NCBI RefSeq assembly: GCF_000173075.1
Contig: NZ_ABVL01000003.1
Span: forward strand, 62,001 to 126,000
DNA from: Chthoniobacter flavus Ellin428
GTDB taxonomy: Bacteria > Verrucomicrobiota > Verrucomicrobiia > Chthoniobacterales > Chthoniobacteraceae
Direction: 5' to 3'
DNA: 64,000 nt
The stretch's first letter is position 1, and each line of letters starts with the position of its first letter. Shown here piece after piece: positions 1 to 64,000 of the stretch. Both the position numbers and the translations under genes were made by a program. The notes under the pieces are model-generated. The model worked only from the letters and a program-made list of their open reading frames with translations, had not been told where the DNA came from and ran no database searches.

Positions 1-170
1 GAACCCATCTTGTAATGGTTGGAAGAAATGGAGAGCGTGCCTGTGCTGGCTGCCCAATTTGCCGGAACCGTGTTTTCCAGATCCTGCTGGGCGTGAAGCA
101 ATCCTCCGCCCCCCAAAACCAAAACAAACAGGATCGCAAATACGCGGAGAATCGCACTGCATCGTTTCAC
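1..170 (-). CDS. N-terminus of a secreted polysaccharide-lyase-like protein (cut by window edge)
   Basis: Read on the minus strand, this stretch gives a clear signal peptide: basic VKRC, hydrophobic core AILRVFAILFVLVL, and a LLHAQ-type cleavage site. The mature sequence begins QQDLENTVPANWAAS and continues to LSISSNHYKMG at the window edge. That pattern resembles the N-terminal beta-sandwich domain of chondroitin lyases (PL8), where similar residues precede SL-W-W; this family call is inferred from about 30 residues. A GTG at 170 can start the frame. A better ATG at 183 follows a GGAGGAGGG ribosome site but is one base out of frame, so one extra base between 170 and 183 is likely. It is divergent from the GH16 genes, which fits a glycan-degradation locus. 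Confidence 0.5.
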   Translation of the reverse strand, partial: MKRCSAILRVFAILFVLVLGGGGLLHAQQDLENTVPANWAASTGTLSISSNHYKMG

Positions 171-183
171 CTTGGCGACGCAT

Positions 184-559
184 GGATGCCCTCCTCCTTC
201 TGGGGCGGAAATCGCGGAGAGCGGGCGATCGGCAGCAGGGCCGCGGCCGAATATCGCGAATGCTACGAAAGTAGACGATGCGCGGGAACGCAGTTGGAGG
301 ACGAGGGGGAGCTGTTGCATAGTTCTGGGGGCATTGCACTCGACTGGTGTCGGGCTATTCCGCCCGTCGGGCCGAATGGGGGTGGGGAGAATCTGCAGTC
401 ATTCCACGTAAAAATGCCCAATCCGTATATAGCGTAAACTCGCCATGCTCCCTCACTTGACTTCAGCCCCATTCGTCACCTCCGTGCGAGGCGCCGTTCC
501 GCGTATAGCGAGTTTTGGCTACAGGCAGAAATCCCGAATTTCCGCCATGATTGGAGTCG
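184..559. other. Divergent intergenic region
   Basis: About 375 bases separate the divergent lyase-like and GH16 genes. No convincing coding frame, RNA or repeat is visible. The purine-rich GGAGGAGGG on the minus strand near 188-196 would serve the lyase-like gene. It presumably holds promoters for both genes, but no clear -35/-10 pair can be assigned. Confidence 0.4.
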
Positions 560-1546
560 ATGCCTCCCTCGTCTTCGCCTTCACGCTCCCAGCAGAGATC
601 CATATCCCGCCGCGGCCGGTCGACGGTGGTTGCCTTGCTCGCCAGTGGATTTGCGCTCTTCGTCGGGCAAGCGAATAGCTCCGGCGAGGCGGTCAGCGGG
701 AATCCTGAGCCTGAGTCGCCAGGCATCAACGCCGCCGAAGCGGCGCATTGGCGACTCGTCTGGCGCGATGAATTCGACGGCACTGCGCTCGACGAGACGA
801 AATGGACTGCGCAAGCCACGCCACGCAAAGACACCCAAAACACGCCGGATGCCGTGAGCGTGCGCGACGGTATCATGACGATCACGACCTGGACCGAGGA
901 AGGGAAGCACCGCACCGGTTTCCTGAATTCCCGGGGGAAGTTTGAGACGACCTACGGCTGCTTCGAGGCGCGTATCCGGTTTCACAATTCACCCGGCCAA
1001 TGGGGAGCTTTCTGGCTCTCCTCGCCATCCCTCGGCAACCCGCTCGGCGACGTGGCCAAGGCCGGCGCGGAGATCGACATCGTAGAGCATCGCGCGGTCT
1101 ATGGCCTCGGCACCGGTGCCGGCAACGACGCGACCAATCTGCAAGGGATGGCGTTGCACTGGGACGGCTACGGGGAGCACCACCAATCCACGGGCCACCC
1201 CGGCCACCCCGCACCCGGGGCGCCGTCTCTGCAGGACAACTGGCATACCTATGCGGTGCTCTGGACGCCCGAGAAATATGTCTTCTACCTCGACGGCCAC
1301 GAGCAGTGGACCACGGACAAGGCCGTCTCGCAGCGGCCGGAGTTTCTCCTGTTCACCTGCGAAGTGGCGGACCGCGGCTGGGCTGGTGCTGTCCCGGAGG
1401 GTGGCTTTGGGAGTCGCCAAAAGAGCCAGACGAAAATGGAAGTCGATTGGGTGCGCGTCTGGCAAAAATCCTCGGAACCGCAGGGGTCACCGGTGTCTGT
1501 TTCGTCGCAGCCGCAGGCCCCCGAACTTTATCCGGGGGCTGAATAG
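560..1546 (+). CDS. Secreted glycoside hydrolase family 16 protein
   Basis: An extracellular endo-acting beta-glucanase/galactanase-type enzyme. The GH16 active-site motif EIDIVE is present (Glu171 nucleophile, Asp173, Glu176 acid/base, counted from this start). The mature domain opens with WRLVWRDEFDG and closes with the typical VDWVRVWQK strand. The N-terminus is a signal peptide: a twin-Arg region, then VVALLASGFALFVG. ATG 560 is preferred over TTG 551 because GGAG lies just upstream of the ATG. At about 328 residues it is a single-domain GH16 with no carbohydrate-binding module. A paralogue follows 450 bases downstream. The substrate (laminarin, agar, carrageenan or lichenan) cannot be decided from sequence. 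Confidence 0.9.
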   Translation: MPPSSSPSRSQQRSISRRGRSTVVALLASGFALFVGQANSSGEAVSGNPEPESPGINAAEAAHWRLVWRDEFDGTALDETKWTAQATPRKDTQNTPDAVSVRDGIMTITTWTEEGKHRTGFLNSRGKFETTYGCFEARIRFHNSPGQWGAFWLSSPSLGNPLGDVAKAGAEIDIVEHRAVYGLGTGAGNDATNLQGMALHWDGYGEHHQSTGHPGHPAPGAPSLQDNWHTYAVLWTPEKYVFYLDGHEQWTTDKAVSQRPEFLLFTCEVADRGWAGAVPEGGFGSRQKSQTKMEVDWVRVWQKSSEPQGSPVSVSSQPQAPELYPGAE

Positions 1547-1996
1547 GAGACAGACCGATGGAAGACCCAATCCGAGAACAACCCCCTGTCACAGAATAGA
1601 GATTTCACCTGGGCTCGGCCCGGAACGTGTGCCTCCAAGCAAGCGCGATTTACCGATGGGGACTTCCGCCCTATCCGTCTGAAAGCCAGCCGGCCAAAAG
1701 GAGCGCACGACTCTCTACACAGCGATGGCCCCGAAGGCCTCTCCAGCAGGAAAAATAGAACGTCCGGACCATGCGAACCAAAGTCAGATTCCGGGAACAG
1801 ACATTTGCTTCGCTCCCATCTCCTCCGCCTCACTCCCCCTATTGCCCGGTGAAAATCGGTAATCCCGCCATCCGGGCGACCGCTTATGTTCATCACGATC
1901 CAATGGCTTTGACTGTCGCACGAGCACGGTGCGCCCGTTTTTTGTAGCGAATTCATGTTACACGACAAAATCGCGCCATTGTTCTAAATTCTCTGC
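1547..1996. other. Intergenic region between the two GH16 genes
   Basis: No plausible gene was found on either strand; the longest open frames have no recognisable composition or motifs. No strong hairpin-plus-T-run terminator was seen. The length suggests that the second GH16 gene has its own promoter. Confidence 0.4.
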
Positions 1997-2935
1997 GTGC
2001 CCCGCCTTTTTTCACCTTCCTTATCCGTCTCAAAAAGATCGTCCTCTCTTTCCTGCCGCCGATGGCTGGCTGGGACGGTGTTGTCGCTGACGGGGCTTCT
2101 GTCCTTCGCGCCAAAATCTGAAAGCGCGGAGGCTTCGCCCGAAATCGCGACCAGCGTCTCGGAATCGGAACTCATCCCACCGGGCGTCTCCGCCGCCGAC
2201 GCCGGCCAATGGCGGATGGTGTGGCACGACGAATTCGACGGCGGCACGCTGGACGAAACCAAATGGAGCTATCGCTCTCTCGGGAAGCGGGAAAATGCCG
2301 TGCTCTCCAAAGACTGTATCTCGCTCGATGGCCACGGCTTGCTCCACGTGTGGGTGAAGGACAAGGACGGCGTCTTGCAAAACGGCATGATCGGCACCCA
2401 GAAGAAGTTTGAAGCCACGTACGGCATCATGGCCGCGCGCATCCAGTTTCCCCGCCAGCAGGGCCAGCACGGAAGTTTTTGGATGCAGCCCGGCAAGGCC
2501 GAAAAAGACGCGAGCGATGCCGCAGGCAGCGGCGCCGAGGTTGATGTGGTCGAATGGTTTGGCGCGGATCGCAAAGACAGTTCCACCGCCTCGAATGTCT
2601 ATTGGGGAAAACCCGAGGATCGCAAAAAGAATCGGATCGGTCACATGGTCGATTTGCACGGCATCCTCGAGCCGGGCGAACTGACGAGCGATGACTTCCA
2701 CATCTTTTCCGTCGAGTGGTCGCCCGAGAGTTACATCTTTCGCGTCGATGGCCACGAAACGATGCGCGTCACCGAGGGTGTTTCTCATCAGCCTGAATAC
2801 CTGATTCTGAGCCTGTTCACTGCCGATTGGGAAGCGGGCCGCCTCGATCGCAGCAAGTTGCCGAACAGCATGGACGTGGATTGGGTGCGCGTCTGGCAGA
2901 AGGCCGAAGAATCAACCGCTTCGATCCAGAGATAA
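1997..2935 (+). CDS. Secreted glycoside hydrolase family 16 protein, second copy
   Basis: A 312-residue paralogue of the preceding gene with the same architecture: signal peptide (LAGTVLSLTGLLSFAP), an opening WRMVWHDEFDGG, active site EVDVVE (Glu181, Asp183, Glu186), and a closing VDWVRVWQK. Translation starts at GTG 1997, the only start giving a complete signal peptide. Loops around the active site differ from the first copy (for example SDDFHIFSVEWSPES), so the two enzymes may cut different linkages or chain lengths. Tandem GH16 genes usually act together on one extracellular polysaccharide. That joint role is an inference. Confidence 0.9.
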   Translation: MPRLFSPSLSVSKRSSSLSCRRWLAGTVLSLTGLLSFAPKSESAEASPEIATSVSESELIPPGVSAADAGQWRMVWHDEFDGGTLDETKWSYRSLGKRENAVLSKDCISLDGHGLLHVWVKDKDGVLQNGMIGTQKKFEATYGIMAARIQFPRQQGQHGSFWMQPGKAEKDASDAAGSGAEVDVVEWFGADRKDSSTASNVYWGKPEDRKKNRIGHMVDLHGILEPGELTSDDFHIFSVEWSPESYIFRVDGHETMRVTEGVSHQPEYLILSLFTADWEAGRLDRSKLPNSMDVDWVRVWQKAEESTASIQR

Positions 2936-2958
2936 TTTCTCCATTCCCATCCCCGCTT

Positions 2959-3396
2959 ATGGTCCGTTTAGCGACACCACAGGAAGAATCCGCAACCCAC
3001 ACTGAAGAAGCCGCTCTCGCGACTTTTGCCTCATCCCATTCGCCAACGATCCCTTTCGATCCCGCGTTTGAAACCACGCTGAAAAAGCTGGTCGCCGAAG
3101 CAGTGGCGGAGCACATCGCGAAGATCACCGAAATAGCAGCGACGCGGGCGCTCGCGGCCCTCGATCGACCCTCCCGCGTGCTCCCGAACCACACCCCGAT
3201 CCGGGACCTGCCTTTGCCCACGCGGATCGCCAATGGCCTGCGGCGCATGGGGGTCCGGACGCTGGGAGAACTGACTGCTTTACACGCCGAAGATATCCTG
3301 TTGTCGCCCAACCTGGGTGAGCGTTCGCTCGATCAGCTCCGGCACGTCCTCGGCCTCATCGGCCGCAGTCTTTCCGAATCGCGCGGGACCAGATAA
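2959..3396 (+). CDS. Small protein with an RNA polymerase alpha-CTD-like domain
   Basis: A 145-residue protein starting at ATG 2959, 23 bases after the GH16 stop. Residues 80-138 read as an RpoA C-terminal domain: helix IRDLPLPTRIANGL, turn MGVRTLGEL, then the helix-hairpin-helix LSPNLGERSLDQLR. Residues matching the alpha-CTD DNA-contact set are kept: R89 (E. coli R265), N92 (N268), G120 (G296), R122 (K298) and S123 (S299). There is no alpha N-terminal domain. Residues 35-70 form a probable amphipathic helix. It could bind UP-element-like DNA or interact with activators. Closely related helix-hairpin-helix folds are the alternative. The domain call is firm; the role is unknown. Confidence 0.75.
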   Translation: MVRLATPQEESATHTEEAALATFASSHSPTIPFDPAFETTLKKLVAEAVAEHIAKITEIAATRALAALDRPSRVLPNHTPIRDLPLPTRIANGLRRMGVRTLGELTALHAEDILLSPNLGERSLDQLRHVLGLIGRSLSESRGTR

Positions 3397-3441
3397 CTCC
3401 GGGCTCCGGTTCAGATTTCAACGCTTACTGGATCTGGCGGT

Positions 3442-5101
3442 TCACTTGGGCTTCGTGTCTCCCCGGAGAATGGTCCAGATGAGAAGAGCCGCACCGGCCG
3501 TCGCGCCGAGGAAAAAGAGAATGGCCAGGCCGGGATATCCGAAGATGCGGAAATCCGTCTGCACTCGCATCAGCATCGCAGCGCCGACAATGAGTGCGGC
3601 CAGAATGAGGCCAAGCGTAATCCGATTGGCAACTTTCTGCATTCCAGCCATGAGCAGATCTTCGTCAATGGCTTCCACGTTTAGTCGCAGCTTGTTCGTC
3701 GCGAGTAATTCCAGGAGCTGATTCAGGCGCATGGGCAGCTTTTCGATCAATTCCCGGGTCTCGAGCATGGCGGTGAAAAAAGTACCGCTGTTGAAGGTCT
3801 TCATCGTTCGCTGACGAAAGATTTCCGCGGCATTGCGGCGAATGGATTCGTTCGGATCGAAATCGGGGGCGAGCGTGCGACCCACCAGATCGAGGTTGAG
3901 CAAAGTTTTGCCCAACATGGTGAGCTGGGGCGGCACCCGGATACCAGCATCGGCGGCGATGAGCTTGATCTGCATGACTTCCTTTCCCACCTGCCTTTGG
4001 CTCACCGTGGCGTCCTGCTGCTCCGCGACCATTTCGGCCATCCGCCGCCGAAACTGCAGTTCGTCAAAATCCTCTTTGGGCTCGCCGATCCGAATGGCCA
4101 GGTCGGCCGCCCGGTCGCTTTGCCCCTCCGACATGGCGAGCAACAACTTCAGCAACTGTTCCTGCAATGTGCCATCGATTCGCGCCGTCATGCCGAGATC
4201 CAGCAAGGCAATACGCCCGTCGTTGGTCAGGAAGACGTTGCCGGGATGCGGGTCGGCGTGAAAGAAGCCATCGACCAGGATTTGCTGGAGATAGGCGCGG
4301 AATAGTTCCTCGGCGAGGGCTTCGCCATCGATGTCGAGTTTGGCCAGCGGACTGAGTTTGGTGATCTTCCGGCCGGTGACGTACTCCATCGTCAGGACGC
4401 GGCTCGTGGAATAGTCGTCGATCGGTTGCGGAACGACGATCTTGGTGAAGCCAGCCAATTTTTCACCGAGCAGCCGGAGATTGCCCGCCTCGAGCCGATA
4501 ATCGAGCTCCCGCAGGAGCGATTTGCGAAGCTCCTCCACCATTCGAGTGAATCCGTAGCGACGCCCCGCTTCGGTATGATCGTCGAGGATCTGCGCCACT
4601 TCCTGCATGGCCTCCAAATCTTCGGCCACTTGCTCGCGCACGTGGGGGGCGTTGAACCTTTACGGCCACGGGACGGCCGTCGCGCAACGCCGCACGGTGG
4701 ACCTGGCCGAGCGAAGCTCCCGCGATGGGCGTGCTTTCAAATTCCGAAAATGCCTTGGAAAGGCGGGCGCCGATTTCCACCGCGACGATGGCCTCCACCT
4801 CGCCAAAAGAGAACGGCTCCACATTGTCCTGCAAACGCGAAAGCGCGTTCATGTACGAAGGCGGAACAAAATCCGCGCGGGTGGAAATCAACTGGCCGAA
4901 CTTGACGAAAGTCGGGCCGAGCTTTTCCAGGTCCGCGGCCAATTCCTTCGCCTCCGCCGGCACTGGTGGCGGCGAACCGTAGTCCAGCGAATCGTCAATG
5001 ATCGGGGCGCCTTTTACCAAATCCCCATGCCCGTATTTTACCAGCAACAGCAGAACGTCTTTGTAAAGCTGCAGGTGTTTCGGCTTCAGTGAAATGCCCA
5101 T
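3442..5101 (-). CDS. ubiB: ABC1/UbiB-family atypical kinase, frame broken by one extra base
   Basis: A membrane-associated protein of the ABC1/ADCK/UbiB family, linked to isoprenoid-quinone biosynthesis. Family motifs in order: KFGQLISTRADFVP (the KxGQ element), SLGQVHRA (Ala-rich loop), VAVKVQRP, HADPHPGN (catalytic loop), LLDLGM (metal-binding Asp). The C-terminus carries two membrane segments. The frame breaks at a run of six G at 4644-4649; deleting one joins VAVKVQRP to HVREQVAEDLEAM. The 1660-base length is one more than a multiple of three, as expected for one extra base. Start ATG 5101 (MGISLKPKHL) is favoured, though an in-frame ATG lies at 5218. It is divergent from the next gene. 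Confidence 0.85.
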
Positions 5102-5235
5102 ACGTTTGTTATTCGCGTGTGCGTGAGGAATCGCCCGTATTTGCCGGCCGGTTATCAACCCAATCGCGACAAGACCATGGAGCGCGCCCCGCCCGAACCG
5201 ATTTAAATAGCCCCTCACGACATCGTTAATTTCCT

Positions 5236-6669
5236 GTGTGGGATCTCCACTTCACCACGAACTATTGGCTGACGCGCCTCTGTTTCCAGCGCGGACTGGG
5301 GGCGATCTATCTCATCGCATTCCTAATTGCGGCCAATCAATTCATCCCGCTCCTGGGGATGCGCGGTCTGCTGCCGGTCGCTCGCTTTCTGCCCCGTCTT
5401 CGGTTCTGGGATGCACCGAGTATTTTTTGGATGAATCACTCCGATCGGTTTGTGACGACCATCATCTGGTGTGGAGTCGTTCTCTCGATCGCCGCCGTAA
5501 CCGGCTTCTCGGAATCATTTGGCCTCGGTGTTTCGACGGCCGTCTGGTTTCTGCTCTGGCTAATCTATCTATCTCTCGTGAACGCAGGGCAGGTCTTTTA
5601 CGGCTTCGGGTGGGAAACGATGCTGCTGGAATCCGGTTTCCTCGCCATTTTCCTCGGTTCCTCAGACTCGCCCCCTCCCACCGTGCTGATGTGGCTTATC
5701 ACCTGGCTGCTCTTTCGGGTCATGTTCGGCGCGGGAATGATCAAGCTCCGCGCCGATCCTTGCTGGCGTAATCTGACTTGTCTCTTTTACCACTACGAGA
5801 CCCAGCCTTCACCCAATCCGCTGAGCCGCTCTTTTCATCGGCTGCCCCCTGCGGTCCACAAGGCCGGCGTCATTTTCAATCACTTCGTGGAGTTGGTGGT
5901 TCCCTGGTTTTACTTCGCGCCTCATCCGCTTTGCAATTTTGCCGGCGCTCTGACGATCTTTTTCCAGCTCACACTGATCTTCAGTGGCAACCTCTCCTGG
6001 CTCAACTATCTCACGATCGTCCTTTGCATTCCGTGTTTCGACGATCGCTGCCTCGGCCACTTCCTTTCGGTTCCGTCTTTGGAATCGCAGATGATCAATA
6101 GGCCGCATGAGATCGCCGTGGCCTGCCTGGTCGTGCTGGTGATCTGGCGCAGCGTTGAACCCGCTCGCAATTTGTTCTCAGCCCGCCAAGTGATGAACGC
6201 GAGTTTTGAGCCGCTGCATTTGGTTAACACCTATGGAGCCTTTGGTGCGGTCACTCGCCAGCGGTTGGAGATCGTCATCAAAGGCACCCTCGCTGGATAT
6301 CCAGACGACTCGGCTGAATGGCGGGAGTATGAGTTCAAGGCGAAACCGGGCAACCCTCGGCGCCCACCGTCATTCGTTTCGCCCTACCATTACAAGCTCG
6401 ACTGGCAGATGTGGTTTTTACCGGGTTCCCTCCCCCAATTGAATCCGTGGTTCATGTGCCTCGTGCAGAAACTTCTCCAGGGCGACGCCGGGATTTTAGC
6501 GCTCTTGAGACACAATCCCTTTCCCGGCGAACCACCAAAACAGATCCGGGCGGATTGTTACCGATATCAGTTCACGCAGGATGAAGAGCGAAATGCCGGC
6601 TACTGGAAACGCTCCTACGCGTGGGAATATCTTCCGCCGATGTCCGAAATCGATTTCGAGGGGGAATAG
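5236..6669 (+). CDS. Lipase maturation factor family membrane protein
   Basis: A 477-residue polytopic membrane protein similar to LMF1-family proteins (DUF1222). It opens with WDLHFTTNYWLTR LCFQRGLG, then has several hydrophobic helices. The hallmark MLLESGFLAIFLG and the loop IKLRADPCWRNLTCL-FYHYETQP-PNPLS follow. The soluble C-terminal domain ends in KLDWQMWF and NPFPGEPPKQIRA-YRYQFT. In animals LMF1 is an ER chaperone for lipase dimers. Bacterial members are unstudied and may help fold exported proteins. Translation starts at GTG 5236; no in-frame ATG lies near. It is monocistronic, divergent from ubiB and followed by a repeat-rich spacer. Confidence 0.85.
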   Translation: MWDLHFTTNYWLTRLCFQRGLGAIYLIAFLIAANQFIPLLGMRGLLPVARFLPRLRFWDAPSIFWMNHSDRFVTTIIWCGVVLSIAAVTGFSESFGLGVSTAVWFLLWLIYLSLVNAGQVFYGFGWETMLLESGFLAIFLGSSDSPPPTVLMWLITWLLFRVMFGAGMIKLRADPCWRNLTCLFYHYETQPSPNPLSRSFHRLPPAVHKAGVIFNHFVELVVPWFYFAPHPLCNFAGALTIFFQLTLIFSGNLSWLNYLTIVLCIPCFDDRCLGHFLSVPSLESQMINRPHEIAVACLVVLVIWRSVEPARNLFSARQVMNASFEPLHLVNTYGAFGAVTRQRLEIVIKGTLAGYPDDSAEWREYEFKAKPGNPRRPPSFVSPYHYKLDWQMWFLPGSLPQLNPWFMCLVQKLLQGDAGILALLRHNPFPGEPPKQIRADCYRYQFTQDEERNAGYWKRSYAWEYLPPMSEIDFEGE

Positions 6670-6748
6670 TGTGCGGCACCAATAAGGGAGCTCTTTGCCA
6701 TTGGGAGTAAGTGGCCTACAACCTGACGTACGCGCGCGGTGAAATCGC

Positions 6749-7007
6749 GGCAGTGAGCGCGAAGCGCCCCAACCACCCTCTTTGTCATCCTGAGCGGAGC
6801 GGGGAAGCATGGGCGGAGTCGAAGGACCTCCAATATCTGTGGGTTTTCGCGCGGAGCTTCAAGTGCGGCACTGTATCCACGGCCTGATTTCTCTCACCGC
6901 CTTCGCCCGGGATATTGGAGGTCCTTCGACTCCGTTCTGTCGCTTAGGCTCCTTCTCTGCGCTCAGGATGACAAAGAGAGTGGTTGGGGCGCTTCGCGCT
7001 CACTGCC
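6749..7007. repeat. Long inverted-repeat element (family B)
   Basis: The left arm begins at 6749 (GGCAGTGAGCGCGAAGCG) and runs through TCATCCTGAGCGGAGCG and GGAGTCGAAGGACCTCC. The right arm carries the same blocks in reverse order and opposite orientation, ending at 7007. Arms are roughly 90 bases around a short centre, so the transcript would form one long hairpin. A second copy with the same blocks is at 38.2-38.5 kb. It fills most of the 470-base gap between the LMF gene and the next gene. No coding frame is credible. Confidence 0.85.
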
Positions 7008-7139
7008 ACGAATTTCACCACCATCATCATTTGTCGCAGTTCACCACGTCGTAAGCCACCCACTCGAACCAGCGGAGAGCTGACAACGGAGGTTTCGGCA
7101 GAACCGCGGAACATCTCCGCCACGAAGCTTTTCTATCGG

Positions 7140-7757
7140 ATGAACGCGACAATTCGTTCCCCGAAAACACCCGTGAATTCTTCAACACATTCCGAACGAC
7201 CGGTGGAATCGGAGTCTTCCGATTCCAAATCAAATAGGGATACCGTCCACGAGCGGCAAAAAGGCCGGGGTTCCCGATGGACAGACTATATTCCTCTGCT
7301 GGTCATCGTGGCCGCCGCGCTGGCGGCGGCGGCGGCCAAGGAGATTGCTTATGGCACCTGGCACTGGATGGAGTGGATGCAGGATTTCATGGGATTCTTC
7401 CTCGTCATCTTCTCCCTTTTCAAATTCTTCGACATGGAGGGATTCGCCGATGGATTCCAGATGTACGATCTTCTGGCGAAACGCCTGCGCTTTTACGCTC
7501 ACGTTTATCCGTTCATCGAATGCGGACTTGGTCTGGGCTATCTGGCCCGCTGGCACCTGGAAGCGATTTATGCCATCACCGTGGTGGTAATGATCTTCGG
7601 TGCGCTCGGAGTCTGCAATGCGCTGCGCAAAGGGCTCGACCTCGAATGTGCGTGCATGGGCAATGTCCTGAAAGTGCCGCTTTCGACTGTCGCCTTGGTG
7701 GAAGACTTGGGAATGGCTGCGATGGCCGCGGCGATGTGGTGGATCGGTCGACCCTAG
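7140..7757 (+). CDS. MauE/DoxX-like redox-associated membrane protein
   Basis: A protein of about 205 residues with a polar, disordered N-terminal 45 residues and four membrane helices (YIPLLVIVAAALAAAAA; MGFFLVIFSLFKFF; ECGLGLGYLARW; AITVVVMIFGALGV). The diagnostic element is LECACMGNVLKVPLST near the C-terminus: a CxC pair followed by the helix start seen in MauE/DoxX-type proteins. Those proteins are linked to disulfide or quinone redox chemistry. FDMEGFADGF, typical of DoxX-like first helices, is also present. ATG 7140 is the first start downstream of the inverted-repeat element. Function is inferred from family only. Confidence 0.7.
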   Translation: MNATIRSPKTPVNSSTHSERPVESESSDSKSNRDTVHERQKGRGSRWTDYIPLLVIVAAALAAAAAKEIAYGTWHWMEWMQDFMGFFLVIFSLFKFFDMEGFADGFQMYDLLAKRLRFYAHVYPFIECGLGLGYLARWHLEAIYAITVVVMIFGALGVCNALRKGLDLECACMGNVLKVPLSTVALVEDLGMAAMAAAMWWIGRP

Positions 7758-7784
7758 CGTCTGGCAGAATGACTATTGGGGCGG

Positions 7785-9742
7785 CTAAATCGGAGAATCG
7801 TGCAGCAGTTTTCGACGCACGACGGTGAGCAAACTTCCGGCAAGGATCACTTCTGCCTGCCGGTCACTCAGTTGATGTTTAACCTTCAGCCTTTCCCCTG
7901 TCCGCTGATGAGTCACCTCAATCGGTTGGCGCTTGGTGACGCACGTTCGCAGCTCCGGCAGAACGAGAATATCGCCCAGCTCGATGCTTTCCAAATCCCT
8001 GGCGTCGGTAAAGATCAGCGGCAGAATCCCGAAGTTGACGAGATTGTGCCAGTGAATGCGCGCGAAACTCACGGCGATGACGACTCGCAGACCCAGATAA
8101 CGTGGAGCCAGGGCGGCGTGCTCACGACTGGAACCTTGTCCGTAGTTCTCCCCTGCCACGATGATCGATGGACGATGTTGGTGCTCGTCCGTTCGCTTGA
8201 CGTAATCCTTGTCGACGTCACGGAAGACGAATTGGCTGATCGCCGGAATGTTACTCCGATACGGAAGCACCTGCATTCCCGCGGGCATGATTTCGTCCGT
8301 GGAGATGTTATCGCCTACTTTCAAAAGCACCGGGCACTCGAGTTCGTCGGGAAGTGGATCAAAGTCAGGCAAAGGTTGAATATTCGGCCCTTTTTCGAGC
8401 GTCGCAGTCGTGCCGGCCGGAGGCGGGGGCTGCATCATCGATGTATTCACGCGCACGGTTTTCGGTTCCGAGAAACGAGGGTATTTCATCGGCAAGGTGC
8501 GAGGATCGGTGATGACTCCCAGGAGTGCGGAAGCCGCGGCCGTCTCTGGACTGCAGAGATAGACTTGGTCTTCCCTGGTTCCGGAGCGTCCCGGAAAATT
8601 GCGCGGAACGGTGCGCAGACTGATGCGCCCCTGTCGCCGGGGCCTGCCCCCATGCCCGATGCAACCCATTGCAGCCCGCCTGGTGAATGCGCGCACCTGC
8701 ATGGATCAATTTTCCCGAGAAAGCCGAGTTCCACGAGGTTCTCCAGAATCTGCCGCGAGGTGGGATTCACGTCGAAAGACACTCGATTGTCGATCTGCCG
8801 CCCATCCACCATCATCGCCGGCACGGCAAAATCCCGCAGTCCCGGATTGGCTGACGAACCGATGTAGGTTTGATAGATTTCGCGCCCAGCGACTTCATGC
8901 ACCGGGACGACATTTCCCGGACTGCTCGGGCAGGCGATGAGCGGTTCGAGGCGCGAAAGATCGATTTCGTCCTGCTCATCATAGGCAGCATCCGTATCCG
9001 CGAGAATCTCCCGCCATTCGTCACCGCGCTGTTGCGTTTGCATGAATTGCCGCACTGCTTCGTCGGATGGGAATACCGAAGTCGTCGCTCCCAGTTCCGC
9101 GCCCATGTTGGCAATCACGTGACGATCCATCGCCGAGAGACATGCTAGGCCGTCTCCGAAATATTCGAAGATGCAACCGACCCCGCCCTTTACGCCATGA
9201 CGACGGAGCATCTCGAGAATTACATCCTTGGCGCTCACCCAATCTGGCAGCGTCCCGGTAAGACGAATGCCCCAGATTTTCGGCATGCGAACATGGAACG
9301 GCAGGCCGGCCATGGCCAGAGCGACCTCGAGACCGCCGGCGCCAATCGCCAACATGCCGAGGGCGCCGGACGCCGGAGTGTGGCTATCCGAGCCAAGCAG
9401 TGATTTTCCTGGGACTCCAAAACGCTCCATGTGCACTGGATGGCTCACGCCATTGCCCGGACGGCTGAACCAGAGTCCGTACCGCTGGCACGCACTGCGC
9501 AGGAACACATGATCGTCGGCGTTCCGAAAATCGTCCTGCACGAGATTGTGATCGACGTATTGGGCGGATAACTCCGTCCGCACTCGATCCAGTCCCGCCG
9601 CTTCCAGTTCCAGCATGACGAGCGTTCCCGTGGCATCCTGAGTGAGTGTCTGATCGATCTTCAGCGCTATCTCGTCGCCAGGGTCCATGCGTCCGGCGAC
9701 AAGATGACTTTCAATCAACTTTTGGGCGACGTTCCGGCTCAT
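7785..9742 (-). CDS. acn: Aconitate hydratase (Aquifex type), frame broken by clustered insertions
   Basis: Citrate/isocitrate isomerase of the TCA cycle, of the short form (about 650 residues). Visible hallmarks: [28 protein letters not shown], the cluster ligand in [13 protein letters not shown], then a swivel domain with [15 protein letters not shown]. Between 8600 and 8715 the frame changes repeatedly. Removing five single extra bases (A, T, G, G, G, each lengthening a homopolymer) restores [37 protein letters not shown], which contains the other two cluster cysteines. Total length is two more than a multiple of three, agreeing with five insertions. ATG 9742 starts [14 protein letters not shown]. 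Sequencing error is likelier than decay because the rest is perfectly conserved. Confidence 0.9.
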
Positions 9743-9937
9743 AGATATTCTGATCTTCTGCGCACAAACAGAATGCGGCGCCGCGGATCGTCGAGGGGCG
9801 AAGGTTGACGCACGTGAAATTCGTCACCGGAGGCCACCGCGCGCTTCAGGTCCGTCCCCGATTCCAAGGTCCAAAAACAAAAGGAGCTCCACCCTTCCGG
9901 GTAAAGCCCCCTTCTTTATTCCTGCTTCTGCGTGAAC

Positions 9938-10639
9938 CTACCAGTGGTGCAGGTGATGGTGCAGCGCCGCCTGGAGACGGCCGCCAAGCGACATTCCCGT
10001 GAACCAGGTAGCGCACCCCACACACAGAAACGCCACCAGGGTGAGCGTCATCCAGCTAAAGCCCACCAACGCCAGAATACCCAGCGCGATACTGGCAAAG
10101 CCCACGAGCAACTGCGTTCCCGCCGCGCTCGAGGTCGTCTGACGCGCCACATAATCCGTGTGCGTTTCACCCTCCATAAAGGTCGGGTATTTGTTCAACC
10201 GGCCGACCGCGCCAATGCCGACGAGCAGGCCGCCGCCCAGGACGATGGCCGCGATGGGCAATAGAGTCGCCGGAACGATGCCGATGAGCGACAAAATACC
10301 TAACACGACACCGCCCAACCCGGCGAGGAACTCGCCACCCATGCCTTCGCTCAATTCCCCGAATTTCGCTTCATTAGCCGCATGGGCGCGCAGGTAATCC
10401 AGCCGGCTGGCGATGGAAGCGCCACCCAGCAACAAGCCCGCGCCAGCCACGATCGCTGCAATGGCCGTCATGTAAGCCGGTATCACACCCGCCAGGCCCA
10501 GGATCGCCAGAACGACTGTCCCAATCCCGGCGATCGCCTCGATACCCATACCGCCACTCAGAAATTCCAGCGATTTGTCTTTTTCAGGCTGGTCCATATA
10601 CGATCGCGCCTGAGTTGTTTGTTCTCTTATTTCTTGCAT
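9938..10639 (-). CDS. Membrane protein made of three repeated hydrophobic hairpins
   Basis: About 233 residues. ATG 10639 (MQEIREQTTQ) is preferred over an upstream start because GGGAGG lies about 10 bases before it. The body repeats one pattern three times: GIGTVVLAILGLAGVIPA...GGASIASRL, then GLGGVVLGILSLIGIVPAT...GIGAVGRL, then GFASIALGILALVGFSW...GMSLGGRL. Each unit is a pair of Gly/Ala-rich membrane helices. Polar linkers contain acidic and TTSSAAG segments. The C-terminus is histidine-rich (LHHHLHHW), possibly metal-binding. No family is recognised. It is transcribed alone, with no adjacent partner. Confidence 0.7.
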   Translation of the reverse strand: MQEIREQTTQARSYMDQPEKDKSLEFLSGGMGIEAIAGIGTVVLAILGLAGVIPAYMTAIAAIVAGAGLLLGGASIASRLDYLRAHAANEAKFGELSEGMGGEFLAGLGGVVLGILSLIGIVPATLLPIAAIVLGGGLLVGIGAVGRLNKYPTFMEGETHTDYVARQTTSSAAGTQLLVGFASIALGILALVGFSWMTLTLVAFLCVGCATWFTGMSLGGRLQAALHHHLHHW

Positions 10640-10785
10640 TGCTAATTTACCTCCCAATCTATGTTCGTTTGTGACTCCCGGAGTTTTCTCGGGGCCACAT
10701 AGTTTGGACAATTGGGGCGGGTAATTGTGCGATCTTCGTCACCCAAACTTTTCACTCCGCGGATTTCAGGCCGGCATCCGAGGGA

Positions 10786-11382
10786 TCACGGTGTTAGAGA
10801 CTGTGAAATCAGCCGGAGATCGGCTGGGGTATCAATATCTCTGATCCCATCGGGGAACGAGACTGCGTCACAATCGTCTGCAAACCGTTGGAACAATTGG
10901 CGCGCTCCGTGGTCTCCCTCCAGCGCCGTCAGGGCCGGATAGTAGTTGGCGGCGAAAAGCGCGGGAACGCCGAGGATTCCCGCATAATGCGATGCCACGA
11001 TCCCGCAACCCGTCACCCTATGTGTCTCAAGGAGGCGGTTGATCAAATCGGCGTCCAGGCCGGGTTGGTCGCAAACCAACAACACCACACAATCCGGCAT
11101 CAACGCCCGCTCCGCGATCACCGCCATGCCAGCGCGGATCGAACTGGAAAGACCCTCGGCCCATCGTGGGTTGTGCCGAACGGTGACGGGCATACCGGCG
11201 ACCTCTGAAGCACATCGCTCGCCATGAGCTCCGGTCACTACGATGACGTTGCTACATCGTGAACTCAGAGCGGCTCGCGCCGCATGGCGCAGCAGCGTCT
11301 CCCCTCGAAAGCGCACCAACTGCTTGGGCGTGTGCAATCGGCTCGAGGTCCCGGCGGCCAGGATGAGGGCGGCAGCGTTCAC
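10786..11382 (-). CDS. mocA: Molybdenum cofactor nucleotidyltransferase, MocA-like
   Basis: A 198-residue MobA-like NTP transferase. The nucleotide-binding start LILAAGTSSRLHTPKQL contains the AAGxSSRxGxxK-type signature. VCDQPGLD is the metal-binding Asp region, and DIDTPADL is the typical C-terminal motif. MocA transfers CMP to molybdopterin, forming the cytosine dinucleotide cofactor used by xanthine-oxidase-family enzymes. It is the last gene of the paoABC/xdhC operon; its ATG overlaps the xdhC stop by four bases. That context fits cofactor supply for the upstream aldehyde oxidoreductase. Confidence 0.85.
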   Translation of the reverse strand: MNAAALILAAGTSSRLHTPKQLVRFRGETLLRHAARAALSSRCSNVIVVTGAHGERCASEVAGMPVTVRHNPRWAEGLSSSIRAGMAVIAERALMPDCVVLLVCDQPGLDADLINRLLETHRVTGCGIVASHYAGILGVPALFAANYYPALTALEGDHGARQLFQRFADDCDAVSFPDGIRDIDTPADLRLISQSLTP

Positions 11383-12489
11383 GTCAGGACAGGCGATGCC
11401 AGCGCCGCTACTTCGGTGGCGTGAATCGGAGCGCGAGAGTCCCGCAGAAAGCCCGCGCGCCGACTGGCGAACACCGCCTTGATTTCCGCCAATATCGAAA
11501 GGGCGATTTCGTCGGGGGTATCGGCGCCGATGTTTAAGCCGATCGGGCTATACAGCGAAGCCAGGCTCGCCTCATCCAAAGCAGTGCCATAGGAGGTCAA
11601 GTCTCCGAGCAGGCTCTCGCGGCGATTGCGTGGGCCCAGCAATCCAAGATACGGCAGACGCAGGGGCAGGAGTCGCGCAAGATAGGCGAGATCGCGGCCG
11701 TAGTTGTGCGTCATGACGACGGCCGCTGTCCGTTGATCGAACGAGAGCGATACAATCTCCTCCGGACCGGCTGCATAAATCGAATAGCGGCCATCGACAG
11801 CCGGCGGAGATTGCGATGGATGAATTACGAGGGTCACCTTCCAACCCAGTTGCGCCGCGAATGCACAAACTGGGAGCGCGTCAGGACCAGCGCCAAAGAC
11901 GTACAATTGCAACGGCGGACGCAATGGATGGAACAAAGCCTCGGAGCTCGCGCCATGCAGTTCGCAGCGGCGGGTCAGGATTCGGTCCGCTTCGAGCGCC
12001 GCCTGACCGCCTCGGATGATCGGTTCCCGGAAGCTCCGTCGCGGCGAGTGCATGAATGCCATCGGTGGAAATCGGATAAGAGCCAAACGAAATATCGCTG
12101 GGCTCATCGTCCCCGAAAAGAGTGGCACCAATGAGGGTCCGGCGTTGCTGAAAACATCCGCGCGCGGTGGAAAACAACTGCTCGGCGCTCTTTTCCGCGA
12201 AGGCCTCGACGAGGATCTCCACCGTGCCCCGGCAGCCCAGTTGGGCCCGCGTATCGAAAGCCAGCAGCTCAGGGCGGCCGCTGCGCAAAGTCTCGGCCGC
12301 GTGCTTCGAGACTTCCGCTTCCAGGCATCCCCCGCTCACCAGCCCGAACGTTTCCCCACTATCGTCGATCAACATTCGCGCCCCTGCCCGGCGATACGTC
12401 GAACCGGAAGTGCGGACCACGGTGGCCATGCTGAATCGGCGCGAACGGTGCTGTGACCAATGAGCAACGAGGCGGGCGAATTCACTCAT
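11379..12489 (-). CDS. paoD: XdhC/PaoD-family molybdenum-enzyme maturation protein, one extra base
   Basis: XdhC-type chaperones bind modified molybdenum cofactor and insert it into xanthine-oxidase-family enzymes. The first half shows MATVVRTSGSTYRRAGARMLI and GLVSGGCLEAEV, the classic N-terminal signature. The second half, in another frame, shows the Rossmann part: LYVFGAGPDALPV, VVMTHNYGRD, LPYLGLLGPRNRRE, PIGLNIGADTPDEIALSILAEI. The two frames meet near 12010-12060. The 1111-base length is one over a multiple of three, so one inserted base explains it. It lies 12 bases after paoC and overlaps mocA, the gene order of E. coli paoABCD. Confidence 0.85.
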
Positions 12490-12501
12490 GAGACGCGTGC
12501 T

Positions 12502-14733
12502 TCAGACCAGGAGTTTATCCAGGGTGATCGGCAAATCGCGGACGCGCTTGCCGGTTGCATGAAAGACGGCATTCGCGACCGCCGCCGCCGCGCCGGTAAT
12601 CCCGATTTCTCCCATGCCACGACTGCCCATGGGATTGAAAGCGAAGTCCGGCTCGCCGACGAAATGCACCTCGATCGCCGGAATATCCGCATTCACCGGC
12701 ACGTGGTAGTCGGCGAGGTTGCGGGTTGCAGGGAGTCCGGTCTGTCGATCGTAGACCGTGTGCTCCTCGAGCGCCATACCGATGCCCATGACCACACCGC
12801 CGAGGATCTGGCTGCCCCCGGTTTTGGGATTAATCACCCGCCCACAATCCATCACGCTCACAAAGCGACTGACTCGCACGGACAACAACTCGGGGTCGAC
12901 GTTGACCTCGCAAAAATGCGCGCCAAAACTTTGAAAACCGAGCTTCTTGTTTTCCTCCTCTTTGATGCCGCCTTGCGCCTCGATCGATTTCAACCCCGCG
13001 CCATGGAGAATGTCGTCAAAAGAAACCGATTTGGAGCCGTCACCCAATCGACGTGCGCCGACGAGGGCTATCTTCTTCGCCTCGGCGCCGGCGAGCGGCG
13101 ATTCTTTGTCGGCCAATGCGAGACCGGCCAATTTTTCGTGCAGCTTTTGGGCAGCGGCGACAATGGCCGAACCGACGGTGGCCGTCGAATTCGAGCCACC
13201 GGCCACGGGGCCATAAGGAAAATCCGATGAGCCGAGTTCGAAGACCACATCTTCAACCGGCACTCCGATGGCATCGGCGCTGATTTGAGTGAAGGCGGTA
13301 TAGGCGCCCGTGCCGAGGTCATGCGAGGCGCACTTGACGATGGTCTTGCCGCCTGCGTGGAGTTGGATGTGCACGTCCGCGTCCCATTTCTTCGCCGGGT
13401 ACGTCGCCGTGGCCATGCCCCACCCGATCGACAATCGACCGTCTTTCATGGAACCCGGTGCGTGCTGGCGCTTGTTCCAGCCAAACCGTTCCGCGCCGAC
13501 CTCATAGCATTCGCGCAAATGCTTCGTGGACCACGGGACACCTTTGAGCGGATGGTTGGGCGAATCATTGACCAACCGCAATTGCAATGGGTCCATACCG
13601 AGGGCATAGGCAAGTTCATCCATGGCGCACTCGGCCGCATAGGTCCCCGGACACTCCCCGGGTGCGCGCATGAAGGAGGGTTGCGAGACATTGACCGTGT
13701 AGACGGTATGACTGAACTCAATGGCCGGAGCGTCGTAGAGAACGTTCGTGGAACCGATCCCGCAGGCCTCGACCCAAGCGCCGACCGGAGAAGTAAGCAT
13801 CTCGCTCTTGTGGCGGATCGCTTGCAATTTGCCATCCCGGCTGGCCGCCAGCGCGATGGTTTGGAACGTCGGCGGCCGGTGCCCGGTGCCACTGAACATC
13901 AGTTGCCGCGTTACCTCAATGCGCACCGGTCGTTTCACGACGAGAGCCGCCATCGCCGCGGCAATCGTGTGGGGCCACACCGGGCCCTTGCAGCCAAAGG
14001 CGCCTCCGACGAACGGACAAATGATGCGCACATTTTCTCGAGGCAAATTGAAAGCCTGCGCCACCACCGCTTGCGCCCCCTTCACGTATTGGGTCGCATC
14101 GTAAAGCACGAGATGCTGCGCATCCGGCCACTCGGCAATCGTCGCGGAGCACTCCATTGGGTTATGCGTTTCCGTCGGCGTGGAGTAAGTCTCCTCGATC
14201 TTGACCAAGTCCGGTTTGGCCAGGGCAGCTGCGATCTCACCTTTGCGCTGTTGCAGCTTTTCTCCAATGCTCTCCTCCGGTTGTTTGGCCGTATCGGGAG
14301 CATCTTCCTTGGTCAGCGCGAATCGTTCCACCTCGTAATCCACGCGGAGCAAACCGGCCGCATATCGCGCCTCTTCGAAAGTGGTCGCGACGATCACCGC
14401 GATATACTGACCGGCATAGTTAATTTTGGCGTCCGAAAACGGAATGCGTTCCTCAATCCGAATTCCCCCGGAATCCTTCGCATTGGGTGGCTCGGTGAGC
14501 TTGGGAACATTCTGATGGGTCAGCACGGCCAATACTCCCGGTGCCTTTTCCGCGGTCGTGACGTCGATGGAGCGGATCGCCCCTTTCGCGATGGTGCTGC
14601 CCACCAGAAACCCGCAGGCCAGGTTCGGCGGCCTAAACTCGGCGGGATACCTGGCGGCGCCGGTCACTTTCAAGCGACCGTCCACGCGACTGAGCGGTTG
14701 GCCGATGGCATGGGGTTTCAACTCGGTAGACAT
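12502..14733 (-). CDS. paoC: Aldehyde oxidoreductase molybdenum-binding subunit, PaoC-like
   Basis: The large catalytic subunit (about 743 residues) of a xanthine-oxidase-family enzyme. It opens with IGQPLSRVDGRLKVTGAARYPAE. Later come ETHNPMECSATIAEW, the substrate/cofactor segment GGAFGCKGP, and MRAPGECPGTYA. Near the C-terminus GSRGMGEIGITG carries the conserved catalytic Glu. Start ATG 14733 (MSTELKPHAIG) is chosen because the family begins there; it lies eight bases after the paoB stop. With PaoA and PaoB it would oxidise aldehydes, often aromatic, to acids in the periplasm. No signal peptide is visible, so export depends on PaoA. Confidence 0.9.
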   Translation of the reverse strand: MSTELKPHAIGQPLSRVDGRLKVTGAARYPAEFRPPNLACGFLVGSTIAKGAIRSIDVTTAEKAPGVLAVLTHQNVPKLTEPPNAKDSGGIRIEERIPFSDAKINYAGQYIAVIVATTFEEARYAAGLLRVDYEVERFALTKEDAPDTAKQPEESIGEKLQQRKGEIAAALAKPDLVKIEETYSTPTETHNPMECSATIAEWPDAQHLVLYDATQYVKGAQAVVAQAFNLPRENVRIICPFVGGAFGCKGPVWPHTIAAAMAALVVKRPVRIEVTRQLMFSGTGHRPPTFQTIALAASRDGKLQAIRHKSEMLTSPVGAWVEACGIGSTNVLYDAPAIEFSHTVYTVNVSQPSFMRAPGECPGTYAAECAMDELAYALGMDPLQLRLVNDSPNHPLKGVPWSTKHLRECYEVGAERFGWNKRQHAPGSMKDGRLSIGWGMATATYPAKKWDADVHIQLHAGGKTIVKCASHDLGTGAYTAFTQISADAIGVPVEDVVFELGSSDFPYGPVAGGSNSTATVGSAIVAAAQKLHEKLAGLALADKESPLAGAEAKKIALVGARRLGDGSKSVSFDDILHGAGLKSIEAQGGIKEEENKKLGFQSFGAHFCEVNVDPELLSVRVSRFVSVMDCGRVINPKTGGSQILGGVVMGIGMALEEHTVYDRQTGLPATRNLADYHVPVNADIPAIEVHFVGEPDFAFNPMGSRGMGEIGITGAAAAVANAVFHATGKRVRDLPITLDKLLV

Positions 14734-14741
14734 AACAGCAG

Positions 14742-15731
14742 TTACGCAATTGCGGTCGCGACATTCAGAGCCCGAACGAGGCAACGTTTCGCCAGTTCGA
14801 TTTTAAAGCGATTGAACTCATATCCTTTCGCCCCCGCGAGAGCCTCCTCAGCCGCTTTGCGAAAGACATCGGGAGTTGCTTCTTTGCCCTGCAATGCCTG
14901 CTCTGCCACCCTGGCGCGCCACGGTTTGTGCGCGACTCCTCCCAGCGCCACGCGGGCCCATTTGATCTGGTTGCCCTCGAGCTCCACGACCACACCCGCA
15001 CTGACGAGTGCGAAAGCGTAACTGGCCCGGTCCCGGATTTTGAGATAATGCGATCGCGCTGACGAGGAAACCGGCGGCAGATCGACGGCAGTGATGATTT
15101 CATCCGGCGCGAGATTGGTTTCCTTCTCCGGCGTGTCGCCGGGCAAACGATGAAAATCCTCAAAGGCGATCTGGCGCTCCCCTTTTCCACTGCGCACCCG
15201 GATCACGGCTTCGAGCGCGGCCATGGCCACGCACATGTCGCTGGGATGGGCGGCAATACAATGTTCGCTCTGCCCGAGGATCGCGTGCATGCGGTTGTAT
15301 CCCTGCAGCGCTCCGCAACCACTGCCGGGCCGCCGTTTGTTGCACTGCGAAAATGCCGGGTCGTAAAAGTAAGGACAGCGGGTGCGTTGTAAAAGGTTCC
15401 CGCCAGTGGTCGCCATGTTGCGCAATTGCGGACTCGCCCCTGCGAGCAGTGCCTCGCGCAACAGCGGATAATTCTTAATGACGAGCGGATGCTCGGCGGT
15501 GTCAGAGTTCCGGGCCAGGGCGCCAATGCGAATGCCTCCATCCGGAAGAGCTTCGATCTGTGCGAGCGGCAGACGATGGATGTCGAGCAATTGCGCCGGT
15601 GTCTCGACACCCATTTTCATCAAATCAATTAAATTGGTGCCGCCACCCAGCAGCTTCGCCTGCGGGTTGCCGGCCAGGTGCTGCGTGGCCTGGGCGAGGT
15701 CGGTCTCACGGGAATAAGTGAACGGCGTCAT
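14742..15731 (-). CDS. paoB: Aldehyde oxidoreductase FAD-binding subunit, PaoB-like
   Basis: The FAD subunit (about 329 residues). It shows the FAD motif [13 protein letters not shown] near the start and [16 protein letters not shown]. The cysteines of [24 protein letters not shown] match the extra [4Fe-4S]-cluster insertion typical of PaoB/YagS and absent from ordinary xanthine dehydrogenase. The C-terminal domain includes [15 protein letters not shown] 15731 overlaps the paoA stop in an ATGA arrangement, which indicates translational coupling. It passes electrons from the molybdenum centre through FAD to the PaoA clusters. Confidence 0.9.
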
Positions 15732-16402
15732 AAGGCAGCGGCTTTCTTTTCCCGAGCCTCGCGAATGGCGGCGACGATGTTCGTATAAGCTCCGCAGCGA
15801 CAAAGGTTGCCGCTCATCCATTCGCGGATCTCGTCATCCGTGCGAGCGTGATCCTCCTTCAACAAAGCGACTGCCGAGCAAATCTGCCCTGACGTGCAAT
15901 AACCGCACTGAAAGGCGTCGTGCTCGATAAAGGCTAGCTGAACGGAATGCAGAGCGGAATCCTGCGCCAGCCCTTCGATCGTCGTGATCTCGTCCCCTTC
16001 GTGCATCGCAGCCAGGGTGAGACAGGAATTAATGCGACGTCCATTGACCAGCACGGTGCAGGCGCCGCACTGGCCGTGATCGCAGCCTTTCTTGCTGCCG
16101 GTCAGTCCCAATCGATCGCGCAGGGCATCGAGCAAGGTGGTCCGCGAGTCGACCGCCAGCGCATGTTCGCTCCCATTGATGCGCAACTTGATGTCTATTT
16201 TTTGAGCGGCTTCGGGACGCCCCCGTCCGGGAGCGGTATCGATCGCATATGCTTCGTATTGCATAACAGCAGGAATGGCCGTGGCGCCCACGGCGGTCAC
16301 CGCCACTCGAGTAACGAACTGCCGCCGGGTTTGCCCCGGCGCCTCAACACCTCCATCGTTCGGAGGAATCTCGGGGCAAGGCTCAGGCGAAGATTCACTC
16401 AT
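15728..16402 (-). CDS. paoA: Aldehyde oxidoreductase 2Fe-2S subunit with Tat signal, PaoA-like
   Basis: About 224 residues. The N-terminus holds a twin-arginine signal ([22 protein letters not shown]), so the assembled complex should be exported folded. Two [2Fe-2S] sites follow: [16 protein letters not shown] with a later Cys in INSCL, and [12 protein letters not shown] with [12 protein letters not shown] 16402 (MSESSPEP) places the Tat motif about 25 residues in. First gene of the operon paoA-paoB-paoC-paoD-mocA. The divergent 163-base spacer to the DUF6496 gene must hold its promoter, but no regulator gene is adjacent. Confidence 0.9.
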
Positions 16403-16565
16403 AGGCTTGAAAAGTGATGCGAAGGCACGCAAGCAGCGCGCTGTTGTCGTTTCGGATCGCTGGGCCGGAATGGCTGCCGGCCCGATAATCACATCCTCCA
16501 TTTACACTATTTCCCGTGACCACTCTGGCCACAACCAGCGGCGTCAAACCGCGCGAACGTGGGAT

Positions 16566-17018
16566 ATGCCTAAAGAAAAGACACTCAAACGTGCAACAAG
16601 GGATCGCCGGCAGGGAAAATCTGCCTCCACGCAAGCGGGTGAATTCGTCCGCGAAGAAATTGAGGAAATCCGGGCCGGAAAGCATGGAGCCCGCTCCACG
16701 AAGCAGGCCATCGCCATCGGACTCTCGAAAGCGCGCCGTGCCGGCGTGAAATTGCCGCCCCCGAAAAAGGGCAGCGTTTCCGCAGCCACCCGCCACAAGG
16801 CGGCGCAGGATTCCGCGAAGGGAAAGAGTCCCCGTCGCAAGCCGGTTTCCCGCATCCGCTCACGCGCCACAACGAAAGCACTGCAGCGGGAGGGAACTTC
16901 CGCCGCGTCAAAAAGCGCCCTTTCCCGACAAGCCCGCACGGCGGCTCGGCGACGCACCTCGGCCCAACGGTCGGCGTCCGCCAAAAAGGCGGCGCGGACG
17001 CGGGCCCGCCGGCGTTAG
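16566..17018 (+). CDS. Basic, histone-H1-like DUF6496 protein
   Basis: About 150 residues starting at ATG 16566 (MPKEKTLKRATRD). The N-terminal half matches the DUF6496 pattern: AGKHGARSTKQAIAIGLSKARRAG, a motif shared by many small bacterial proteins of unknown role. The C-terminal half is Lys/Arg/Ala/Ser-rich and low in complexity (ATRHKAAQ, KSPRRKPVSR, AARRRTSAQRSASAKKAARTRARRR), like eukaryote-H1 or Hc1-type nucleoid proteins. DNA binding or compaction is inferred from composition. It is monocistronic and followed by a hairpin with a T-run. Confidence 0.7.
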   Translation: MPKEKTLKRATRDRRQGKSASTQAGEFVREEIEEIRAGKHGARSTKQAIAIGLSKARRAGVKLPPPKKGSVSAATRHKAAQDSAKGKSPRRKPVSRIRSRATTKALQREGTSAASKSALSRQARTAARRRTSAQRSASAKKAARTRARRR

Positions 17019-17098
17019 GGGCGATACGGGATTTCCCGATGATTCACTCAGGATATCTTCCGAGAGACGTTCGGATGTCGTCTGGCTAAGATGGATTC

Positions 17099-17172
17099 GC
17101 ACCGGCGGGCTGGAGATGACCTCCGGAGGGAGTTAGTCGTTGCCCCTCATTCAAGCCCGCCGGTGCTTTTTT
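17099..17172 (+). terminator. Hairpin with T-run downstream of the DUF6496 gene
   Basis: A perfect 13-base stem pairs GCACCGGCGGGCT at 17099-17111 with AGCCCGCCGGTGC at 17154-17166, followed directly by six T. The 42-base loop is unusually long for an intrinsic terminator and contains an inner palindrome (CTCCGGAG). It may terminate the basic-protein transcript, or be the 3' end of a small RNA. Confidence 0.65.
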
Positions 17173-17191
17173 AAGCATCAGAACAATCTGA

Positions 17192-18193
17192 TCATTTCCT
17201 CGGCAAAAGCGCGGTGACCATGGAGAGCAGGATTCCCAGGCAGCAGATTCCAAGAAAGGTTCGGTGCTTGTCGGTCCAAAGCTGCAGGCTGGTGTTGCAG
17301 GAGCGGCTATCGAAGCTCCCATGGGCGCCGTGATCGCCAGGCACCGGGTGAAACAAGTTATCCGGTTGATCGGGATCTTTCGGCTCATTCGTTTGCTGGC
17401 TGTCGAACCCGGTGCGACCCAGATAGTGATCCAAAAGACCGGGGAACCATTTGTTACCGACCACCGCTTCCACCGTCGGCAGGCCAACATAGATTTCCCG
17501 GCGGTCATGATGAGAGGCGAAGACGATCGCATCCGCCGCGACTTCCGGTTGATAGATCGGCGGCACCGGCTGAGCTTTGTTCGGCATTCGGCTTCTCACC
17601 CATCCAAATTGTGGCGTGTTCATCGCCGGCATCTGGACCATGCAGACCTTCACCCTGCTGTGGTCGTGCAGCAATTCACAGCGGAGCGAATCCATGAAGC
17701 CCTGGATGGCGTGCTTGCTGGCGCAATAGGCTGATTGCAGCGGAATGCCGCGGTAAGCGAGCGCACTGCCGACCTGGATGATGCGTCCTGAATTTCGCGG
17801 CAGCATGCGTTTCAGCGCGGCCAGCGTTCCATACACATACCCGAGATAGTTGACCTCGGTGACGCGCTTGTATTCTTCCGGTCGCATTTCCTTCACCGGC
17901 GAAAACACACTCGTCATCGCCACATTCACCCAGACATCGATCGGTCCCAAGGTCCGCTCTACTTCTTCCGCGGCGGCTTCCACGGCCTCCGCATCCGCGA
18001 CGTCCACCGGTAGCGCCAGGGCGGATCCCCCAAGTTCTTCCACGTCGCGCTTCGCGCCGTCCAGTCCATCCTGGCCGCGAGCGATCAACCCGATGGAAGC
18101 ACCTTCCCTGGCGAAGGCGCGAGCGGTGGCACGCCCGACGCCGGCGGAGGCTCCCGTGATCACAACCACCCGCGGTTTGGCTGAAGAGTTCAT
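17192..18193 (-). CDS. SDR-family oxidoreductase with C-terminal membrane tail
   Basis: A 333-residue short-chain dehydrogenase/reductase. The NAD(P)-binding motif is VITGASAGVGRATA, with NVA-type Asn near residue 90. The catalytic triad region is QVGSALAYRG followed by YCASKHA (YxxxK). The family is normally about 250-280 residues; here the C-terminal extension ends in a single hydrophobic helix (FLGICCLGILLSMVTALLP) before RK, so the enzyme is probably tail-anchored. Its ATG overlaps the stop of the upstream FAD/Fe-S gene (ATGA). It is the last gene of the five-gene catabolic-looking operon. The substrate is unknown. Confidence 0.85.
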   Translation of the reverse strand: MNSSAKPRVVVITGASAGVGRATARAFAREGASIGLIARGQDGLDGAKRDVEELGGSALALPVDVADAEAVEAAAEEVERTLGPIDVWVNVAMTSVFSPVKEMRPEEYKRVTEVNYLGYVYGTLAALKRMLPRNSGRIIQVGSALAYRGIPLQSAYCASKHAIQGFMDSLRCELLHDHSRVKVCMVQMPAMNTPQFGWVRSRMPNKAQPVPPIYQPEVAADAIVFASHHDRREIYVGLPTVEAVVGNKWFPGLLDHYLGRTGFDSQQTNEPKDPDQPDNLFHPVPGDHGAHGSFDSRSCNTSLQLWTDKHRTFLGICCLGILLSMVTALLPRK

Positions 18194-21100
18194 CAGCGCC
18201 TCCTCCCTCTCAGGAAGGAAATGAACGTGCTCACCAGCGCCAAAGCGGCGCCTCCCAGGATCGCCACTTCGAGCGGATTCAAGGCCGCGCGCTCCGGCTC
18301 ACGGCCGGACTGCTCCGGAAGGACCCCAACCGGTCCGCGCGGTCCGCTGTCGAGAGCCATCTTCAAAACTTCCGCCGTGTGCAACGCGCGCCGCTCGGTG
18401 AGTTGCGCGATTTGTTCCCGGCACGAGAACCCATCGGCAATAATCAGCGTATCCGGCGAAGCGGATCGGACCGCGGGCAACAGCACCCGCTCCCCACAGG
18501 CAACCGACACATCATACTTCTCCTTTTCGAAACCAAACGAACCCGCCATGCCGCAGCAACCGGTGTCTGGCTTGTCCACCTCGAGGCCCATCTTCTCCAG
18601 CAGCTTCTCCTCCTGGGTTAACTTCATGATCGCCTTGTGATGGCAATGCCCGTGCAGCAAGGCGTGTCGCTGAAGTTTCGGCGGTTCGAAGCCCGGCGCA
18701 TGTTTCATGAGATACTCCGCGAGAGTGAAAGTCTGCTGCTGGAGACGCCCGGCCTGTTCGCGATTGGGAAACATCCCATGCAATTCATCGCGGAAGACGG
18801 CGACACAGCTCGGCTCCAAACCAATGAGCGGCGTCCCGGCGTCGATCTCATCGCCCAGGCTTTCGAGGATATCCTGGAGCAGCTTTTTCGCGACGGTCAG
18901 CATGCCGAAATCGTAAAGCGGTCGCCCACAGCAAAGCATCCGTGGAGGCAGCACGACGTGGCACCCCGCCGCCTCCAGCACTTCCACCGCGGCGATGAGC
19001 GTTTCGGGGAAGAAGAAGTTATTGAAGGTGTCCGGCCAAAGAACCACCCGGACGCCCACGCGCGGCGGCGCCTGGCGTTGGGCAAACCATTCCCGGAATG
19101 TCTGCGCGGCAAACTTCGGCATCTGCCGCTGTTGCGCGATGCCGCCGAATATCTTGGCCAGCGTGGAGAACGGCGGGGTCTGGGTGAAGAAATTGACGAG
19201 CGTCGGCACTTTTGAGGCCAATCGTGCCCACCAATAGATCAATCCCATCGCGTACGCGGGGAGTGGACGCAGACGACCCTCATAATAGTGCGATAGAAAC
19301 TCCGCTTTGTAAGTCGCCATGTCGACGTTCATCGGACAGTCGGACTTGCACCCTTTGCACGAAAGGCAGAGGTCCAGCGCCTCGTGGACCGCATCGTCCC
19401 GCCAGCCATTGCGGCCGATGACTTTGCCCTGGAGCATCTCGAAAAGCGAGCGCGCGCGGCCTCGCGTGCAGTGCTTTTCGTCGTGAGTCACCATGTAACT
19501 CGGGCACATCGTGCCCGCGGATTCGCGCCGGCATTTCCCCACCCCGACGCAACGTTCCAACGCGTAGGAAAAGCTGCCCTTGTCGTCGGGAAATTGGAAA
19601 TGCGTCTTTACCTGCGGCGGATCGTAATGCTCGCCCAGACGGAGATTCTCATCGCGCCGATAGATGTGTCCCGGGCCGGCCACCTTGCCGGGATTCATCT
19701 GATTCGCCGGATCCCAGATCGCCTTGAACTGGCGGAAGGCCTCCACCAGTTCGTCGCCATACATGATGTTCAGGAACTCCGCACGCGACTGACCATCCCC
19801 GTGCTCGCCGGACATCGACCCGCCAAACTTCACGACCAGTTCCGCGGCCTCCCGCCCAAAGCGCTCATAGGCCCGCACGCCATCCGCTGTCTTCAGCGGA
19901 AAATCGATGCGGGTGTGCACGAGCCCCTGGCCGAAATGCCCGTAAAAAGTGCAGAGCCAGCCATACTTGTCGAGGAGCGCACGGAACTCCCGCAGATAGG
20001 GGGCGAGATTTTCCACCGGCACGGCGGAATCCTCCCACCCTTCCCAGGTATCCGGCTCATTCGGAACTCGCGCGGAAGCCGGCAGACCAGATTCACGCGC
20101 TTCCCAGATGTGCTCTTCCTTGAAGGGCGCATCATAAAGCCGGGAGGTCGGCGCATCCTTGCGGGCGCTGGACGCCGCGATGAAGGCCCGCGCTTTGACA
20201 TCCGCTTCCTCTTTGGTTTCACCACCAAACTCCACCAGCAACCAACCCTTCCCCGGAGGGAAGAGTTCCAAGTCTTCCGGGTGCATATGCTTTTTCTTCA
20301 TGCCGTCGACGAACTTGTCGTCGATCCCCTCCAATCCCACGGGGCGGAATTTCCGCGCAAACATTACGTCCTCCGCGGCGAGATAAATATCTGGATAGCC
20401 CAGCATGACCAGCGCGCGCATGGGCGGATTCGAAATCAACTGGAGCGTCGCGTCCAACACGAGAGTACAAGTCCCCTCCGTACCAGCCAGGGCGCGGGCA
20501 ACATTGAAACCCTTTTCGGGCAGCAGTTCGTCGAGATTGAAACCGGATCCGCGGCGCAACAACTTCGGGAAACGGGTCCGAATGAGATCGGCGTAACGAT
20601 CGCGCAAGGCTTTCAACTGCGCGTAAATGGCGCCACGCCGTCCACCCTCGCGAATGATGCTCTCCAGTTCCGCCTCGCTCGTCGGTCCCACGCGCATGCG
20701 CAGGCCATCGTAGGTCAGGATCTCCAGTTCCTCGAGATTGTCCGAGGTGCGCGGCCCGGTGCCGGAGAACTCCGCGTGCACGGAATGGACTCCGCAGGAG
20801 TTATTGCCGATCATCCCACCGATGCTGCACCAGGCATGCGTGGAAGGATCCGGACCGAAGCACAGCCCGTGGGTCTCCGTGGCCTTGTTGATGTCATCCA
20901 GAGGAATCCCCGGTTCGACACGCGCCAGTCTCTTCTCCGGGTCGATCCACTGAATCCGCCGCATGTATTTGGAAAAATCGAAGATGACGGCGACATTGCA
21001 GGTCTGCCCGGCGAGACTGGTGCCGGTGCCGCGGGAAAGAATCGGTGCTCCGTACTTTCGGCAAATCTCCGTCGCGGAAACGACATCACCGGCGTCGCGG

Positions 21101-21315
21101 GGCATGATCACGCCGATCGGGGTCTGCCGATAGTTCGAGCTGTCCGTGGCGTAAAGAGCGCGATCCCCTTTCGAAAAACGCACTTCGCCGGCGAGCGCGG
21201 CGCGCAGTTCCACCTCGAGTTGGGCAACATCGACTTCCACCGGCGGTGAATCGATCGGGTTTGCTACCTCGGGATCTCCGTTGCGAACGGCAGTGGGCGA
21301 ATTCACGGTTTGCAT
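18193..21315 (-). CDS. YdiJ-like FAD-linked oxidase fused to iron-sulfur domain
   Basis: A 1040-residue fusion. The N-terminal half is a GlcD/D-lactate-dehydrogenase-type flavoprotein (ILSRGTGTSLAGQT; SIGGMIGNNSCGVHS). The middle has ferredoxin-like motifs (CVGVGKCRRESAGTMCPSY; CLSCKGCKSDCPMNV). The C-terminal half has two CCG elements (MLCCGRPLYDFG; GCCGMAGSFGFE). Order and length resemble E. coli YdiJ, which oxidises D-2-hydroxyglutarate, but other D-2-hydroxyacids are possible. Unlike typical members it ends in a membrane helix (VAILGGAALALVSTFISFL) plus RGRRR, implying electron delivery at the membrane. It overlaps both operon neighbours. Confidence 0.9.
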   Translation of the reverse strand: MQTVNSPTAVRNGDPEVANPIDSPPVEVDVAQLEVELRAALAGEVRFSKGDRALYATDSSNYRQTPIGVIMPRDAGDVVSATEICRKYGAPILSRGTGTSLAGQTCNVAVIFDFSKYMRRIQWIDPEKRLARVEPGIPLDDINKATETHGLCFGPDPSTHAWCSIGGMIGNNSCGVHSVHAEFSGTGPRTSDNLEELEILTYDGLRMRVGPTSEAELESIIREGGRRGAIYAQLKALRDRYADLIRTRFPKLLRRGSGFNLDELLPEKGFNVARALAGTEGTCTLVLDATLQLISNPPMRALVMLGYPDIYLAAEDVMFARKFRPVGLEGIDDKFVDGMKKKHMHPEDLELFPPGKGWLLVEFGGETKEEADVKARAFIAASSARKDAPTSRLYDAPFKEEHIWEARESGLPASARVPNEPDTWEGWEDSAVPVENLAPYLREFRALLDKYGWLCTFYGHFGQGLVHTRIDFPLKTADGVRAYERFGREAAELVVKFGGSMSGEHGDGQSRAEFLNIMYGDELVEAFRQFKAIWDPANQMNPGKVAGPGHIYRRDENLRLGEHYDPPQVKTHFQFPDDKGSFSYALERCVGVGKCRRESAGTMCPSYMVTHDEKHCTRGRARSLFEMLQGKVIGRNGWRDDAVHEALDLCLSCKGCKSDCPMNVDMATYKAEFLSHYYEGRLRPLPAYAMGLIYWWARLASKVPTLVNFFTQTPPFSTLAKIFGGIAQQRQMPKFAAQTFREWFAQRQAPPRVGVRVVLWPDTFNNFFFPETLIAAVEVLEAAGCHVVLPPRMLCCGRPLYDFGMLTVAKKLLQDILESLGDEIDAGTPLIGLEPSCVAVFRDELHGMFPNREQAGRLQQQTFTLAEYLMKHAPGFEPPKLQRHALLHGHCHHKAIMKLTQEEKLLEKMGLEVDKPDTGCCGMAGSFGFEKEKYDVSVACGERVLLPAVRSASPDTLIIADGFSCREQIAQLTERRALHTAEVLKMALDSGPRGPVGVLPEQSGREPERAALNPLEVAILGGAALALVSTFISFLRGRRR

Positions 21316-22415
21316 AAATATTGGGCGGCGTCGGTATGCTTGAACTCCAGCCCCAGCCCGGGCCGGCTCACATCGGGATGAAGCGTTCCCTTCTGCGGAT
21401 CGGATACACCCTCGAAAAGCAGGCGCTCGATCCGGACATGATCAAAAAAGTATTCGGCGTGGCGCAGGGCACTCACCGCACAGCCCACGTGGAGGTGCAG
21501 GGCCGGGGCGCAATGCGCCGAAAGCGGGACCTGAAAGGCATCGCACAGCGCACCCGCTTGCAAAAAGCCGGTGATGCCGCCACATCGCGTGACATCGGCC
21601 TGCAACACGTCCACCGCGCCCGCGGCCAGCATCCGGCGGAAGTAGAGGCTGTCGTAACCATATTCCCCCGCGGCGATTTCCATGCACGCCGGCGCGCGTC
21701 CCCGCATGAGGCGCAACCCTTCGAGATCGTCGGAGGAAACCGGTTCCTCGAACCAGCGAATATCGAAATCGGCGAAGACCTCCGCCTGCGCGAGGGCGTC
21801 CTTGAAAATGTAAGCACCGTTGGCGTCGACAAATAGCTGTGCCCGCGCACCGATCGCCTCGCGCGCATCGGCGATGCGTTGAAGGTCGGCTTCCGAATCC
21901 CGGCCGATCTTGATCTTCACCATGGAGATGCCCTTTTCCGTCCAACTCGCGAGCTGCTCCTGGAGTTGCTGTTTCGAATAGTTGCAAAAGCCTCCGCTGC
22001 CATAGATCGGGAGCGCCTCCCGGACCTGGCCGAGCAGCTGGACCAAAGACACACCGAGCAGCTTTGCCTTCAAATCCCAAAGCGCCGTGTCCACCGCGGA
22101 AATAGCAGTCGCACAAATGCCCCGACTGCCCAGATTGCGGACCGAGGAATGCGCCCGATCCCAAACGGCACGCACGTTCATGACGTCCGCGCCGAGGACC
22201 AATTCGCGCAGGGCGTGGTCAATGACCACCGCCGTACTGCGATCGGCGTAGGTGTAGCCGAGCCCGGTCTTTCCGCCCCCGACTAATTCCACGACTACCA
22301 GCGTCGTCTTTTTCCAACAATATGTCCCGTCACACTCTTCCGTCTCGGTCGGGATCGTGTAAGCCGCGACACGCAGGTCCTCGATCTTCGGGCTGCGCGG
22401 CGACGTATTCATCAC
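21303..22415 (-). CDS. Enolase-superfamily enzyme (mandelate racemase/muconate-lactonizing group)
   Basis: A 370-residue member of the enolase superfamily. Catalytic elements visible: the KxK motif MVKIKIGRD, the metal ligands in FVDANGAY (Asp), WFEEPV (Glu) and EIAAGEYGYD (Glu), then VLQADVTRCGGIT and LSAHCAPALHLH (His). The KxK plus terminal His pattern fits the mandelate-racemase-like subgroup, mostly acid-sugar dehydratases. Its stop overlaps the YdiJ-like gene by 13 bases. A dehydratase followed by flavin and SDR dehydrogenases suggests breakdown of a hydroxy or sugar acid; the exact substrate cannot be read from sequence. Confidence 0.87.
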   Translation of the reverse strand: MMNTSPRSPKIEDLRVAAYTIPTETEECDGTYCWKKTTLVVVELVGGGKTGLGYTYADRSTAVVIDHALRELVLGADVMNVRAVWDRAHSSVRNLGSRGICATAISAVDTALWDLKAKLLGVSLVQLLGQVREALPIYGSGGFCNYSKQQLQEQLASWTEKGISMVKIKIGRDSEADLQRIADAREAIGARAQLFVDANGAYIFKDALAQAEVFADFDIRWFEEPVSSDDLEGLRLMRGRAPACMEIAAGEYGYDSLYFRRMLAAGAVDVLQADVTRCGGITGFLQAGALCDAFQVPLSAHCAPALHLHVGCAVSALRHAEYFFDHVRIERLLFEGVSDPQKGTLHPDVSRPGLGLEFKHTDAAQYLCKP

Positions 22416-22416
22416 C

Positions 22417-24206
22417 TCAGCTCTTGTGTGGGATGAGACTTTCCACCGCGTCCTTGAAAGCGCCTCGAATCATCGCCGGTGCGGACGTGTCCCGGATGAG
22501 TGACTCCGAGAATTTGACCGCCTGCTCGAAAGTAATGTGCGGTGGAAGCGGCGGCACTTCGGGATCGGTCAGCACCTCGTAAACCACCGGGCGATTCGCC
22601 GACAAGGCGCGGTCCCAAGCCGGTCCGATCTGATCCGGCTTTTCTACTCGAATCCCCTCCAGGCCGAGCAACTCCGCATAGCGAGCAAAGCCAAACTCCG
22701 GCACGATCTGCGACGGATTGTATTTCGGATCTCCCATCATCACGCGCTGCTCCCAGGTGACCTGGTTCAAGTCACGATTCGCGAGCACCAGGACGATGAG
22801 CCGCGGATCGCTCCAGTTCTTCCACTCGTGGGCGATGGTGACCAGTTCATTGATCCCATTCATCAACATCGCTCCATCCCCCACCAGTGCGATGGCGACG
22901 CGATCGGGGAAAGCAAACTTGGCCGCGATGGCGTAAGGCACGCCCGGTCCCATGGTCGCGAGATTACCGGAGAGCGAAGCCATCATGCCGCGACGAATCT
23001 TGATATCGCGCGCATACCAGTTGGCCGCGGAACCGGAATCCGAGGACAGAATGCAGCGGTCCGGCAAACGTTTGGACAACTCCCAAAAAACGCGTTGGGG
23101 ATTGATCGGATTGGCGTCGTTCATCGCCCGCGCCTCGAGCACCTCCCACCACTCCTTGATCCCCTTCTCGATCCGCTCGCGCCAGGAGCGATCGGTCTTT
23201 CGTTTCAACAACGGAATCAAGGCGCGCAAGGTTTCGGCGCTATCGCCGATCAGGCTCACCTCCATCGGGAAACGGATGGAGACCAGCTTCGGATCGATCT
23301 CGATCTGCACCCCGCGCGCTTTTCCTTCCTGGGGCAGAAATTCGGAATACGGAAACGATGAACCGACCATGAAGAGCGTGTCGCACTCCATCATCAAATC
23401 CCAACTCGGCTTGCTCCCCAGCAACCCGATCGGGCCACAGCAATACGGGAGATCGTCGGGAATCACGGCTTTGCCGAGGAGCGCTTTCGAAACACCCGCG
23501 CCGAGCAAGTCCGCAACCTGGATGACTTCGTCCGTGGCGCCGAGCGCGCCGGCGCCCACGAGCATCGCCACTTTTTCCCCGGCATTGAGGACGTCAGCGG
23601 CGCGATGCAGATCTACATCCTTCGGAATGATGCGCGGCGAGGAGTATCCCGCACCGGAATGGACGGTCCCATGCTTGCGCGGAGGCGTTTCCATGGCCTC
23701 GAGTTCCTGCAGATCGTTCGGCAGGATGATGCAGGTCACCGTGCGCTCGGCCATGGCGATGCGAATGGAGCGATCCACCATGTGGCGAATCTGCGCCGGG
23801 GATATGGCCATTTGGGACGTAATGCCCGGGCCACATCCTTGAAGAGCGAAGTGAGATCCACTTCCTGCTGATAGTCGCCCCCCATCGCCGCGCGCGCCTG
23901 CTGCCCGACAATGGCTACGACTCCCGCGTGATCCATTCGCGCATCGTAAAGGCCATTCAAAAGATGGATCGCGCCCGGCCCGCTGGTCGCCAGACAGATG
24001 CCCACCTCGCCGGTGAATTTGTAGTGCGCGCAGGCCATGAAGGCGGCCATTTCTTCGTGGCGCACTTGAATGTAGTCGATTTTATCACCGGCGCGCGCGA
24101 TCGCCCCGATGATGCCGTTAATCCCGTCTCCCGGGAAGCCGTAGATGCGCTTCAACCCCCACTCGGTGATGCGCTTGATCAGATGGTCGCTGACAGTTTC
24201 GCTCAT
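22417..24206 (-). CDS. Thiamine-diphosphate-dependent enzyme (pyruvate oxidase/acetolactate synthase type), frame broken
   Basis: About 595 residues after repair. The N-terminal Pyr domain has GFPGDGINGII and the activating Glu in VRHEEMAAFMA. The central domain has LVGAGALGATDEV. The C-terminal PP domain has LVGDGAMLMNGINEL and ANRDLNQVTWEQ, the ThDP/Mg motif. It resembles the YdaP/pyruvate-oxidase-like group of pyruvate-utilising enzymes. The frame changes near 23811-23840, where reading DVARALRPK should become DVAGITSQMAIS. Two extra bases (C and G runs) explain this and the length remainder. One base separates it from the enolase-superfamily gene. Confidence 0.85.
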
Positions 24207-24220
24207 GGAATTAAAATGGG

Positions 24221-24604
24221 TTATTCGTTGCAGGGAAAGGCGACGGTGCTGAGCAGCGCGTTCGCCGACTGGCGGGAATCGAGCCGGGTGTGCTGGACGA
24301 CGACGGGGACATCGCTCTCGATCAAACTCGCGTACGGTGTATCGCGCGGGATCGGCTCCGGATCGGTGAGATTATTGAAGCGGACATGCAGTGTTCGGCG
24401 CGCGGGCACCGTGAGGCGATATGGCCCAACCGGTTCGCGCTTTTCGAAAAAAACGGTGATCAAGATATGGGCGTCGGTCTCCGCGGCGTTGAGGAAGCAC
24501 GCGGCTTCGTGGCTCTCCATTTCAGGTTCAGGACCGTGGCTTTGGCCGGGAATATATCCCTCGGCGATGGCCCAACGTTTTCGACCGACGGCGAACTGGC
24601 TCAT
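24221..24604 (-). CDS. Sensory-rhodopsin-transducer (ASRT) superfamily protein
   Basis: About 127 residues matching the Anabaena sensory rhodopsin transducer family across its length: VGRKRWAIAEGYIPG, GPEPEMESHEAACFLNA, VFFEKREPVGPYRLTV, VRFNNLTDPEPIP, SDVPVVVQHTRLDSRQ. No rhodopsin gene is present. Comparative work on this superfamily has proposed that it binds small molecules such as sugars, and its place at the head of a catabolic operon (14 bases before the ThDP gene) agrees. ATG 24604 (MSQFAVGRKR) is chosen over GTG 24622 because family members start close to the GRxxWAIAEG motif. The role here is inferred. Confidence 0.85.
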   Translation of the reverse strand: MSQFAVGRKRWAIAEGYIPGQSHGPEPEMESHEAACFLNAAETDAHILITVFFEKREPVGPYRLTVPARRTLHVRFNNLTDPEPIPRDTPYASLIESDVPVVVQHTRLDSRQSANALLSTVAFPCNE

Positions 24605-24663
24605 GCCCCTGTAGTTCGTCACAGGGCAAATGAGAGGATGTCTTTCGGCTTGTTGAATTTTTT

Positions 24664-26055
24664 GCCGCTTCGCTGTTTTAAGTGGGTGAAAGGGAGGGGA
24701 GGTGAAGTTGGAGGCGGCCGGCTTTAAGCAGAGCCATGAGGCGGAAGTTGCGGAAAGAACGAAAGCCGCGAGCCATGCGTTTGGCCAGTTGGAGCAGACC
24801 GTTGATCGCCTCGATTACGCCGTTGGTGACACGGGTTTCCAGGAAAGCCACGATCCCGTCCCAATGTTCCATGACGCTGTCGGCCAGTTTGCGAAAGGGG
24901 ACCAATCGAGATCGTCTGGCACGAGTCACCCACCAGCGCAGGGCCACCGCATCTTCGCCGGCCAGCACGTCCTGGAAGGTTTCGCGCAACATCATGGCCC
25001 GGCCCAGTTTGGGATATTGGGTGCAGAGTTGCTGGCGGTGTGCGAGTTGTTCCTCCGAGCGCGTCCAACTGTTGCCTCGGATCGCCCAAAGTTCACCGGC
25101 CAGTTCGGCCCCTTCACGGCGCAGTTGCTTGCGCACGTCATCGAGTGCTTTGCCGGCCATCTGCATGAGATGAAAACGATCGAAAACGATCCGGGCCTTG
25201 GGCAGATATTGCCGCACTCCTTTGCGATAGGCCGGGCTCATATCCATGGCCACCAACTCGATCTGCTCGGGCACGGCGCCATGCGCCCCCAGTTCGCGGA
25301 CAAAAGCGCCCACCGCCTCGCTCTCCCGGCCCTCGCTCAAGAAGAGCAGTTCCCGCGTCTGGGCATCCACGAAATTGGTCACATAGCGATGCCCACGCCG
25401 CGCACTGGTCTCATCGATCAGCAGCCGGCGCACTTGGGTCCAACTGCGCCGCGCCTGCGCCGCTTCCACATAGTGCGCCACTAAACGCCACAGGCGCGTG
25501 TCCTCTTCGCCCAAAAGTGCGCCCACTTCCAAGACCGGCATCTGGGTGCACAGCAGCATCGCCCAAGCTTCGAACATCAAGGTAAACCCACTGCCAGGTC
25601 GCGCCCAAGGCACCTCCACCTGCACTACCTTACCCTCCGGCGTCTTCACCCGCGGCACTCGGGCTACCAATTCGGTCTGGTATTGGAAAAAATTCAGATG
25701 CCGCCAGCTCTTCTCCACCGTGTCGTGCACCGGGCAAAGCAACTGATGCTCCGCTCCAGGTGCGCAAAATTTGCTCCCAGCCACAAAGTCCAGTTTGAGC
25801 GTTAAGCGGTGTGCTTCTTGGTCCAATTGGCAGTCGCTGACTTTCCATTCCGGGGTCAGTTGCAGCGCGAGCGTGAAGAGTTCCTTGGCATCCATTTCCC
25901 CCTATTGCCCCTCAATCCCAGCCCCTCGTCAATCTCCCGGTTCCTCACCAGCCGACCTCTGTTCCCCCTAGAGGAGGGGTTCGGGGAACCGTGGTTCCCT
26001 GATCCTCTTCCAACCCGCAACGCCGCCATCTTCCCACTCAAAATAGCGAGGAGCC
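24664..26055. mobile_element. ISL3-family insertion sequence
   Basis: About 1.39 kb. Imperfect terminal inverted repeats are visible: GCCGCTTCGCTGTTTTAAG at 24664 and, on the opposite strand at the right end, GGCTCCTCGCTATTTTGAG at 26055, both continuing to TGGG. The transposase stop lies inside the left repeat. No convincing flanking direct repeat was found, so the exact ends are approximate. It sits upstream of the ASRT operon and downstream of the transhydrogenase operon. Confidence 0.65.
24678..25895 (-). CDS. ISL3-family transposase
   Basis: A 405-residue DDE-type transposase, full length for the family. Catalytic-core elements: LLIDETSARRGHRYVT (first Asp), VAMDMSPAYRKGV (second Asp), ARIVFDRFHLMQMAGKALD, and the C-terminal Glu region NGVIEAINGLLQLAKRMARGFRSF. 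The N-terminal zinc-finger region has CAPGAEHQLLCPVHD. The frame is intact, so the element may be active or recently arrived. The gene fills most of the element. Confidence 0.92.
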   Translation of the reverse strand: MDAKELFTLALQLTPEWKVSDCQLDQEAHRLTLKLDFVAGSKFCAPGAEHQLLCPVHDTVEKSWRHLNFFQYQTELVARVPRVKTPEGKVVQVEVPWARPGSGFTLMFEAWAMLLCTQMPVLEVGALLGEEDTRLWRLVAHYVEAAQARRSWTQVRRLLIDETSARRGHRYVTNFVDAQTRELLFLSEGRESEAVGAFVRELGAHGAVPEQIELVAMDMSPAYRKGVRQYLPKARIVFDRFHLMQMAGKALDDVRKQLRREGAELAGELWAIRGNSWTRSEEQLAHRQQLCTQYPKLGRAMMLRETFQDVLAGEDAVALRWWVTRARRSRLVPFRKLADSVMEHWDGIVAFLETRVTNGVIEAINGLLQLAKRMARGFRSFRNFRLMALLKAGRLQLHLPSLSPT

Positions 26056-26183
26056 AAAATTCCTTGGCCCGCGGCCCGGCCGAAGAGGAAGAAAGGGATG
26101 AAGGATGAAGGCGGAAGGATGATGATCCCGACTATAGTTTTCCCAGCGCTTTCCGTGATTCGGAATCGGTTTCCCAAACCGGC

Positions 26184-27557
26184 CTACCCCGCCTTCACCA
26201 GCGTCACGAGTTCTTGCAGGGAGGCGCGGGCGTCGCCGAAGAGCATGCGGCAGTTGTCGCGGACGAAGAGGCGGTTTTCGATACCGGCGAAGCCTTTGCC
26301 CATGGAGCGTTTGAGGACGATGACCATGCGCGCTTTCTCGGCCTCGATGATGGGCATGCCGTAGATGGGACTCGATTTGTCTTCGTGCGCGGCGGGGTTG
26401 ACGACGTCGTTGGCGCCGATGACCAGGCAGACATCGACCCGCGGCATTTGCGGGTTGATCTGCTCCATCTCGATGAGCTGTTCGTAGGGCACATTGGCCT
26501 CAGCGAGGAGGACGTTCATGTGGCCGGGCATGCGGCCAGCGACGGGGTGAATGGCAAAGCTCACTTCGACGCCGCGCTGGGCGAGTTCATCGGCGAGCTG
26601 ACGGGCCTGGTGTTGCGCCTGCGCGACGGCGAGGCCGTAGCCGGGGACGATGACGATGTGTTGCCCGAGGCCGAGAAGCAGCGCGGCTTCATCGGCCTGG
26701 ATCGGCTTTACCGTCCCGCCGCTGGCGGTTTCGCCACCGGCACCGGTGCTCGCCTGGCCGAAGGCGCCGAAGAGCACGTTGGTCACCGGGCGATTCATCG
26801 CCTTGCACATGGCGAGGGTGAGCAGCGTGCCGGAGGAACCGACGATCGTGCCCGCGACGATGAGGGCGAGATTGGAGATGGCGAACCCATCCGCGGCGAC
26901 GGCGAGACCGGTGAAGGAATTGAGCAGTGAGATGACCACCGGCATATCCGCACCGCCGATGGGCAGGACCATCAGCCCGCCGAAGAGCAGCGCGAGGACG
27001 ATGAAGACGACGAAGAGCGGGATGCTATGCAGCGTGCTGGTGAGGAGGACGCCGAGCACGACGACGGCCAGCACCAATCCGCCATTGGCAAATTGCTGGC
27101 CGGGATAGGTGAGCGGTTTCTCCAGATGTCCCTCGAGCTTGGCGAAGGCGATGATGCTGCCGGAGAAAGAGACCGCACCGATGACCGAGGCGAAGATCAT
27201 CGCGGAGACGAAGAAGGTGCTGCCGGGATGACCGGCGAATTCAATCGCCGCGACCAGCGCCGCAGCGCCACCACCGGCGCCATTGAAGAGCGCGACCATC
27301 TGCGGCATGGCCGTCATCTTCACGCGATACGCGCCGACCGCGCCAACGATCAGACCGACGAGCACACCCACGACGATGAGCGTCGCATTGACCGCCGAGA
27401 CGTGCATGAGCGGCAGCGTGGCCACGAGCGCGATGAGCATGCCCACCGCGGCCACGAGATTACCCGCCCGCGCGCTCTTCGGCGAGCTGAGCAGCTTGAT
27501 GCCGATGATGAAGAGGACCGACGCGGCGAGGAAGGCGAGGGCGATCGGCGTGCTCAT
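26184..27557 (-). CDS. pntB: NAD(P) transhydrogenase subunit beta
   Basis: A 457-residue membrane subunit coupling hydride transfer between NADH and NADP+ to proton movement. The N-terminal two-thirds holds eight or nine helices with GAVGAYRVKMTAMPQMVALFNG. The C-terminal NADP-binding domain has IVPGYGLAVAQAQH, VSFAIHPVAGRMPGHMNVLLAEA, VIGANDVVNPAA and MPIIEAEKA. The MIVLKRSMGKGFAGI-NRLF segment is typical of NADP-loop residues. Last gene of the operon, overlapping pntA2 by four bases. Confidence 0.95.
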   Translation of the reverse strand: MSTPIALAFLAASVLFIIGIKLLSSPKSARAGNLVAAVGMLIALVATLPLMHVSAVNATLIVVGVLVGLIVGAVGAYRVKMTAMPQMVALFNGAGGGAAALVAAIEFAGHPGSTFFVSAMIFASVIGAVSFSGSIIAFAKLEGHLEKPLTYPGQQFANGGLVLAVVVLGVLLTSTLHSIPLFVVFIVLALLFGGLMVLPIGGADMPVVISLLNSFTGLAVAADGFAISNLALIVAGTIVGSSGTLLTLAMCKAMNRPVTNVLFGAFGQASTGAGGETASGGTVKPIQADEAALLLGLGQHIVIVPGYGLAVAQAQHQARQLADELAQRGVEVSFAIHPVAGRMPGHMNVLLAEANVPYEQLIEMEQINPQMPRVDVCLVIGANDVVNPAAHEDKSSPIYGMPIIEAEKARMVIVLKRSMGKGFAGIENRLFVRDNCRMLFGDARASLQELVTLVKAG

Positions 27558-27838
27558 CGCTTTTTCTTCCGGAACATTTGCAACATGCGATCCGTGACCA
27601 TAAAGCCGCCGAACACATTGGCCGCGCCGAGGACCACGGCCACGAAGCCGAGCACGCGCTCGAGGGTGCCGTCCGCGCCGGCCAGCGCGAGCATGCCGCC
27701 GACGAGGATGATGCCGTGAATGGCATTTGTCCCCGACATGAGCGGCGTGTGCAGCATCGAGGGCACCTTGAAGATGAGCTCGAAGCCGAGAAAGATCGCG
27801 AGGATGAAGACGAAAAAGGTGAGGACTTCGACGCTCAT
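27554..27838 (-). CDS. pntA2: NAD(P) transhydrogenase subunit alpha, membrane part
   Basis: A 94-residue protein with three helices (LTFFVFILAIFLGFEL; IHGIILVGGMLALAG; VLGFVAVVLGAANVFGGFM) and the family sequence VPSMLHTPLMSGTNAIHG. In E. coli this segment is fused to the NAD-binding part; here the subunit is split, as in Rhodospirillum-type three-gene enzymes. It ends in TDRMLQMFRKKK, the usual C-terminus. ATG overlaps pntA1 and its stop overlaps pntB, each by four bases, so translation is coupled. Confidence 0.95.
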   Translation of the reverse strand: MSVEVLTFFVFILAIFLGFELIFKVPSMLHTPLMSGTNAIHGIILVGGMLALAGADGTLERVLGFVAVVLGAANVFGGFMVTDRMLQMFRKKKR

Positions 27839-28986
27839 GAGGTTGCGAGGGAGGCGAGTTTTTCGTTCACGATTTTTCCGCCGTGGGTGACAACGCAGCC
27901 CTTGATGATCTCGTCGTCGAAATTCAAGCGCAGCACCTTCGCCTCGCGGTCCCAGAATTCCTCGAGCAGCGCGGTGACATTGGCCGAATACATCTGGCTG
28001 GCATGCACCGGCACACAGGCGGGCAGGTTGGGCAGGCCGACGATCTTCACTCCGCGACGATCGGCGATCCGCCCAGCTTCCACGCCCTCCACATTGCCGC
28101 CGTTCTCCACTGCGAGGTCTACGACCACGCTGCCGGGGCGCATGGCATCGAGCATCTCGCTCGTCACCAGGATGGGCGCGCGGCGGCCGAAGACCTGCGC
28201 GGTGGTGATGACGATATCGGACTCCGCGCAGACGCGTTTCATCGCCGCGCGCTGGAGCTTGAGCTGCTCCTCGGTGAGCACGTTGGCGTAGCCCTGCGCG
28301 GTCTGGCCGGTCTCGCCGAGATCGATCTTCAAAAAGCGGGCGCCGAGCGAGCGCACCTGCTCCTCTGTCACCGGGCGCGTGTCATAGGCTTCCACCTTGG
28401 CACCGAGCCGTTTCGCCGTGGCGATGGCCTGCAACCCCGCCACACCCGCGCCGATGATGAACACGCGCGCAGGCATGATCGTCCCCGCCGGGGTCATCAT
28501 CATCGGGAAAATCTTGTCCGACTGCTCCGCGGCGATGATCACGGCCGCGTAACCCGCCAGGCTCGCCTGCGAGGAAAGCACATCCATCTTCTGCGCGCGA
28601 GTGGAGCGCGGGATCAGTTCCATGCTGATCGCGCTCACGCCGCTGGCCGACAGCTTGGTAATGAGGGCGGGCGAGAGAAAGGGATCGAGCAACCCGGCCA
28701 GTACCGTGCCCCGGCGCAACGTGGCGACTTCCTCACCGGAAAGTTTGCGCACCGTGACCACGATATCCGCCGCGGCCAGCAGCTTCGCGCGGTCCGCAAC
28801 CACCGTCGCCCCCGCCGCCGTGTAAGCTTCATCGCGATGTCCCGAGCCGAGCCCCGCGCCCAATTCCACTTCCACACACGCCCCCAGTTTCACCAATTTC
28901 GCCACGTGCTCCGGGATGAGCGCCACACGCGTTTCCCCCGCCTGAGTTTCCTTGGGAACAGCAACCGTGGTCGTCACAAGAAGCAA
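27835..28986 (-). CDS. pntA1: NAD(P) transhydrogenase subunit alpha, NAD-binding part
   Basis: A 383-residue soluble subunit related to alanine dehydrogenase. It starts VAVPKETQAGETRVALIPEH and has the NAD-binding turn VFIIGAGVAGLQAIATAKRLGA followed by YDTRPVTEEQV, the Q-rich loop segment, and VVDLAVENGGNVEG. The start is ATG 28986; a GTG nine bases downstream is possible. First gene of pntA1-pntA2-pntB. The enzyme supplies NADPH using the proton gradient. No regulator lies nearby. Confidence 0.95.
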   Translation of the reverse strand: MLLVTTTVAVPKETQAGETRVALIPEHVAKLVKLGACVEVELGAGLGSGHRDEAYTAAGATVVADRAKLLAAADIVVTVRKLSGEEVATLRRGTVLAGLLDPFLSPALITKLSASGVSAISMELIPRSTRAQKMDVLSSQASLAGYAAVIIAAEQSDKIFPMMMTPAGTIMPARVFIIGAGVAGLQAIATAKRLGAKVEAYDTRPVTEEQVRSLGARFLKIDLGETGQTAQGYANVLTEEQLKLQRAAMKRVCAESDIVITTAQVFGRRAPILVTSEMLDAMRPGSVVVDLAVENGGNVEGVEAGRIADRRGVKIVGLPNLPACVPVHASQMYSANVTALLEEFWDREAKVLRLNFDDEIIKGCVVTHGGKIVNEKLASLATS

Positions 28987-29164
28987 CGCTCCGAGGGAGA
29001 AATGCAGTTTGCTCGGACGTGGTCGCGAAGGCCGTGCATGAGGGTTGGTTCGCGATACTATCGGTTCCCAACGCCGTGTCAGTTGCGTTTTTTATTGAGC
29101 AGCGCAGGACTGAGGAATGCGCATGATCACCTTCATACCCTCGGCATCGCGGCGCGGCGGCAAA

Positions 29165-29404
29165 CTGTCCCGGAGGGACAACGGAATTTAGCCGGTGTGC
29201 AAGCCTGGTGAGCTTCAGGCGAACCAGGCGCAGCCACCGGATCTGCGTCTCTCCACGGGCCCGCCCTGAAGGGGCGGAGGAACATCTCGTTGGCGAAGCA
29301 TTCCGGCGCCACCTCCGGGGCGCATGCGTGTTGGGCGTGTTCCGGGGGTGTCGCTCGCAAGCTCGCTTTACCCCCGGCTAAATTCCGTTGTCCCTCCGGG
29401 ACAG
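29165..29404. repeat. REP-family inverted-repeat element without a gene (family A)
   Basis: The left end CTGTCCCGGAGGGAC-AACGGAATTTAGCCGG (29165-29195) is repeated in opposite orientation at 29371-29404. Inner blocks such as GGGGCGGAGGAA and GCGAAGC also recur inverted. The same ends flank the REP transposase at 46.3-47.0 kb and a second empty element at 39.7-39.9 kb. This is most simply a non-autonomous relative. It occupies most of the 516-base spacer between pntA1 and the cytochrome gene; the rest shows no gene. Confidence 0.85.
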
Positions 29405-29502
29405 TCAGCCACTTACCCGCAGCGACACCTTCGCCAGGCGAAAGGAAGTGGCAAGATCAACCAGACAATCGTATCCGAGCCTGACCCTGGACAACCCCGA
29501 AA

Positions 29503-30378
29503 TCAATTCCAAGCGTAGTGATCCAGCCCGTAGATGAGCGCGCTGCCGAGGAAGCCGCTGACGCCGACCAGGAAGGCGCCGAGGAGGAGGGCGCCGCGGA
29601 GGCGTTGGCGTTCGGTGGTGCCTTCACGGCATTCGTGGATCATCGCGAGAGCGGCGCAGACAACCGCCCAGATGGCGGTGCCGGTGCCGAGCCAGCGATG
29701 CCATTTCAGGATTGGCGCCGCCTGGCCGACATAGCTGGCGAAATAGGCATTGATCCAGCCCAGCGCCGCCGCCGAAATGGCGCCGAGCGCGGCGAGGACG
29801 ACGAGGAACCGCACGGTCTGCAGCCACGAATCGCGGCGGGTCCACCAGGCGATGCCTTCGGCGAACACGGCGACGAACATGAGCGCCACCGGAAAGTGGG
29901 TGGAGACAGGATGCATACGCCCGATGTAGCGCAGCAACCGCTTCCAGAAAGGCATGAGTTGCTTGGCTTCCGCCGTCTTCGGCGCGGCACTCGTGGTTTC
30001 ACCGGCGACCTGCGGGGCATCGGGGGCGCCGAGTTCGATCCAGCGCTTGACGATGTCCTTTTCGTCCCGGGTCAGCGGCGGGACGTTGGCGTCTTCGCCG
30101 GGCATCTCATCGTCCTCGACCATTTTGAAGAGATCGGATTTATCCGGCTTCCCGCGCTCGATGTAGTCCGGGTTGTCGGCCACCCGCTTCAGATCGAGGA
30201 CGTAGCCGAATTTTCCCTTCGGGCGGGGCAGTTCCGGCCCGTGGCAGTCCAGACACTTGGCTTCAAAAATCTCGCGTACTTTGGTGGCCGCCTTGACCCC
30301 TTCCGCCGGGTCATCTGCGGCCCGCACGAAGCTGGCCAGCGCCAGCAATAGAACAGTCAGGGGCAGAAAAAACTTCAT
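29503..30378 (-). CDS. Membrane protein with planctomycete-type cytochrome c domain and DUF2231-like helices
   Basis: A 291-residue exported protein. A signal peptide (FFLPLTVLLLALASFVRAAD) leads into a single haem-binding domain with CLDCHGPE and a downstream DDEMPGED methionine region. The C-terminal half has four to five helices beginning MHPVSTHFPVALMFVAVFAEG, the HP-x-H-FP pattern of DUF2231 membrane domains. This two-part layout is common in Verrucomicrobiota and Planctomycetota, where it is thought to link periplasmic electron transfer to the membrane. It is monocistronic, divergent from the nuclease gene, with the promoter in the 158-base gap. Confidence 0.8.
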   Translation of the reverse strand: MKFFLPLTVLLLALASFVRAADDPAEGVKAATKVREIFEAKCLDCHGPELPRPKGKFGYVLDLKRVADNPDYIERGKPDKSDLFKMVEDDEMPGEDANVPPLTRDEKDIVKRWIELGAPDAPQVAGETTSAAPKTAEAKQLMPFWKRLLRYIGRMHPVSTHFPVALMFVAVFAEGIAWWTRRDSWLQTVRFLVVLAALGAISAAALGWINAYFASYVGQAAPILKWHRWLGTGTAIWAVVCAALAMIHECREGTTERQRLRGALLLGAFLVGVSGFLGSALIYGLDHYAWN

Positions 30379-30536
30379 TCGGATACAGGGGTAATGAGAA
30401 GAGGGACGGGATTCTTAGTGCGGTTTCTCTCGAGCCGCAACTGTGCTGAAAGGCGTTACGTAAAAACGTAAGCATCGGGACTTTCCGTATCATTCTTTCT
30501 GGCCAGTGGTCAGCATCTTGCTTTTTACCCCGGACG

Positions 30537-32006
30537 ATGTTCTGTGCCCAAATGTCCCGCTTTGCGCTCCGCCTGGCGCTTTTCTGCGCCGCCGCGCAGT
30601 GTGCGCAGGCGCTGGAGCTCGGCGAGACCAAGGCGCAATTGCTAAAGCAAAATGGGGCCCCGGGAGCGGAAGATCACGCGCGCAACCTGGCGGCGTATTT
30701 TTGGGAAGGCTGGTCGGCGCAGCTCGAATTTCAGGGCGATGTGGTCGGGAAGATCACCTACCGGCGCAATTGGTATCTGCAGGCTTCGGAAATCGCCTCG
30801 CTGCTCGAAGCCAATGGCGGGGTGCGCCGCTGGAAGGAGACTTCGACGGCGACCGGCCTCGCCCGGCAATGGGCGCGCGATGATGGGGCCTCGGCCACGT
30901 GCGCGCGGGTGCGACCGTTGAGCATGGTTTTCCAGGCCGCCGGATTGGCGGCCGCTTATCAGCAGGGGCCGAAAGTCGTGGCGCCCGGGACACCGCAGCC
31001 GACGGGTGCGCCCGTGGCATTTGCAGCTCCGCCGACTTACACAAAGGCACCCAGTTTCCCGAGACAGCTCACCGCAGTGGAACCGGATCTGCCGGTGGCG
31101 GATCCGCCGGCACCAGCGCCCGCACCCGCACCCGCGGCACCGGAGCATCCATTGCCGAAGCTCAAATCGGCCGAGTTGCAGCCAGCGGCCGCGAACGGGG
31201 CTCCGGAGCCCAAGCCGGAGTCCCCGGCAGCAAATGCCCCGGCCACCCAATCTCCCGGCGCCGCCACCGGCGATGACCCCAATCTCCTTGGCTATGCGAT
31301 CGGCTCGCTAACTTGCCTCGTGGCCTTCGTCCTCGGCGGGTTCTATTATTTCAAGTGGCGGTCGCGGACAGCAAAGCCCCCCTCGTTGAAAGTGGCCGCC
31401 GTGGATTCTCCCGGTGCCGCTTCAAGTGCACCGGCGGGTCTGGATTCCCTGCGCAGCGATCAGGTCGAATTGCTCATCGGCGAAATCTTTCGACGCGAAG
31501 GTTACACCATCGAGCTTTCCGCGGCGCTCAATACCGACGATGGCATCGATCTCATGCTGCGCCGCGATTCGGAAACGACGCTGGTGCAGTGCAAGCACTG
31601 GACCGCTGTGCGCGTGACAGCCCGCGAGGCCCGCGACTTTTACGGCGCGATGGCCGCCGGCGGCGCACCGCACGGTATCCTCGTCACCATGGGCATCTTC
31701 ACTCCGGATGCACTCGACTTCGCACCGGCCAAGGGGATCGAACTCCTGGACGGCAGCGCGGTCGCCGCGAAGATCGCCGCCGTTGCCAAGCCGGGCGAGA
31801 ACCTCTGCGCCGTTTCCTCGTGGATCGATGATTTCATCGCCCACGCGCGCATCTTCGATCCGGAGTGCCCGGTCTGCCACAACACCATGGTCATCCGGCA
31901 CAATCGCGCCAATGGCACGCCATCGTGGGGCTGCCGCAACCATCCACGCTGCCCCGGCCGTCGCGAGCCGCGGCTGGATCTGCTGCCGAGCTCGGCGGCG
32001 AGTTGA
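30537..32006 (+). CDS. Membrane-tethered Mrr-type nuclease with C-terminal zinc ribbon
   Basis: 489 residues. The N-terminus is a signal sequence (MSRFALRLALFCAAAQCAQA), then about 90 residues with LELGETKAQLLKQNGAPG, a Pro/Ala-rich linker, and one membrane helix near 250-270 (GYAIGSLTCLVAFVLGGFYYF). Beyond it lies a restriction-endonuclease-like Mrr domain: ELLIGEIFRREGYTIEL, DDGIDLMLRRD, and VQCKHW (PD-(D/E)xK residues Asp, Gln, Lys). The C-terminus has a topoisomerase-type zinc ribbon, CPVCHNTM plus WGCRNHPRCPG. The nuclease part should face the cytoplasm. ATG 30552 is an alternative start that makes a cleaner signal peptide. The role, perhaps defence or membrane-associated DNA quality control, is unknown. 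Confidence 0.8.
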   Translation: MFCAQMSRFALRLALFCAAAQCAQALELGETKAQLLKQNGAPGAEDHARNLAAYFWEGWSAQLEFQGDVVGKITYRRNWYLQASEIASLLEANGGVRRWKETSTATGLARQWARDDGASATCARVRPLSMVFQAAGLAAAYQQGPKVVAPGTPQPTGAPVAFAAPPTYTKAPSFPRQLTAVEPDLPVADPPAPAPAPAPAAPEHPLPKLKSAELQPAAANGAPEPKPESPAANAPATQSPGAATGDDPNLLGYAIGSLTCLVAFVLGGFYYFKWRSRTAKPPSLKVAAVDSPGAASSAPAGLDSLRSDQVELLIGEIFRREGYTIELSAALNTDDGIDLMLRRDSETTLVQCKHWTAVRVTAREARDFYGAMAAGGAPHGILVTMGIFTPDALDFAPAKGIELLDGSAVAAKIAAVAKPGENLCAVSSWIDDFIAHARIFDPECPVCHNTMVIRHNRANGTPSWGCRNHPRCPGRREPRLDLLPSSAAS

Positions 32007-32132
32007 ACCGGCCCTTTCGCCTGGAGTGGTCTATGGCCGTCGAATCCAAACACGACGCCGAGACAGCATAGTGGCAACATCCCTGCCGCTGATCGTTCAA
32101 AACCCAGCGGCAGGATGCCGCCGCCGCCTTTT

Positions 32133-32618
32133 CTACCCTTCCTGCTGCAGGCGGCCCATAATGCGCGTGCCGACCTTCACATACGCGAGCAGCACCTCCG
32201 GCAGGACCGCATTGGAGAGGTAAAGCGACGCGCCGGCTTCCAGTCCGGCCACGATTTCCCCGGCAGGCGGCGCCTCGGCGTAGACGATGAGATAGACATC
32301 CTTGGCGGCATCGCGCATTCGCTCGCAGATCTCGAGTCCGCTCATGCCCGGCAGCTTGGCCCGCAGAATGGCCACCGGCGGATGGCCCGGCTTGCGGAGT
32401 TCATTGATGGCGTCGGTCCCCGTGACTGCGACCACCACCTCGAAACCCGCTTGGGAGAGGAAATGGAAAACGGTCAGCGAATGCACCGGGTCGTCATCGG
32501 CCAGGAGCACGCGCGGCCGATCTCCCAAACTCTGAACCTGCAGCGGCTTGACCTTCTGCTGTTCAGTTTGGGGAAAAATCTTTGAGACGTCGGGGAATTT
32601 CAGCAAGTCGCCGGGCAT
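32133..32618 (-). CDS. Receiver-like protein lacking the phosphoacceptor Asp
   Basis: 161 residues from ATG 32618 (MPGDLLKFPD). Residues 35-155 have the receiver fold pattern: VLLADDDPVHS keeps the acidic pair, and LPGMSGLEICERMR is the usual beta3-alpha3 turn. The phosphorylation position is Arg86 (ILRAKLPGM instead of LxDxxMPGM). The conserved Thr/Ser and Lys are also replaced (VYAEAP; LYLSNAVLP). It therefore looks like a phosphorylation-independent receiver. There is no output domain. Convergent with the nuclease gene and divergent from the DUF3142 gene. Confidence 0.75.
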   Translation of the reverse strand: MPGDLLKFPDVSKIFPQTEQQKVKPLQVQSLGDRPRVLLADDDPVHSLTVFHFLSQAGFEVVVAVTGTDAINELRKPGHPPVAILRAKLPGMSGLEICERMRDAAKDVYLIVYAEAPPAGEIVAGLEAGASLYLSNAVLPEVLLAYVKVGTRIMGRLQQEG

Positions 32619-32755
32619 GGATGGGAATAAAGGCTGCAATCCTAATTGCCGCAACTGGCGTACCAACCGCCCACCAGAACCCAATTCACTGGACGGCCCG
32701 AAAACCGGCCAGATTCCCACCAGCGCGCTTGCGCGAAACGTGCTATACCACAGAC

Positions 32756-34171
32756 ATGCGTCGCTTCCTTGTCAGTCTTGCGTTCGCCCTCCTCATAACA
32801 ACCGGGCTGCGAGCGGAAAACCTGGAGCGCGCCTATTGGGTCTGGCATCGCACGCAACCGCTCACGACCGAGGAGAAGGACGACCTCTCGAAACAGGACG
32901 TGCACACGCTCTACTGGAGCGTCGGCGAATTGCAGAACCGCCGCGGCACATGGCGATGGAAGGCCGCCCCGCTGCCGCTTAAAGGCCTCGCATCCGGCTA
33001 TCACCTCGTGCCGGTCGTGCGCCTCAGCAGTGAGGAGAAAGCCCCATTCGCGGCGACGGCGATTCCCGCGCTCACCACGGCTCTGCGCAGCGTCGCCGGC
33101 AATGGCGAGTTGCAGCTCGATTTCGATTGCCCGGATCGCTTGCTGGAAGCCTACGCCACGGCGCTGGCCAATCTGCGTCGCACCATTCCGCATCTTTCCA
33201 TCACCGCGCTCACCCGTTGGCCAAATCTCCGCGGCTTCCCGGCCCTGGCGGCCAGCGTCGAGGAGATCGCCCCGATGTTTTACGACATGCAGGCCGACCC
33301 CACTGGCGTAAGCGTCACCGCCCCGCCGCCGCCCCTGCTCGATCCGGAAAAGGTCACCGCCGCGCTGCACACTTGGAGCGTCTGTCCGACCCCCTGGCGC
33401 GCGGGCCTGCCGTCGTTTGCGAGGCTCACGGTGTTCGATCACACCGGCCTCTCGCGCGGACAAATTCCCAATTGGGCATGGGACGATTTCTGTTTTCATC
33501 AAAACCTCCACACGCTCGGGCCGACATACTTGGGCGTGACGCTCTTCCGCGCCGATCGCGACGTCCGCGTAGCCCGCACGGCTGTGGCGCAGGAAGACAT
33601 CGTGGTCTCGCGCTTGGTCGATCGTGCGGCGCTGGCGAAGGTCTTTGCCGAGGCCCACGATGCGGGTGCCAAGGGCGCGATCTTCTTCCGTCTCGCCGAC
33701 GAGACCGATCCGTCCGGCTGGTCGGTAGCCGATCTGACCACGCTTTCCTCGGCAGAACCACCACACCTGGTCTTGCGTGCCGAGTCGGAGGATCGGCTCA
33801 CGCTGGTCAATGATTCGGAGCACGATCTGCCCGCGCGACTGGCCGGCGCGAAGGGCGATCTCGACCGCGGTTATGCCTTGGAAATCGATGCGCCGGCGCC
33901 GCTGTTTCGCGATGCGCTGGCCGGCGATTTCTGGCGCGTGACCAGCCATGCCAATCCCGATGCGCAGAAGCCCACGCCGGTCGCCGTGCCTCTGGCGACG
34001 CGTTTGACATTCTGGTTCAGTCATCTACCGGCTCGGTCGCGATTGCAAACCGGCTTGCTTCAACTCGCCCCCGGAGCCACGCTGGCCCAACTTCGCTATC
34101 GCATCCTGAATTGCGACGGCGCCACCGCATGGAAACCTGTCCAGCCAGCCGACCCGCTTGTGAAGGAGTAG
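32756..34171 (+). CDS. Secreted DUF3142-domain protein
   Basis: About 471 residues from ATG 32756. The signal peptide is RFLVSLAFALLITTGLRA. The mature protein begins ERAYWVWHRTQPLT and has the DUF3142 features VHTLYWSVGELQ, LQLDFDCPDRLLEAYA, LSITALTRWP, MFYDMQAD and GAIFFRLADETDPSGW. The domain is a predicted TIM-barrel-like fold resembling glycosidases, but no activity is established. The C-terminal 100 residues look like a beta-sandwich. It precedes a giant secreted repeat protein on the same strand; such pairing recurs in related bacteria, so joint function is inferred. Confidence 0.75.
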   Translation: MRRFLVSLAFALLITTGLRAENLERAYWVWHRTQPLTTEEKDDLSKQDVHTLYWSVGELQNRRGTWRWKAAPLPLKGLASGYHLVPVVRLSSEEKAPFAATAIPALTTALRSVAGNGELQLDFDCPDRLLEAYATALANLRRTIPHLSITALTRWPNLRGFPALAASVEEIAPMFYDMQADPTGVSVTAPPPPLLDPEKVTAALHTWSVCPTPWRAGLPSFARLTVFDHTGLSRGQIPNWAWDDFCFHQNLHTLGPTYLGVTLFRADRDVRVARTAVAQEDIVVSRLVDRAALAKVFAEAHDAGAKGAIFFRLADETDPSGWSVADLTTLSSAEPPHLVLRAESEDRLTLVNDSEHDLPARLAGAKGDLDRGYALEIDAPAPLFRDALAGDFWRVTSHANPDAQKPTPVAVPLATRLTFWFSHLPARSRLQTGLLQLAPGATLAQLRYRILNCDGATAWKPVQPADPLVKE

Positions 34172-34578
34172 GTTATTTCTACGGCCCGACGCGACGCGGG
34201 GGAGCCGCAACCAAGGAAATTTTTGAACGCAGAGGCCGCGGAGGCGCAGAGAAGAAGTGTCGAGGGGTTGGTGAGGTAAAAGACCGCGCATGGACGCGAA
34301 GAGGAAAGCGCCTTCATCTTCCTCCCCTATTCGTGTTCATTGGCGTCCATTCGCGGTTAGAAAATCTCCGCAGGCGGTGGACATTTTTAGGATTGGCACT
34401 GCCCAGATTTCGCACGTCAACAACCACCGGAGATGGGTGGACCACGGATTTCACAGATGACACGGATTGGCAGAGGCCGCGGCAGCCTTTCATCCGTGAA
34501 ATCCGCGCAAGCCGCGGTCAAAAACCCCTCCGGAAAACTGTAAGGAATCGGGCCCGCCGCCCGTAATGAGGATTGCCC
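34172..34578. other. Intergenic region with a short inverted repeat
   Basis: This 407-base gap has no gene. It contains CGGATTTCACAGATGA at 34445-34460 and its near-complement TCATCCGTGAAATCCG ending near 34505, able to form a hairpin. A GAGG ribosome site at 34567-34570 serves the next gene. The upstream part is rich in the GCAGAGGCCGCGGAGGC-type wording often seen in noncoding DNA of such genomes. Confidence 0.5.
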
Positions 34579-37500
34579 ATGACTAATGATGCCCACTCTC
34601 ATTTTGCCGCAACTCGACGGCTCGATTTGCCGCGAGCCCGACGCGTCTTCACGGGATTCGGCTGCAGCGTCGTGGCGCTGGCCTGTGTGGCGCTCACGGC
34701 GCAAACCTGGGCCACCGGGGATTTTTACGAGCAACCGCTGCAGACCTTGTCGGACTATCTCAAGCTGGATCAGCTTCCTGCGAAAACGACGGAGCAAGTC
34801 ATCGACGAAACTTCCAAGGCGCAGCCGGAAGTGCCGGAGGTGAACCACGCCACGGAACTTTTGGCGCTGACGAAGAAGCCCGGCCCGGAGGCGCTCGCCG
34901 CAGTCGACAAGATGATCCTCAGCGCACGCGCTCACGGGAGTAACGACCTGCTCAGCCTGCTCCACGATGTGCGCGATGTCTTTGCCGGCGCGGCAGATGC
35001 CGCGGAGACCCAGCAATATCTCGAATGGCGCCTCGAGCAGGCGGACCGCTTCGGCATCAACCTCCAGGCGGGAAAACCGGCGACCAAGGACGCTGACACC
35101 GAGCGCGCCGAACCGCCGCCGTTGAATCCGGAACTCGTCGCCGATCTTGAGCGGCATCTCGCCAAGGCTTCGCCGGCGCTCAAGCCGCACTGGCTCTATC
35201 TCCGCGGCGCGGTGGAATATCGCGCGCACAACATCGCGCAGAGTCAGGTCTTCTTCCAAAAGGTGGTGAAGGATTTTCCGAAGAGCCCGCGCGCCGAGTT
35301 CGCGCAATATATGGCCGTCCGCTGCCAGCTCTGGAAATCCCGCAGCCAGAATTACGATCTGGACGCCACTGACGTCGTGCCCGCGGAACGCGCGAAACTA
35401 AAGAAGCTGCTGGACGAGTATTTTGCCAAATTCCCACGCGGCCGGCTGTTCGGCGACGCCATGGGTTGGGCGGGCGCCTTCGCCTACGATGGCGGCGACT
35501 ACGGCGAGGCGGTGCGCTGTTATGCGATGCAGCTCAACTTGCCCGATCATCCGGAACTCGTCGATCCTGCCGCGAAGATGATCGAGCGCTGTCTCTCACA
35601 CCTCGCCTCGAAGCCCAACGACAAAGCCTTCGCCGAAGTCGCGAAACATCCGCAGGCCGCGCAGGCGCTGGTCTATCTCGTGGTCAACACCGCGGAGTCC
35701 GATAACTACAACGGCAAGATCGATCCCGTGGAGGAAGTGCGCGGCTGGCGAAAGAAAGTGCTGCCGCGCCTGGCGGCGGCCATCTCCGCGCAAGCCGCCT
35801 CGTATCAAGACGCCGAGTGGAAGCCGCGCTATCTCGCGATGCTCGCCTACGCAGCGAGTGGCGCCGGGCAACAGGATCAGGCGATGAAGCTTCTCCAGTC
35901 GGTCGGTGCAGCGGTTGGGAAGAGCGACGACCTGCTCATGGCGCGGGGCGTGATCCAGCACCGCGCGAAGCAGCCGGGCGAAGCCGTGAAAACGCTGGAG
36001 ACCTTGATCATCCAGTTTCCGAAAAGCCCGCTGGTGAAGGGCGCGCGGCTGCGCCTGGCGCTCGCGCTGACGGACGATCACCGCGCCGGCGAAGCGGTGA
36101 TCGCCTTGCATTCACTGCTGCCGGCGGACAAAGACCCCACGCCGAGACCCGACGCCGACAAAAAGCCGGAGACCGACAAGGATCAGCCGGAACCGGATTT
36201 CGAGGACTCGGATTCGCGGCATTACCAGATCACCTACGGCATCGACGTCGATCAGGTAAACGCACTCATCGACACGCTACTGAATTTCGCGCCCGTGGAA
36301 GAACTTGCCGCCGCCGCACAGCAGCCGAATCTCGATCCCGTGCGCCGCCTGGAATTGACCGAGCCCGTCGCGCAACGGCTGCTCGCCAGGGAGCAATTCG
36401 ACGAGGCGAAGAAATACCTGACGCCTGCGCAATTTGGGCTGGTGGCGGCCAATCTGGAAAAGCTCACAGTCGCCGCGCGCGACGCGAAAGATCCGGCGGC
36501 CCATGCGGCGGCGTGCACCAAACTCGGCGATGCCTGGGCGGAAGCACGCGGCAAGCTGCTGACGTATCCCCTCGATACCGATGAGCGGCGCAAGAAGATC
36601 TACATCGACTTTGCGACCGATGCGAATGGCCGGCGCGTGGATGCCGCGCCCTTCATCGGCGCCGCAGGGAACTACAAGCTGGACCTCGAAAATCGGGACG
36701 AGCTTCGCCACGCGTTCAACTGGTGGCTGGAAGCTTCCGACGCGCAAGCGGGCGCGCAAAACGCGCCGGTGTTGTGGAAGGCGATGAAGGCGATGCCGCT
36801 GATCGCGGATGTCTCGCCCTATACTTACGAACGCGCGGTCGCCCGCAAATGGGGCGATACCTCGCGCAAGCTCTACGATCGCCTGCGCACCGAATGCCCC
36901 GATTCCGTGGAGGCGAAGCGCTATGCGGTGTGGTGGGATTTCGTCACAATTAAAAACGAAGGCACGACCGACGAACTGAGCCATCCCACCCGCGGCCAGG
37001 CGGGTGTGGTTACCGCCGGTTCGGATGCCCTCCTGGGCCAAATCGATGCCGCCGACGATTCCAACGCGCCCGAAGCGCTCACCGCGCAGATCGCCAGTCT
37101 CGAAAGCGAAGCCGGCGCGGCGGATGTCACCAAAGTGCGGGCCAAGGCCGAGGCATTGCGAACCCAGGTGCGGCGTGCTTACTCCCGTCTTTACGATGCG
37201 CGTTGGGTGAACCTCGTCGACGACCTCGCGCTCTTTCTTTCGGAGCGGGATCCGGGCGCGGAGGTGCGGAAACGTTACGCGACGCTCCGCTTTCGTTTTA
37301 CGAATCAATCGGCCATCGGTGGCGGCGGCTTTGACGACGACCGCGGCAACAACGACCCGGATAAAACCTTGCAGAATGATATCAACGCCGCGCTGGCCGA
37401 CCCGGCGACGAAACCGGTGGCGGACTATTTCGAGTTCCTGAATCTCGCGGTGATCGCGAACCACTTCACCTTCGTGAAGCTGAATGAGAAGGACAAGAAC

Positions 37501-38118
37501 CAGCAGGGGCTGGAGAAGGAGGAGGACACCTATCGGTCGCGCGATTATCCGCAGCTCGAAAAGGCGACCCAGGCGTTTCTAGAAAAGTATCCGAAGAGCA
37601 AAAAGCGCGAAGCCGCGCTGCTGCTCCACGCACGGGCGACCTATCACGCTTCCGAAGAGGTCGCACTCGACAAGATGGTCACCTGGCCACGGGCGGCACG
37701 TTGGGAAGGCGGCTCGGAGCCGACCTACACACAGCAGGAGCCCTTTGATGCGAAGCGCGTGCTCGCCACGTTCGACGCTTACGACCAGGCGTTCCCGCAT
37801 GGTCGTTATGCGGCGGACATCCGCAGCTACCGCGCGGCGGTGGAATTCCGGCTGGACCATTGGAAGCCCGCGCTGGAACTCACGCTCGCGCAACTCGACG
37901 GGCACGACAATCCCGCGCTCAATCACCAGGCCGCCGATCGTCTGGGCGATATCTTCGACCAATTGGCGGACGAGAAAAGCCGTATGGACGTCCTCGCGGT
38001 GATCAAGGAAAACAAACGCGCCCGCGAGTTCCTGCTCAAATATCTAACGGAGAATTCGAGTCAGCATGCGCTGCTCTATCTCAAGAGCTGGGTGCGCCAA
38101 CAACTGGCGGGGAAGTAG
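34579..38118 (+). CDS. Giant secreted TPR-like repeat protein
   Basis: About 1179 residues from ATG 34579, which has GAGG eight bases upstream. An N-terminal hydrophobic segment (CSVVALACVALTAQTWA) indicates export. The rest is mostly helical and carries TPR/BamD-like units: RGAVEYRAHNIAQSQVFFQ-VVKDFPKSPRAEFAQ, AFAYDGGDYGEAVRCYAMQ, GVIQHRAKQPGEAVKTLE, VEFRLDHWKPALELTLAQ. Acidic linkers (DPTPRPDADKKPETDKDQPEP) separate repeat blocks. No catalytic motif is seen. It probably scaffolds a periplasmic or outer-membrane assembly with the upstream DUF3142 protein. The exact function is unknown. Confidence 0.75.
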   Translation: MTNDAHSHFAATRRLDLPRARRVFTGFGCSVVALACVALTAQTWATGDFYEQPLQTLSDYLKLDQLPAKTTEQVIDETSKAQPEVPEVNHATELLALTKKPGPEALAAVDKMILSARAHGSNDLLSLLHDVRDVFAGAADAAETQQYLEWRLEQADRFGINLQAGKPATKDADTERAEPPPLNPELVADLERHLAKASPALKPHWLYLRGAVEYRAHNIAQSQVFFQKVVKDFPKSPRAEFAQYMAVRCQLWKSRSQNYDLDATDVVPAERAKLKKLLDEYFAKFPRGRLFGDAMGWAGAFAYDGGDYGEAVRCYAMQLNLPDHPELVDPAAKMIERCLSHLASKPNDKAFAEVAKHPQAAQALVYLVVNTAESDNYNGKIDPVEEVRGWRKKVLPRLAAAISAQAASYQDAEWKPRYLAMLAYAASGAGQQDQAMKLLQSVGAAVGKSDDLLMARGVIQHRAKQPGEAVKTLETLIIQFPKSPLVKGARLRLALALTDDHRAGEAVIALHSLLPADKDPTPRPDADKKPETDKDQPEPDFEDSDSRHYQITYGIDVDQVNALIDTLLNFAPVEELAAAAQQPNLDPVRRLELTEPVAQRLLAREQFDEAKKYLTPAQFGLVAANLEKLTVAARDAKDPAAHAAACTKLGDAWAEARGKLLTYPLDTDERRKKIYIDFATDANGRRVDAAPFIGAAGNYKLDLENRDELRHAFNWWLEASDAQAGAQNAPVLWKAMKAMPLIADVSPYTYERAVARKWGDTSRKLYDRLRTECPDSVEAKRYAVWWDFVTIKNEGTTDELSHPTRGQAGVVTAGSDALLGQIDAADDSNAPEALTAQIASLESEAGAADVTKVRAKAEALRTQVRRAYSRLYDARWVNLVDDLALFLSERDPGAEVRKRYATLRFRFTNQSAIGGGGFDDDRGNNDPDKTLQNDINAALADPATKPVADYFEFLNLAVIANHFTFVKLNEKDKNQQGLEKEEDTYRSRDYPQLEKATQAFLEKYPKSKKREAALLLHARATYHASEEVALDKMVTWPRAARWEGGSEPTYTQQEPFDAKRVLATFDAYDQAFPHGRYAADIRSYRAAVEFRLDHWKPALELTLAQLDGHDNPALNHQAADRLGDIFDQLADEKSRMDVLAVIKENKRAREFLLKYLTENSSQHALLYLKSWVRQQLAGK

Positions 38119-38204
38119 TTTTAAACGCAGGGATACCGAAGAAAGAATGGGCGCGCTTGCAGAGAGCGCACGGTCCATATCGCGCGAAGCGCGCCCAAAA
38201 ACCT

Positions 38205-38500
38205 GTCATCCTTGAGCGGAGCGGGGAAGCATGGGCGGAGTCGAAGGACCTCTGATCTCCGTGGGTTTTCGTGCGGAGCTTCCCACCCTACGGCGCGTAA
38301 CCACGCGTCTCTTAGGCACACCACCGTTACCCACGGATATTGATAACACTTCTTCACCAGCCAGGTCGGGAGTATTGCGAAGTGAATAGCGAAGGCGCGT
38401 GTTTCAACTCCACCGCACGGCTCCGCGCGAAAACCCACGTAAATTGGAGGTCCTTCGACTCCGCCCATGCTTCCCCGCTTCGCTCAGGATGACGGGCTTT
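38205..38500. repeat. Long inverted-repeat element (family B), second copy
   Basis: The left arm starts TGTCATCC near 38205 and contains GAGCGGAGCGGGGAAGCATG, GGAGTCGAAGGACCT and GTGGGTTTTCG. The right arm, ending near 38500, has the same blocks inverted (CGAAAACCCACG, AGGTCCTTCGACTCCG, GCTTCCCCGCTTCGCTCAGGATGA). The centre includes ordinary-looking DNA of about 130 bases. It matches the element at 6749-7007. It sits between two converging genes, and the T-rich tract after the right arm could also help termination. The rest of the 480-base gap shows no gene. Confidence 0.85.
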
Positions 38501-38598
38501 TTTTCTAGCGCTTCGCGCTTCCGTGCCGTGCGCACACCGTGAATCAGGTTCTTCTTCCTTGGCGACGCGAAAATGGCTGCAACTAACCGGCGGCAAGG

Positions 38599-39555
38599 TC
38601 AGGTGCGAGCCCTCATAAAATCCGCGACCGCAGGCAGGTCTTTCGCTTGGTACATGGGACTTGCTGACTGGTTTCGCTGGAACAATTGGCCGTCCTTCCA
38701 GACCCACGCTTCGGGATGATACGGTCCGACTTTGGCAGGATCGCTCCACGTGTGGATGGAGAGCAGGCGTGGAGTGAGCGCGGCGGCGATGTGCATCGGG
38801 CCGCTATCGACGCTGACCACGAAGTTCGCGCGGCGGATGAGCCAGATGAGCTCGGCAAGCGTGGTGCGGTTGAGGAGGTTTTCGACATTGGCGGCGGCGG
38901 GCACGGCTTCTTCACTCCGGCCGACGAGCAGGATACGCGTAGGCGCGAGCGCCTGGCAGAAGGCCGCGACATCGGAGGGCGTGAGCGATTTGCCGGCGCC
39001 ACGGGAGAAGGGGTGCAGCAGGAGATAAGGCGGCGTTTCCTGGAAACCGACGGGAGCGGTGCCAGCAGGTAGCGGCCACTCGAGCGGTTGCGTGATGGGA
39101 ATACCAAGCGCGGAGACCAGCGCGAGATAGCGATCGACGGCGTGGGCGATGCCGGTGACATCGACCTTTTGATGGTAGAAAAGGCCTGCCCCTTCCCGGG
39201 CATCGGAGAGGCCGACGATGCGGCCACCGGGCGCGCAGCTCTGCCGGGCGATGAGGCCGCTGCGGAGCAGGCATTGGAAATCGAGGACGAGACCGGCCGG
39301 ATGACGGCGGCCGAAATCACGCGCCCATCCGGGAAAACGCAGGATTCCACGCAGACCGCGGAATTGCTGGCGCGGGAAGATCAGCGTTTCGTCGATGTCA
39401 GGGTTGCCTTCGAGGAGCGGCGCCCATTCGGGATTCACCAGCCAGCGCAGGCGAGCATTGGGCCAATGCTTTTTAATCAACGCCACCGCGGGCAGCGTGT
39501 GCACGACATCACCGAGGGAGCTCGGCTTGATGATGAGGATGTCGCGGGGCGTCAT
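38599..39555 (-). CDS. Glycosyltransferase family 9 (heptosyltransferase-like)
   Basis: About 318 residues from ATG 39555. Family features: ILIIKPSSLGDVVHTLPAV at the N-terminus, LVLDFQCLLRSGLIA, and the ADP-sugar-binding region SVDSGPMHIAAALTP near the C-terminus. GT9 enzymes add heptose or related sugars to the lipopolysaccharide inner core. PYLLLHPFSRGAGKSL is the interdomain loop. It is monocistronic; its promoter region runs into a REP-family repeat. Product specificity within GT9 is not determinable. Confidence 0.88.
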   Translation of the reverse strand: MTPRDILIIKPSSLGDVVHTLPAVALIKKHWPNARLRWLVNPEWAPLLEGNPDIDETLIFPRQQFRGLRGILRFPGWARDFGRRHPAGLVLDFQCLLRSGLIARQSCAPGGRIVGLSDAREGAGLFYHQKVDVTGIAHAVDRYLALVSALGIPITQPLEWPLPAGTAPVGFQETPPYLLLHPFSRGAGKSLTPSDVAAFCQALAPTRILLVGRSEEAVPAAANVENLLNRTTLAELIWLIRRANFVVSVDSGPMHIAAALTPRLLSIHTWSDPAKVGPYHPEAWVWKDGQLFQRNQSASPMYQAKDLPAVADFMRART

Positions 39556-39569
39556 GCGTTCCGCGACAG

Positions 39570-40013
39570 CGTTTTGGAGTGCGGCAGTCCCCTGCCGCTT
39601 TGGGTATCGGCACTCGAAAGGCGGCGCGGGCCTCCAAGCATTACCCACATCTTCCACGACCGCGACGAAGTCGCCGCGGTGCAGAGGCAGGCTGTCCCGG
39701 AGGGACAAAGGAATTTAGCCGGGGGTACAGCGAGCTTGCGAGCGACACCCCCGGAACACGCCCCCCACCCGCATGCGCCCCGGAGGCGGCGCGGGAATCC
39801 TTCGCCCGCGAGAGATTCCTCCGCCCCATCAGGGCGGTCCCTTGGAGGAACGCAGTTCCGGTGGCTGCGCCTGTTCGCCTGAAGCTCACCGGCTTGCACA
39901 CCGGCTAAATTCCATTGTCCCTTCGGGACAGACTGCCGCTTCGCCAGACCAGACTCGATGCACCAACCGAGATAGGGGTGATGCTTAAAAGGGACAGCTG
40001 CACTCCAGGAACG
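39570..40013. repeat. Nested inverted repeats including an empty family A REP element
   Basis: The inner element is 39692-39931: CTGTCCCGGAGGGACAAAG-GAATTTAGCC at the left and its inverted counterpart CCGGCTAAATTCCATTG-TCCCTTCGGGACAG at the right. This is surrounded by another inverted pair: GGAGTGCGGCAGTCCCC near 39575 and GGGACAGCTGCACTCC at 39991-40007. It fills the 525-base space between two minus-strand genes. No coding frame is convincing. Confidence 0.8.
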
Positions 40014-40080
40014 CAAGCGTCCGCGGCGCGGCCGTTCGCTCTGCGCAGGATTACAGCTCTTCAGCACGCGCATGCGCGCG

Positions 40081-40803
40081 CTATTTCCCGAGCGCGAGGC
40101 GGTCGGCGAGGCGCTGGGGCAGGCCGGCGGCGACGATCTTGTCTTGCGCGGTCCAGATGTCGTACTCGAGCCGGCGCAGTTCGATCTGCTGTTTGCCCGG
40201 CGTGTAGAGGACATAAGCCGCGTGCCAGTCGCCATCGCGGGGCTGACCCACGCTGCCGCAATTGATGAAATACTTTTTCCCCGGCTCAATGGTGAGCTTG
40301 TCGAGGAACTGGCTCTTCACCGACCCGTCACGGATGTAAGCGCGCGGCGCGTGGGTGTGACCGTAGAAACACACCTGCGTGTGCTGGTAATTGAAACTCG
40401 CCGCAGCATCGAGCTGATTGAAGACGTAGCCCCACTTGTGCGGGGTATCGAGCGTGGCGTGGACGATCGTGAAATCGCGCACCTGCCGCACCATCTTCAA
40501 GTCGCGGAGCCACTGTTTATCGGCATCCGTGAGCTGACGCCGGGTCCAGTTGATGGCTTCCTCGGCGAGCGGGTTGAAACCCTCGAGCTCCTCCGAGATG
40601 GAAGCCTGTTCATCGTGATTGCCCTTCACCACGGGGCACTCGAGATTGCGAACGATCTCGAGGCACTCGTGAGGATTGGCGTTGTAGCCGACGACATCAC
40701 CAAGGCACACGTAGTGTGTCACCTCGTGCTTCAGGGCGTCCGCGAGGACGGCCTGGAGGGCCTCGAGGTTGGCGTGAATGTCTCCAAAAATTGCAAAGCG
40801 CAT
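40081..40803 (-). CDS. Calcineurin-like metallophosphoesterase
   Basis: About 240 residues from ATG 40803. All metal-binding blocks are present: MRFAIFGDIHAN, YVCLGDVVGY, VVKGNHDE, IVHATLD, FYGHTHAP, and FINCGSVGQPRDG. The arrangement resembles small bacterial phosphodiesterases (YfcE/MJ0936-like) rather than ApaH. The substrate is unknown. It begins one base after the preceding gene's stop and is the last gene of an ABC-2 transporter operon. Confidence 0.88.
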   Translation of the reverse strand: MRFAIFGDIHANLEALQAVLADALKHEVTHYVCLGDVVGYNANPHECLEIVRNLECPVVKGNHDEQASISEELEGFNPLAEEAINWTRRQLTDADKQWLRDLKMVRQVRDFTIVHATLDTPHKWGYVFNQLDAAASFNYQHTQVCFYGHTHAPRAYIRDGSVKSQFLDKLTIEPGKKYFINCGSVGQPRDGDWHAAYVLYTPGKQQIELRRLEYDIWTAQDKIVAAGLPQRLADRLALGK

Positions 40804-40804
40804 G

Positions 40805-41575
40805 TCAGGGGTTGGGAGCCGGAGGAATATAAATCTTCTGGTCCGCAGGAACATTCAATTTTTCCTGCAAGATGCCGAGCCATTTTAGCAAAGTCGGTAA
40901 ACGTTCATTTTCGCCTTCTTTGTAGAGCTTAAGTAATGCCTCGTAGGCTTCGCGCTCGTGACCGGGGCATTGGGCCAGTTCGTAATACTGAAAACGGTGG
41001 TAAAAGACCGGGGCATTTTTGAAGGCGGCGGTCCTGGCGTAATACTCCGCCGCCTTGCAGTGGTCCTTGAACTTCATCTCGTAGAGCAGCGCCAGGTCGG
41101 CGTAGAGATTGTAGACGTCCGGGTTGTTTTCGATCCCGTGCAGGAGGTAATCTTCTCCAAGCTTGAAGTATTCATGCTGGGCCTTCAGGCGCAGGGCCTC
41201 CCGGGGCTGTTTCGGGTCCTCAAAGGCGGCGACACTGGCATTGAAGCCCATATGCCAGGCGGCCTGGCTCCAAAAGAGCACGCAACGCGGCTGGAGGGAG
41301 GTCACGGCATCGAAATCGACCTTCATGGCCCCCCATTCCGTCCGTTCCCAGAGCACATGGGCGTGAATCCAGAGGACATCCGCCACAAAGGCGCGGAACC
41401 CGCTGAGAGCCGCCAGGAAGCCCATTTGCCCGATCTTTTCCCGCAACGAAAGATCCAGCTTGGCCCCGTGGAAATAGGCGGCCTTGTGCTCCTTTTCGAG
41501 CTCCGCCTCAAAGGGCATCCGCACTGCCCCAAAAACGAGCAGCACCAGAATGGCGATGACCATCCGCCGTGTCAT
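40805..41575 (-). CDS. Membrane-anchored TPR-like protein of unknown function
   Basis: 256 residues with one N-terminal helix (RRMVIAILVLLVFGAV). The remainder has helical-repeat character: RAFVADVLWIHAHVLWERTEWG, LQPRCVLFWSQAAWHMGFN, KLGEDYLLHGIENNPDVYNLYADLALLYE, YYARTAAFKNAP. It resembles conserved proteins seen next to ABC-2 transporter genes, but no named family is recognised with certainty. Its start overlaps the permease stop by four bases, and the phosphoesterase follows directly, so all are one transcript. It may act as an extracytoplasmic partner of the transporter. Confidence 0.65.
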   Translation of the reverse strand: MTRRMVIAILVLLVFGAVRMPFEAELEKEHKAAYFHGAKLDLSLREKIGQMGFLAALSGFRAFVADVLWIHAHVLWERTEWGAMKVDFDAVTSLQPRCVLFWSQAAWHMGFNASVAAFEDPKQPREALRLKAQHEYFKLGEDYLLHGIENNPDVYNLYADLALLYEMKFKDHCKAAEYYARTAAFKNAPVFYHRFQYYELAQCPGHEREAYEALLKLYKEGENERLPTLLKWLGILQEKLNVPADQKIYIPPAPNP

Positions 41576-42465
41576 AGTTCTTTGGCGGAAAAGACGAAGT
41601 AGCCGACGAGGAAATAGATGCCGATATAGGTGAGCCCGAGGGACGCCGTCTTGACGAAGAGCACCGTCGAGATCGCATTGCCGACCACAATGTCGTCGAC
41701 CAGCGTCAGCGAATTCAGGTCGGGAATCAGCAGCGCGACGATGGCCAGGAAGGCCTTGGTCAGCGCCGTGGTCGTTTGCGAAGCCAGGTACGCCTCCCGC
41801 GCGATCGCCTGGATGTGGCCGATGAGATAGACGATCACCGACATGATAATGGTGAAGATCGACGACGAGGCGAAGGTCGAGAGCAACAGGGTGAGCGCGG
41901 CGCAGAGCGCAGACTTCAGGTAAATGATGACGATGCCCGGCAGCAGGTTCTTGTTGAAGGTCGCGGCGCGGATGTCGGCCAATTGCTCCTGGAGCGCCTG
42001 CGCCGGCACGAGGCGCGCGGCGTTGGCCAGGGCATCCTGCTGGCGGGCGTAAAGGATGACGAGGAACACCCCGGTCATCAGTGAAATGGCGACGAAGAGC
42101 AGCAGGAGCACCCCGAGGAATTTCCCCAGTAGGTATTCAAACCGCGGGACCGGCTTGGCGAGGATGGTGTAGAGGGTACGGTCCTCGATGTCTTTCGGCA
42201 AAAGCATAGCCGTGGCCAGCACGCCGAGCAGCCAGGTGAAGATCGACATCGCACCAAGCGACACGTCCTTCAGCACCTGGAATTGCTCCTGGAAGGTGAA
42301 CTTCGAGGTGAAAAACGAGCTGCCGATGATGAGCAGCGCAAAAAGCAGGAGGAAATAGAAGACCTTCAGCCGGACGAGCTCGAGCAGGGTGTTCGAGGCG
42401 ATGGCGGTGACCCGCGCCGGGGAGAAAATCTTGTGCTTCGTAGCGATGGGAGCGGCGGCAGTCAT
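41572..42465 (-). CDS. ABC-2 type transporter permease
   Basis: 297 residues with about six membrane helices (VFYFLLLFALLIIGSSFF; GAMSIFTWLLGVLATAMLL; GVLLLLFVAISLMTGVFLVI; SALCAALTLLLSTFASSS; FTIIMSVIVYLIGHI; LGLTYIGIYFLVGYFVF). PKDIEDRTLYTILAKPVPRFEYLLGKFLGV is the typical cytoplasmic loop of ABC-2 permeases. The N-terminal ITAIASNTLLELVRLKVF-type coupling segment is also present. Overlaps both neighbours by four bases. Pairs with the ATPase upstream; the substrate is unknown. Confidence 0.88.
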   Translation of the reverse strand: MTAAAPIATKHKIFSPARVTAIASNTLLELVRLKVFYFLLLFALLIIGSSFFTSKFTFQEQFQVLKDVSLGAMSIFTWLLGVLATAMLLPKDIEDRTLYTILAKPVPRFEYLLGKFLGVLLLLFVAISLMTGVFLVILYARQQDALANAARLVPAQALQEQLADIRAATFNKNLLPGIVIIYLKSALCAALTLLLSTFASSSIFTIIMSVIVYLIGHIQAIAREAYLASQTTTALTKAFLAIVALLIPDLNSLTLVDDIVVGNAISTVLFVKTASLGLTYIGIYFLVGYFVFSAKEL

Positions 42466-43313
42466 GATTGCTTGGGACCGGTAACGTCCAAAAAGTAGCG
42501 CTCCAGCGTCTTCTGCGGCCGGTGTTCGGCGACGAGGCGGCCGGAGGATTTGCCGATCATCTCGCGAATCTGCGCGAGCAATTCCGGCGGGGCATTTTCA
42601 AGGATGATCTCGGTCTGGTTTTCGATGGAAATGAGGTCGCCGAGGACGCCTTCGCGGATGAGCACCCCGTGATCGAGGATGCCCACGCGATCGCAAATTT
42701 CCTGCACCTGCTCGAGCAAGTGCGAGCAAAGCAGCACGGTGATGCCGCGCTGCTTGAAATCGAGAATCAGGTCACGGATTTCGCGCGAACCCGCCGGGTC
42801 GACGCCGGCCGTTGGCTCATCGAGCACCAGCAGGCGCGGCTCCTGAATCATCGCTTGGGCGAGGCCGATGCGCTGGAGCATGCCTTTCGAATACCCACCC
42901 AGGCGGCGATCGGCGGCGTTTTCCAGGCCGACCAGCTTCAGCAGTTCCTTCGAGCGGTCCCGGATCTTCGCCCGGCTCAGGCCGCAGAGCTTGCCGTAAA
43001 AGTCGAGGGTCTCCGCTCCGGTGAGGTATTTATAGAAATAGGGGTTCTCGGGCAGAAAGCCCACGTCCTCACGGCTTTCCACCGTGTTGGAGTCGCGACC
43101 GAAGATCTCGGTCCTGCCGGAAGTCGGCGTGACCAGGCCGAGGACAATCTTCATGGTGGTCGACTTGCCGGAGCCATTCGGCCCGAGCAGTCCATAAACC
43201 TGGCCGGCTTCCACAGTAAGACTGAGGTCCTGCACAGCCGTCACCTTCTCCCGCTTGAATGGGATTGGGTAAACCTTCGTAAGATTCTGAATCGAAATCG
43301 CGGGGGTGGACAT
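42462..43313 (-). CDS. ABC transporter ATP-binding protein
   Basis: 283 residues. Walker A is GLLGPNGSGKST, the Q-loop is GFLPENPYFY, the signature is YSKGMLQRIG (SGG variant), Walker B is LLVLDEPTAGVDP and the H-loop is LLCSHLLEQVQ. The NosF/CcmA-like ABC-2 exporter subgroup fits best. First gene of the operon ATPase-permease-TPR-like-phosphoesterase. Export of a lipid, glycan or antibiotic-like compound is possible. Confidence 0.92.
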   Translation of the reverse strand: MSTPAISIQNLTKVYPIPFKREKVTAVQDLSLTVEAGQVYGLLGPNGSGKSTTMKIVLGLVTPTSGRTEIFGRDSNTVESREDVGFLPENPYFYKYLTGAETLDFYGKLCGLSRAKIRDRSKELLKLVGLENAADRRLGGYSKGMLQRIGLAQAMIQEPRLLVLDEPTAGVDPAGSREIRDLILDFKQRGITVLLCSHLLEQVQEICDRVGILDHGVLIREGVLGDLISIENQTEIILENAPPELLAQIREMIGKSSGRLVAEHRPQKTLERYFLDVTGPKQS

Positions 43314-43380
43314 CCTTGACTCTGAGAACTATGCGCCGTGTGCCCTGTACCGCAAGCCTGCGGGTATGGGGGAGTGAAAT

Positions 43381-43653
43381 TCAGTGCACAATATCAAACC
43401 CCTTCGCGCCCACCAGCGGGGGGATGGGGATGGCGGTAACGCCCTTGATGTGGCTCTTCAATTCGCTCTCGGCGATGGCCTCGAGGAAGCCTTCGACCTC
43501 GTCGTTGTCACCGCTGCACTGCAGCTCCACCCGGCCATCGGACAGGTTGCGCACCCAGCCGACCACGTCGTAACCGCGGGCCATTTGTTTGCAGGTGAAG
43601 CGGAAGCCGACGCCCTGCACGCGCCCTTCGTAAAATACCTGGCGAGCGATCAT
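43381..43653 (-). CDS. acyP: Acylphosphatase
   Basis: 90 residues, the family's usual length. The signature GRVQGVGFRFTCKQMA contains the phosphate-binding loop and catalytic Arg. GWVRNLSDGRVELQCSGD contains the catalytic Asn. It hydrolyses acyl phosphates. ATG 43653 (MIARQVFYEG) is the natural start. It follows the GalT-like gene by about 30 bases on the same strand. Confidence 0.92.
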   Translation of the reverse strand: MIARQVFYEGRVQGVGFRFTCKQMARGYDVVGWVRNLSDGRVELQCSGDNDEVEGFLEAIAESELKSHIKGVTAIPIPPLVGAKGFDIVH

Positions 43654-43684
43654 AAAAGAGGGGTTGGCCGCAAAATCGCGGCCA

Positions 43685-44686
43685 TCATTCAGACACTTCG
43701 ATGGAGCGAAGGTGGGCGGCCGCCACTTCCGGCCACACGCTATTGACCCAGCAGCCGGTGGCCATCTCCACACCATTGCGGAAGAACTGGCGCGGCAGGA
43801 TCTCGATGTGCCAGCGGAAATCGCGCTCCAGCGTCGTCCAGTGGTCGCCCCGCGTCGAACGGGTGGGCGCGGTGAAAAGCATGAGATTGTAAGGCGGATG
43901 ATCGAGAGCGCGGTTGAGCTTGCGCAACGCCGTCTTGAGCACGTCGGCGAGCTGCGTGGTCTCCTGCGCGCTCAAGCCATGGAAGTCAGGGCATTGGCGC
44001 TTGGGATAGACGGTCAGCTCAAAGGGCGCCCGCGAGGCGTAGGGGCAGAAGACGGAGAAGCCGTTGTTTTCGTAAACCAGGCGTGTGCCGCTGCGGACCT
44101 CTTCGCACAGGATGTCCTCGAAGATGGAACGCTTGCGCGTTTCGTAGAAGGCGCGGGCGGTTTCCAGCTTGCGCGCGAGCAGCGGGCTGATCGTGGCCAT
44201 GGCGAGGAGCTGGCTCACGCTGTGCCGCACGCGGCTGCCGGCGGGGATGCCCACATCCTTCACGATGGCGAAGGAACGCATCCGCGAATCCTTCATGAGA
44301 TCGAGCATGCGCGTTTTCCACGCGGAGATGATCTGCTCGATCTGGCTCAGCGGCAGGTCTTCGAAAGGTTTGTCGCCCGAATCCTCGATGATGACCTCAT
44401 GCGCGCCCACGCCATCCATATGGTCGTAAAAGCCATCCGCGCGGCGGGCCGAGTCGCCTTCCACGCGCAGCAGCGGCGCGCGATTCGGCACCACGCGCAC
44501 GTGCCAGTCGGATTGCGGCGTGGCGAGCAAGGAATGTCCCGCGAGCGACTCCGAGCCCGCGACGAAAGGGCTCTGCCGTGCGGGTTCGTCCTGCACCGAA
44601 CCGAACGCCGGCGGAATTGGCCGGGCGGCGGAAAAGATCGTCCACGCTTGAGTCAGCGGGTCGAGGCGCATTTCGGTTTTGTCCAT
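43685..44686 (-). CDS. GalT-like nucleotidyltransferase with degenerate active site
   Basis: About 333 residues from ATG 44686 (MDKTEMRLDPLT). The GalT fold is recognisable: DPLTQAWTIFSAARP, VRVVPNRAPLL, HEVIIEDSGD, RWHIEILPRQF. Key positions differ from active galactose-1-phosphate uridylyltransferases or ADP-glucose phosphorylases. The zinc motif CPFC reads SPFV, the nucleophile motif HxHxQ reads HSVSQ (Val for the second His), and HWH reads RWH. The frame is intact, so these are real substitutions. It may bind nucleotide sugars without the usual ping-pong chemistry. It is not safe to call it galT. Confidence 0.75.
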   Translation of the reverse strand: MDKTEMRLDPLTQAWTIFSAARPIPPAFGSVQDEPARQSPFVAGSESLAGHSLLATPQSDWHVRVVPNRAPLLRVEGDSARRADGFYDHMDGVGAHEVIIEDSGDKPFEDLPLSQIEQIISAWKTRMLDLMKDSRMRSFAIVKDVGIPAGSRVRHSVSQLLAMATISPLLARKLETARAFYETRKRSIFEDILCEEVRSGTRLVYENNGFSVFCPYASRAPFELTVYPKRQCPDFHGLSAQETTQLADVLKTALRKLNRALDHPPYNLMLFTAPTRSTRGDHWTTLERDFRWHIEILPRQFFRNGVEMATGCWVNSVWPEVAAAHLRSIEVSE

Positions 44687-44773
44687 TTCGTGAGTGGGAA
44701 AAAGGTGTGCGAGCACCTTTCCGGGAATCGCCGCGCGGCGCAAGATTTTCGGCGCGGGCGGTGGCCGTCCTAT

Positions 44774-44818
44774 CCAGGATAGGAGATATAGGAGATATAG
44801 GAGGAATAGGAAGTAGGG
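44774..44818. repeat. Short low-complexity GATATAGGA repeat
   Basis: Between the zincin stop and the GalT-like start the sequence repeats ATAGGAGAT-type units (AGGATAGGAGATATAGGAG ATATAGGAGGAATAGGAAG). It lies in a 143-base intergenic spacer. It may be a hypervariable simple repeat. Confidence 0.6.
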
Positions 44819-44829
44819 AAGTTCCGCGC

Positions 44830-46260
44830 CTACCGGAACGCTCCCAACGTCTCCGCCCAATCCGCGTGCGGGGTGTCGATCAGGATTACCTCATTGGCGT
44901 CCGTCTGGTGCAGGCGCAGGACGCGCGGGGCGTCGGCTTCGTAGCTGCGTTCGCTGCGGCGCGCGTTCACCGGCTTGAAGCGCTTCTCCAGCAATTGCTT
45001 CTCCGCTTCGAAAAACTCCGTGGCGTCTTTCGCGCTCGCCCAAATCGTCTTCCACACCAGCGCTTCACCATCTGCGTAATAGAGATACCGGTCGCCGCGC
45101 CAGCCCGCCGCCGCCGTCTCGCCGGTCATCGCGTCGACCCATTCAGCGAACAAAATCCGCGTGCCCATTTCGCCGACCACATTGTCCGCCGTCGGTGCGT
45201 GACCTTTGACCTGCAGATCGTGCCACTCGACGACGATTGGCTCCTCCGGCGGATTCGCCAGGTACTTCTCCGGGTGGAGAATCTGCGCCGTCGAACTCGG
45301 CGGATGTGCATACGCCTTGTCAATCTCCTCGTAGCCGCCCCGCCCGTAGAGTGCCGAACAAAACTCCTGACCGCGCAGATACGGAAAGACCAGCATCTCG
45401 CGCAAATACCGCGGCGCCGTTTCGAGCTGTTTCATGTTCTGGGTGAAGCTCGCGACCATGCTGTCCTTGAACATCTGCTTGGACATGTTCTTCATCATGT
45501 ATTCGCTCATGACCAGCGTGGCGTCGCCTTCCACCAGCGCACTCGCGGCCTCGGCCTTGTCGTCGTCGTTCTTGATCTCCAGCGGCATGCGCTTCAGGCC
45601 GAAATGCTGATCCTGCAACGCGTGCGTGAGTTCGTGCGCGAGCACCACGCGATTCTGCGCGTTCTCCAGCGTGGCGTCTTCATACATGAAAAGCTTGTGC
45701 GCGTGCTGATCGTAAAACGCCGCGACCTGTTCGCTGAGGAGATCGATGTATTTCTCGCGCAGCGGATAGTTCGGCGGCAGCAAGCCGATCGCCGCCATCG
45801 CCTCGGCCATTGTGGTGAAATTCCTTTTTCGGAAAACACCTCGGCCAGCTTGCCCGCCATGGTTATCCTTGATGCTGCTTGCGGTTGAGCACCTGGTAAT
45901 CGATCGGCTCCTTGAACTGCAGCCCGCGAATCTCGGTCACCTGTTCTCCACCGGCTCGCGCAACGCCTTGTTTTCCGCGAGGGCCTTTTGATGTTCGTGC
46001 CCGGCGAGAATGTCGCGCAGATGATCGTTCTCCGCGGTAATCTTCGTGACCGCTGCGGGGGAATAACCTTCCGTATGCGCCGCCGGCTCGGCCGTTTTAC
46101 CCGGCTGCAGAGCCGCCACCGCTTGCGCGAGGCGAGTGTTTTCCTCCAGGAGGATCTGGTATTTCCGCTCCGCCAGCGGATCTTTCTTCTCGCATCCCGC
46201 CACGAGCAAACCGACGAGCAACACAGCGCCACAGGCGCGAGAACGGGAGGAGAAAGCCAT
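44830..46260 (-). CDS. Zincin-like metalloprotease lipoprotein, frame broken by clustered insertions
   Basis: The N-terminus is a lipoprotein signal (AVLLVGLLVAGCEKKDPL) with a coiled-coil-like segment (YQILLEENTRLAQAVAAL; ITAENDHLRDIL). The C-terminal part is a zinc peptidase: VVLAHELTHALQDQHFG has HExxH, and ASALVEGDATLVMSEYM supplies the likely third-ligand Glu. Between 45825 and 45960 three frames are used. Removing about six extra bases restores VTEIRGLQFKEPIDYQVL, MAGKLAEVFSEKEF and TTMAEAMAAIGLLP. The full length is then a multiple of three. Substrate unknown; it probably acts in the periplasm or at the outer membrane. Confidence 0.75.
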
Positions 46261-46324
46261 GCGAGACCGGAAGCTAAAGGCGCGCCAGCTTGCTGGCAAC
46301 TACAGGGGCAGGCATTCGGACTCC

Positions 46325-47021
46325 AAGGCCCGGAGGGCCGACGGAATTTAGCCGGTGGCGAAAGCCACCGGAAACGTCCGATATGCGACTCGCCCCGGAG
46401 GGGCGGCGGAAATCGTCTACCAGAGATAGCGTTCCTCGTATTCGACCCCGCAACGATCCAATAGCTCGCGATACTCTTCCTGAAACGTCCGTCGGCGATG
46501 GTGTTCTTCCTGACGCGCGATGTAATCCCGCATCGCACCGCGTTGCGAGGCGCTCACCGTGAAAGCGCCGTATCCTTCCTGCCATTCGAATTCGCGGAGG
46601 TGGATTCCTCATGCACCCAACGCGAGGAGACGGCCTTGATGTCGCGCACCACGTCAGCGAGGCAATGCGTTGCGCGTAAGCCGAGCTGGAGATGGATGTG
46701 GTCGTTGACACCGCCGACAATTTCCGCGACGCCATCGAGGCTGCGGACGACTCCACCGAGGTAGCCGTGCAAACGATCGCGCCATTCGGGGGCGATTACC
46801 GGCACGCGGTCCTTTGTACTGAAGACGATATGGTAATGGAGGGAGATATGGGTTGAAGGCATCGTGTTTGGCTTTTCAGCATCCGATGAAGCAGGTTCTT
46901 TCTAGGGTAGGTTCAATGGCCAACACACTGCCCAATTTCCGCCGCCCCTCCGGGGCGAACGGTTTTGCGGCGAGTCCGGTGGCTTTCGCCACCGGCTAAA
47001 TTCCGTCGGCCCTCCGGGCCT
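46325..47021. mobile_element. REP element pair flanking a REP-associated transposase (family A)
   Basis: The left end reads GGCCCGGAGGGCCGACGG then AATTTAGCCGGTGGCGAAAG; the right end is its inverted complement, finishing at 47021. The repeats extend about 93 bases on each side, including GCCCCGGAGGGGCGGCGGAAAT in inverted orientation. The transposase gene lies exactly between them. Empty elements with the same ends are at 29.2-29.4 and 39.7-39.9 kb. This supports a transposase acting on its own REP family. Confidence 0.85.
46417..46862 (-). pseudogene. REP-associated tyrosine transposase (IS200-like fold), frame broken
   Basis: About 148 residues in total. The Y1-transposase fold begins STHISLHYHIVFSTKDR; the HUH motif is DHIHLQ. 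After a frame change near 46606-46612 the sequence resumes REFEWQEGYGAFTVSASQ, then MRDYIARQEEHHRRRTFQEEY and a C-terminal RCGVEYEERYLW. The length is two more than a multiple of three. This may be decay or two extra bases, as in neighbouring genes. Such proteins cut and join REP sequences, and inverted REPs flank it here. Confidence 0.8.
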
Positions 47022-47083
47022 AAAATGACGAGGAGGAAATGTGCCGCAAGCTTTAAGAGGGTTGAAGAAGCTCGGCATCGCCA

Positions 47084-47122
47084 CAAAGAAAAAGCCGCGC
47101 GACGTTGGACGCCGCGCGGCTT
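47084..47122 (-). terminator. Intrinsic terminator after ccsA
   Basis: On the minus strand, AAGCCGCGCG pairs with CGCGCGGCTT across a short loop (47092-47122 on the plus strand) and is followed by TTTTTCTTT. It lies 24 bases after the ccsA stop, so it should end the resB-ccsA transcript. Confidence 0.85.
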
Positions 47123-47145
47123 GGGTTTGATCTTTGTATCGCCGC

Positions 47146-49101
47146 TTACGCCGGCTGCGGTTCGGCGCCACCGGGGGCGGGCTTGGCTTTCTTCGAGGTG
47201 TCCCCTTCCAGCGGGCTGCGCCAGAGGTTCAGCGGCAACATGCCAATGATGATCAGCGCCAGCATGGTGCCGTCGAAATAGATGAGCGTGTAGAACGCGG
47301 CGTCGGTGAAGCCGTAGCTGTGCAGGCCGATGCCGAGCATATTCGTCCCGAACCACGACCACGCGGTGACGATGTTGCCGACGATGGCCAGGACGAGCAG
47401 ACCACGCTCACGCACCAGGCCGCCCCAGCGCGCGTGCAGGACGAGTGCGTTCCAGAGCACGATAATGATCGCGCCATTTTCCTTCGGATCCCAGCCCCAG
47501 AAACGGCCCCAACTCTGATCCGCCCAGATGCCACCGAGCACCGTGCCCACGAAGCTGAACAGCGTGGCAAAGCAAACAATGCCGTAGACCATCCGCGCGA
47601 GGCTGCGCTTGAGCTCCGGCGTGATCGCCTCAGTGAAGAAACCGCGGACGACGAAGATGATGCCGAGGAACCCGGCAACGAATGTGGAAGCGTAACCGAG
47701 CGTGACGATGACGACGTGCGTCGCCAGCCAGAAATTTGTATCCAACACCGCGCGCAGCATCTCCAGCGTGTCTTTCTCCAGCGAGAGATAGTGAGCGACG
47801 ATGAGGCACAGGCCGCTGATCACCGAACCCACGACCACGCCGATCGAGTTCCGCCAGAACCCTTCGAGGATGAGCCCGAGCACCGGCGCACCAAAGGCGA
47901 TGAACGTCGCCGAGGAATACAGATTGATCACCGGCGGACGGCCGATGAGCACCATGCGGAAAATGATACCGATGGTCGTGACTAGCACGCCGAGGCAGAG
48001 CAGATACGCCGCCGTGCGCCGCAGCCAATCCCAATCCACCGGACGGAACCAATAAACGATCGCCGCGAGGAAGGCGAAGATCGAGATGTTCATCGAGAGA
48101 TAGAACAACTGGAGATGATTGAAGAAAGTCTCCTTGCTCGCTTCCTTCAGGTTCGTATCGAGCCGGCCGGCGAGTTCCTGGCGATAGGATTGCAGGTCCT
48201 TGTTGAAATTCTCCACGTCGCCCGAGCGGTAATCGGCGCCCATCTTCGCGTAGTAGGCCAGCGCGAAGTTCGGCGTCTCGCCGCGCGCCGCTTCCATCAG
48301 CGCCTGCCCGGTGCGTTTCCACCCCATGTCGTCATTGCCAGTCTCCGGCGGCAGGACCATGGCCATGCGCATTTCGAGGCGCTTGCCGAATTCATCGTAA
48401 TGCTCCATCGAATCGAAGCGCTCCACGTCGCTCATGATTTGACTGAGCGCCTTCTCGTCGTAAGGCTTGCTCGATTGCTGGGCGATCGCCGCCGCACGTC
48501 CCGCTTCGCGGTTCTCGAGGAACGCCCCCAGCTCTTCCCGCCAGTCGCGCGCATCCGGCGGCTGCACCGTGGACTTGAGCTGCTGGTAGAGGAACGTCGC
48601 GCGCCACAGATTCAGCACCGCCTTGTCGAATTGATTGCGGCTGGAGCTCGCCACTTCGCTGGCGCGCTGCGCTTCCTTGAGCAACGCGTCGGACTTCGGC
48701 TGAAGCTGGTTCCAGGAGAAGTGTTTTCCATCCGTCTCGAAGCCCGCTTCCCGCGGCAGCCCGAGCAGGCCCTTCACGTCCGGATGATCGATGCGGAAGA
48801 TTGGGCGCGTGTCCGCGGAGGCCGGGTTCATCAGCACTTCCATCAGCCACTCCGTCGCGGAGACGATCTTCGGATGCTGATACCATCCCTTCCACGGCTC
48901 GTAGTTGGCCGATTGTTTGCCGCGCATTTGCAACAGGGCATTGCGGGCCAGCGAATCCATCGGCTGGCGGCGGCCGCCGTTCAGGATCGGCAGTTGGGCA
49001 AATTCGTGGACGGCGAAGCCTTCATCCTTCGGCACCGGAATCTGGCCGATGAGCCAACCGACGAAGACGAGGGTAATGATGAGAGGAAGCCACTTTTTCA
49101 T
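47146..49101 (-). CDS. ccsA: Cytochrome c biogenesis protein CcsA (ResC) with large N-terminal domain
   Basis: About 651 residues from ATG 49101 (MKKWLPLIITLVFVG). The C-terminal 300 residues hold the haem-handling core: eight helices with the WWD motif WGRFWGWDPKENGA and conserved His in LATHVVIVTLGYAS and ARWGG. Before it, an extracytoplasmic region of about 300 residues (HEFAQLPILNGGRRQPMDSLARN onward) is larger than in plastid or Bacillus CcsA. It works with ResB in system II to deliver haem to exported apocytochromes. Its start overlaps the resB stop by four bases. Confidence 0.9.
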   Translation of the reverse strand: MKKWLPLIITLVFVGWLIGQIPVPKDEGFAVHEFAQLPILNGGRRQPMDSLARNALLQMRGKQSANYEPWKGWYQHPKIVSATEWLMEVLMNPASADTRPIFRIDHPDVKGLLGLPREAGFETDGKHFSWNQLQPKSDALLKEAQRASEVASSSRNQFDKAVLNLWRATFLYQQLKSTVQPPDARDWREELGAFLENREAGRAAAIAQQSSKPYDEKALSQIMSDVERFDSMEHYDEFGKRLEMRMAMVLPPETGNDDMGWKRTGQALMEAARGETPNFALAYYAKMGADYRSGDVENFNKDLQSYRQELAGRLDTNLKEASKETFFNHLQLFYLSMNISIFAFLAAIVYWFRPVDWDWLRRTAAYLLCLGVLVTTIGIIFRMVLIGRPPVINLYSSATFIAFGAPVLGLILEGFWRNSIGVVVGSVISGLCLIVAHYLSLEKDTLEMLRAVLDTNFWLATHVVIVTLGYASTFVAGFLGIIFVVRGFFTEAITPELKRSLARMVYGIVCFATLFSFVGTVLGGIWADQSWGRFWGWDPKENGAIIIVLWNALVLHARWGGLVRERGLLVLAIVGNIVTAWSWFGTNMLGIGLHSYGFTDAAFYTLIYFDGTMLALIIIGMLPLNLWRSPLEGDTSKKAKPAPGGAEPQPA

Positions 49102-50624
49102 GCGGTGCGGGCGGTTCGACGTTTGGTGATAAATCCGACAAGGTGATGCAGGAATTGCCAGAGCATCCCGGCAGCTACCACGATGCACCCGATATAGGGC
49201 GCGAGCCAGCTCGGGTTGTGCACGACCTGGAGCACGCTCTGCCCGGGCGACCGGTCGAGCTCATCCTTCGTCATCTGGTATTGGTAGAAAGCGAGCCCGC
49301 CGTAGCGCAGGGGGTCATTCATGGAGATCTCCGTCTCGCGGTTTTCTTTGGTCGTCGGATTGGAAATGAGGATGCGGCTGCGGAAATCCTTCGGGATATC
49401 GCTGCCCGCGTAGACCTTGTGCGTGGCGTGGAGGAGCTTGATGGAATACGGCAGGTAGTGACGCTCTCCGCGCAGGGAGACATACACCGTCTTGTCGCCT
49501 ACCTTGATCGGCTGTTCGCGCAATGCCTCCGAGACGAGCCACGTGCCGAGGCTCTTGCCACCGGCCTGGATATCCAGCACGGCGTAGGGGAAGCTGCGCG
49601 TGTCCATGTCCTTCACTTCCGGCAACGGACGCAGCGTCATGTGCGCGCCGGCGCCTTCGGTCGAGGCGGGCGGCAGGGATGCCTCGGTCACCGGCTGGCC
49701 TGCGCTGACTCGCTCCGCCGCGAGGCGCATCCCGCTGGCCATCTGCGGATCCTTGTCGTCGGACATGTTACTAAAGCGCATGAGCATCCCGGCGCGGAAA
49801 CGCTGCTTCAGGTCCGCGCGCAGTTTGCCTTCCTTGGCGGGATCGGCGGCCACGCGTTTCGCTGCGGCCACGATATCTTCCACATCCGTTTCGCCGACAC
49901 CGCGCAGGGCATCGCGCCAAATTTCCGCGCGGCCAGGCGTTTCCGCCACGCGCTGCGCCTGCGGGACGAGTTGGTCGGCGCTGCTGAATTCCGCTTCCAA
50001 CGTCCCCAGCGCCGCGGTGAGCTTGTTGCCGGCATCCATCGTCTTGGCGATGGAGACGACGTCGCCGTTCCCGCCGTAGGTCTGGAGCTTCACCGTGAAA
50101 GGCAGCTTCGAGTTGTTGATCGTCTCGCCCTGCTTGAGCAGCGGCTCCGGCACCGCGACGACCTGCTGCTGGTCCTTGTCGAGATCGGTGGTAAACGCCA
50201 GCTCATGATACCGTGCGCGCTCGATGTAATTGTCCGTCTCGCCTTCGTTGAACGTCATGTGCGACTCGACCTGCAGCATGTCCGTGGCGAGCTGGCCCAC
50301 GAGCAGGATGATGATGCCGACATGCGTGAGCTGAATCCCCAGCTTCGACATGCTCCAGTGGAAGCGCTTGATGTGCGCGGCCAGAAGATTGACGACCAGG
50401 CCAACGCCGATCGAGTAACCGCCCGGCCAGACGAACCACGGCATCTTGTAGCCCCACAACGTGGTGCCGATGACGATCCAGTGGCGGAAGTAACGGTTCT
50501 GGACCTGATAGAGACCTTCATCGGCCTGGGCGACCGTGCCGATGAAGACGAGAACGATCGCGAGTCCCAGCAGGACGATGGTGACGCGGAGCGAAGTGAG
50601 GAATTTCCAAAGACTGCGGTTCAT
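49098..50624 (-). CDS. resB: Cytochrome c biogenesis protein ResB
   Basis: 508 residues. It opens SLWKFLTSLRVTIVLLGLAIVLVFIGTVAQ, the ResB/Ccs1 start. Helix GVGLVVNLLAAHIKRF and LGIQLTHVGIIILLVGQL follow, then a large periplasmic domain (FNEGETDNYIER; SLRGERHYLPYSIKLL) and a final helix (YIGCIVVAAGMLWQFLHHL). ResB holds apocytochrome c for haem attachment by CcsA. First gene of the two-gene operon; a purine-rich hairpin region lies upstream. Confidence 0.9.
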   Translation of the reverse strand: MNRSLWKFLTSLRVTIVLLGLAIVLVFIGTVAQADEGLYQVQNRYFRHWIVIGTTLWGYKMPWFVWPGGYSIGVGLVVNLLAAHIKRFHWSMSKLGIQLTHVGIIILLVGQLATDMLQVESHMTFNEGETDNYIERARYHELAFTTDLDKDQQQVVAVPEPLLKQGETINNSKLPFTVKLQTYGGNGDVVSIAKTMDAGNKLTAALGTLEAEFSSADQLVPQAQRVAETPGRAEIWRDALRGVGETDVEDIVAAAKRVAADPAKEGKLRADLKQRFRAGMLMRFSNMSDDKDPQMASGMRLAAERVSAGQPVTEASLPPASTEGAGAHMTLRPLPEVKDMDTRSFPYAVLDIQAGGKSLGTWLVSEALREQPIKVGDKTVYVSLRGERHYLPYSIKLLHATHKVYAGSDIPKDFRSRILISNPTTKENRETEISMNDPLRYGGLAFYQYQMTKDELDRSPGQSVLQVVHNPSWLAPYIGCIVVAAGMLWQFLHHLVGFITKRRTARTA

Positions 50625-50644
50625 GAGTGGAGTGGAAAAGTGAG

Positions 50645-50701
50645 ATTGAGAGTGAAGGTGGAAGGTGGAAGAGCGCTCTCACTTTCCACTTTCACTTTCA
50701 C
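50645..50701. repeat. Self-complementary low-complexity tract
   Basis: GAGAGTGAAGGTGGAAGGTGG is followed across GAGCGCTC by CTCACTTTCCACTTTCACTTTC. The two halves are imperfect complements and can form a hairpin with a purine arm and a pyrimidine arm. It lies between the lipoprotein stop and the resB promoter region. Similar tracts of different wording are at 51.9, 53.9 and 59.2 kb. Confidence 0.65.
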
Positions 50702-50703
50702 TG

Positions 50704-51795
50704 CTATGGCTGGTTCTTGACGAATTGGACGAAGGCATCGTGTTCGGCGTTCACGACAGGGGCGTCGCCGACCATTTTATAAAACCACCACTTGCCTTCG
50801 CGCGGGACGATGGCGCCGAGCAGGCGGCGGTTTTCATTGGTAAGATCGGCGAGGATCGGGCCGGGCGCGCCGTCGAAATGCGCGCCACCGAGCGTGGTGA
50901 CACATTCCTGCAGCCCGTTTTCATCGACATCTCCGAGACCGAGCATGCGCCGCCAACGGTTCACATTGCCGAGGGTGCCGCCGGTATCGCTGTCGAAAAT
51001 GCTCACCGAAACCTCCGCATGGCCGCCGTCTTTCTCCACGGTGAATTTCGCCACCTGCATCTGCCCCGGTGCCTGTTCCTTCCAGCCTTCCGGCGCGACC
51101 ATGTGCGTGACTGGCGTGCCCGGTTCCGCCGGATTCTTTTCGAGCGAACGCGGCGGAGCAGTCGGCGCGGTCTCGGCCGTCTCCTCGGTGCCCGGCTTCA
51201 CCTTCACCGTCTTGAGGAAATTCACGAACGCCTCCTTCTGCGACGCGACCGCCTCCGCGCTGCCCTGCAATTTATAAAACCAGCTCCCATCCGGCCGATG
51301 TACGAAGGCCGTGATGATCTCCAGCGGCTGCCCGCCTTCGTGCGCGCCGGTCACTTCGAAGAGCCGTCCCGACTCGCCACCGATCTCCACCGGCGAAAGA
51401 CTCTTCTCCGCCTCCGCGTCGTCGAGCGGCGGCTGACCGACCTGCGAGCGCCACATATTCACGATCATCGCGTCCTTGCCATCCATGCCACTGAGCGGCG
51501 TGATGTTCACCGTGGCCTCGCCCTTCGGCGTGGCGATGCTGAAATTCACGAGGCTGAATTGATTCGGCCCCAAATCCTTCCAGCCCGCGGGCAACTGGTA
51601 GTCGAGCTTCGGGCGCAGGTGCTTGGCCTTGGCATCGCTGAGCTGCAGCGGCGCCTCCGACGGGACAGGCGACGCTTCCGGCGCGTGCTTTAAAATCGTG
51701 TAGACGCGAATCTCCGGTCGCTTGCACGCGGGCAGGCAAAGCGCAACGGCGGCCCCGCAGAGCATGGCGATACGGTAAGAGATAGGACGATTCAT
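50704..51795 (-). CDS. Two-module lipoprotein of unknown function
   Basis: About 363 residues from ATG 51795 (MNRPISYRIAM). The lipobox is VALCLPAC. Two similar modules follow: LPAGWKDLGPNQFSLVNF-with GEATVNITPLSG, and APEGWKEQAPGQMQVAKF with GGHAEVSVSIFD. Each ends in WFYKLQGSAEAV or WWFYKMVGDAPVV, then EAFVNFLKTVK or DAFVQFVKNQ. The fold pattern resembles PsbP/Mog1-like domains in exported bacterial proteins. It precedes the resB-ccsA genes on the same strand, so a link to cytochrome assembly is possible but unproven. Confidence 0.7.
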   Translation of the reverse strand: MNRPISYRIAMLCGAAVALCLPACKRPEIRVYTILKHAPEASPVPSEAPLQLSDAKAKHLRPKLDYQLPAGWKDLGPNQFSLVNFSIATPKGEATVNITPLSGMDGKDAMIVNMWRSQVGQPPLDDAEAEKSLSPVEIGGESGRLFEVTGAHEGGQPLEIITAFVHRPDGSWFYKLQGSAEAVASQKEAFVNFLKTVKVKPGTEETAETAPTAPPRSLEKNPAEPGTPVTHMVAPEGWKEQAPGQMQVAKFTVEKDGGHAEVSVSIFDSDTGGTLGNVNRWRRMLGLGDVDENGLQECVTTLGGAHFDGAPGPILADLTNENRRLLGAIVPREGKWWFYKMVGDAPVVNAEHDAFVQFVKNQP

Positions 51796-52330
51796 GGGAA
51801 AGAGGGGCAGGAGCAGTAACCGATCTTCGGCCAGCGCGCCAACGGCTTTTCGCGTACGCAAGTCAATCCTCCGCGCCGGAGCTTCCTTAGCAGAAGGGCG
51901 TGGGCGGCCTTCTGGATCTCCGTCGTAATCTTGATCCTTGATCTTAATCCTTAATCCCTGGCTGGCTGGTGAGGATTAAGGATCAACGATCAAAGATTAA
52001 GGATTAAGGAGCAAGTAAGGCGCTTCGCGCGACCGCGCTCGCCGGGAAGCGCATTCCCCAACCCTGCGGAGCGGACACACAAGCGGCCCCGCGGCGGCCT
52101 ATCAACTACCGACTATCAACGATCAACTTCCCAATCCCGCATCGGGGCGTTGGCTGAACCGCAACGGCCCTACCGCCATTCACCGGCGATCCGCCGATTC
52201 CTTTTTCACCCAGCTGTGTCCCATGCGCGGTTTCCAAAATCACCTCCCGGTTCTCTCAGGCATGCGTCTCGCTGGTTGCAGACTTGATAATCCGCCGATT
52301 TGCGGGATAATACAGGCCCTGCCCGGTTGT
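51796..52330. other. Divergent intergenic region with a self-complementary tract
   Basis: No gene is seen in 535 bases. At 51931-52015 CTTGATCCTTGATCTTAATC and following TTAATCC are mirrored by GGATTAAGGATCAACGATC and AAGATTAAGGATTAAGG, forming an imperfect hairpin. Further along, ATCAACTACCGACTATC and ACGATCAAC repeat near 52100. The remainder should hold promoters for the lipoprotein and the L,D-transpeptidase gene. Confidence 0.5.
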
Positions 52331-53881
52331 ATGGTGTCCGCACAGTCAACGCAGCCTACGCGAATCGTCCGGCGTCTTTGGGGAACAACAAAGACGGTAG
52401 CCGCGCTTTGTACGCTGGCCGTCCTGGCGACTACCGCCTTCGCCGCGGAAAAGGAGACGACGACTCTGTCGGACACAGCGGATTTTAAGTCCGCTGGGGC
52501 GGAAGAGCCGAGCTTGGTGCGCATCGCGCTGACCAATCCAGACGCCACTCCGAAAGACCGCGCGACAGCACAATTACAAGTGCTCGGCCTGCTCGCCCCC
52601 AATGATTTCCTCCGCGCCATCGCCTCTGGCAATCAGCCGCTGGTGCGCCTCTTCCTCACCGCAGGCGCCGATGTCGACGCCCGGGGCGACGACCGCCGCA
52701 CACCGCTGATCGCTGCGGCGCTGGGGCGCAACTGGGACCTCGTCGCTCGCCTGCTCAAGGCCGGCGCCAACCCACGTCTCGCCGACGAACACGGTCTCAC
52801 CCCGCTCATGGCCGCGGCCATCGGCGGGAATGTGCCCACGATCCATCGCCTGCTCGCCGCCGGCGCGCCGCTCAATGCCATGGACAGCAAGGGCCGGCTG
52901 GCCCTCGGTTACGCCGTGGCGCTCCGCCAATCCGCCGCCGTGGCCGCGCTGCTCGACTTGCAGAAGACCCTCCCGCCCGCGGCGAAAGGCGGGGACGATC
53001 TCGCCGCCGCCGCGCTGGAAAGCGGCGATCGCGATCTCCTCGAAGACATCCTGCGCCGGCTGCCGGACGGGCTCACCTGGATCCCCGCCGCGCGCGCGGA
53101 ATTCACCAAGGCCCTCGCCCTCCGCGACACCATCATGGCGCCGCTGCTCATGGAAAAATTCGCCGGCCCGCCCGCCGAGTCCGCGAATTCCCAGCCGCTC
53201 CTCGCCTACGCTGTCGCGCGGCACAATCTCGACCAGGTCCGCACGCTTCTCTTCCTCGGCGCCGATCCGAACACCGTCGTCGATCGCCCCACCGATACCG
53301 CCTTCCGCGGATGGGTGGGCACCAGCTTCATGCGCTACTATCTCGACAACACGCCGGGCCTCACCGTGCTGATGCTCGCCGCCGGCCTGAAGCAGACCGA
53401 CATGGTGAAGCTGCTCCTCGAGAATGGCGCGAATCGCAACCTCTCCACGAAAGGCAAGTCGAGCTTCCTCGCCCTTTACTTCGCTGCGTGGGCGAACAGC
53501 CCCGAGACCATTCAGGTGCTTCTCGGCCAGGCGCCGAGCAAGCGCGATTACTACATCGAAGTCTCCCTCGACGAGCAGCGTGTCTGTTACTACCGCAACG
53601 GCCAGCTCGTCCTCTCCTCGGAAATTTCCACCGGTCGCGACGGCTACCCGACGAAGCCCGGCGAGTACGTCATCACCGACAAACATCTCGAGCACCACTC
53701 CACGCTCTACCACAACGCCAGCATGCCGTATTTCATGCGGCTGAGCTGCCAGGCCTTCGGCCTGCACGAGGGCTACGTCACCGGCCGCCCGGAATCGCAC
53801 GGCTGCATCCGCCTCCCCGGCGAAGTCGCCCGCCGCCTCTTCAAGGAAGCGCCCATCGGGACCTGGGTGAGCGTCAAGTAA
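52331..53881 (+). CDS. Ankyrin-repeat L,D-transpeptidase (YkuD domain)
   Basis: About 516 residues from ATG 52331. The signal peptide is TVAALCTLAVLATTAFA. Residues 90-370 contain ankyrin repeats: VRLFLTAGADVDARGDDRRTPL, VARLLKAGANPRLADEHGLTPLM, IHRLLAAGAPLNAMDSKGR, VKLLLENGANRNLSTKG. The C-terminal YkuD domain has the catalytic motif SHGCIRLPG with nucleophile Cys, after GLHEGYVTGRP. The enzyme would form 3-3 crosslinks or attach proteins to peptidoglycan in the periplasm. Fusion of ankyrin repeats to YkuD suggests a protein partner at the wall. Three starts exist upstream; this one gives a proper signal peptide. Confidence 0.85.
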   Translation: MVSAQSTQPTRIVRRLWGTTKTVAALCTLAVLATTAFAAEKETTTLSDTADFKSAGAEEPSLVRIALTNPDATPKDRATAQLQVLGLLAPNDFLRAIASGNQPLVRLFLTAGADVDARGDDRRTPLIAAALGRNWDLVARLLKAGANPRLADEHGLTPLMAAAIGGNVPTIHRLLAAGAPLNAMDSKGRLALGYAVALRQSAAVAALLDLQKTLPPAAKGGDDLAAAALESGDRDLLEDILRRLPDGLTWIPAARAEFTKALALRDTIMAPLLMEKFAGPPAESANSQPLLAYAVARHNLDQVRTLLFLGADPNTVVDRPTDTAFRGWVGTSFMRYYLDNTPGLTVLMLAAGLKQTDMVKLLLENGANRNLSTKGKSSFLALYFAAWANSPETIQVLLGQAPSKRDYYIEVSLDEQRVCYYRNGQLVLSSEISTGRDGYPTKPGEYVITDKHLEHHSTLYHNASMPYFMRLSCQAFGLHEGYVTGRPESHGCIRLPGEVARRLFKEAPIGTWVSVK

Positions 53882-53885
53882 GGAC

Positions 53886-53958
53886 TCTTACTCTTAATCT
53901 TACTCTTACTCCCCTCGGGAGAGATTAAGATTACGATCAAGATTAAGATTAAGAAGCA
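53886..53958. repeat. Self-complementary low-complexity tract between convergent genes
   Basis: CTTACTCTTAATCTTACTC is followed, after a short CCCCTCGGGA turn, by GAGATTAAGATTACGATC and AAGATTAAGATTAAGAAG. The halves are near complements and could act as a bidirectional terminator for the convergent transpeptidase and roadblock-like genes. Confidence 0.65.
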
Positions 53959-53962
53959 GACG

Positions 53963-54682
53963 TTACTTGCTCCGCCCAAACAAGCTCCACCCCGTCCCCT
54001 TCTCCGCCTTGTTCTGCTGCACTTTCAGTTGCCCGAGCAGCGACTGCAGGCCGAGATACACCTTGTGCCACGCGCCTTCCACTGCCGGGATCGCATCTGG
54101 TCCATCGGCCAGATAGCGCAGACTCGGCGCCTGGGCGAAGAGATGATGCACCTCTTCCTTCTTTGGTCCGCCTTTTTCCGTCGAGGCAATGATCGCCTCG
54201 AGACCCTGCGCAATCACGCTCTTGAGCTCCAGGAATTGCATCTCGTCTTCCCGCGCGAATTTTTTGTCCCGCGCCAGGTTCACGTAGTGGTTAAACTGCT
54301 TCCAGCACTCGATGTAATTCTCGAGGTGCAGGATGAATTCTTCAATGTTCTTGTAATGCATGGCGGGCGGCGTGTGCGTGTGGGGGAGCTGCATCGTGAC
54401 GGGTTGGAGGAAGATCAGCGCTCCGCCGCGCAGCTCACGGGCGGTAATGCTCAGGCCGCTGAAATCCAGGTGCAGGTCGGAGAGCGCCAGTTGCGCTTCC
54501 TCCGCCTTGCGGAAGATTTTCAGCACTTCCTCGCCGATCTCCAGGATCTTGTTTTCCGAAAAGGTCGAGGGCAGCGTCGAGGCCACGAGCCCGCCCTCGC
54601 GGTGAATGGTGAAACAGCCGCTGGGCAGCCGCTCCGGGCTCAACGCTTTGTGCTGGCGGGAGAAAGGTTTTAGGAGGCCCAT
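53963..54682 (-). CDS. Roadblock/LC7-like protein with helical C-terminal domain
   Basis: 239 residues. Residues 15-100 read like a roadblock/LC7 or profilin-type domain: LPSGCFTIHREGGLVASTLPSTF, ILEIGEEVLKIFRKAEEAQL, LSITARELRGGALIFLQP. The second half is helical (HYKNIEEFILHLENYIECWKQFNHYV; MQFLELKSVIAQGLEAI), ending in LKVQQNKAEKGTGWSLFG. No exact family is recognised, so the domain is assigned by pattern. It overlaps the upstream response regulator by 13 bases and lies opposite the MglA/MglB genes. It probably helps regulate the GTPase or links it to the regulator. Confidence 0.65.
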   Translation of the reverse strand: MGLLKPFSRQHKALSPERLPSGCFTIHREGGLVASTLPSTFSENKILEIGEEVLKIFRKAEEAQLALSDLHLDFSGLSITARELRGGALIFLQPVTMQLPHTHTPPAMHYKNIEEFILHLENYIECWKQFNHYVNLARDKKFAREDEMQFLELKSVIAQGLEAIIASTEKGGPKKEEVHHLFAQAPSLRYLADGPDAIPAVEGAWHKVYLGLQSLLGQLKVQQNKAEKGTGWSLFGRSK

Positions 54683-55722
54683 TTCGCTTCGATCTGTTTC
54701 ATGGTTTCTCGAATATGCGGCAGGCTGGCCGAGCGCGTAAAGCCTATGCCGAGGTCCTGCTCATCACTGGAAAGAATACCCACGTGCCGCTGCGGCCCCA
54801 GCGCCTCGATCTGCTCGAGCTGCCCGGCCTCCAGCTTGTCGCCCAGCGTGCGCAACGCCCGCGTCGTCTCGTGAATCCACGCCGCCATCCGGTCCGGATT
54901 CTCCGCCGCCCAATGCTCGAACGTCGTCTTGTCGCTGCCTTCCACGGCGATGACGAATTGCACGCCCTTGTATTTCGAAAACGAGGCCAGCGAATTCGTA
55001 TCCTCGCCCGTCACCAAATCCGTCGGGCTCGTCTCATCGATCGTCTGCGCCGTTTCCATCAGCAGGTTTTCGTAAGACGAGAAAATCGTCCGCGGCCGCG
55101 GCGTATCGTTCGGCAGAATCTCAAAGCTGCCCGCCTTCCAACGCAGCATCTCGAGAAATGCATCCTTGCCCAGGAAATCGCCCATCGCCGCATCGATGAT
55201 TTCCCCGCGCTGGATCCAGATGCGCCCTTCGCCCGTCGCACTCGCGATTTTCAGAATTGCCGAGCTCTGCGTGAGACACTCGAGCTGCACGATATCCACC
55301 AGCGTCTTGCTCTGCACCCCGCGGAAGCCGCCCACATCTTCCTTCTCCAGCATCGACTCGATGCAATCGACAAAGTTGATGATCTCCTTCCCGGTCTTCG
55401 GCTTCTCGAGATAGAGGTCGATCCCCATGGCGTAAGCGCGGGCGCGGAATTGTTCATCCTCCGCCGCGGTCATCACCACCACGCGCAAGGTGGGGAATTT
55501 GCGCCGCACGATCGCGAGCACCTGGAAGCCATCCATCGTCGGCATGCGCAGGTCGACGAGGAGGAGATTGAACGGTTCGCTCTCGAGCAACGCGATTGCG
55601 CGGGCTCCGGCGTCGGCCGTGTGGATTTCCGGCTGACTGGGCAGCCGGGCGAGGATCTCCTGGTAAATCTCCAGGATGTCGTGCTCGTCATCGAGAATGA
55701 GAATTTTTTGCCGGGCGGGCAT
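54670..55722 (-). CDS. Response regulator with DUF4388 (PatA-like) domain
   Basis: 350 residues. The receiver domain is complete: ILILDDEHD acidic pocket, phosphoacceptor Asp in LLLVDLRMPTMDGF, Thr in VVMTAAED, and Lys in LYLEKP. Residues 130-225 match the DUF4388/PatA-type output: VQSKTLVDIVQLECLTQSSAILKI, GRIWIQRGEIIDA, KDAFLEMLRWKAGSFEILP. The C-terminal 100 residues (YKGVQFVIAVEGSDK onward) look like a further roadblock-like domain. DUF4388 is common in regulators of gliding, polarity and sporulation. It precedes the roadblock-like gene and is divergent from the MglA cluster. Confidence 0.82.
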   Translation of the reverse strand: MPARQKILILDDEHDILEIYQEILARLPSQPEIHTADAGARAIALLESEPFNLLLVDLRMPTMDGFQVLAIVRRKFPTLRVVVMTAAEDEQFRARAYAMGIDLYLEKPKTGKEIINFVDCIESMLEKEDVGGFRGVQSKTLVDIVQLECLTQSSAILKIASATGEGRIWIQRGEIIDAAMGDFLGKDAFLEMLRWKAGSFEILPNDTPRPRTIFSSYENLLMETAQTIDETSPTDLVTGEDTNSLASFSKYKGVQFVIAVEGSDKTTFEHWAAENPDRMAAWIHETTRALRTLGDKLEAGQLEQIEALGPQRHVGILSSDEQDLGIGFTRSASLPHIRETMKQIEAKWAS

Positions 55723-55908
55723 AGGTGGGTGGGAAAGTATTATTTACGTAACTTAACGAGGTACGAGGCGGTCAAGACCGCGAATTTCGTCTCGGATTCT
55801 CAGCACGTCACGCGCCAAGTTTCAGAGAGAACAAAAGATTTTTTCAGACGTTTGACTACATGGCATCACTGTTGCTAGCCAATAGCGTCGCCCATCCCAG
55901 ACGGTCAC

Positions 55909-57948
55909 ATGCTTTCGATCTTCAAAAAAATATTCGGTAAAGCCGAGCCCAAAGCCGTTGCGCCCGTGCGTGCCGTGGCCGCGACGGCCAAGGCCGTGCC
56001 CGCAGCGCCGCACACCCCGATGCCCACCATCGAGGTTGCCCACCTCTCGCTCGCCTCCATCATCGAACGGTTCCCCGACGAACTAAGAACGCTCGTGGTC
56101 AGCCAGCCGGATGCCACCGCCACGGTCGCCCTGCCGATGCCGACCATCCTCAAGCAACTGCCCACCGGCAGTGTGAAGATGTCGCTCGCCAGCCTTCATC
56201 GCCAGGCCCACGGCTGCATCGCCCCGCTCCCGGCCGGCGACAAGCGGACCGTCGACATCCCGCTCTCGGAGATTTTCCGCCACGTGAAGCCGGAGGCCCT
56301 GCGCCGCCGCAACGACCAGCGTTATATAGATATGCCCGAAGACGCGTTCAGCCTCTTCGGCGATTCCAACAATCCCTACGCGATCGCCCCCGAGCCCGAG
56401 CCCGCCTACGAAGAGCAGGCTCAGGAAGAAGTGCTCGACATCGACGAACCCGTCGAAGAAGCGCCCGCCGGAGGCCAGCGCGTCGTCCCGATGGATGACG
56501 GCCTGCGCGCGCAGTTCCATAATAATGGTGCTGCCCCGGAAGCCGAGGCCGAAGAGCAGGTCCAGCAGCCGCAAATCCCGCGGGCCATCGCCCCGCCATC
56601 CGAATTCAAGATCGCCGCACCCCAGGCCGCTCCAGCGCAACCTCCCCGTTCCACCGCCCAGCCACCGCGTTCGACGACCCAGGCGCCTCGCTCCGGGGCC
56701 CAACCGCCGCGCTCCGGCGTGGCCCAACCCCCGCGCTCGGGCGCTCAACCGCCCCGCTCCGGCGTGCAGCGCGCCGCTGCCGCTGCTGCCCCGGTCGCCA
56801 AACCCACTGGCCCGACTTTTTCCATCGCCCTCGCTTCGATCTGCGGCGCATGGCCCGACGCCATCAAGGCGGAAATCTCCGCGCTCGACCCGGCCACCAC
56901 CGTCGCCCTGCCGGAAAATGAACTCTCCGCCGGCCTCGCCAAAGGCCGCGTCAGCTTCGCCTGGAAGCAGATCCACGCCTGGCTCACGCCCGACGCTCCC
57001 GCGACCGCTGCCGCCGGCGACACCGCCCTGCAGCTCCCGCTGAAGGTCCTCGCCCCTCTCTTCCTCGCCAATAAAAAGCCCTCTGCGGAACGCAAGACGT
57101 TCCGGATGGACGAGACCATCCCGACCCTCTTCGCCGATGCCCGGCCGCCGCAGGAAAAACCCGCGCCGCCGCCACCGCCGGCACCCGAACCGGTCGTCGA
57201 AGAAATCCCCGCACCCGTCGTCGAAGAAGCGCCCGCCGCTCCTGCGATGGAAGCCGCGCCCGCCCCGGTCGAAGAACCCGCCCCGGCTGCTCCCGCGGAA
57301 CCCATTCCGGCTCCCGCTCTCGAGCAACCCGCCGCGCCCGTCGAAGCCGAAAAAGCGCCCGAACCCGCTCCTGCTGCCGAGGCGGCTCCCGCCCCCGCCG
57401 CGGAACCGATCCCCACACCGGCCCTCGCCGCTCCCGCCGCACTGGCCGCCGCCGTCGAGGCGCCCACCGCTGCCGCTCCGGTCCTCGAGACTCCTGCTGC
57501 GGTTGTTCCCGCTACCGTCGAAGCACCTGCTGCCGCCGCTCCGGCAAAAGCCGCCCCGCAAACCGTCGGCGAAATCTTCGGCAACCCGAAAAAGCAAAGC
57601 TGGACCCCCGCCGAGCTCGTCGCCGGCCTCGTCAAGCTCCCCGGTGTCGCCGGTGCCATCGTGGCCCTGCAGGAAGGCCTGCCGGTTGCCGCTTCCCTCC
57701 CGGAAGGCGTCAAGAGCGACGTCGTCGCCGCCTTCCTTCCCCAGATTTTTGCGCGTCTGAACCTATATGCGGGCGAAATGAAACTCGGCGATGTGGACGA
57801 TCTCCTGTTCACCACGCATGGTGCCCACTGCCAGATCTACCGCCTCGGCTACATCTACTTTGCCGTCCTCGGCAAAGCCGGCGAGGCCCTGCCCTGGCAC
57901 GAGCTGCACCTCATCACCGAGGAACTCGCGCGCCACACGCACAAATAA
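55909..57948 (+). CDS. Large adaptor with two copies of an unnamed domain and a C-terminal roadblock domain
   Basis: 679 residues. After MLSIFKKIFGKAEPK, a domain at about 40-150 (LASIIERFPDELRTL; TATVALPMPTILKQLPTGSV; TVDIPLSEIFRHV) is repeated at about 304-412 (LASICGAWPDAIKAE; TTVALPENELSAGLAKGRV; ALQLPLKVLAPLFLA). Between them lie an acidic stretch and tandem QPPRSGA/AQPPRST repeats (245-287). A long Pro/Ala/Glu linker (414-553) leads to a roadblock/LC7 domain (LVKLPGVAGAIVALQEGLPVAA onward, 555-675). No enzyme motif is present. It is a probable scaffold for the MglA GTPase encoded 21 bases downstream. The repeated domain is not one I can name. Confidence 0.75.
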   Translation: MLSIFKKIFGKAEPKAVAPVRAVAATAKAVPAAPHTPMPTIEVAHLSLASIIERFPDELRTLVVSQPDATATVALPMPTILKQLPTGSVKMSLASLHRQAHGCIAPLPAGDKRTVDIPLSEIFRHVKPEALRRRNDQRYIDMPEDAFSLFGDSNNPYAIAPEPEPAYEEQAQEEVLDIDEPVEEAPAGGQRVVPMDDGLRAQFHNNGAAPEAEAEEQVQQPQIPRAIAPPSEFKIAAPQAAPAQPPRSTAQPPRSTTQAPRSGAQPPRSGVAQPPRSGAQPPRSGVQRAAAAAAPVAKPTGPTFSIALASICGAWPDAIKAEISALDPATTVALPENELSAGLAKGRVSFAWKQIHAWLTPDAPATAAAGDTALQLPLKVLAPLFLANKKPSAERKTFRMDETIPTLFADARPPQEKPAPPPPPAPEPVVEEIPAPVVEEAPAAPAMEAAPAPVEEPAPAAPAEPIPAPALEQPAAPVEAEKAPEPAPAAEAAPAPAAEPIPTPALAAPAALAAAVEAPTAAAPVLETPAAVVPATVEAPAAAAPAKAAPQTVGEIFGNPKKQSWTPAELVAGLVKLPGVAGAIVALQEGLPVAASLPEGVKSDVVAAFLPQIFARLNLYAGEMKLGDVDDLLFTTHGAHCQIYRLGYIYFAVLGKAGEALPWHELHLITEELARHTHK

Positions 57949-57969
57949 CTACCCAGCCCAGAGACACAC

Positions 57970-58581
57970 ATGGCCATTATCAACCAAGCGACCAAGGAGC
58001 TTCAGGTAAAGATCGTCTACTACGGTCCTGCCAAGAGCGGCAAGACGACCAACCTCGAGCAGGTGCACTCCAACGTGCAGGTCCCCAATGCCGCCTCCAA
58101 GGGCAAAATGACTTCCCTTGCCACCTCCAGCGATCGCACCCTTTTCTTCGACTTCTTCCCCCTCGAAGCCGTCGCCATCAAAGGCTTCAAGACGAAATTC
58201 GCCCTCTTCACCGTCCCCGGTCAGGTCATCTACAACGCCACCCGCCAGATCGTCCTCCGGGGCGTCGACGGGATCGTCTTTGTGGCCGACTCCCAGTACG
58301 ATAAGATGGAGGAGAACATCGAAACCTTCAAACACCTCGAGGAAAACCTCAAGACCCTCAACCTCAACCTGAACGATATTCCCTACGTCATGCAGTACAA
58401 CAAGCGGGACCTTCCCGAAGTTGCGCCTGTGGAATATCTCGATTTCGTTCTAAATAATCGCGAGATTCAGGTTCCATCCTTCGAGGCCGCAGCCTCCAAA
58501 TGTGACGGCGTCTTTGAAACGCTGAACATGATCACCCGGATGTTGCTTCACAAATTCCTCAACGACGGCGTGCGGAAATAA
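57970..58581 (+). CDS. mglA: MglA-like small GTPase
   Basis: 203 residues. The P-loop is YYGPAKSGKTTNLEQV, the switch region is FDFFPLEAVAIKGFKTKF with TVPGQVIYNATRQIVLRG, then GVDGIVFVADSQYDK and NKRDLP for guanine specificity. This is the MglA family of Ras-like GTPases, which sets cell polarity and gliding or pilus direction in Myxococcus. TVPGQ and the switch pattern fit MglA rather than eukaryotic Ras. It lies in an operon with the large roadblock adaptor and the MglB-like gene. The frame is complete. Confidence 0.92.
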   Translation: MAIINQATKELQVKIVYYGPAKSGKTTNLEQVHSNVQVPNAASKGKMTSLATSSDRTLFFDFFPLEAVAIKGFKTKFALFTVPGQVIYNATRQIVLRGVDGIVFVADSQYDKMEENIETFKHLEENLKTLNLNLNDIPYVMQYNKRDLPEVAPVEYLDFVLNNREIQVPSFEAAASKCDGVFETLNMITRMLLHKFLNDGVRK

Positions 58582-58630
58582 TTATTATTATTCATTATTA
58601 GTCCCGCACTTATTTCGCACTCATATTAAT

Positions 58631-59113
58631 ATGGGCCAATTCCCACAGCTCAATCAGGAAGATGTCGATTTCATTAACGGCGTGATGCGTGATTTACTCT
58701 CCAAGAGTGAAGCACACGTCGCACTGCTCGTGGAGAAGGCCGGTTACCTCATCCACCAGTGTGGCAACCCGGATTCCATCGATACCACCACTTTCGCCAC
58801 CCTCGGCTCGAACGCTTACAACGCCGTGCAATTCATGGCCCAGCTCGTGAATGAGAACAACTTCACCAGCATGTACCAGCAGGGCGAAAATTTCAGCACC
58901 CTCATGGTCAACGTCGACGAGAACAGCCTCCTCGTCATCGTCTTCCCCACCCACCTCACCGTGGGTTCCATGAAGTACTACGCCAACCCGGCCGCGCGCA
59001 CTATCTCGGACCGCATCGATTTCGCCACCAAACGCGGCGGCCCCGGCCTCGATCTCAGCGACCTCGACCCCACCGACGTTCAGACGCTTTTCCAGAAAAA
59101 GGAATCGCCGTAA
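58631..59113 (+). CDS. mglB: MglB-like roadblock/LC7 protein
   Basis: 160 residues, the usual length for a GTPase-activating roadblock protein. It has DFINGVMRDLLSKSEAHVALLVEKAGYLIHQ, ATLGSNAYNAVQFMAQLVNE, FSTLMVNVDENSLLVIVFP and HLTVGSMKYYANPAARTISD. MglB stimulates GTP hydrolysis by MglA and marks one cell pole in Myxococcus. It follows mglA by 49 bases on the same strand. The short extension ending DVQTLFQKKESP is disordered. Confidence 0.88.
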   Translation: MGQFPQLNQEDVDFINGVMRDLLSKSEAHVALLVEKAGYLIHQCGNPDSIDTTTFATLGSNAYNAVQFMAQLVNENNFTSMYQQGENFSTLMVNVDENSLLVIVFPTHLTVGSMKYYANPAARTISDRIDFATKRGGPGLDLSDLDPTDVQTLFQKKESP

Positions 59114-59164
59114 GGCGATCCCTCCGCACCTTCCGGGGAGCCTGGCTGGGGCGTGTCGTTCATC

Positions 59165-59240
59165 TGCTTTACTGAATACTGAATTACTGATCACTGATTA
59201 CTAGTCCCCGGACGCGGTAAGCAGTATTCAGTAACCAGTA
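59165..59240. repeat. Self-complementary low-complexity tract after mglB
   Basis: TTTACTGAATACTGAATTAC, followed by TGATCACTGATTACTAG, is mirrored by GCAGTATTCAGTAACCAG and TAGCC. A hairpin can form between 59169-59180 and 59222-59233. It is 52 bases past the mglB stop and could help termination. Confidence 0.6.
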
Positions 59241-59273
59241 GCCACCACCACGACATCCGCCCTCCTCCCCAGA

Positions 59274-59441
59274 ATGTTCCTCATCCTCAAAGTGCTCACC
59301 CAACCGATCCTGCAAGCTCTCCTGGCCACCGCAACGATCGCCGCCACGGCCCTCTTTCTCGGCCGCCGCACCGAACACCGCCTCCAGCAAGTCCGCATCC
59401 CCGTCGACTCCCCGCGCCCCCGCAAGTCACGCCGCCGGTAA
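59274..59441 (+). CDS. Small single-helix membrane protein
   Basis: A 55-residue frame with one membrane helix (ILQALLATATIAATALFLG) followed by a basic tail (RRTEHRLQQ, SPRPRKSRRR). No close family is known to me. The start is ATG 59274, although no strong ribosome site is seen. The hydrophobic plus basic layout and GC-rich codons are consistent with a real small protein. The gene is short, so confidence is moderate. Confidence 0.45.
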   Translation: MFLILKVLTQPILQALLATATIAATALFLGRRTEHRLQQVRIPVDSPRPRKSRRR

Positions 59442-59526
59442 CGCCGAGTGACCCGACGTAGGAACGCGCCGCGACAAGCTCCAAAGATGGGGAACGCGCC
59501 GGAGCGCATCCCCCTGAGGGGCTACC

Positions 59527-59742
59527 TCAGGACCACAGCCGCTTCCACCATTTCACCACGGAGTCGACGTCGTGGGCGTGGGCTTTCTCCACGGCTTGTT
59601 CGACCGCTTCGCGGACGACGTCGCTGGTGTGGGCGTAGGCTTTCCGGCCGCGCTTGGCGCCGGTGGCCAGGGTGTCGCGGATTTCATCGACGATCTCCTG
59701 CCACGGTTCGCGCCGCAGAGCTGATTCGACCCAGCGGGTCAT
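59527..59742 (-). pseudogene. Truncated copy of ElaB-like gene
   Basis: This 71-codon frame encodes only the C-terminal part (MTRWVESALRREPWQEIVDEI to VVKWWKRLWS) of the ElaB-like gene at 60406-60745. A stretch of about 120 bases (59597-59715) is identical to 60477-60595. The N-terminal membrane half is missing, and upstream sequence diverges right after the MTRWVE codons. It is probably a leftover of a duplication around the toxin-antitoxin pair. It could still express a short protein. Confidence 0.7.
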
Positions 59743-59791
59743 TTCTTTCGATAGGTCTGCGAGAAAGCCCCGAACGATGTGAACGGCCTTG

Positions 59792-60100
59792 TCAGCCAGG
59801 GTCCAAAATACCGAGGCGTCGACGGATTTCGTCGGGATTCTTCCTCAGATCGACCACCGCTGCGACGACGAGTCGAGACCCGTGTATACGATAGAAGATG
59901 CCGTGGTCGAATCTCAGAAGCAGGAGTCGGCGGAATTCGCCGGCATAGAGTGGAGCCGAAGCAGGAAACCGGGCAAGGCGCTGTAGGCCGCTGAGCACGG
60001 CTTCGTCGAACTTCGCGCCGAGGCCGGGATTCAGATTTTCATAGTGGACCCACGCGGTCCACAAGTCACTTTCCGCGCCGGCGAGAATGGTTACTTCCAC
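59792..60100 (-). CDS. RelE/ParE-superfamily toxin
   Basis: 102 residues with the RelE/ParE plan: VTILAGAESDLWTAWVHYENLNPGLG, FDEAVLSGLQRLARFPASAP, RRLLLLRFDHGIFYRI, LVVAAVVDLRKNPDEIRRRL. ParE-type members act on gyrase, RelE-type on ribosome-bound mRNA; which applies is unclear. It overlaps the upstream antitoxin gene by 10 bases, as expected for a toxin-antitoxin operon. The pair lies between two copies of a duplicated gene. Confidence 0.85.
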   Translation of the reverse strand: MEVTILAGAESDLWTAWVHYENLNPGLGAKFDEAVLSGLQRLARFPASAPLYAGEFRRLLLLRFDHGIFYRIHGSRLVVAAVVDLRKNPDEIRRRLGILDPG

Positions 60101-60327
60101 TGCCGCTTACGCTCCGCGAGACGCGCGAAGGCTTCGTCCGCAGGGCTGCCGGTCGTTTCGGGATTGGCCAGGTATTCCGCAAAGCGGGCCTCGAGCAAGG
60201 CGACGGTCTGGGCATCAGCAGGAGAGCTTTCCAATTGGCGCGCGAGGTCCCGCCAAAGTTCATCGATGAGGAGCCACTTTTCCTCCGGCGCGAGGGATTG
60301 AACGGCGGGCAGTTTTTCCAGCAGCAT
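60091..60327 (-). CDS. Antitoxin, addiction module component family
   Basis: 78 residues: EKLPAVQSLAPEEKWLLIDELWRDLARQ is the PF09720-type (addiction module component) N-terminus. The C-terminal half (LLEARFAEYLANPETTGSPADE) should wrap the toxin. It precedes the toxin gene and overlaps it. This protein class is usually autoregulatory; no clear palindrome is visible at the promoter. Confidence 0.82.
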   Translation of the reverse strand: MLLEKLPAVQSLAPEEKWLLIDELWRDLARQLESSPADAQTVALLEARFAEYLANPETTGSPADEAFARLAERKRQWK

Positions 60328-60405
60328 GGGGCAAGGTTACGCTACGGGAGGGGCCTATTCAATCACAGAGCGAGAAGCGACGGGCAGAGCCACCGAAGGC
60401 CTGCG

Positions 60406-60745
60406 TCACGACCACAACCGCTTCCACCACTTCACTACGGGATCGACGTCGAGGTCGTGGGCTTTTTCCACAGCTTGTTCGACCGCTTCGCGGACGACGT
60501 CGCTGGTGTGGGCGTAGGCTTTCCGGCCGCGCTTGGCGCCGGTGGCCAGGGTGTCGCGGATTTCATCGACGATCTCCTGCCACGGTTCGCGCCGCGGGGG
60601 CGGGTTCGACCCAGCGGGTCATGATGCCGATGGCAAAGCCGATGCCCAACGCGGTGAGGACCGCCGGGACCGGGTTGGCCCGAATGCAATTGTCCGTCTC
60701 GCGCAGCAGGTCCTGCGCACGTTCTTTGGCGTCGTGGGTGTTCAT
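60406..60745 (-). CDS. ElaB/YqjD-like small membrane protein, one extra base
   Basis: About 113 residues after repair. It starts MNTHDAKERAQDLLRETDNCIRANP; the helix VPAVLTALGIGFAIGIM follows. A run of C/G near 60597-60603 carries one extra base relative to the truncated copy, shifting the frame. Removing it gives EPWQEIVDEIRDTLATG, RKAYAHTSDVVREAVEQAVEKAHD and VVKWWKRLWS. The layout resembles ElaB/YqjD inner-membrane proteins that can bind ribosomes, but similarity is modest. The next upstream gene is another small membrane protein. Confidence 0.65.
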
Positions 60746-60883
60746 GGCTTCGGTGAAGTGGAGAGTGAAGGTTAAAGTGAGGCCTGATCTAACTCGAAAG
60801 CTTTTGAGGCTTTGCGGGCGTCTCTCTTCTGGTGAGAAGCCGAAGGCCGGAACCAACGGCGGCCTCGGGCAGGAAAAAGCGGG

Positions 60884-61156
60884 TTATTTTTTCTTCTGAA
60901 ATTCCTCGTAGAGCTTGACGGCGCCGAGGACGAGCAGGAGCGGGCGGGCGAGGGCAAAGACCAGGCGGACGAGCGCGGAAATGAGTCGGCCAATGGGCAG
61001 GACGGTGAGGAGCACGCCGGCAAAAAGGGCGATGCCGACGGCTTTGGCTGGGTCTTCGCGCACCAGTTTTTCGGTGCAGGAGCTCAGGTCATCGACGGCT
61101 TTGCGCCAGTCGCCGCAGCAGGTGGTGGATGACGAGGTTGGGTTCTGTTCGTCCAT
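60884..61156 (-). CDS. Small membrane protein with cysteine-rich N-terminus
   Basis: 90 residues from ATG 61156 (MDEQNPTSSSTTCCGDW). The first half is soluble (KAVDDLSSCTEKLVRED). The second half holds two close helices (KAVGIALFAGVLLTVLP; ALVRLVFALARPLLLVLGAV), ending YEEFQKKK. REDPAKAVGIA echoes the start of the ElaB-like helix, so the two neighbours may be distant relatives. No named family. Confidence 0.6.
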   Translation of the reverse strand: MDEQNPTSSSTTCCGDWRKAVDDLSSCTEKLVREDPAKAVGIALFAGVLLTVLPIGRLISALVRLVFALARPLLLVLGAVKLYEEFQKKK

Positions 61157-61337
61157 AAAAAGGGTGTGGGTGGATGCGGGACGATTGCAGCCGAATGGTT
61201 GACGGCTGGCAAACTCTTGCGGCACTCCTCCCAGACTTCGTGGCGGGGGCGCGGGACGGACGCCTGCCAAGGGAATGAAAATATCCGGTTGGCAAGCGGA
61301 CGGCTTTTGGTATCTTGCGCGGCTCCAAATCAAAAAT

Positions 61338-61413
61338 GGTGGCCATAGCTCAATGGTAGAGCTCCAGATTGTGGTTCTGGCTGTTGCGGGTTCGAGTCCC
61401 GTTGGCCACCCCA
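61338..61413 (+). tRNA. tRNA-His (GTG anticodon)
   Basis: A full cloverleaf: G-1 followed by acceptor GTGGCCA/TGGCCAC, D stem GCTC/GAGC, anticodon stem CCAGA/TCTGG around TTGTGGT (anticodon GTG), T stem GCGGG/CCCGT with loop TTCGAGT, and an encoded CCA at 61411-61413. The extra 5' G opposite C73 is diagnostic of tRNA-His. A GC/T palindrome follows (TTTTCCTTCC-GGGGGAAATGG). Confidence 0.95.
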
Positions 61414-61526
61414 TTTTCCTTCCGGGGGAAATGGGGAAGGACGAATGACGAATGCGTAATGGCGAAGCGGAAGAAGGCGGTCGTTCTCTATCAATCCGTG
61501 GAGTGCCGTCTCGGTGGCGGATGCTC

Positions 61527-61697
61527 AAAGTGGCAGCGGCTTCCAGTTGCTGTCGGACTTTGGCAATTGAAGGCGTCTATAGATGAGTATTCGCCTTCGA
61601 ATAGGTTTTTTCTCGCAAATATATGATGCCAGAGGGCCTTCATTTTCTAAGTCCGACAGCAACTTCCAGCCGCTGGGCGTAAACGAATCGCCACTTT
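61527..61697. repeat. Inverted-repeat element downstream of tRNA-His
   Basis: AAAGTGGCAGCGGCTTCCAG and TTGCTGTCGGACTT at 61527-61560 are mirrored by AAGTCCGACAGCAACTTCC, AGCCGCTG at 61649-61675 and CCACTTT at 61691-61697. Arms are about 34 bases around a 90-base centre with no gene. It could be a small non-autonomous element. Confidence 0.7.
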
Positions 61698-61768
61698 CTC
61701 TGCTGCTTGCGTTCCCAGGCACCTCTCGGTGGGTGTCTCGTTCACGCGCGAGCAAGGAAGCGACGGAG

Positions 61769-61806
61769 CCCTTCGACAAGCTCAGGGTCTTGAGCCTGTC
61801 GAAACG
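61769..61806. repeat. Short palindrome of the CTTCGACAAGCTCA type
   Basis: CTTCGACAAGCTCA (61771-61784) pairs with TGAGCCTGTCGAAA (61791-61804). This wording recurs as an intergenic palindrome in many environmental bacterial genomes. It sits in the gene-poor stretch 61414-61851, just before the stop of the next gene. The rest of that stretch shows no gene. Confidence 0.6.
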
Positions 61807-61851
61807 ACGCTTCCCCTCCAGTTCCGCTTTGGTGCTGGTCGAGAACGCAAT

Positions 61852-62637
61852 CTACTCCGCCGCTTTCGATACCACCTTCGACCCCGCTTCCCCGGGCGCT
61901 GGCGTGAGGCGTTCGTCGGGGAAGACCACTTTCACGTGGAACTCGTGGCCGTCGCTGAACGAGGCGGTCAGCCATTTCCCCACGAAGATCTGCACTTGCT
62001 GGCGGGCGATCTCTTTGACCATGGGGATGTGTTCCACGGCGCGCCGGTGCAGGGCGGGGGTGAGAGTGGCCAGGAGGCGGTTGCGGACGGCTTTGTCGTC
62101 CTGCCAGACATGCCCTTCGATCGTATAGAAGGTGAGCTTGGATATGTCGGATGCCGGAGTGCTGGGTACGAGCACCGGCGGGTAGACGGTGACGGCGCCG
62201 TCCTGCTGCTGGAATTCCCACGGGCCGTCGAAGTCGAGGTAGTAGCCGTATTCCACCGGGACATCGGCCTGGACGACGATGCTGGGCAGCGGGATGAGGC
62301 CCCAAGCGAGACTGTTGCTCTCCTTGCGGCGGAAGGTCTCGTGTTCCTGCAGGGTGGCCACTTGCAAACGGCGCGTGCCGGTGAGGGTGGCGGCGCTGCT
62401 GAGGAATTCCTCCCGCACATTGCGCTCGCGGAAGGCGTGGGCGACGGTGGCAGCCTGGTGGCCGATCTCTTTGACCATGGCAGTCCCTTTGTCGAGGGCT
62501 GCGAGCGGCAGGGTGGCGATGCTTTGCCAGGCCCAGACGCCGGCGCCGATGGCGGCCAGCCCGAGACAGAGGATCACGCGAGGCCAGGCGTGGCGCGCGC
62601 TGGACGGCGAGATGGAGGTATCGGGCGACAGGGACAT
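61852..62637 (-). CDS. Single-pass membrane protein of unknown function
   Basis: About 261 residues from ATG 62637 (MSLSPDTSIS). One N-terminal helix (ILCLGLAAIGAGVWAW) is followed by an extracytoplasmic domain: GTAMVKEIGHQAATVAHAF, RRLQVATLQEHETFRRKESN, VVQADVPVEYGYYLDFDGPW, ISKLTFYTIEGHVW, EFHVKVVFPDE. The tryptic pattern of a strand pair (QVATLQEHE; VPVEYGYYLDF) resembles DUF4230-type domains, but the assignment is weak. It is divergent from rnc, with about 110 bases between their starts. No function is assigned. Confidence 0.6.
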   Translation of the reverse strand: MSLSPDTSISPSSARHAWPRVILCLGLAAIGAGVWAWQSIATLPLAALDKGTAMVKEIGHQAATVAHAFRERNVREEFLSSAATLTGTRRLQVATLQEHETFRRKESNSLAWGLIPLPSIVVQADVPVEYGYYLDFDGPWEFQQQDGAVTVYPPVLVPSTPASDISKLTFYTIEGHVWQDDKAVRNRLLATLTPALHRRAVEHIPMVKEIARQQVQIFVGKWLTASFSDGHEFHVKVVFPDERLTPAPGEAGSKVVSKAAE

Positions 62638-62746
62638 GGCGCGATGCTTTCCGCTATTCCACAGAAGTGCCCACAGGTCAATGGATGCTACTTGGCGTTT
62701 GCGGTTCCCGCGCCCAACATGCAAAGATCGGCATGATGGCCCCCAA

Positions 62747-63494
62747 ATGAATCCGCTCGAACAGCGCATCAAATATAAATTTCGTAATTCCCTGCTCCTC
62801 GCGGAGGCGCTGACGCATCCCAGCCTCGGCCACGAAACGCAACGGCATCACTTTGACAATCAGCGGCTCGAGTTTCTCGGCGACGCGGTGCTACAGCTCA
62901 TCTTCACCGAGTATCTTTTCGATCAGTTCCCCAGGCTTCAGCGAGGGGGCAACTGACGGAAGATCCGCGCGCGGATCGTCTCGCGCGAGGGCCTGCGGGT
63001 GGCTGGCCGAGCGGATCGGCGTGGGCAAATACTTGATGATGGGCCGCGGCGAGGAATCCAGCGGCGGGCGCGAACGGGCTTCCACGCTCTCAGACGCCTT
63101 TGAGGCGCTAATCGGGGCGATGTATCTGGATAGCGATTTCGTGACCGTGCGGCGCATCGTGCTCACGGAATCGCGCGATCTGCTGGAGGACTTGGAAGTG
63201 GATCCGCCGGATACGAACCCGAAAGGGCGGCTGCAGGAGCTGTTGCAGGCGATTTCGCCGATTAGCCCGACGTACCCCATTGTCGATCAATCGGGTCCGG
63301 AGCATCAGAAGCGTTTTGTGGCCAAGATCGTGTGGGATGGGAAAGAACTCGGTTCCGGCGATGGCCGCAGCAAGAAGGAGGCGGAGACGGCCGCCGCCCG
63401 CGATGCGCTTTCGAAGGAGCTGTGGCGTGGGCGCGACGGCAATGGGAAGGCCGCTCAGGGCAACGCGGAGGATGCCCAATCAAAATCCGAATAA
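62747..63494 (+). CDS. rnc: Ribonuclease III, frame broken by clustered insertions
   Basis: About 248 residues after repair; the family is usually 220-250. The N-terminal catalytic domain starts NPLEQRIKYKFRNSLLLAEALTHPS and has the signature NQRLEFLGDAVL. After a disrupted stretch (62934-63002), WLAERIGVGKYLMMGRGEE, STLSDAFEALIGAMYLD and the dsRNA-binding domain (GRLQELLQAISP; KIVWDGKELGSGDGRSKKEAETAAA) follow. Four single extra bases (T, G, G, G) account for the break. It cleaves double-stranded RNA in rRNA and mRNA processing. A genuine null would be surprising. Confidence 0.9.
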
Positions 63495-63896
63495 CCGACC
63501 AATAACTGTGAAGAAATGGGGAATAACCTTGGGCATCCCCGACCTATTGGCAGTCATTGGTCGTCGACAGAAAACTTATTCGCAGCCTCGATTCGGCGTG
63601 GAACCGCGTAAATGCTTAAGTGGAACGCCATTAGGGCCAGTTATTCACACGCTTAAGAAGAAGAAAGAGATTGGTAAAAATTATTTCATTCTTCTGTACA
63701 CGGTGAACAACTTTGGTCAGGAAAGCAGCCGTCCCGCCATGGTGCTGGGTGTCTGTTGAACATCCAGAAACAGGTGTTCGGATGTTCTGGAAGTGTTGCC
63801 CACAGGGTCTGACTCATCCGGGTCAAGCCTTCCTCCGCGCGGTCATTCTTGGAGTAGAGGGAGTGTAACGACTGGAACGCAGTCGAAAGCCGAGTC
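63495..63896. other. Non-coding stretch after rnc
   Basis: 402 bases with no convincing gene. It contains TTATTCACA at 63641-63649, which matches the DnaA-box consensus TTATNCACA, and a weaker TTATTCGCA near 63584. Two boxes do not make an origin. A frame on the minus strand covers much of it but has no protein-like features. Confidence 0.4.
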
Positions 63897-63999
63897 TGCG
63901 AGACGCCTATGGGACTGCGGGGCAAACCCGGCGGAACAACCAGCGATGATCTCTGGTAAAGCGACGGGGTTTGCCCCACAGTCCCATAGGCGTCTCGCA
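63897..63999. repeat. Inverted repeat at the window edge
   Basis: TGCGAGACGCCTATGGGACT with GCGGGGCAAACCC (63897-63929) is repeated inverted at 63966-63999 (GGGGTTTGCCCCACAGTCCC, then ATAGGCGTCTCGCA) with one mismatch. Arms are 33 bases with a 36-base centre. It may be a REP-like hairpin or one end of a mobile element reaching past the window. Confidence 0.75.
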
Positions 64000-64000
64000 A

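Follow-up and report, generated by a model that had tools for sequence, protein, structure and literature searches.

Links between MglA, signal input and pilus motors are known in detail mainly from Myxococcus, where the parts are scattered in the genome. Within the polarity machinery of M. xanthus, MglA-GTP disrupts a complex of RomR, MglC and MglB (PMC10329633), and MglA recruits PilB to the cell pole through SgmX, a large non-enzymatic effector (PMC11580455). Roadblock domains are also layered around small GTPases in Ragulator and the Rag GTPases, as discussed in PMC10329633. In Synechocystis, PATAN regulators bind the PilB motor through their PATAN domain (PMC10519157, PMC12288463). The survey of Wuichet and Sogaard-Andersen 2014 (PMC4316618) defined Group 1 MglA proteins by an Arg in G2 beside the conserved Thr and by the G3 motif TVPGQ, found only Group 5 MglA in the Verrucomicrobia and, citing Makarova 2006, noted PATAN proteins "occasionally" as neighbors of some Group 1 and Group 5 mglA genes.

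The stretch of DNA analyzed in this study (64 kb; referred to as the window) originates from the genome of Chthoniobacter flavus Ellin428 (7,848,700 bases in 62 contigs). The five open reading frames (ORFs) which the initial annotation had described in the window are all present, at its coordinates and on its strands, and form two divergent blocks, mglB-mglA-adaptor and regulator-roadblock (Table 1). A Pfam search of the whole genome revealed only two Robl_LC7 matches, both placed inside this locus, and three DUF4388 matches, one of which is found here. Comparison with related genomes (see below) revealed that the five genes are more tightly conserved than could be known from the window itself.

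Table 1. Genes and domains of the five-gene locus (positions in the window)
Feature	Position	Strand	Basis or remark
Roadblock-helical protein, 239 aa	53963..54682	-	start overlaps regulator stop by 13 nt
Helical bundle (predicted), about residues 110-230 of the 239-aa protein	53993..54355	-	AlphaFold2 model
Roadblock domain (predicted), residues 16-95 of the 239-aa protein	54398..54637	-	AlphaFold2 + Foldseek/VIA-align
Response regulator, 350 aa: receiver + PATAN + C-terminal domain	54670..55722	-	
Regulator C-terminal domain, residues 240-350, probable roadblock	54673..55005	-	weak sequence matches
PATAN / DUF4388 domain, about residues 130-232	55027..55335	-	Pfam
Receiver domain, residues 1-125, phospho-acceptor D57, with D11, D12, K107	55348..55722	-	Pfam
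Adaptor, 679 aa: two repeat domains, Pro/Ala-rich linkers, C-terminal roadblock domain	55909..57948	+	
Adaptor repeat domain 1, residues 43-151	56035..56361	+	four beta-alpha elements in AlphaFold2 model
Adaptor repeat domain 2, residues 303-408, homologous to repeat 1	56815..57132	+	profile-profile E 1.4e-14
Adaptor C-terminal roadblock domain, residues 569-653	57613..57867	+	Robl_LC7 above cut-off
mglA: Group 1-type MglA GTPase, 203 aa	57970..58581	+	PDB 3t12 match, aligned motifs
mglB: roadblock protein, presumed GTPase-activating partner, 160 aa	58631..59113	+	Robl_LC7, MglB structures

As judged from their sequences, the identities of MglA and MglB are unambiguous, which agrees with the MglA-type GTPase and MglB-like roadblock partner of the initial annotation. 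Over its whole length, the GTPase matches the solved MglA proteins of T. thermophilus (3t12; 5.9e-60) and M. xanthus (about 2e-59). It carries the P-loop G19-PAKSGKT and the NKRD motif, and alignment to the T. thermophilus protein revealed both motifs typical of Group 1 (R56-T57 and T81VPGQ85). A further property of this group, the presence of mglB within four genes, was also observed: mglB starts 49 nt past mglA, and this arrangement is kept in relatives. The MglB protein is recognized by Robl_LC7 of Pfam (40.2 bits) and matches MglB of M. xanthus (2.5e-14). Against the NCBIfam equivalog model NF052242 it scored 50.5 of 200 bits, which is under the cut-off, so by that model it is a homologue and not an equivalog. 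We also considered an actinobacterial conservon (Group 2); this was rejected, since no CvnA histidine kinase is present among the five genes and the MglA motifs are those of Group 1.

The response regulator was proposed to have a DUF4388 output, and Pfam confirmed this architecture (Response_reg, 1.9e-23; DUF4388, 9.8e-16; both above cut-off), which is common to all 55 regulator homologues. Residues D11, D12, D57 and K107 are invariant in this set, so the receiver aspartate (D57), originally described as intact, is indeed conserved. The last ~110 residues of the protein gave a weak Robl_LC7 match in 4 of the 55 homologues (best value, 0.034), and their top profile match among solved structures is an archaeal roadblock (0.022, also weak). 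A roadblock is therefore the leading candidate for this third domain, which would probably make it the fourth roadblock of the locus.

The protein whose gene overlaps that of the regulator has no family match in Pfam, Robl_LC7 included. In its AlphaFold2 model (mean pLDDT 74) the N-terminal half is of the roadblock type: the best Foldseek matches were roadblock proteins (7yh1, 1.8e-4), with Ragulator, dynein roadblock, MglB and MglC next in rank and many roadblocks at probability 1.00, and the VIA-align Z values were 9.5 for MglB and 9.1 for dynein roadblock. By its predicted fold, the N-terminal half of this protein is a roadblock domain. Structure prediction, which had been suggested as a check on the extra domains of the locus, thus bears out the earlier description of the protein as roadblock-like. 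The helical bundle that makes up the C-terminal half is a common arrangement, which says nothing on function.

In most relatives outside the Chthoniobacteraceae, the roadblock and helical halves are encoded by separate ORFs (47 loci), and in 36 of these 47 loci the stop and start codons overlap as ATGA. An assembly error or a programmed frameshift was rejected as the source of this form, given its recurrence in 47 loci and the 36 ATGA overlaps, which point to two coupled genes. The presence of both parts as a fusion in one lineage and as coupled genes in another suggests that they act together.

The C-terminal part of the large adaptor scored 25.7 bits with Robl_LC7 (cut-off, 23), in accordance with the initial description of a 679-residue roadblock adaptor, and the same match was found in 34 of 35 adaptor homologues. 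The earlier count of at least three roadblock-type domains around one GTPase is consequently upheld, with three supported (MglB, the adaptor and the 239-aa protein) and a fourth that is probable. Null results of profile-profile comparisons among the roadblock-type domains were discarded; the positive control (adaptor roadblock against MglB) also failed.

The adaptor repeat had no sequence match in Pfam or in the PDB. The core of its model is predicted with confidence (pLDDT >90 for the greater part of residues 10-90), and the model gave no significant match among the PDB/BFVD structures, an absence of match that is no proof of a new fold. Within the phylum, the repeat is present in 30 of 388 genomes, 29 of which also encode MglA, while MglA occurs in 42 of the 388 (hypergeometric p 1.6e-32, a value which overstates independence, as the genomes are kin). 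The adaptor repeat domain is clearly a companion of MglA across the phylum.

In order to examine gene order in relatives, a check proposed together with the initial annotation, we used the 239-aa protein as a query among named genomes and identified 64 loci. The full order (mglB-mglA-adaptor with the divergent regulator-roadblock pair) was observed in 47 of them, a proportion that is conditional on the loci having been picked by one protein of the set. Twelve of the complete loci belong to the Chthoniobacteraceae and 35 lie outside this family, mostly in genomes labelled subdivision 3 or Limisphaerales. Many of the remaining 17 loci run into a contig edge. Locus L119 is a true exception, in which the halves of the module are about 40 kb apart, and loci L137 and L146 may be exceptions as well. 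When MglA was used as the query, the regulator and the small gene were found to be adjacent in 12 of the 13 family loci with enough contig. The genetic linkage of the five genes is therefore borne out by conserved order. Because both this order and the identity of the proteins are kept in many genomes, we rejected the possibility that the ORFs are spurious or grouped by chance; conservation also led us to reject the idea of two MglA copies by chance.

In a phylogenetic tree, the MglA proteins of the five-gene module form one clade (100/99), whereas those of other families within the taxonomic order to which the window belongs, in which linkage to pilB is seen, group apart in a second clade (100/98). 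MglA of the five-gene module and MglA linked to pilB therefore represent distinct lineages, which could have arisen by lateral transfer or by an old duplication followed by loss.

The statement that no pilus genes are nearby is correct for the window, in which no pilT-like gene was found and the ORFs scanned near the module are unrelated, but the module does have such neighbors in relatives. Of the 35 complete loci outside the family, 14 carry a gene for an ATPase of the PilT/PilU family immediately downstream of mglB on the same strand, and all three of these ATPases that were tested exceeded the NCBIfam cut-off. In seven loci of other families, a PilB-like ATPase gene is placed 5-47 nt before an adaptor-mglA-mglB run. 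A related arrangement occurs in the genome of C. flavus itself: contig C61 carries a pilB gene, whose product is 76-89% identical to the PilB-like proteins of these seven loci, and 10 nt downstream a gene for an 1148-aa paralogue of the adaptor. This paralogue has two copies of the adaptor repeat, and its C-terminal domain is a homologue of the roadblock in the adaptor. This pilB gene is preceded by one encoding a TPR-MshEN protein. The link to pili is thus one of gene neighborhood, paralogy and the published behavior of PATAN and MglA. Co-occurrence with PilT is uninformative in this respect, since almost all genomes encode PilT (40 of 40 in the family and 373 of 388 in the phylum).

On this basis we propose, with moderate confidence, that the locus encodes an MglA polarity module which is under phosphorelay control and acts on the motors of type IV pili. 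It would work like RomR/MglC/MglB/MglA of Myxococcus, though with different components, and would probably determine where or when the cell employs its type IV pili. MglA would cycle between the GTP and GDP forms, with MglB as its activating protein, and the regulator would be phosphorylated by an unlinked kinase. The PATAN domain of the regulator would dock on PilB, as it does in Synechocystis, and the third domain of the regulator, together with the roadblock-helical protein, may stack onto MglB or the adaptor in the manner of RomR-MglC-MglB. The adaptor would be the effector that relays the state of the GTPase to the extension or retraction motor, which is the role of SgmX in Myxococcus. 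In such a scheme the roadblock stack would be the coupler, MglA-GTP/MglB the switch and the phosphorylated regulator the input; these contacts and activities, like the polarity and the kinase, are what we infer for the module. Two clusters of CheW-domain genes are present in the same genome, on contigs C19 and C56, and could supply a kinase. A more elaborate version of this scheme is rather doubtful: a pilus-polarity complex with a roadblock in every non-GTPase part, in which a Ragulator-like multilayer would pass MglA state and phosphorelay input to PilB/PilT via the adaptor domain of unmatched fold.

Other explanations of the same observations have to be weighed against a pilus-directed module. 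The locus might encode a polarity or cell-envelope switch unrelated to pili, in which MglA positions other proteins, such as those of division, the cytoskeleton or secretion, while pilus genes are neighbors in some lineages only. Such a switch would fit the finding that no pilus gene adjoins the module in Chthoniobacter, as well as the neighborhood outside the family, in which uppP (35 loci) is more frequent than pilT (14 loci). It would also fit the retention of many PilT genes by family members lacking MglA: 22 of the 40 family genomes have PilT without a close MglA, from which it follows that the module is dispensable for pili. We nevertheless regard this explanation as unlikely, since the PilB-like genes lie so close to the adaptor in the seven loci of other families, the adaptor paralogue adjoins pilB in the same genome, and the known MglA proteins and PATAN regulators act on pili.

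Still less probable is a target of the type II secretion kind, or another machine of the PilB/GspE family, in place of type IVa pili. The five module-linked PilB-like ATPases that were tested are indeed close to both models, with scores just under the curated PilB cut-off and also under that of GspE; however, the PilB score was the higher one in all five cases, and the PilT/PilU proteins linked to the module in 14 other loci belong to a family of retraction ATPases. The least probable explanation in our opinion, which was the one put forward in the initial annotation, is a stand-alone spatial switch without any fixed machine as its output. The compact five-gene unit of the Chthoniobacteraceae, which lacks other conserved neighbors, is consistent with it, but adaptor-mglA-mglB is repeatedly linked to pilus motor genes, either contiguous with PilT or PilB-like genes in relatives or, in the form of the adaptor paralogue, 10 nt after pilB in C. 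flavus.

The fixed five-gene unit, the adaptor family with its repeat, the roadblock-helical protein and the connection of this adaptor family with pilB and pilT were not found in the papers searched, all of them from the open-licence part of PubMed Central. What is already known is the occasional presence of PATAN near mglA. The locus brings together an apparent input (the receiver), PATAN, roadblock layers, a GTPase and an adaptor in one unit, which is conserved in two groups of Verrucomicrobia, and the loci of relatives point to the motor on which this unit may act. If our proposal of a pilus-directed module is correct, it would offer a compact system for studying how stacked roadblock domains pass the state of the GTPase and the phosphorylation signal on to PilB/PilT, and it would contribute an undescribed adaptor domain, found together with MglA throughout the phylum.

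Among the described systems, the module resembles the M. xanthus polarity module (MglA, MglB, MglC, RomR, RomX) in that MglA is accompanied by MglB, a second roadblock protein that may be compared with MglC, and a receiver protein comparable to RomR. It differs in that PATAN and a probable roadblock stand in place of the C-terminal region of RomR, the second roadblock is fused to a helical bundle, and an adaptor with undescribed repeats is added. In comparison with MglA-SgmX-PilB of the same bacterium, SgmX is composed of TPRs, whereas none were detected by Pfam in the adaptor. The Rag GTPases carry a roadblock domain of their own, while Pfam revealed none within MglA of the window, and the likeness to Ragulator is thus an analogy only. 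With the cyanobacterial type IV pilus regulators PixG, PixE and PilG, the regulator shares the combination of receiver and PATAN; in contrast to these proteins, its receiver comes first, a third domain follows, and its gene lies beside mglA and mglB. Finally, in contrast to the Group 5 assignment of the 2014 survey, the verrucomicrobial module described here has an MglA of the Group 1 type, a fixed order of five genes and two further partner families.

In the genome of strain Ellin428 itself, a pilB gene is followed, after 10 nt, by a gene encoding an 1148-aa paralogue of the adaptor, which contains two repeats and a roadblock-like domain at its C-terminal end (L213:7171-12340, contig C61); a TPR-MshEN protein is encoded upstream of this pilB. 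A pilB gene also lies upstream of the gene for a divergent MglA-like protein in the Chthoniobacteraceae genome G011 (L048:9158-9790). This protein is probably a pseudo-GTPase, since its P-loop (GTPASGRAAT) lacks the Lys residue and the G2 and G3 motifs have been lost. Matches to the PilT-family ATPase model TIGR01420 are unusually numerous in genome G000 (11 matches) and in Chthoniobacteraceae.

The regulator and roadblock gene pair is duplicated in tandem at one locus (L164:3111-6345), and the helical partner domain appears to be repeated within a single ORF, with three matches, at another (L163:3337-4185). At 35 loci outside Chthoniobacteraceae, a conserved next gene (e.g. L147:2877-3668), which by its sequence resembles an undecaprenyl-diphosphatase gene (uppP), is found approx. 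0.7-0.8 kb past the start of the roadblock gene.

Other genes identified in the window
Feature	Position	Strand	Pfam E-value
Ankyrin repeats fused to L,D-transpeptidase (YkuD) domain	52223-53881	+	
ParE-type toxin	59792-60100	-	6.3e-6
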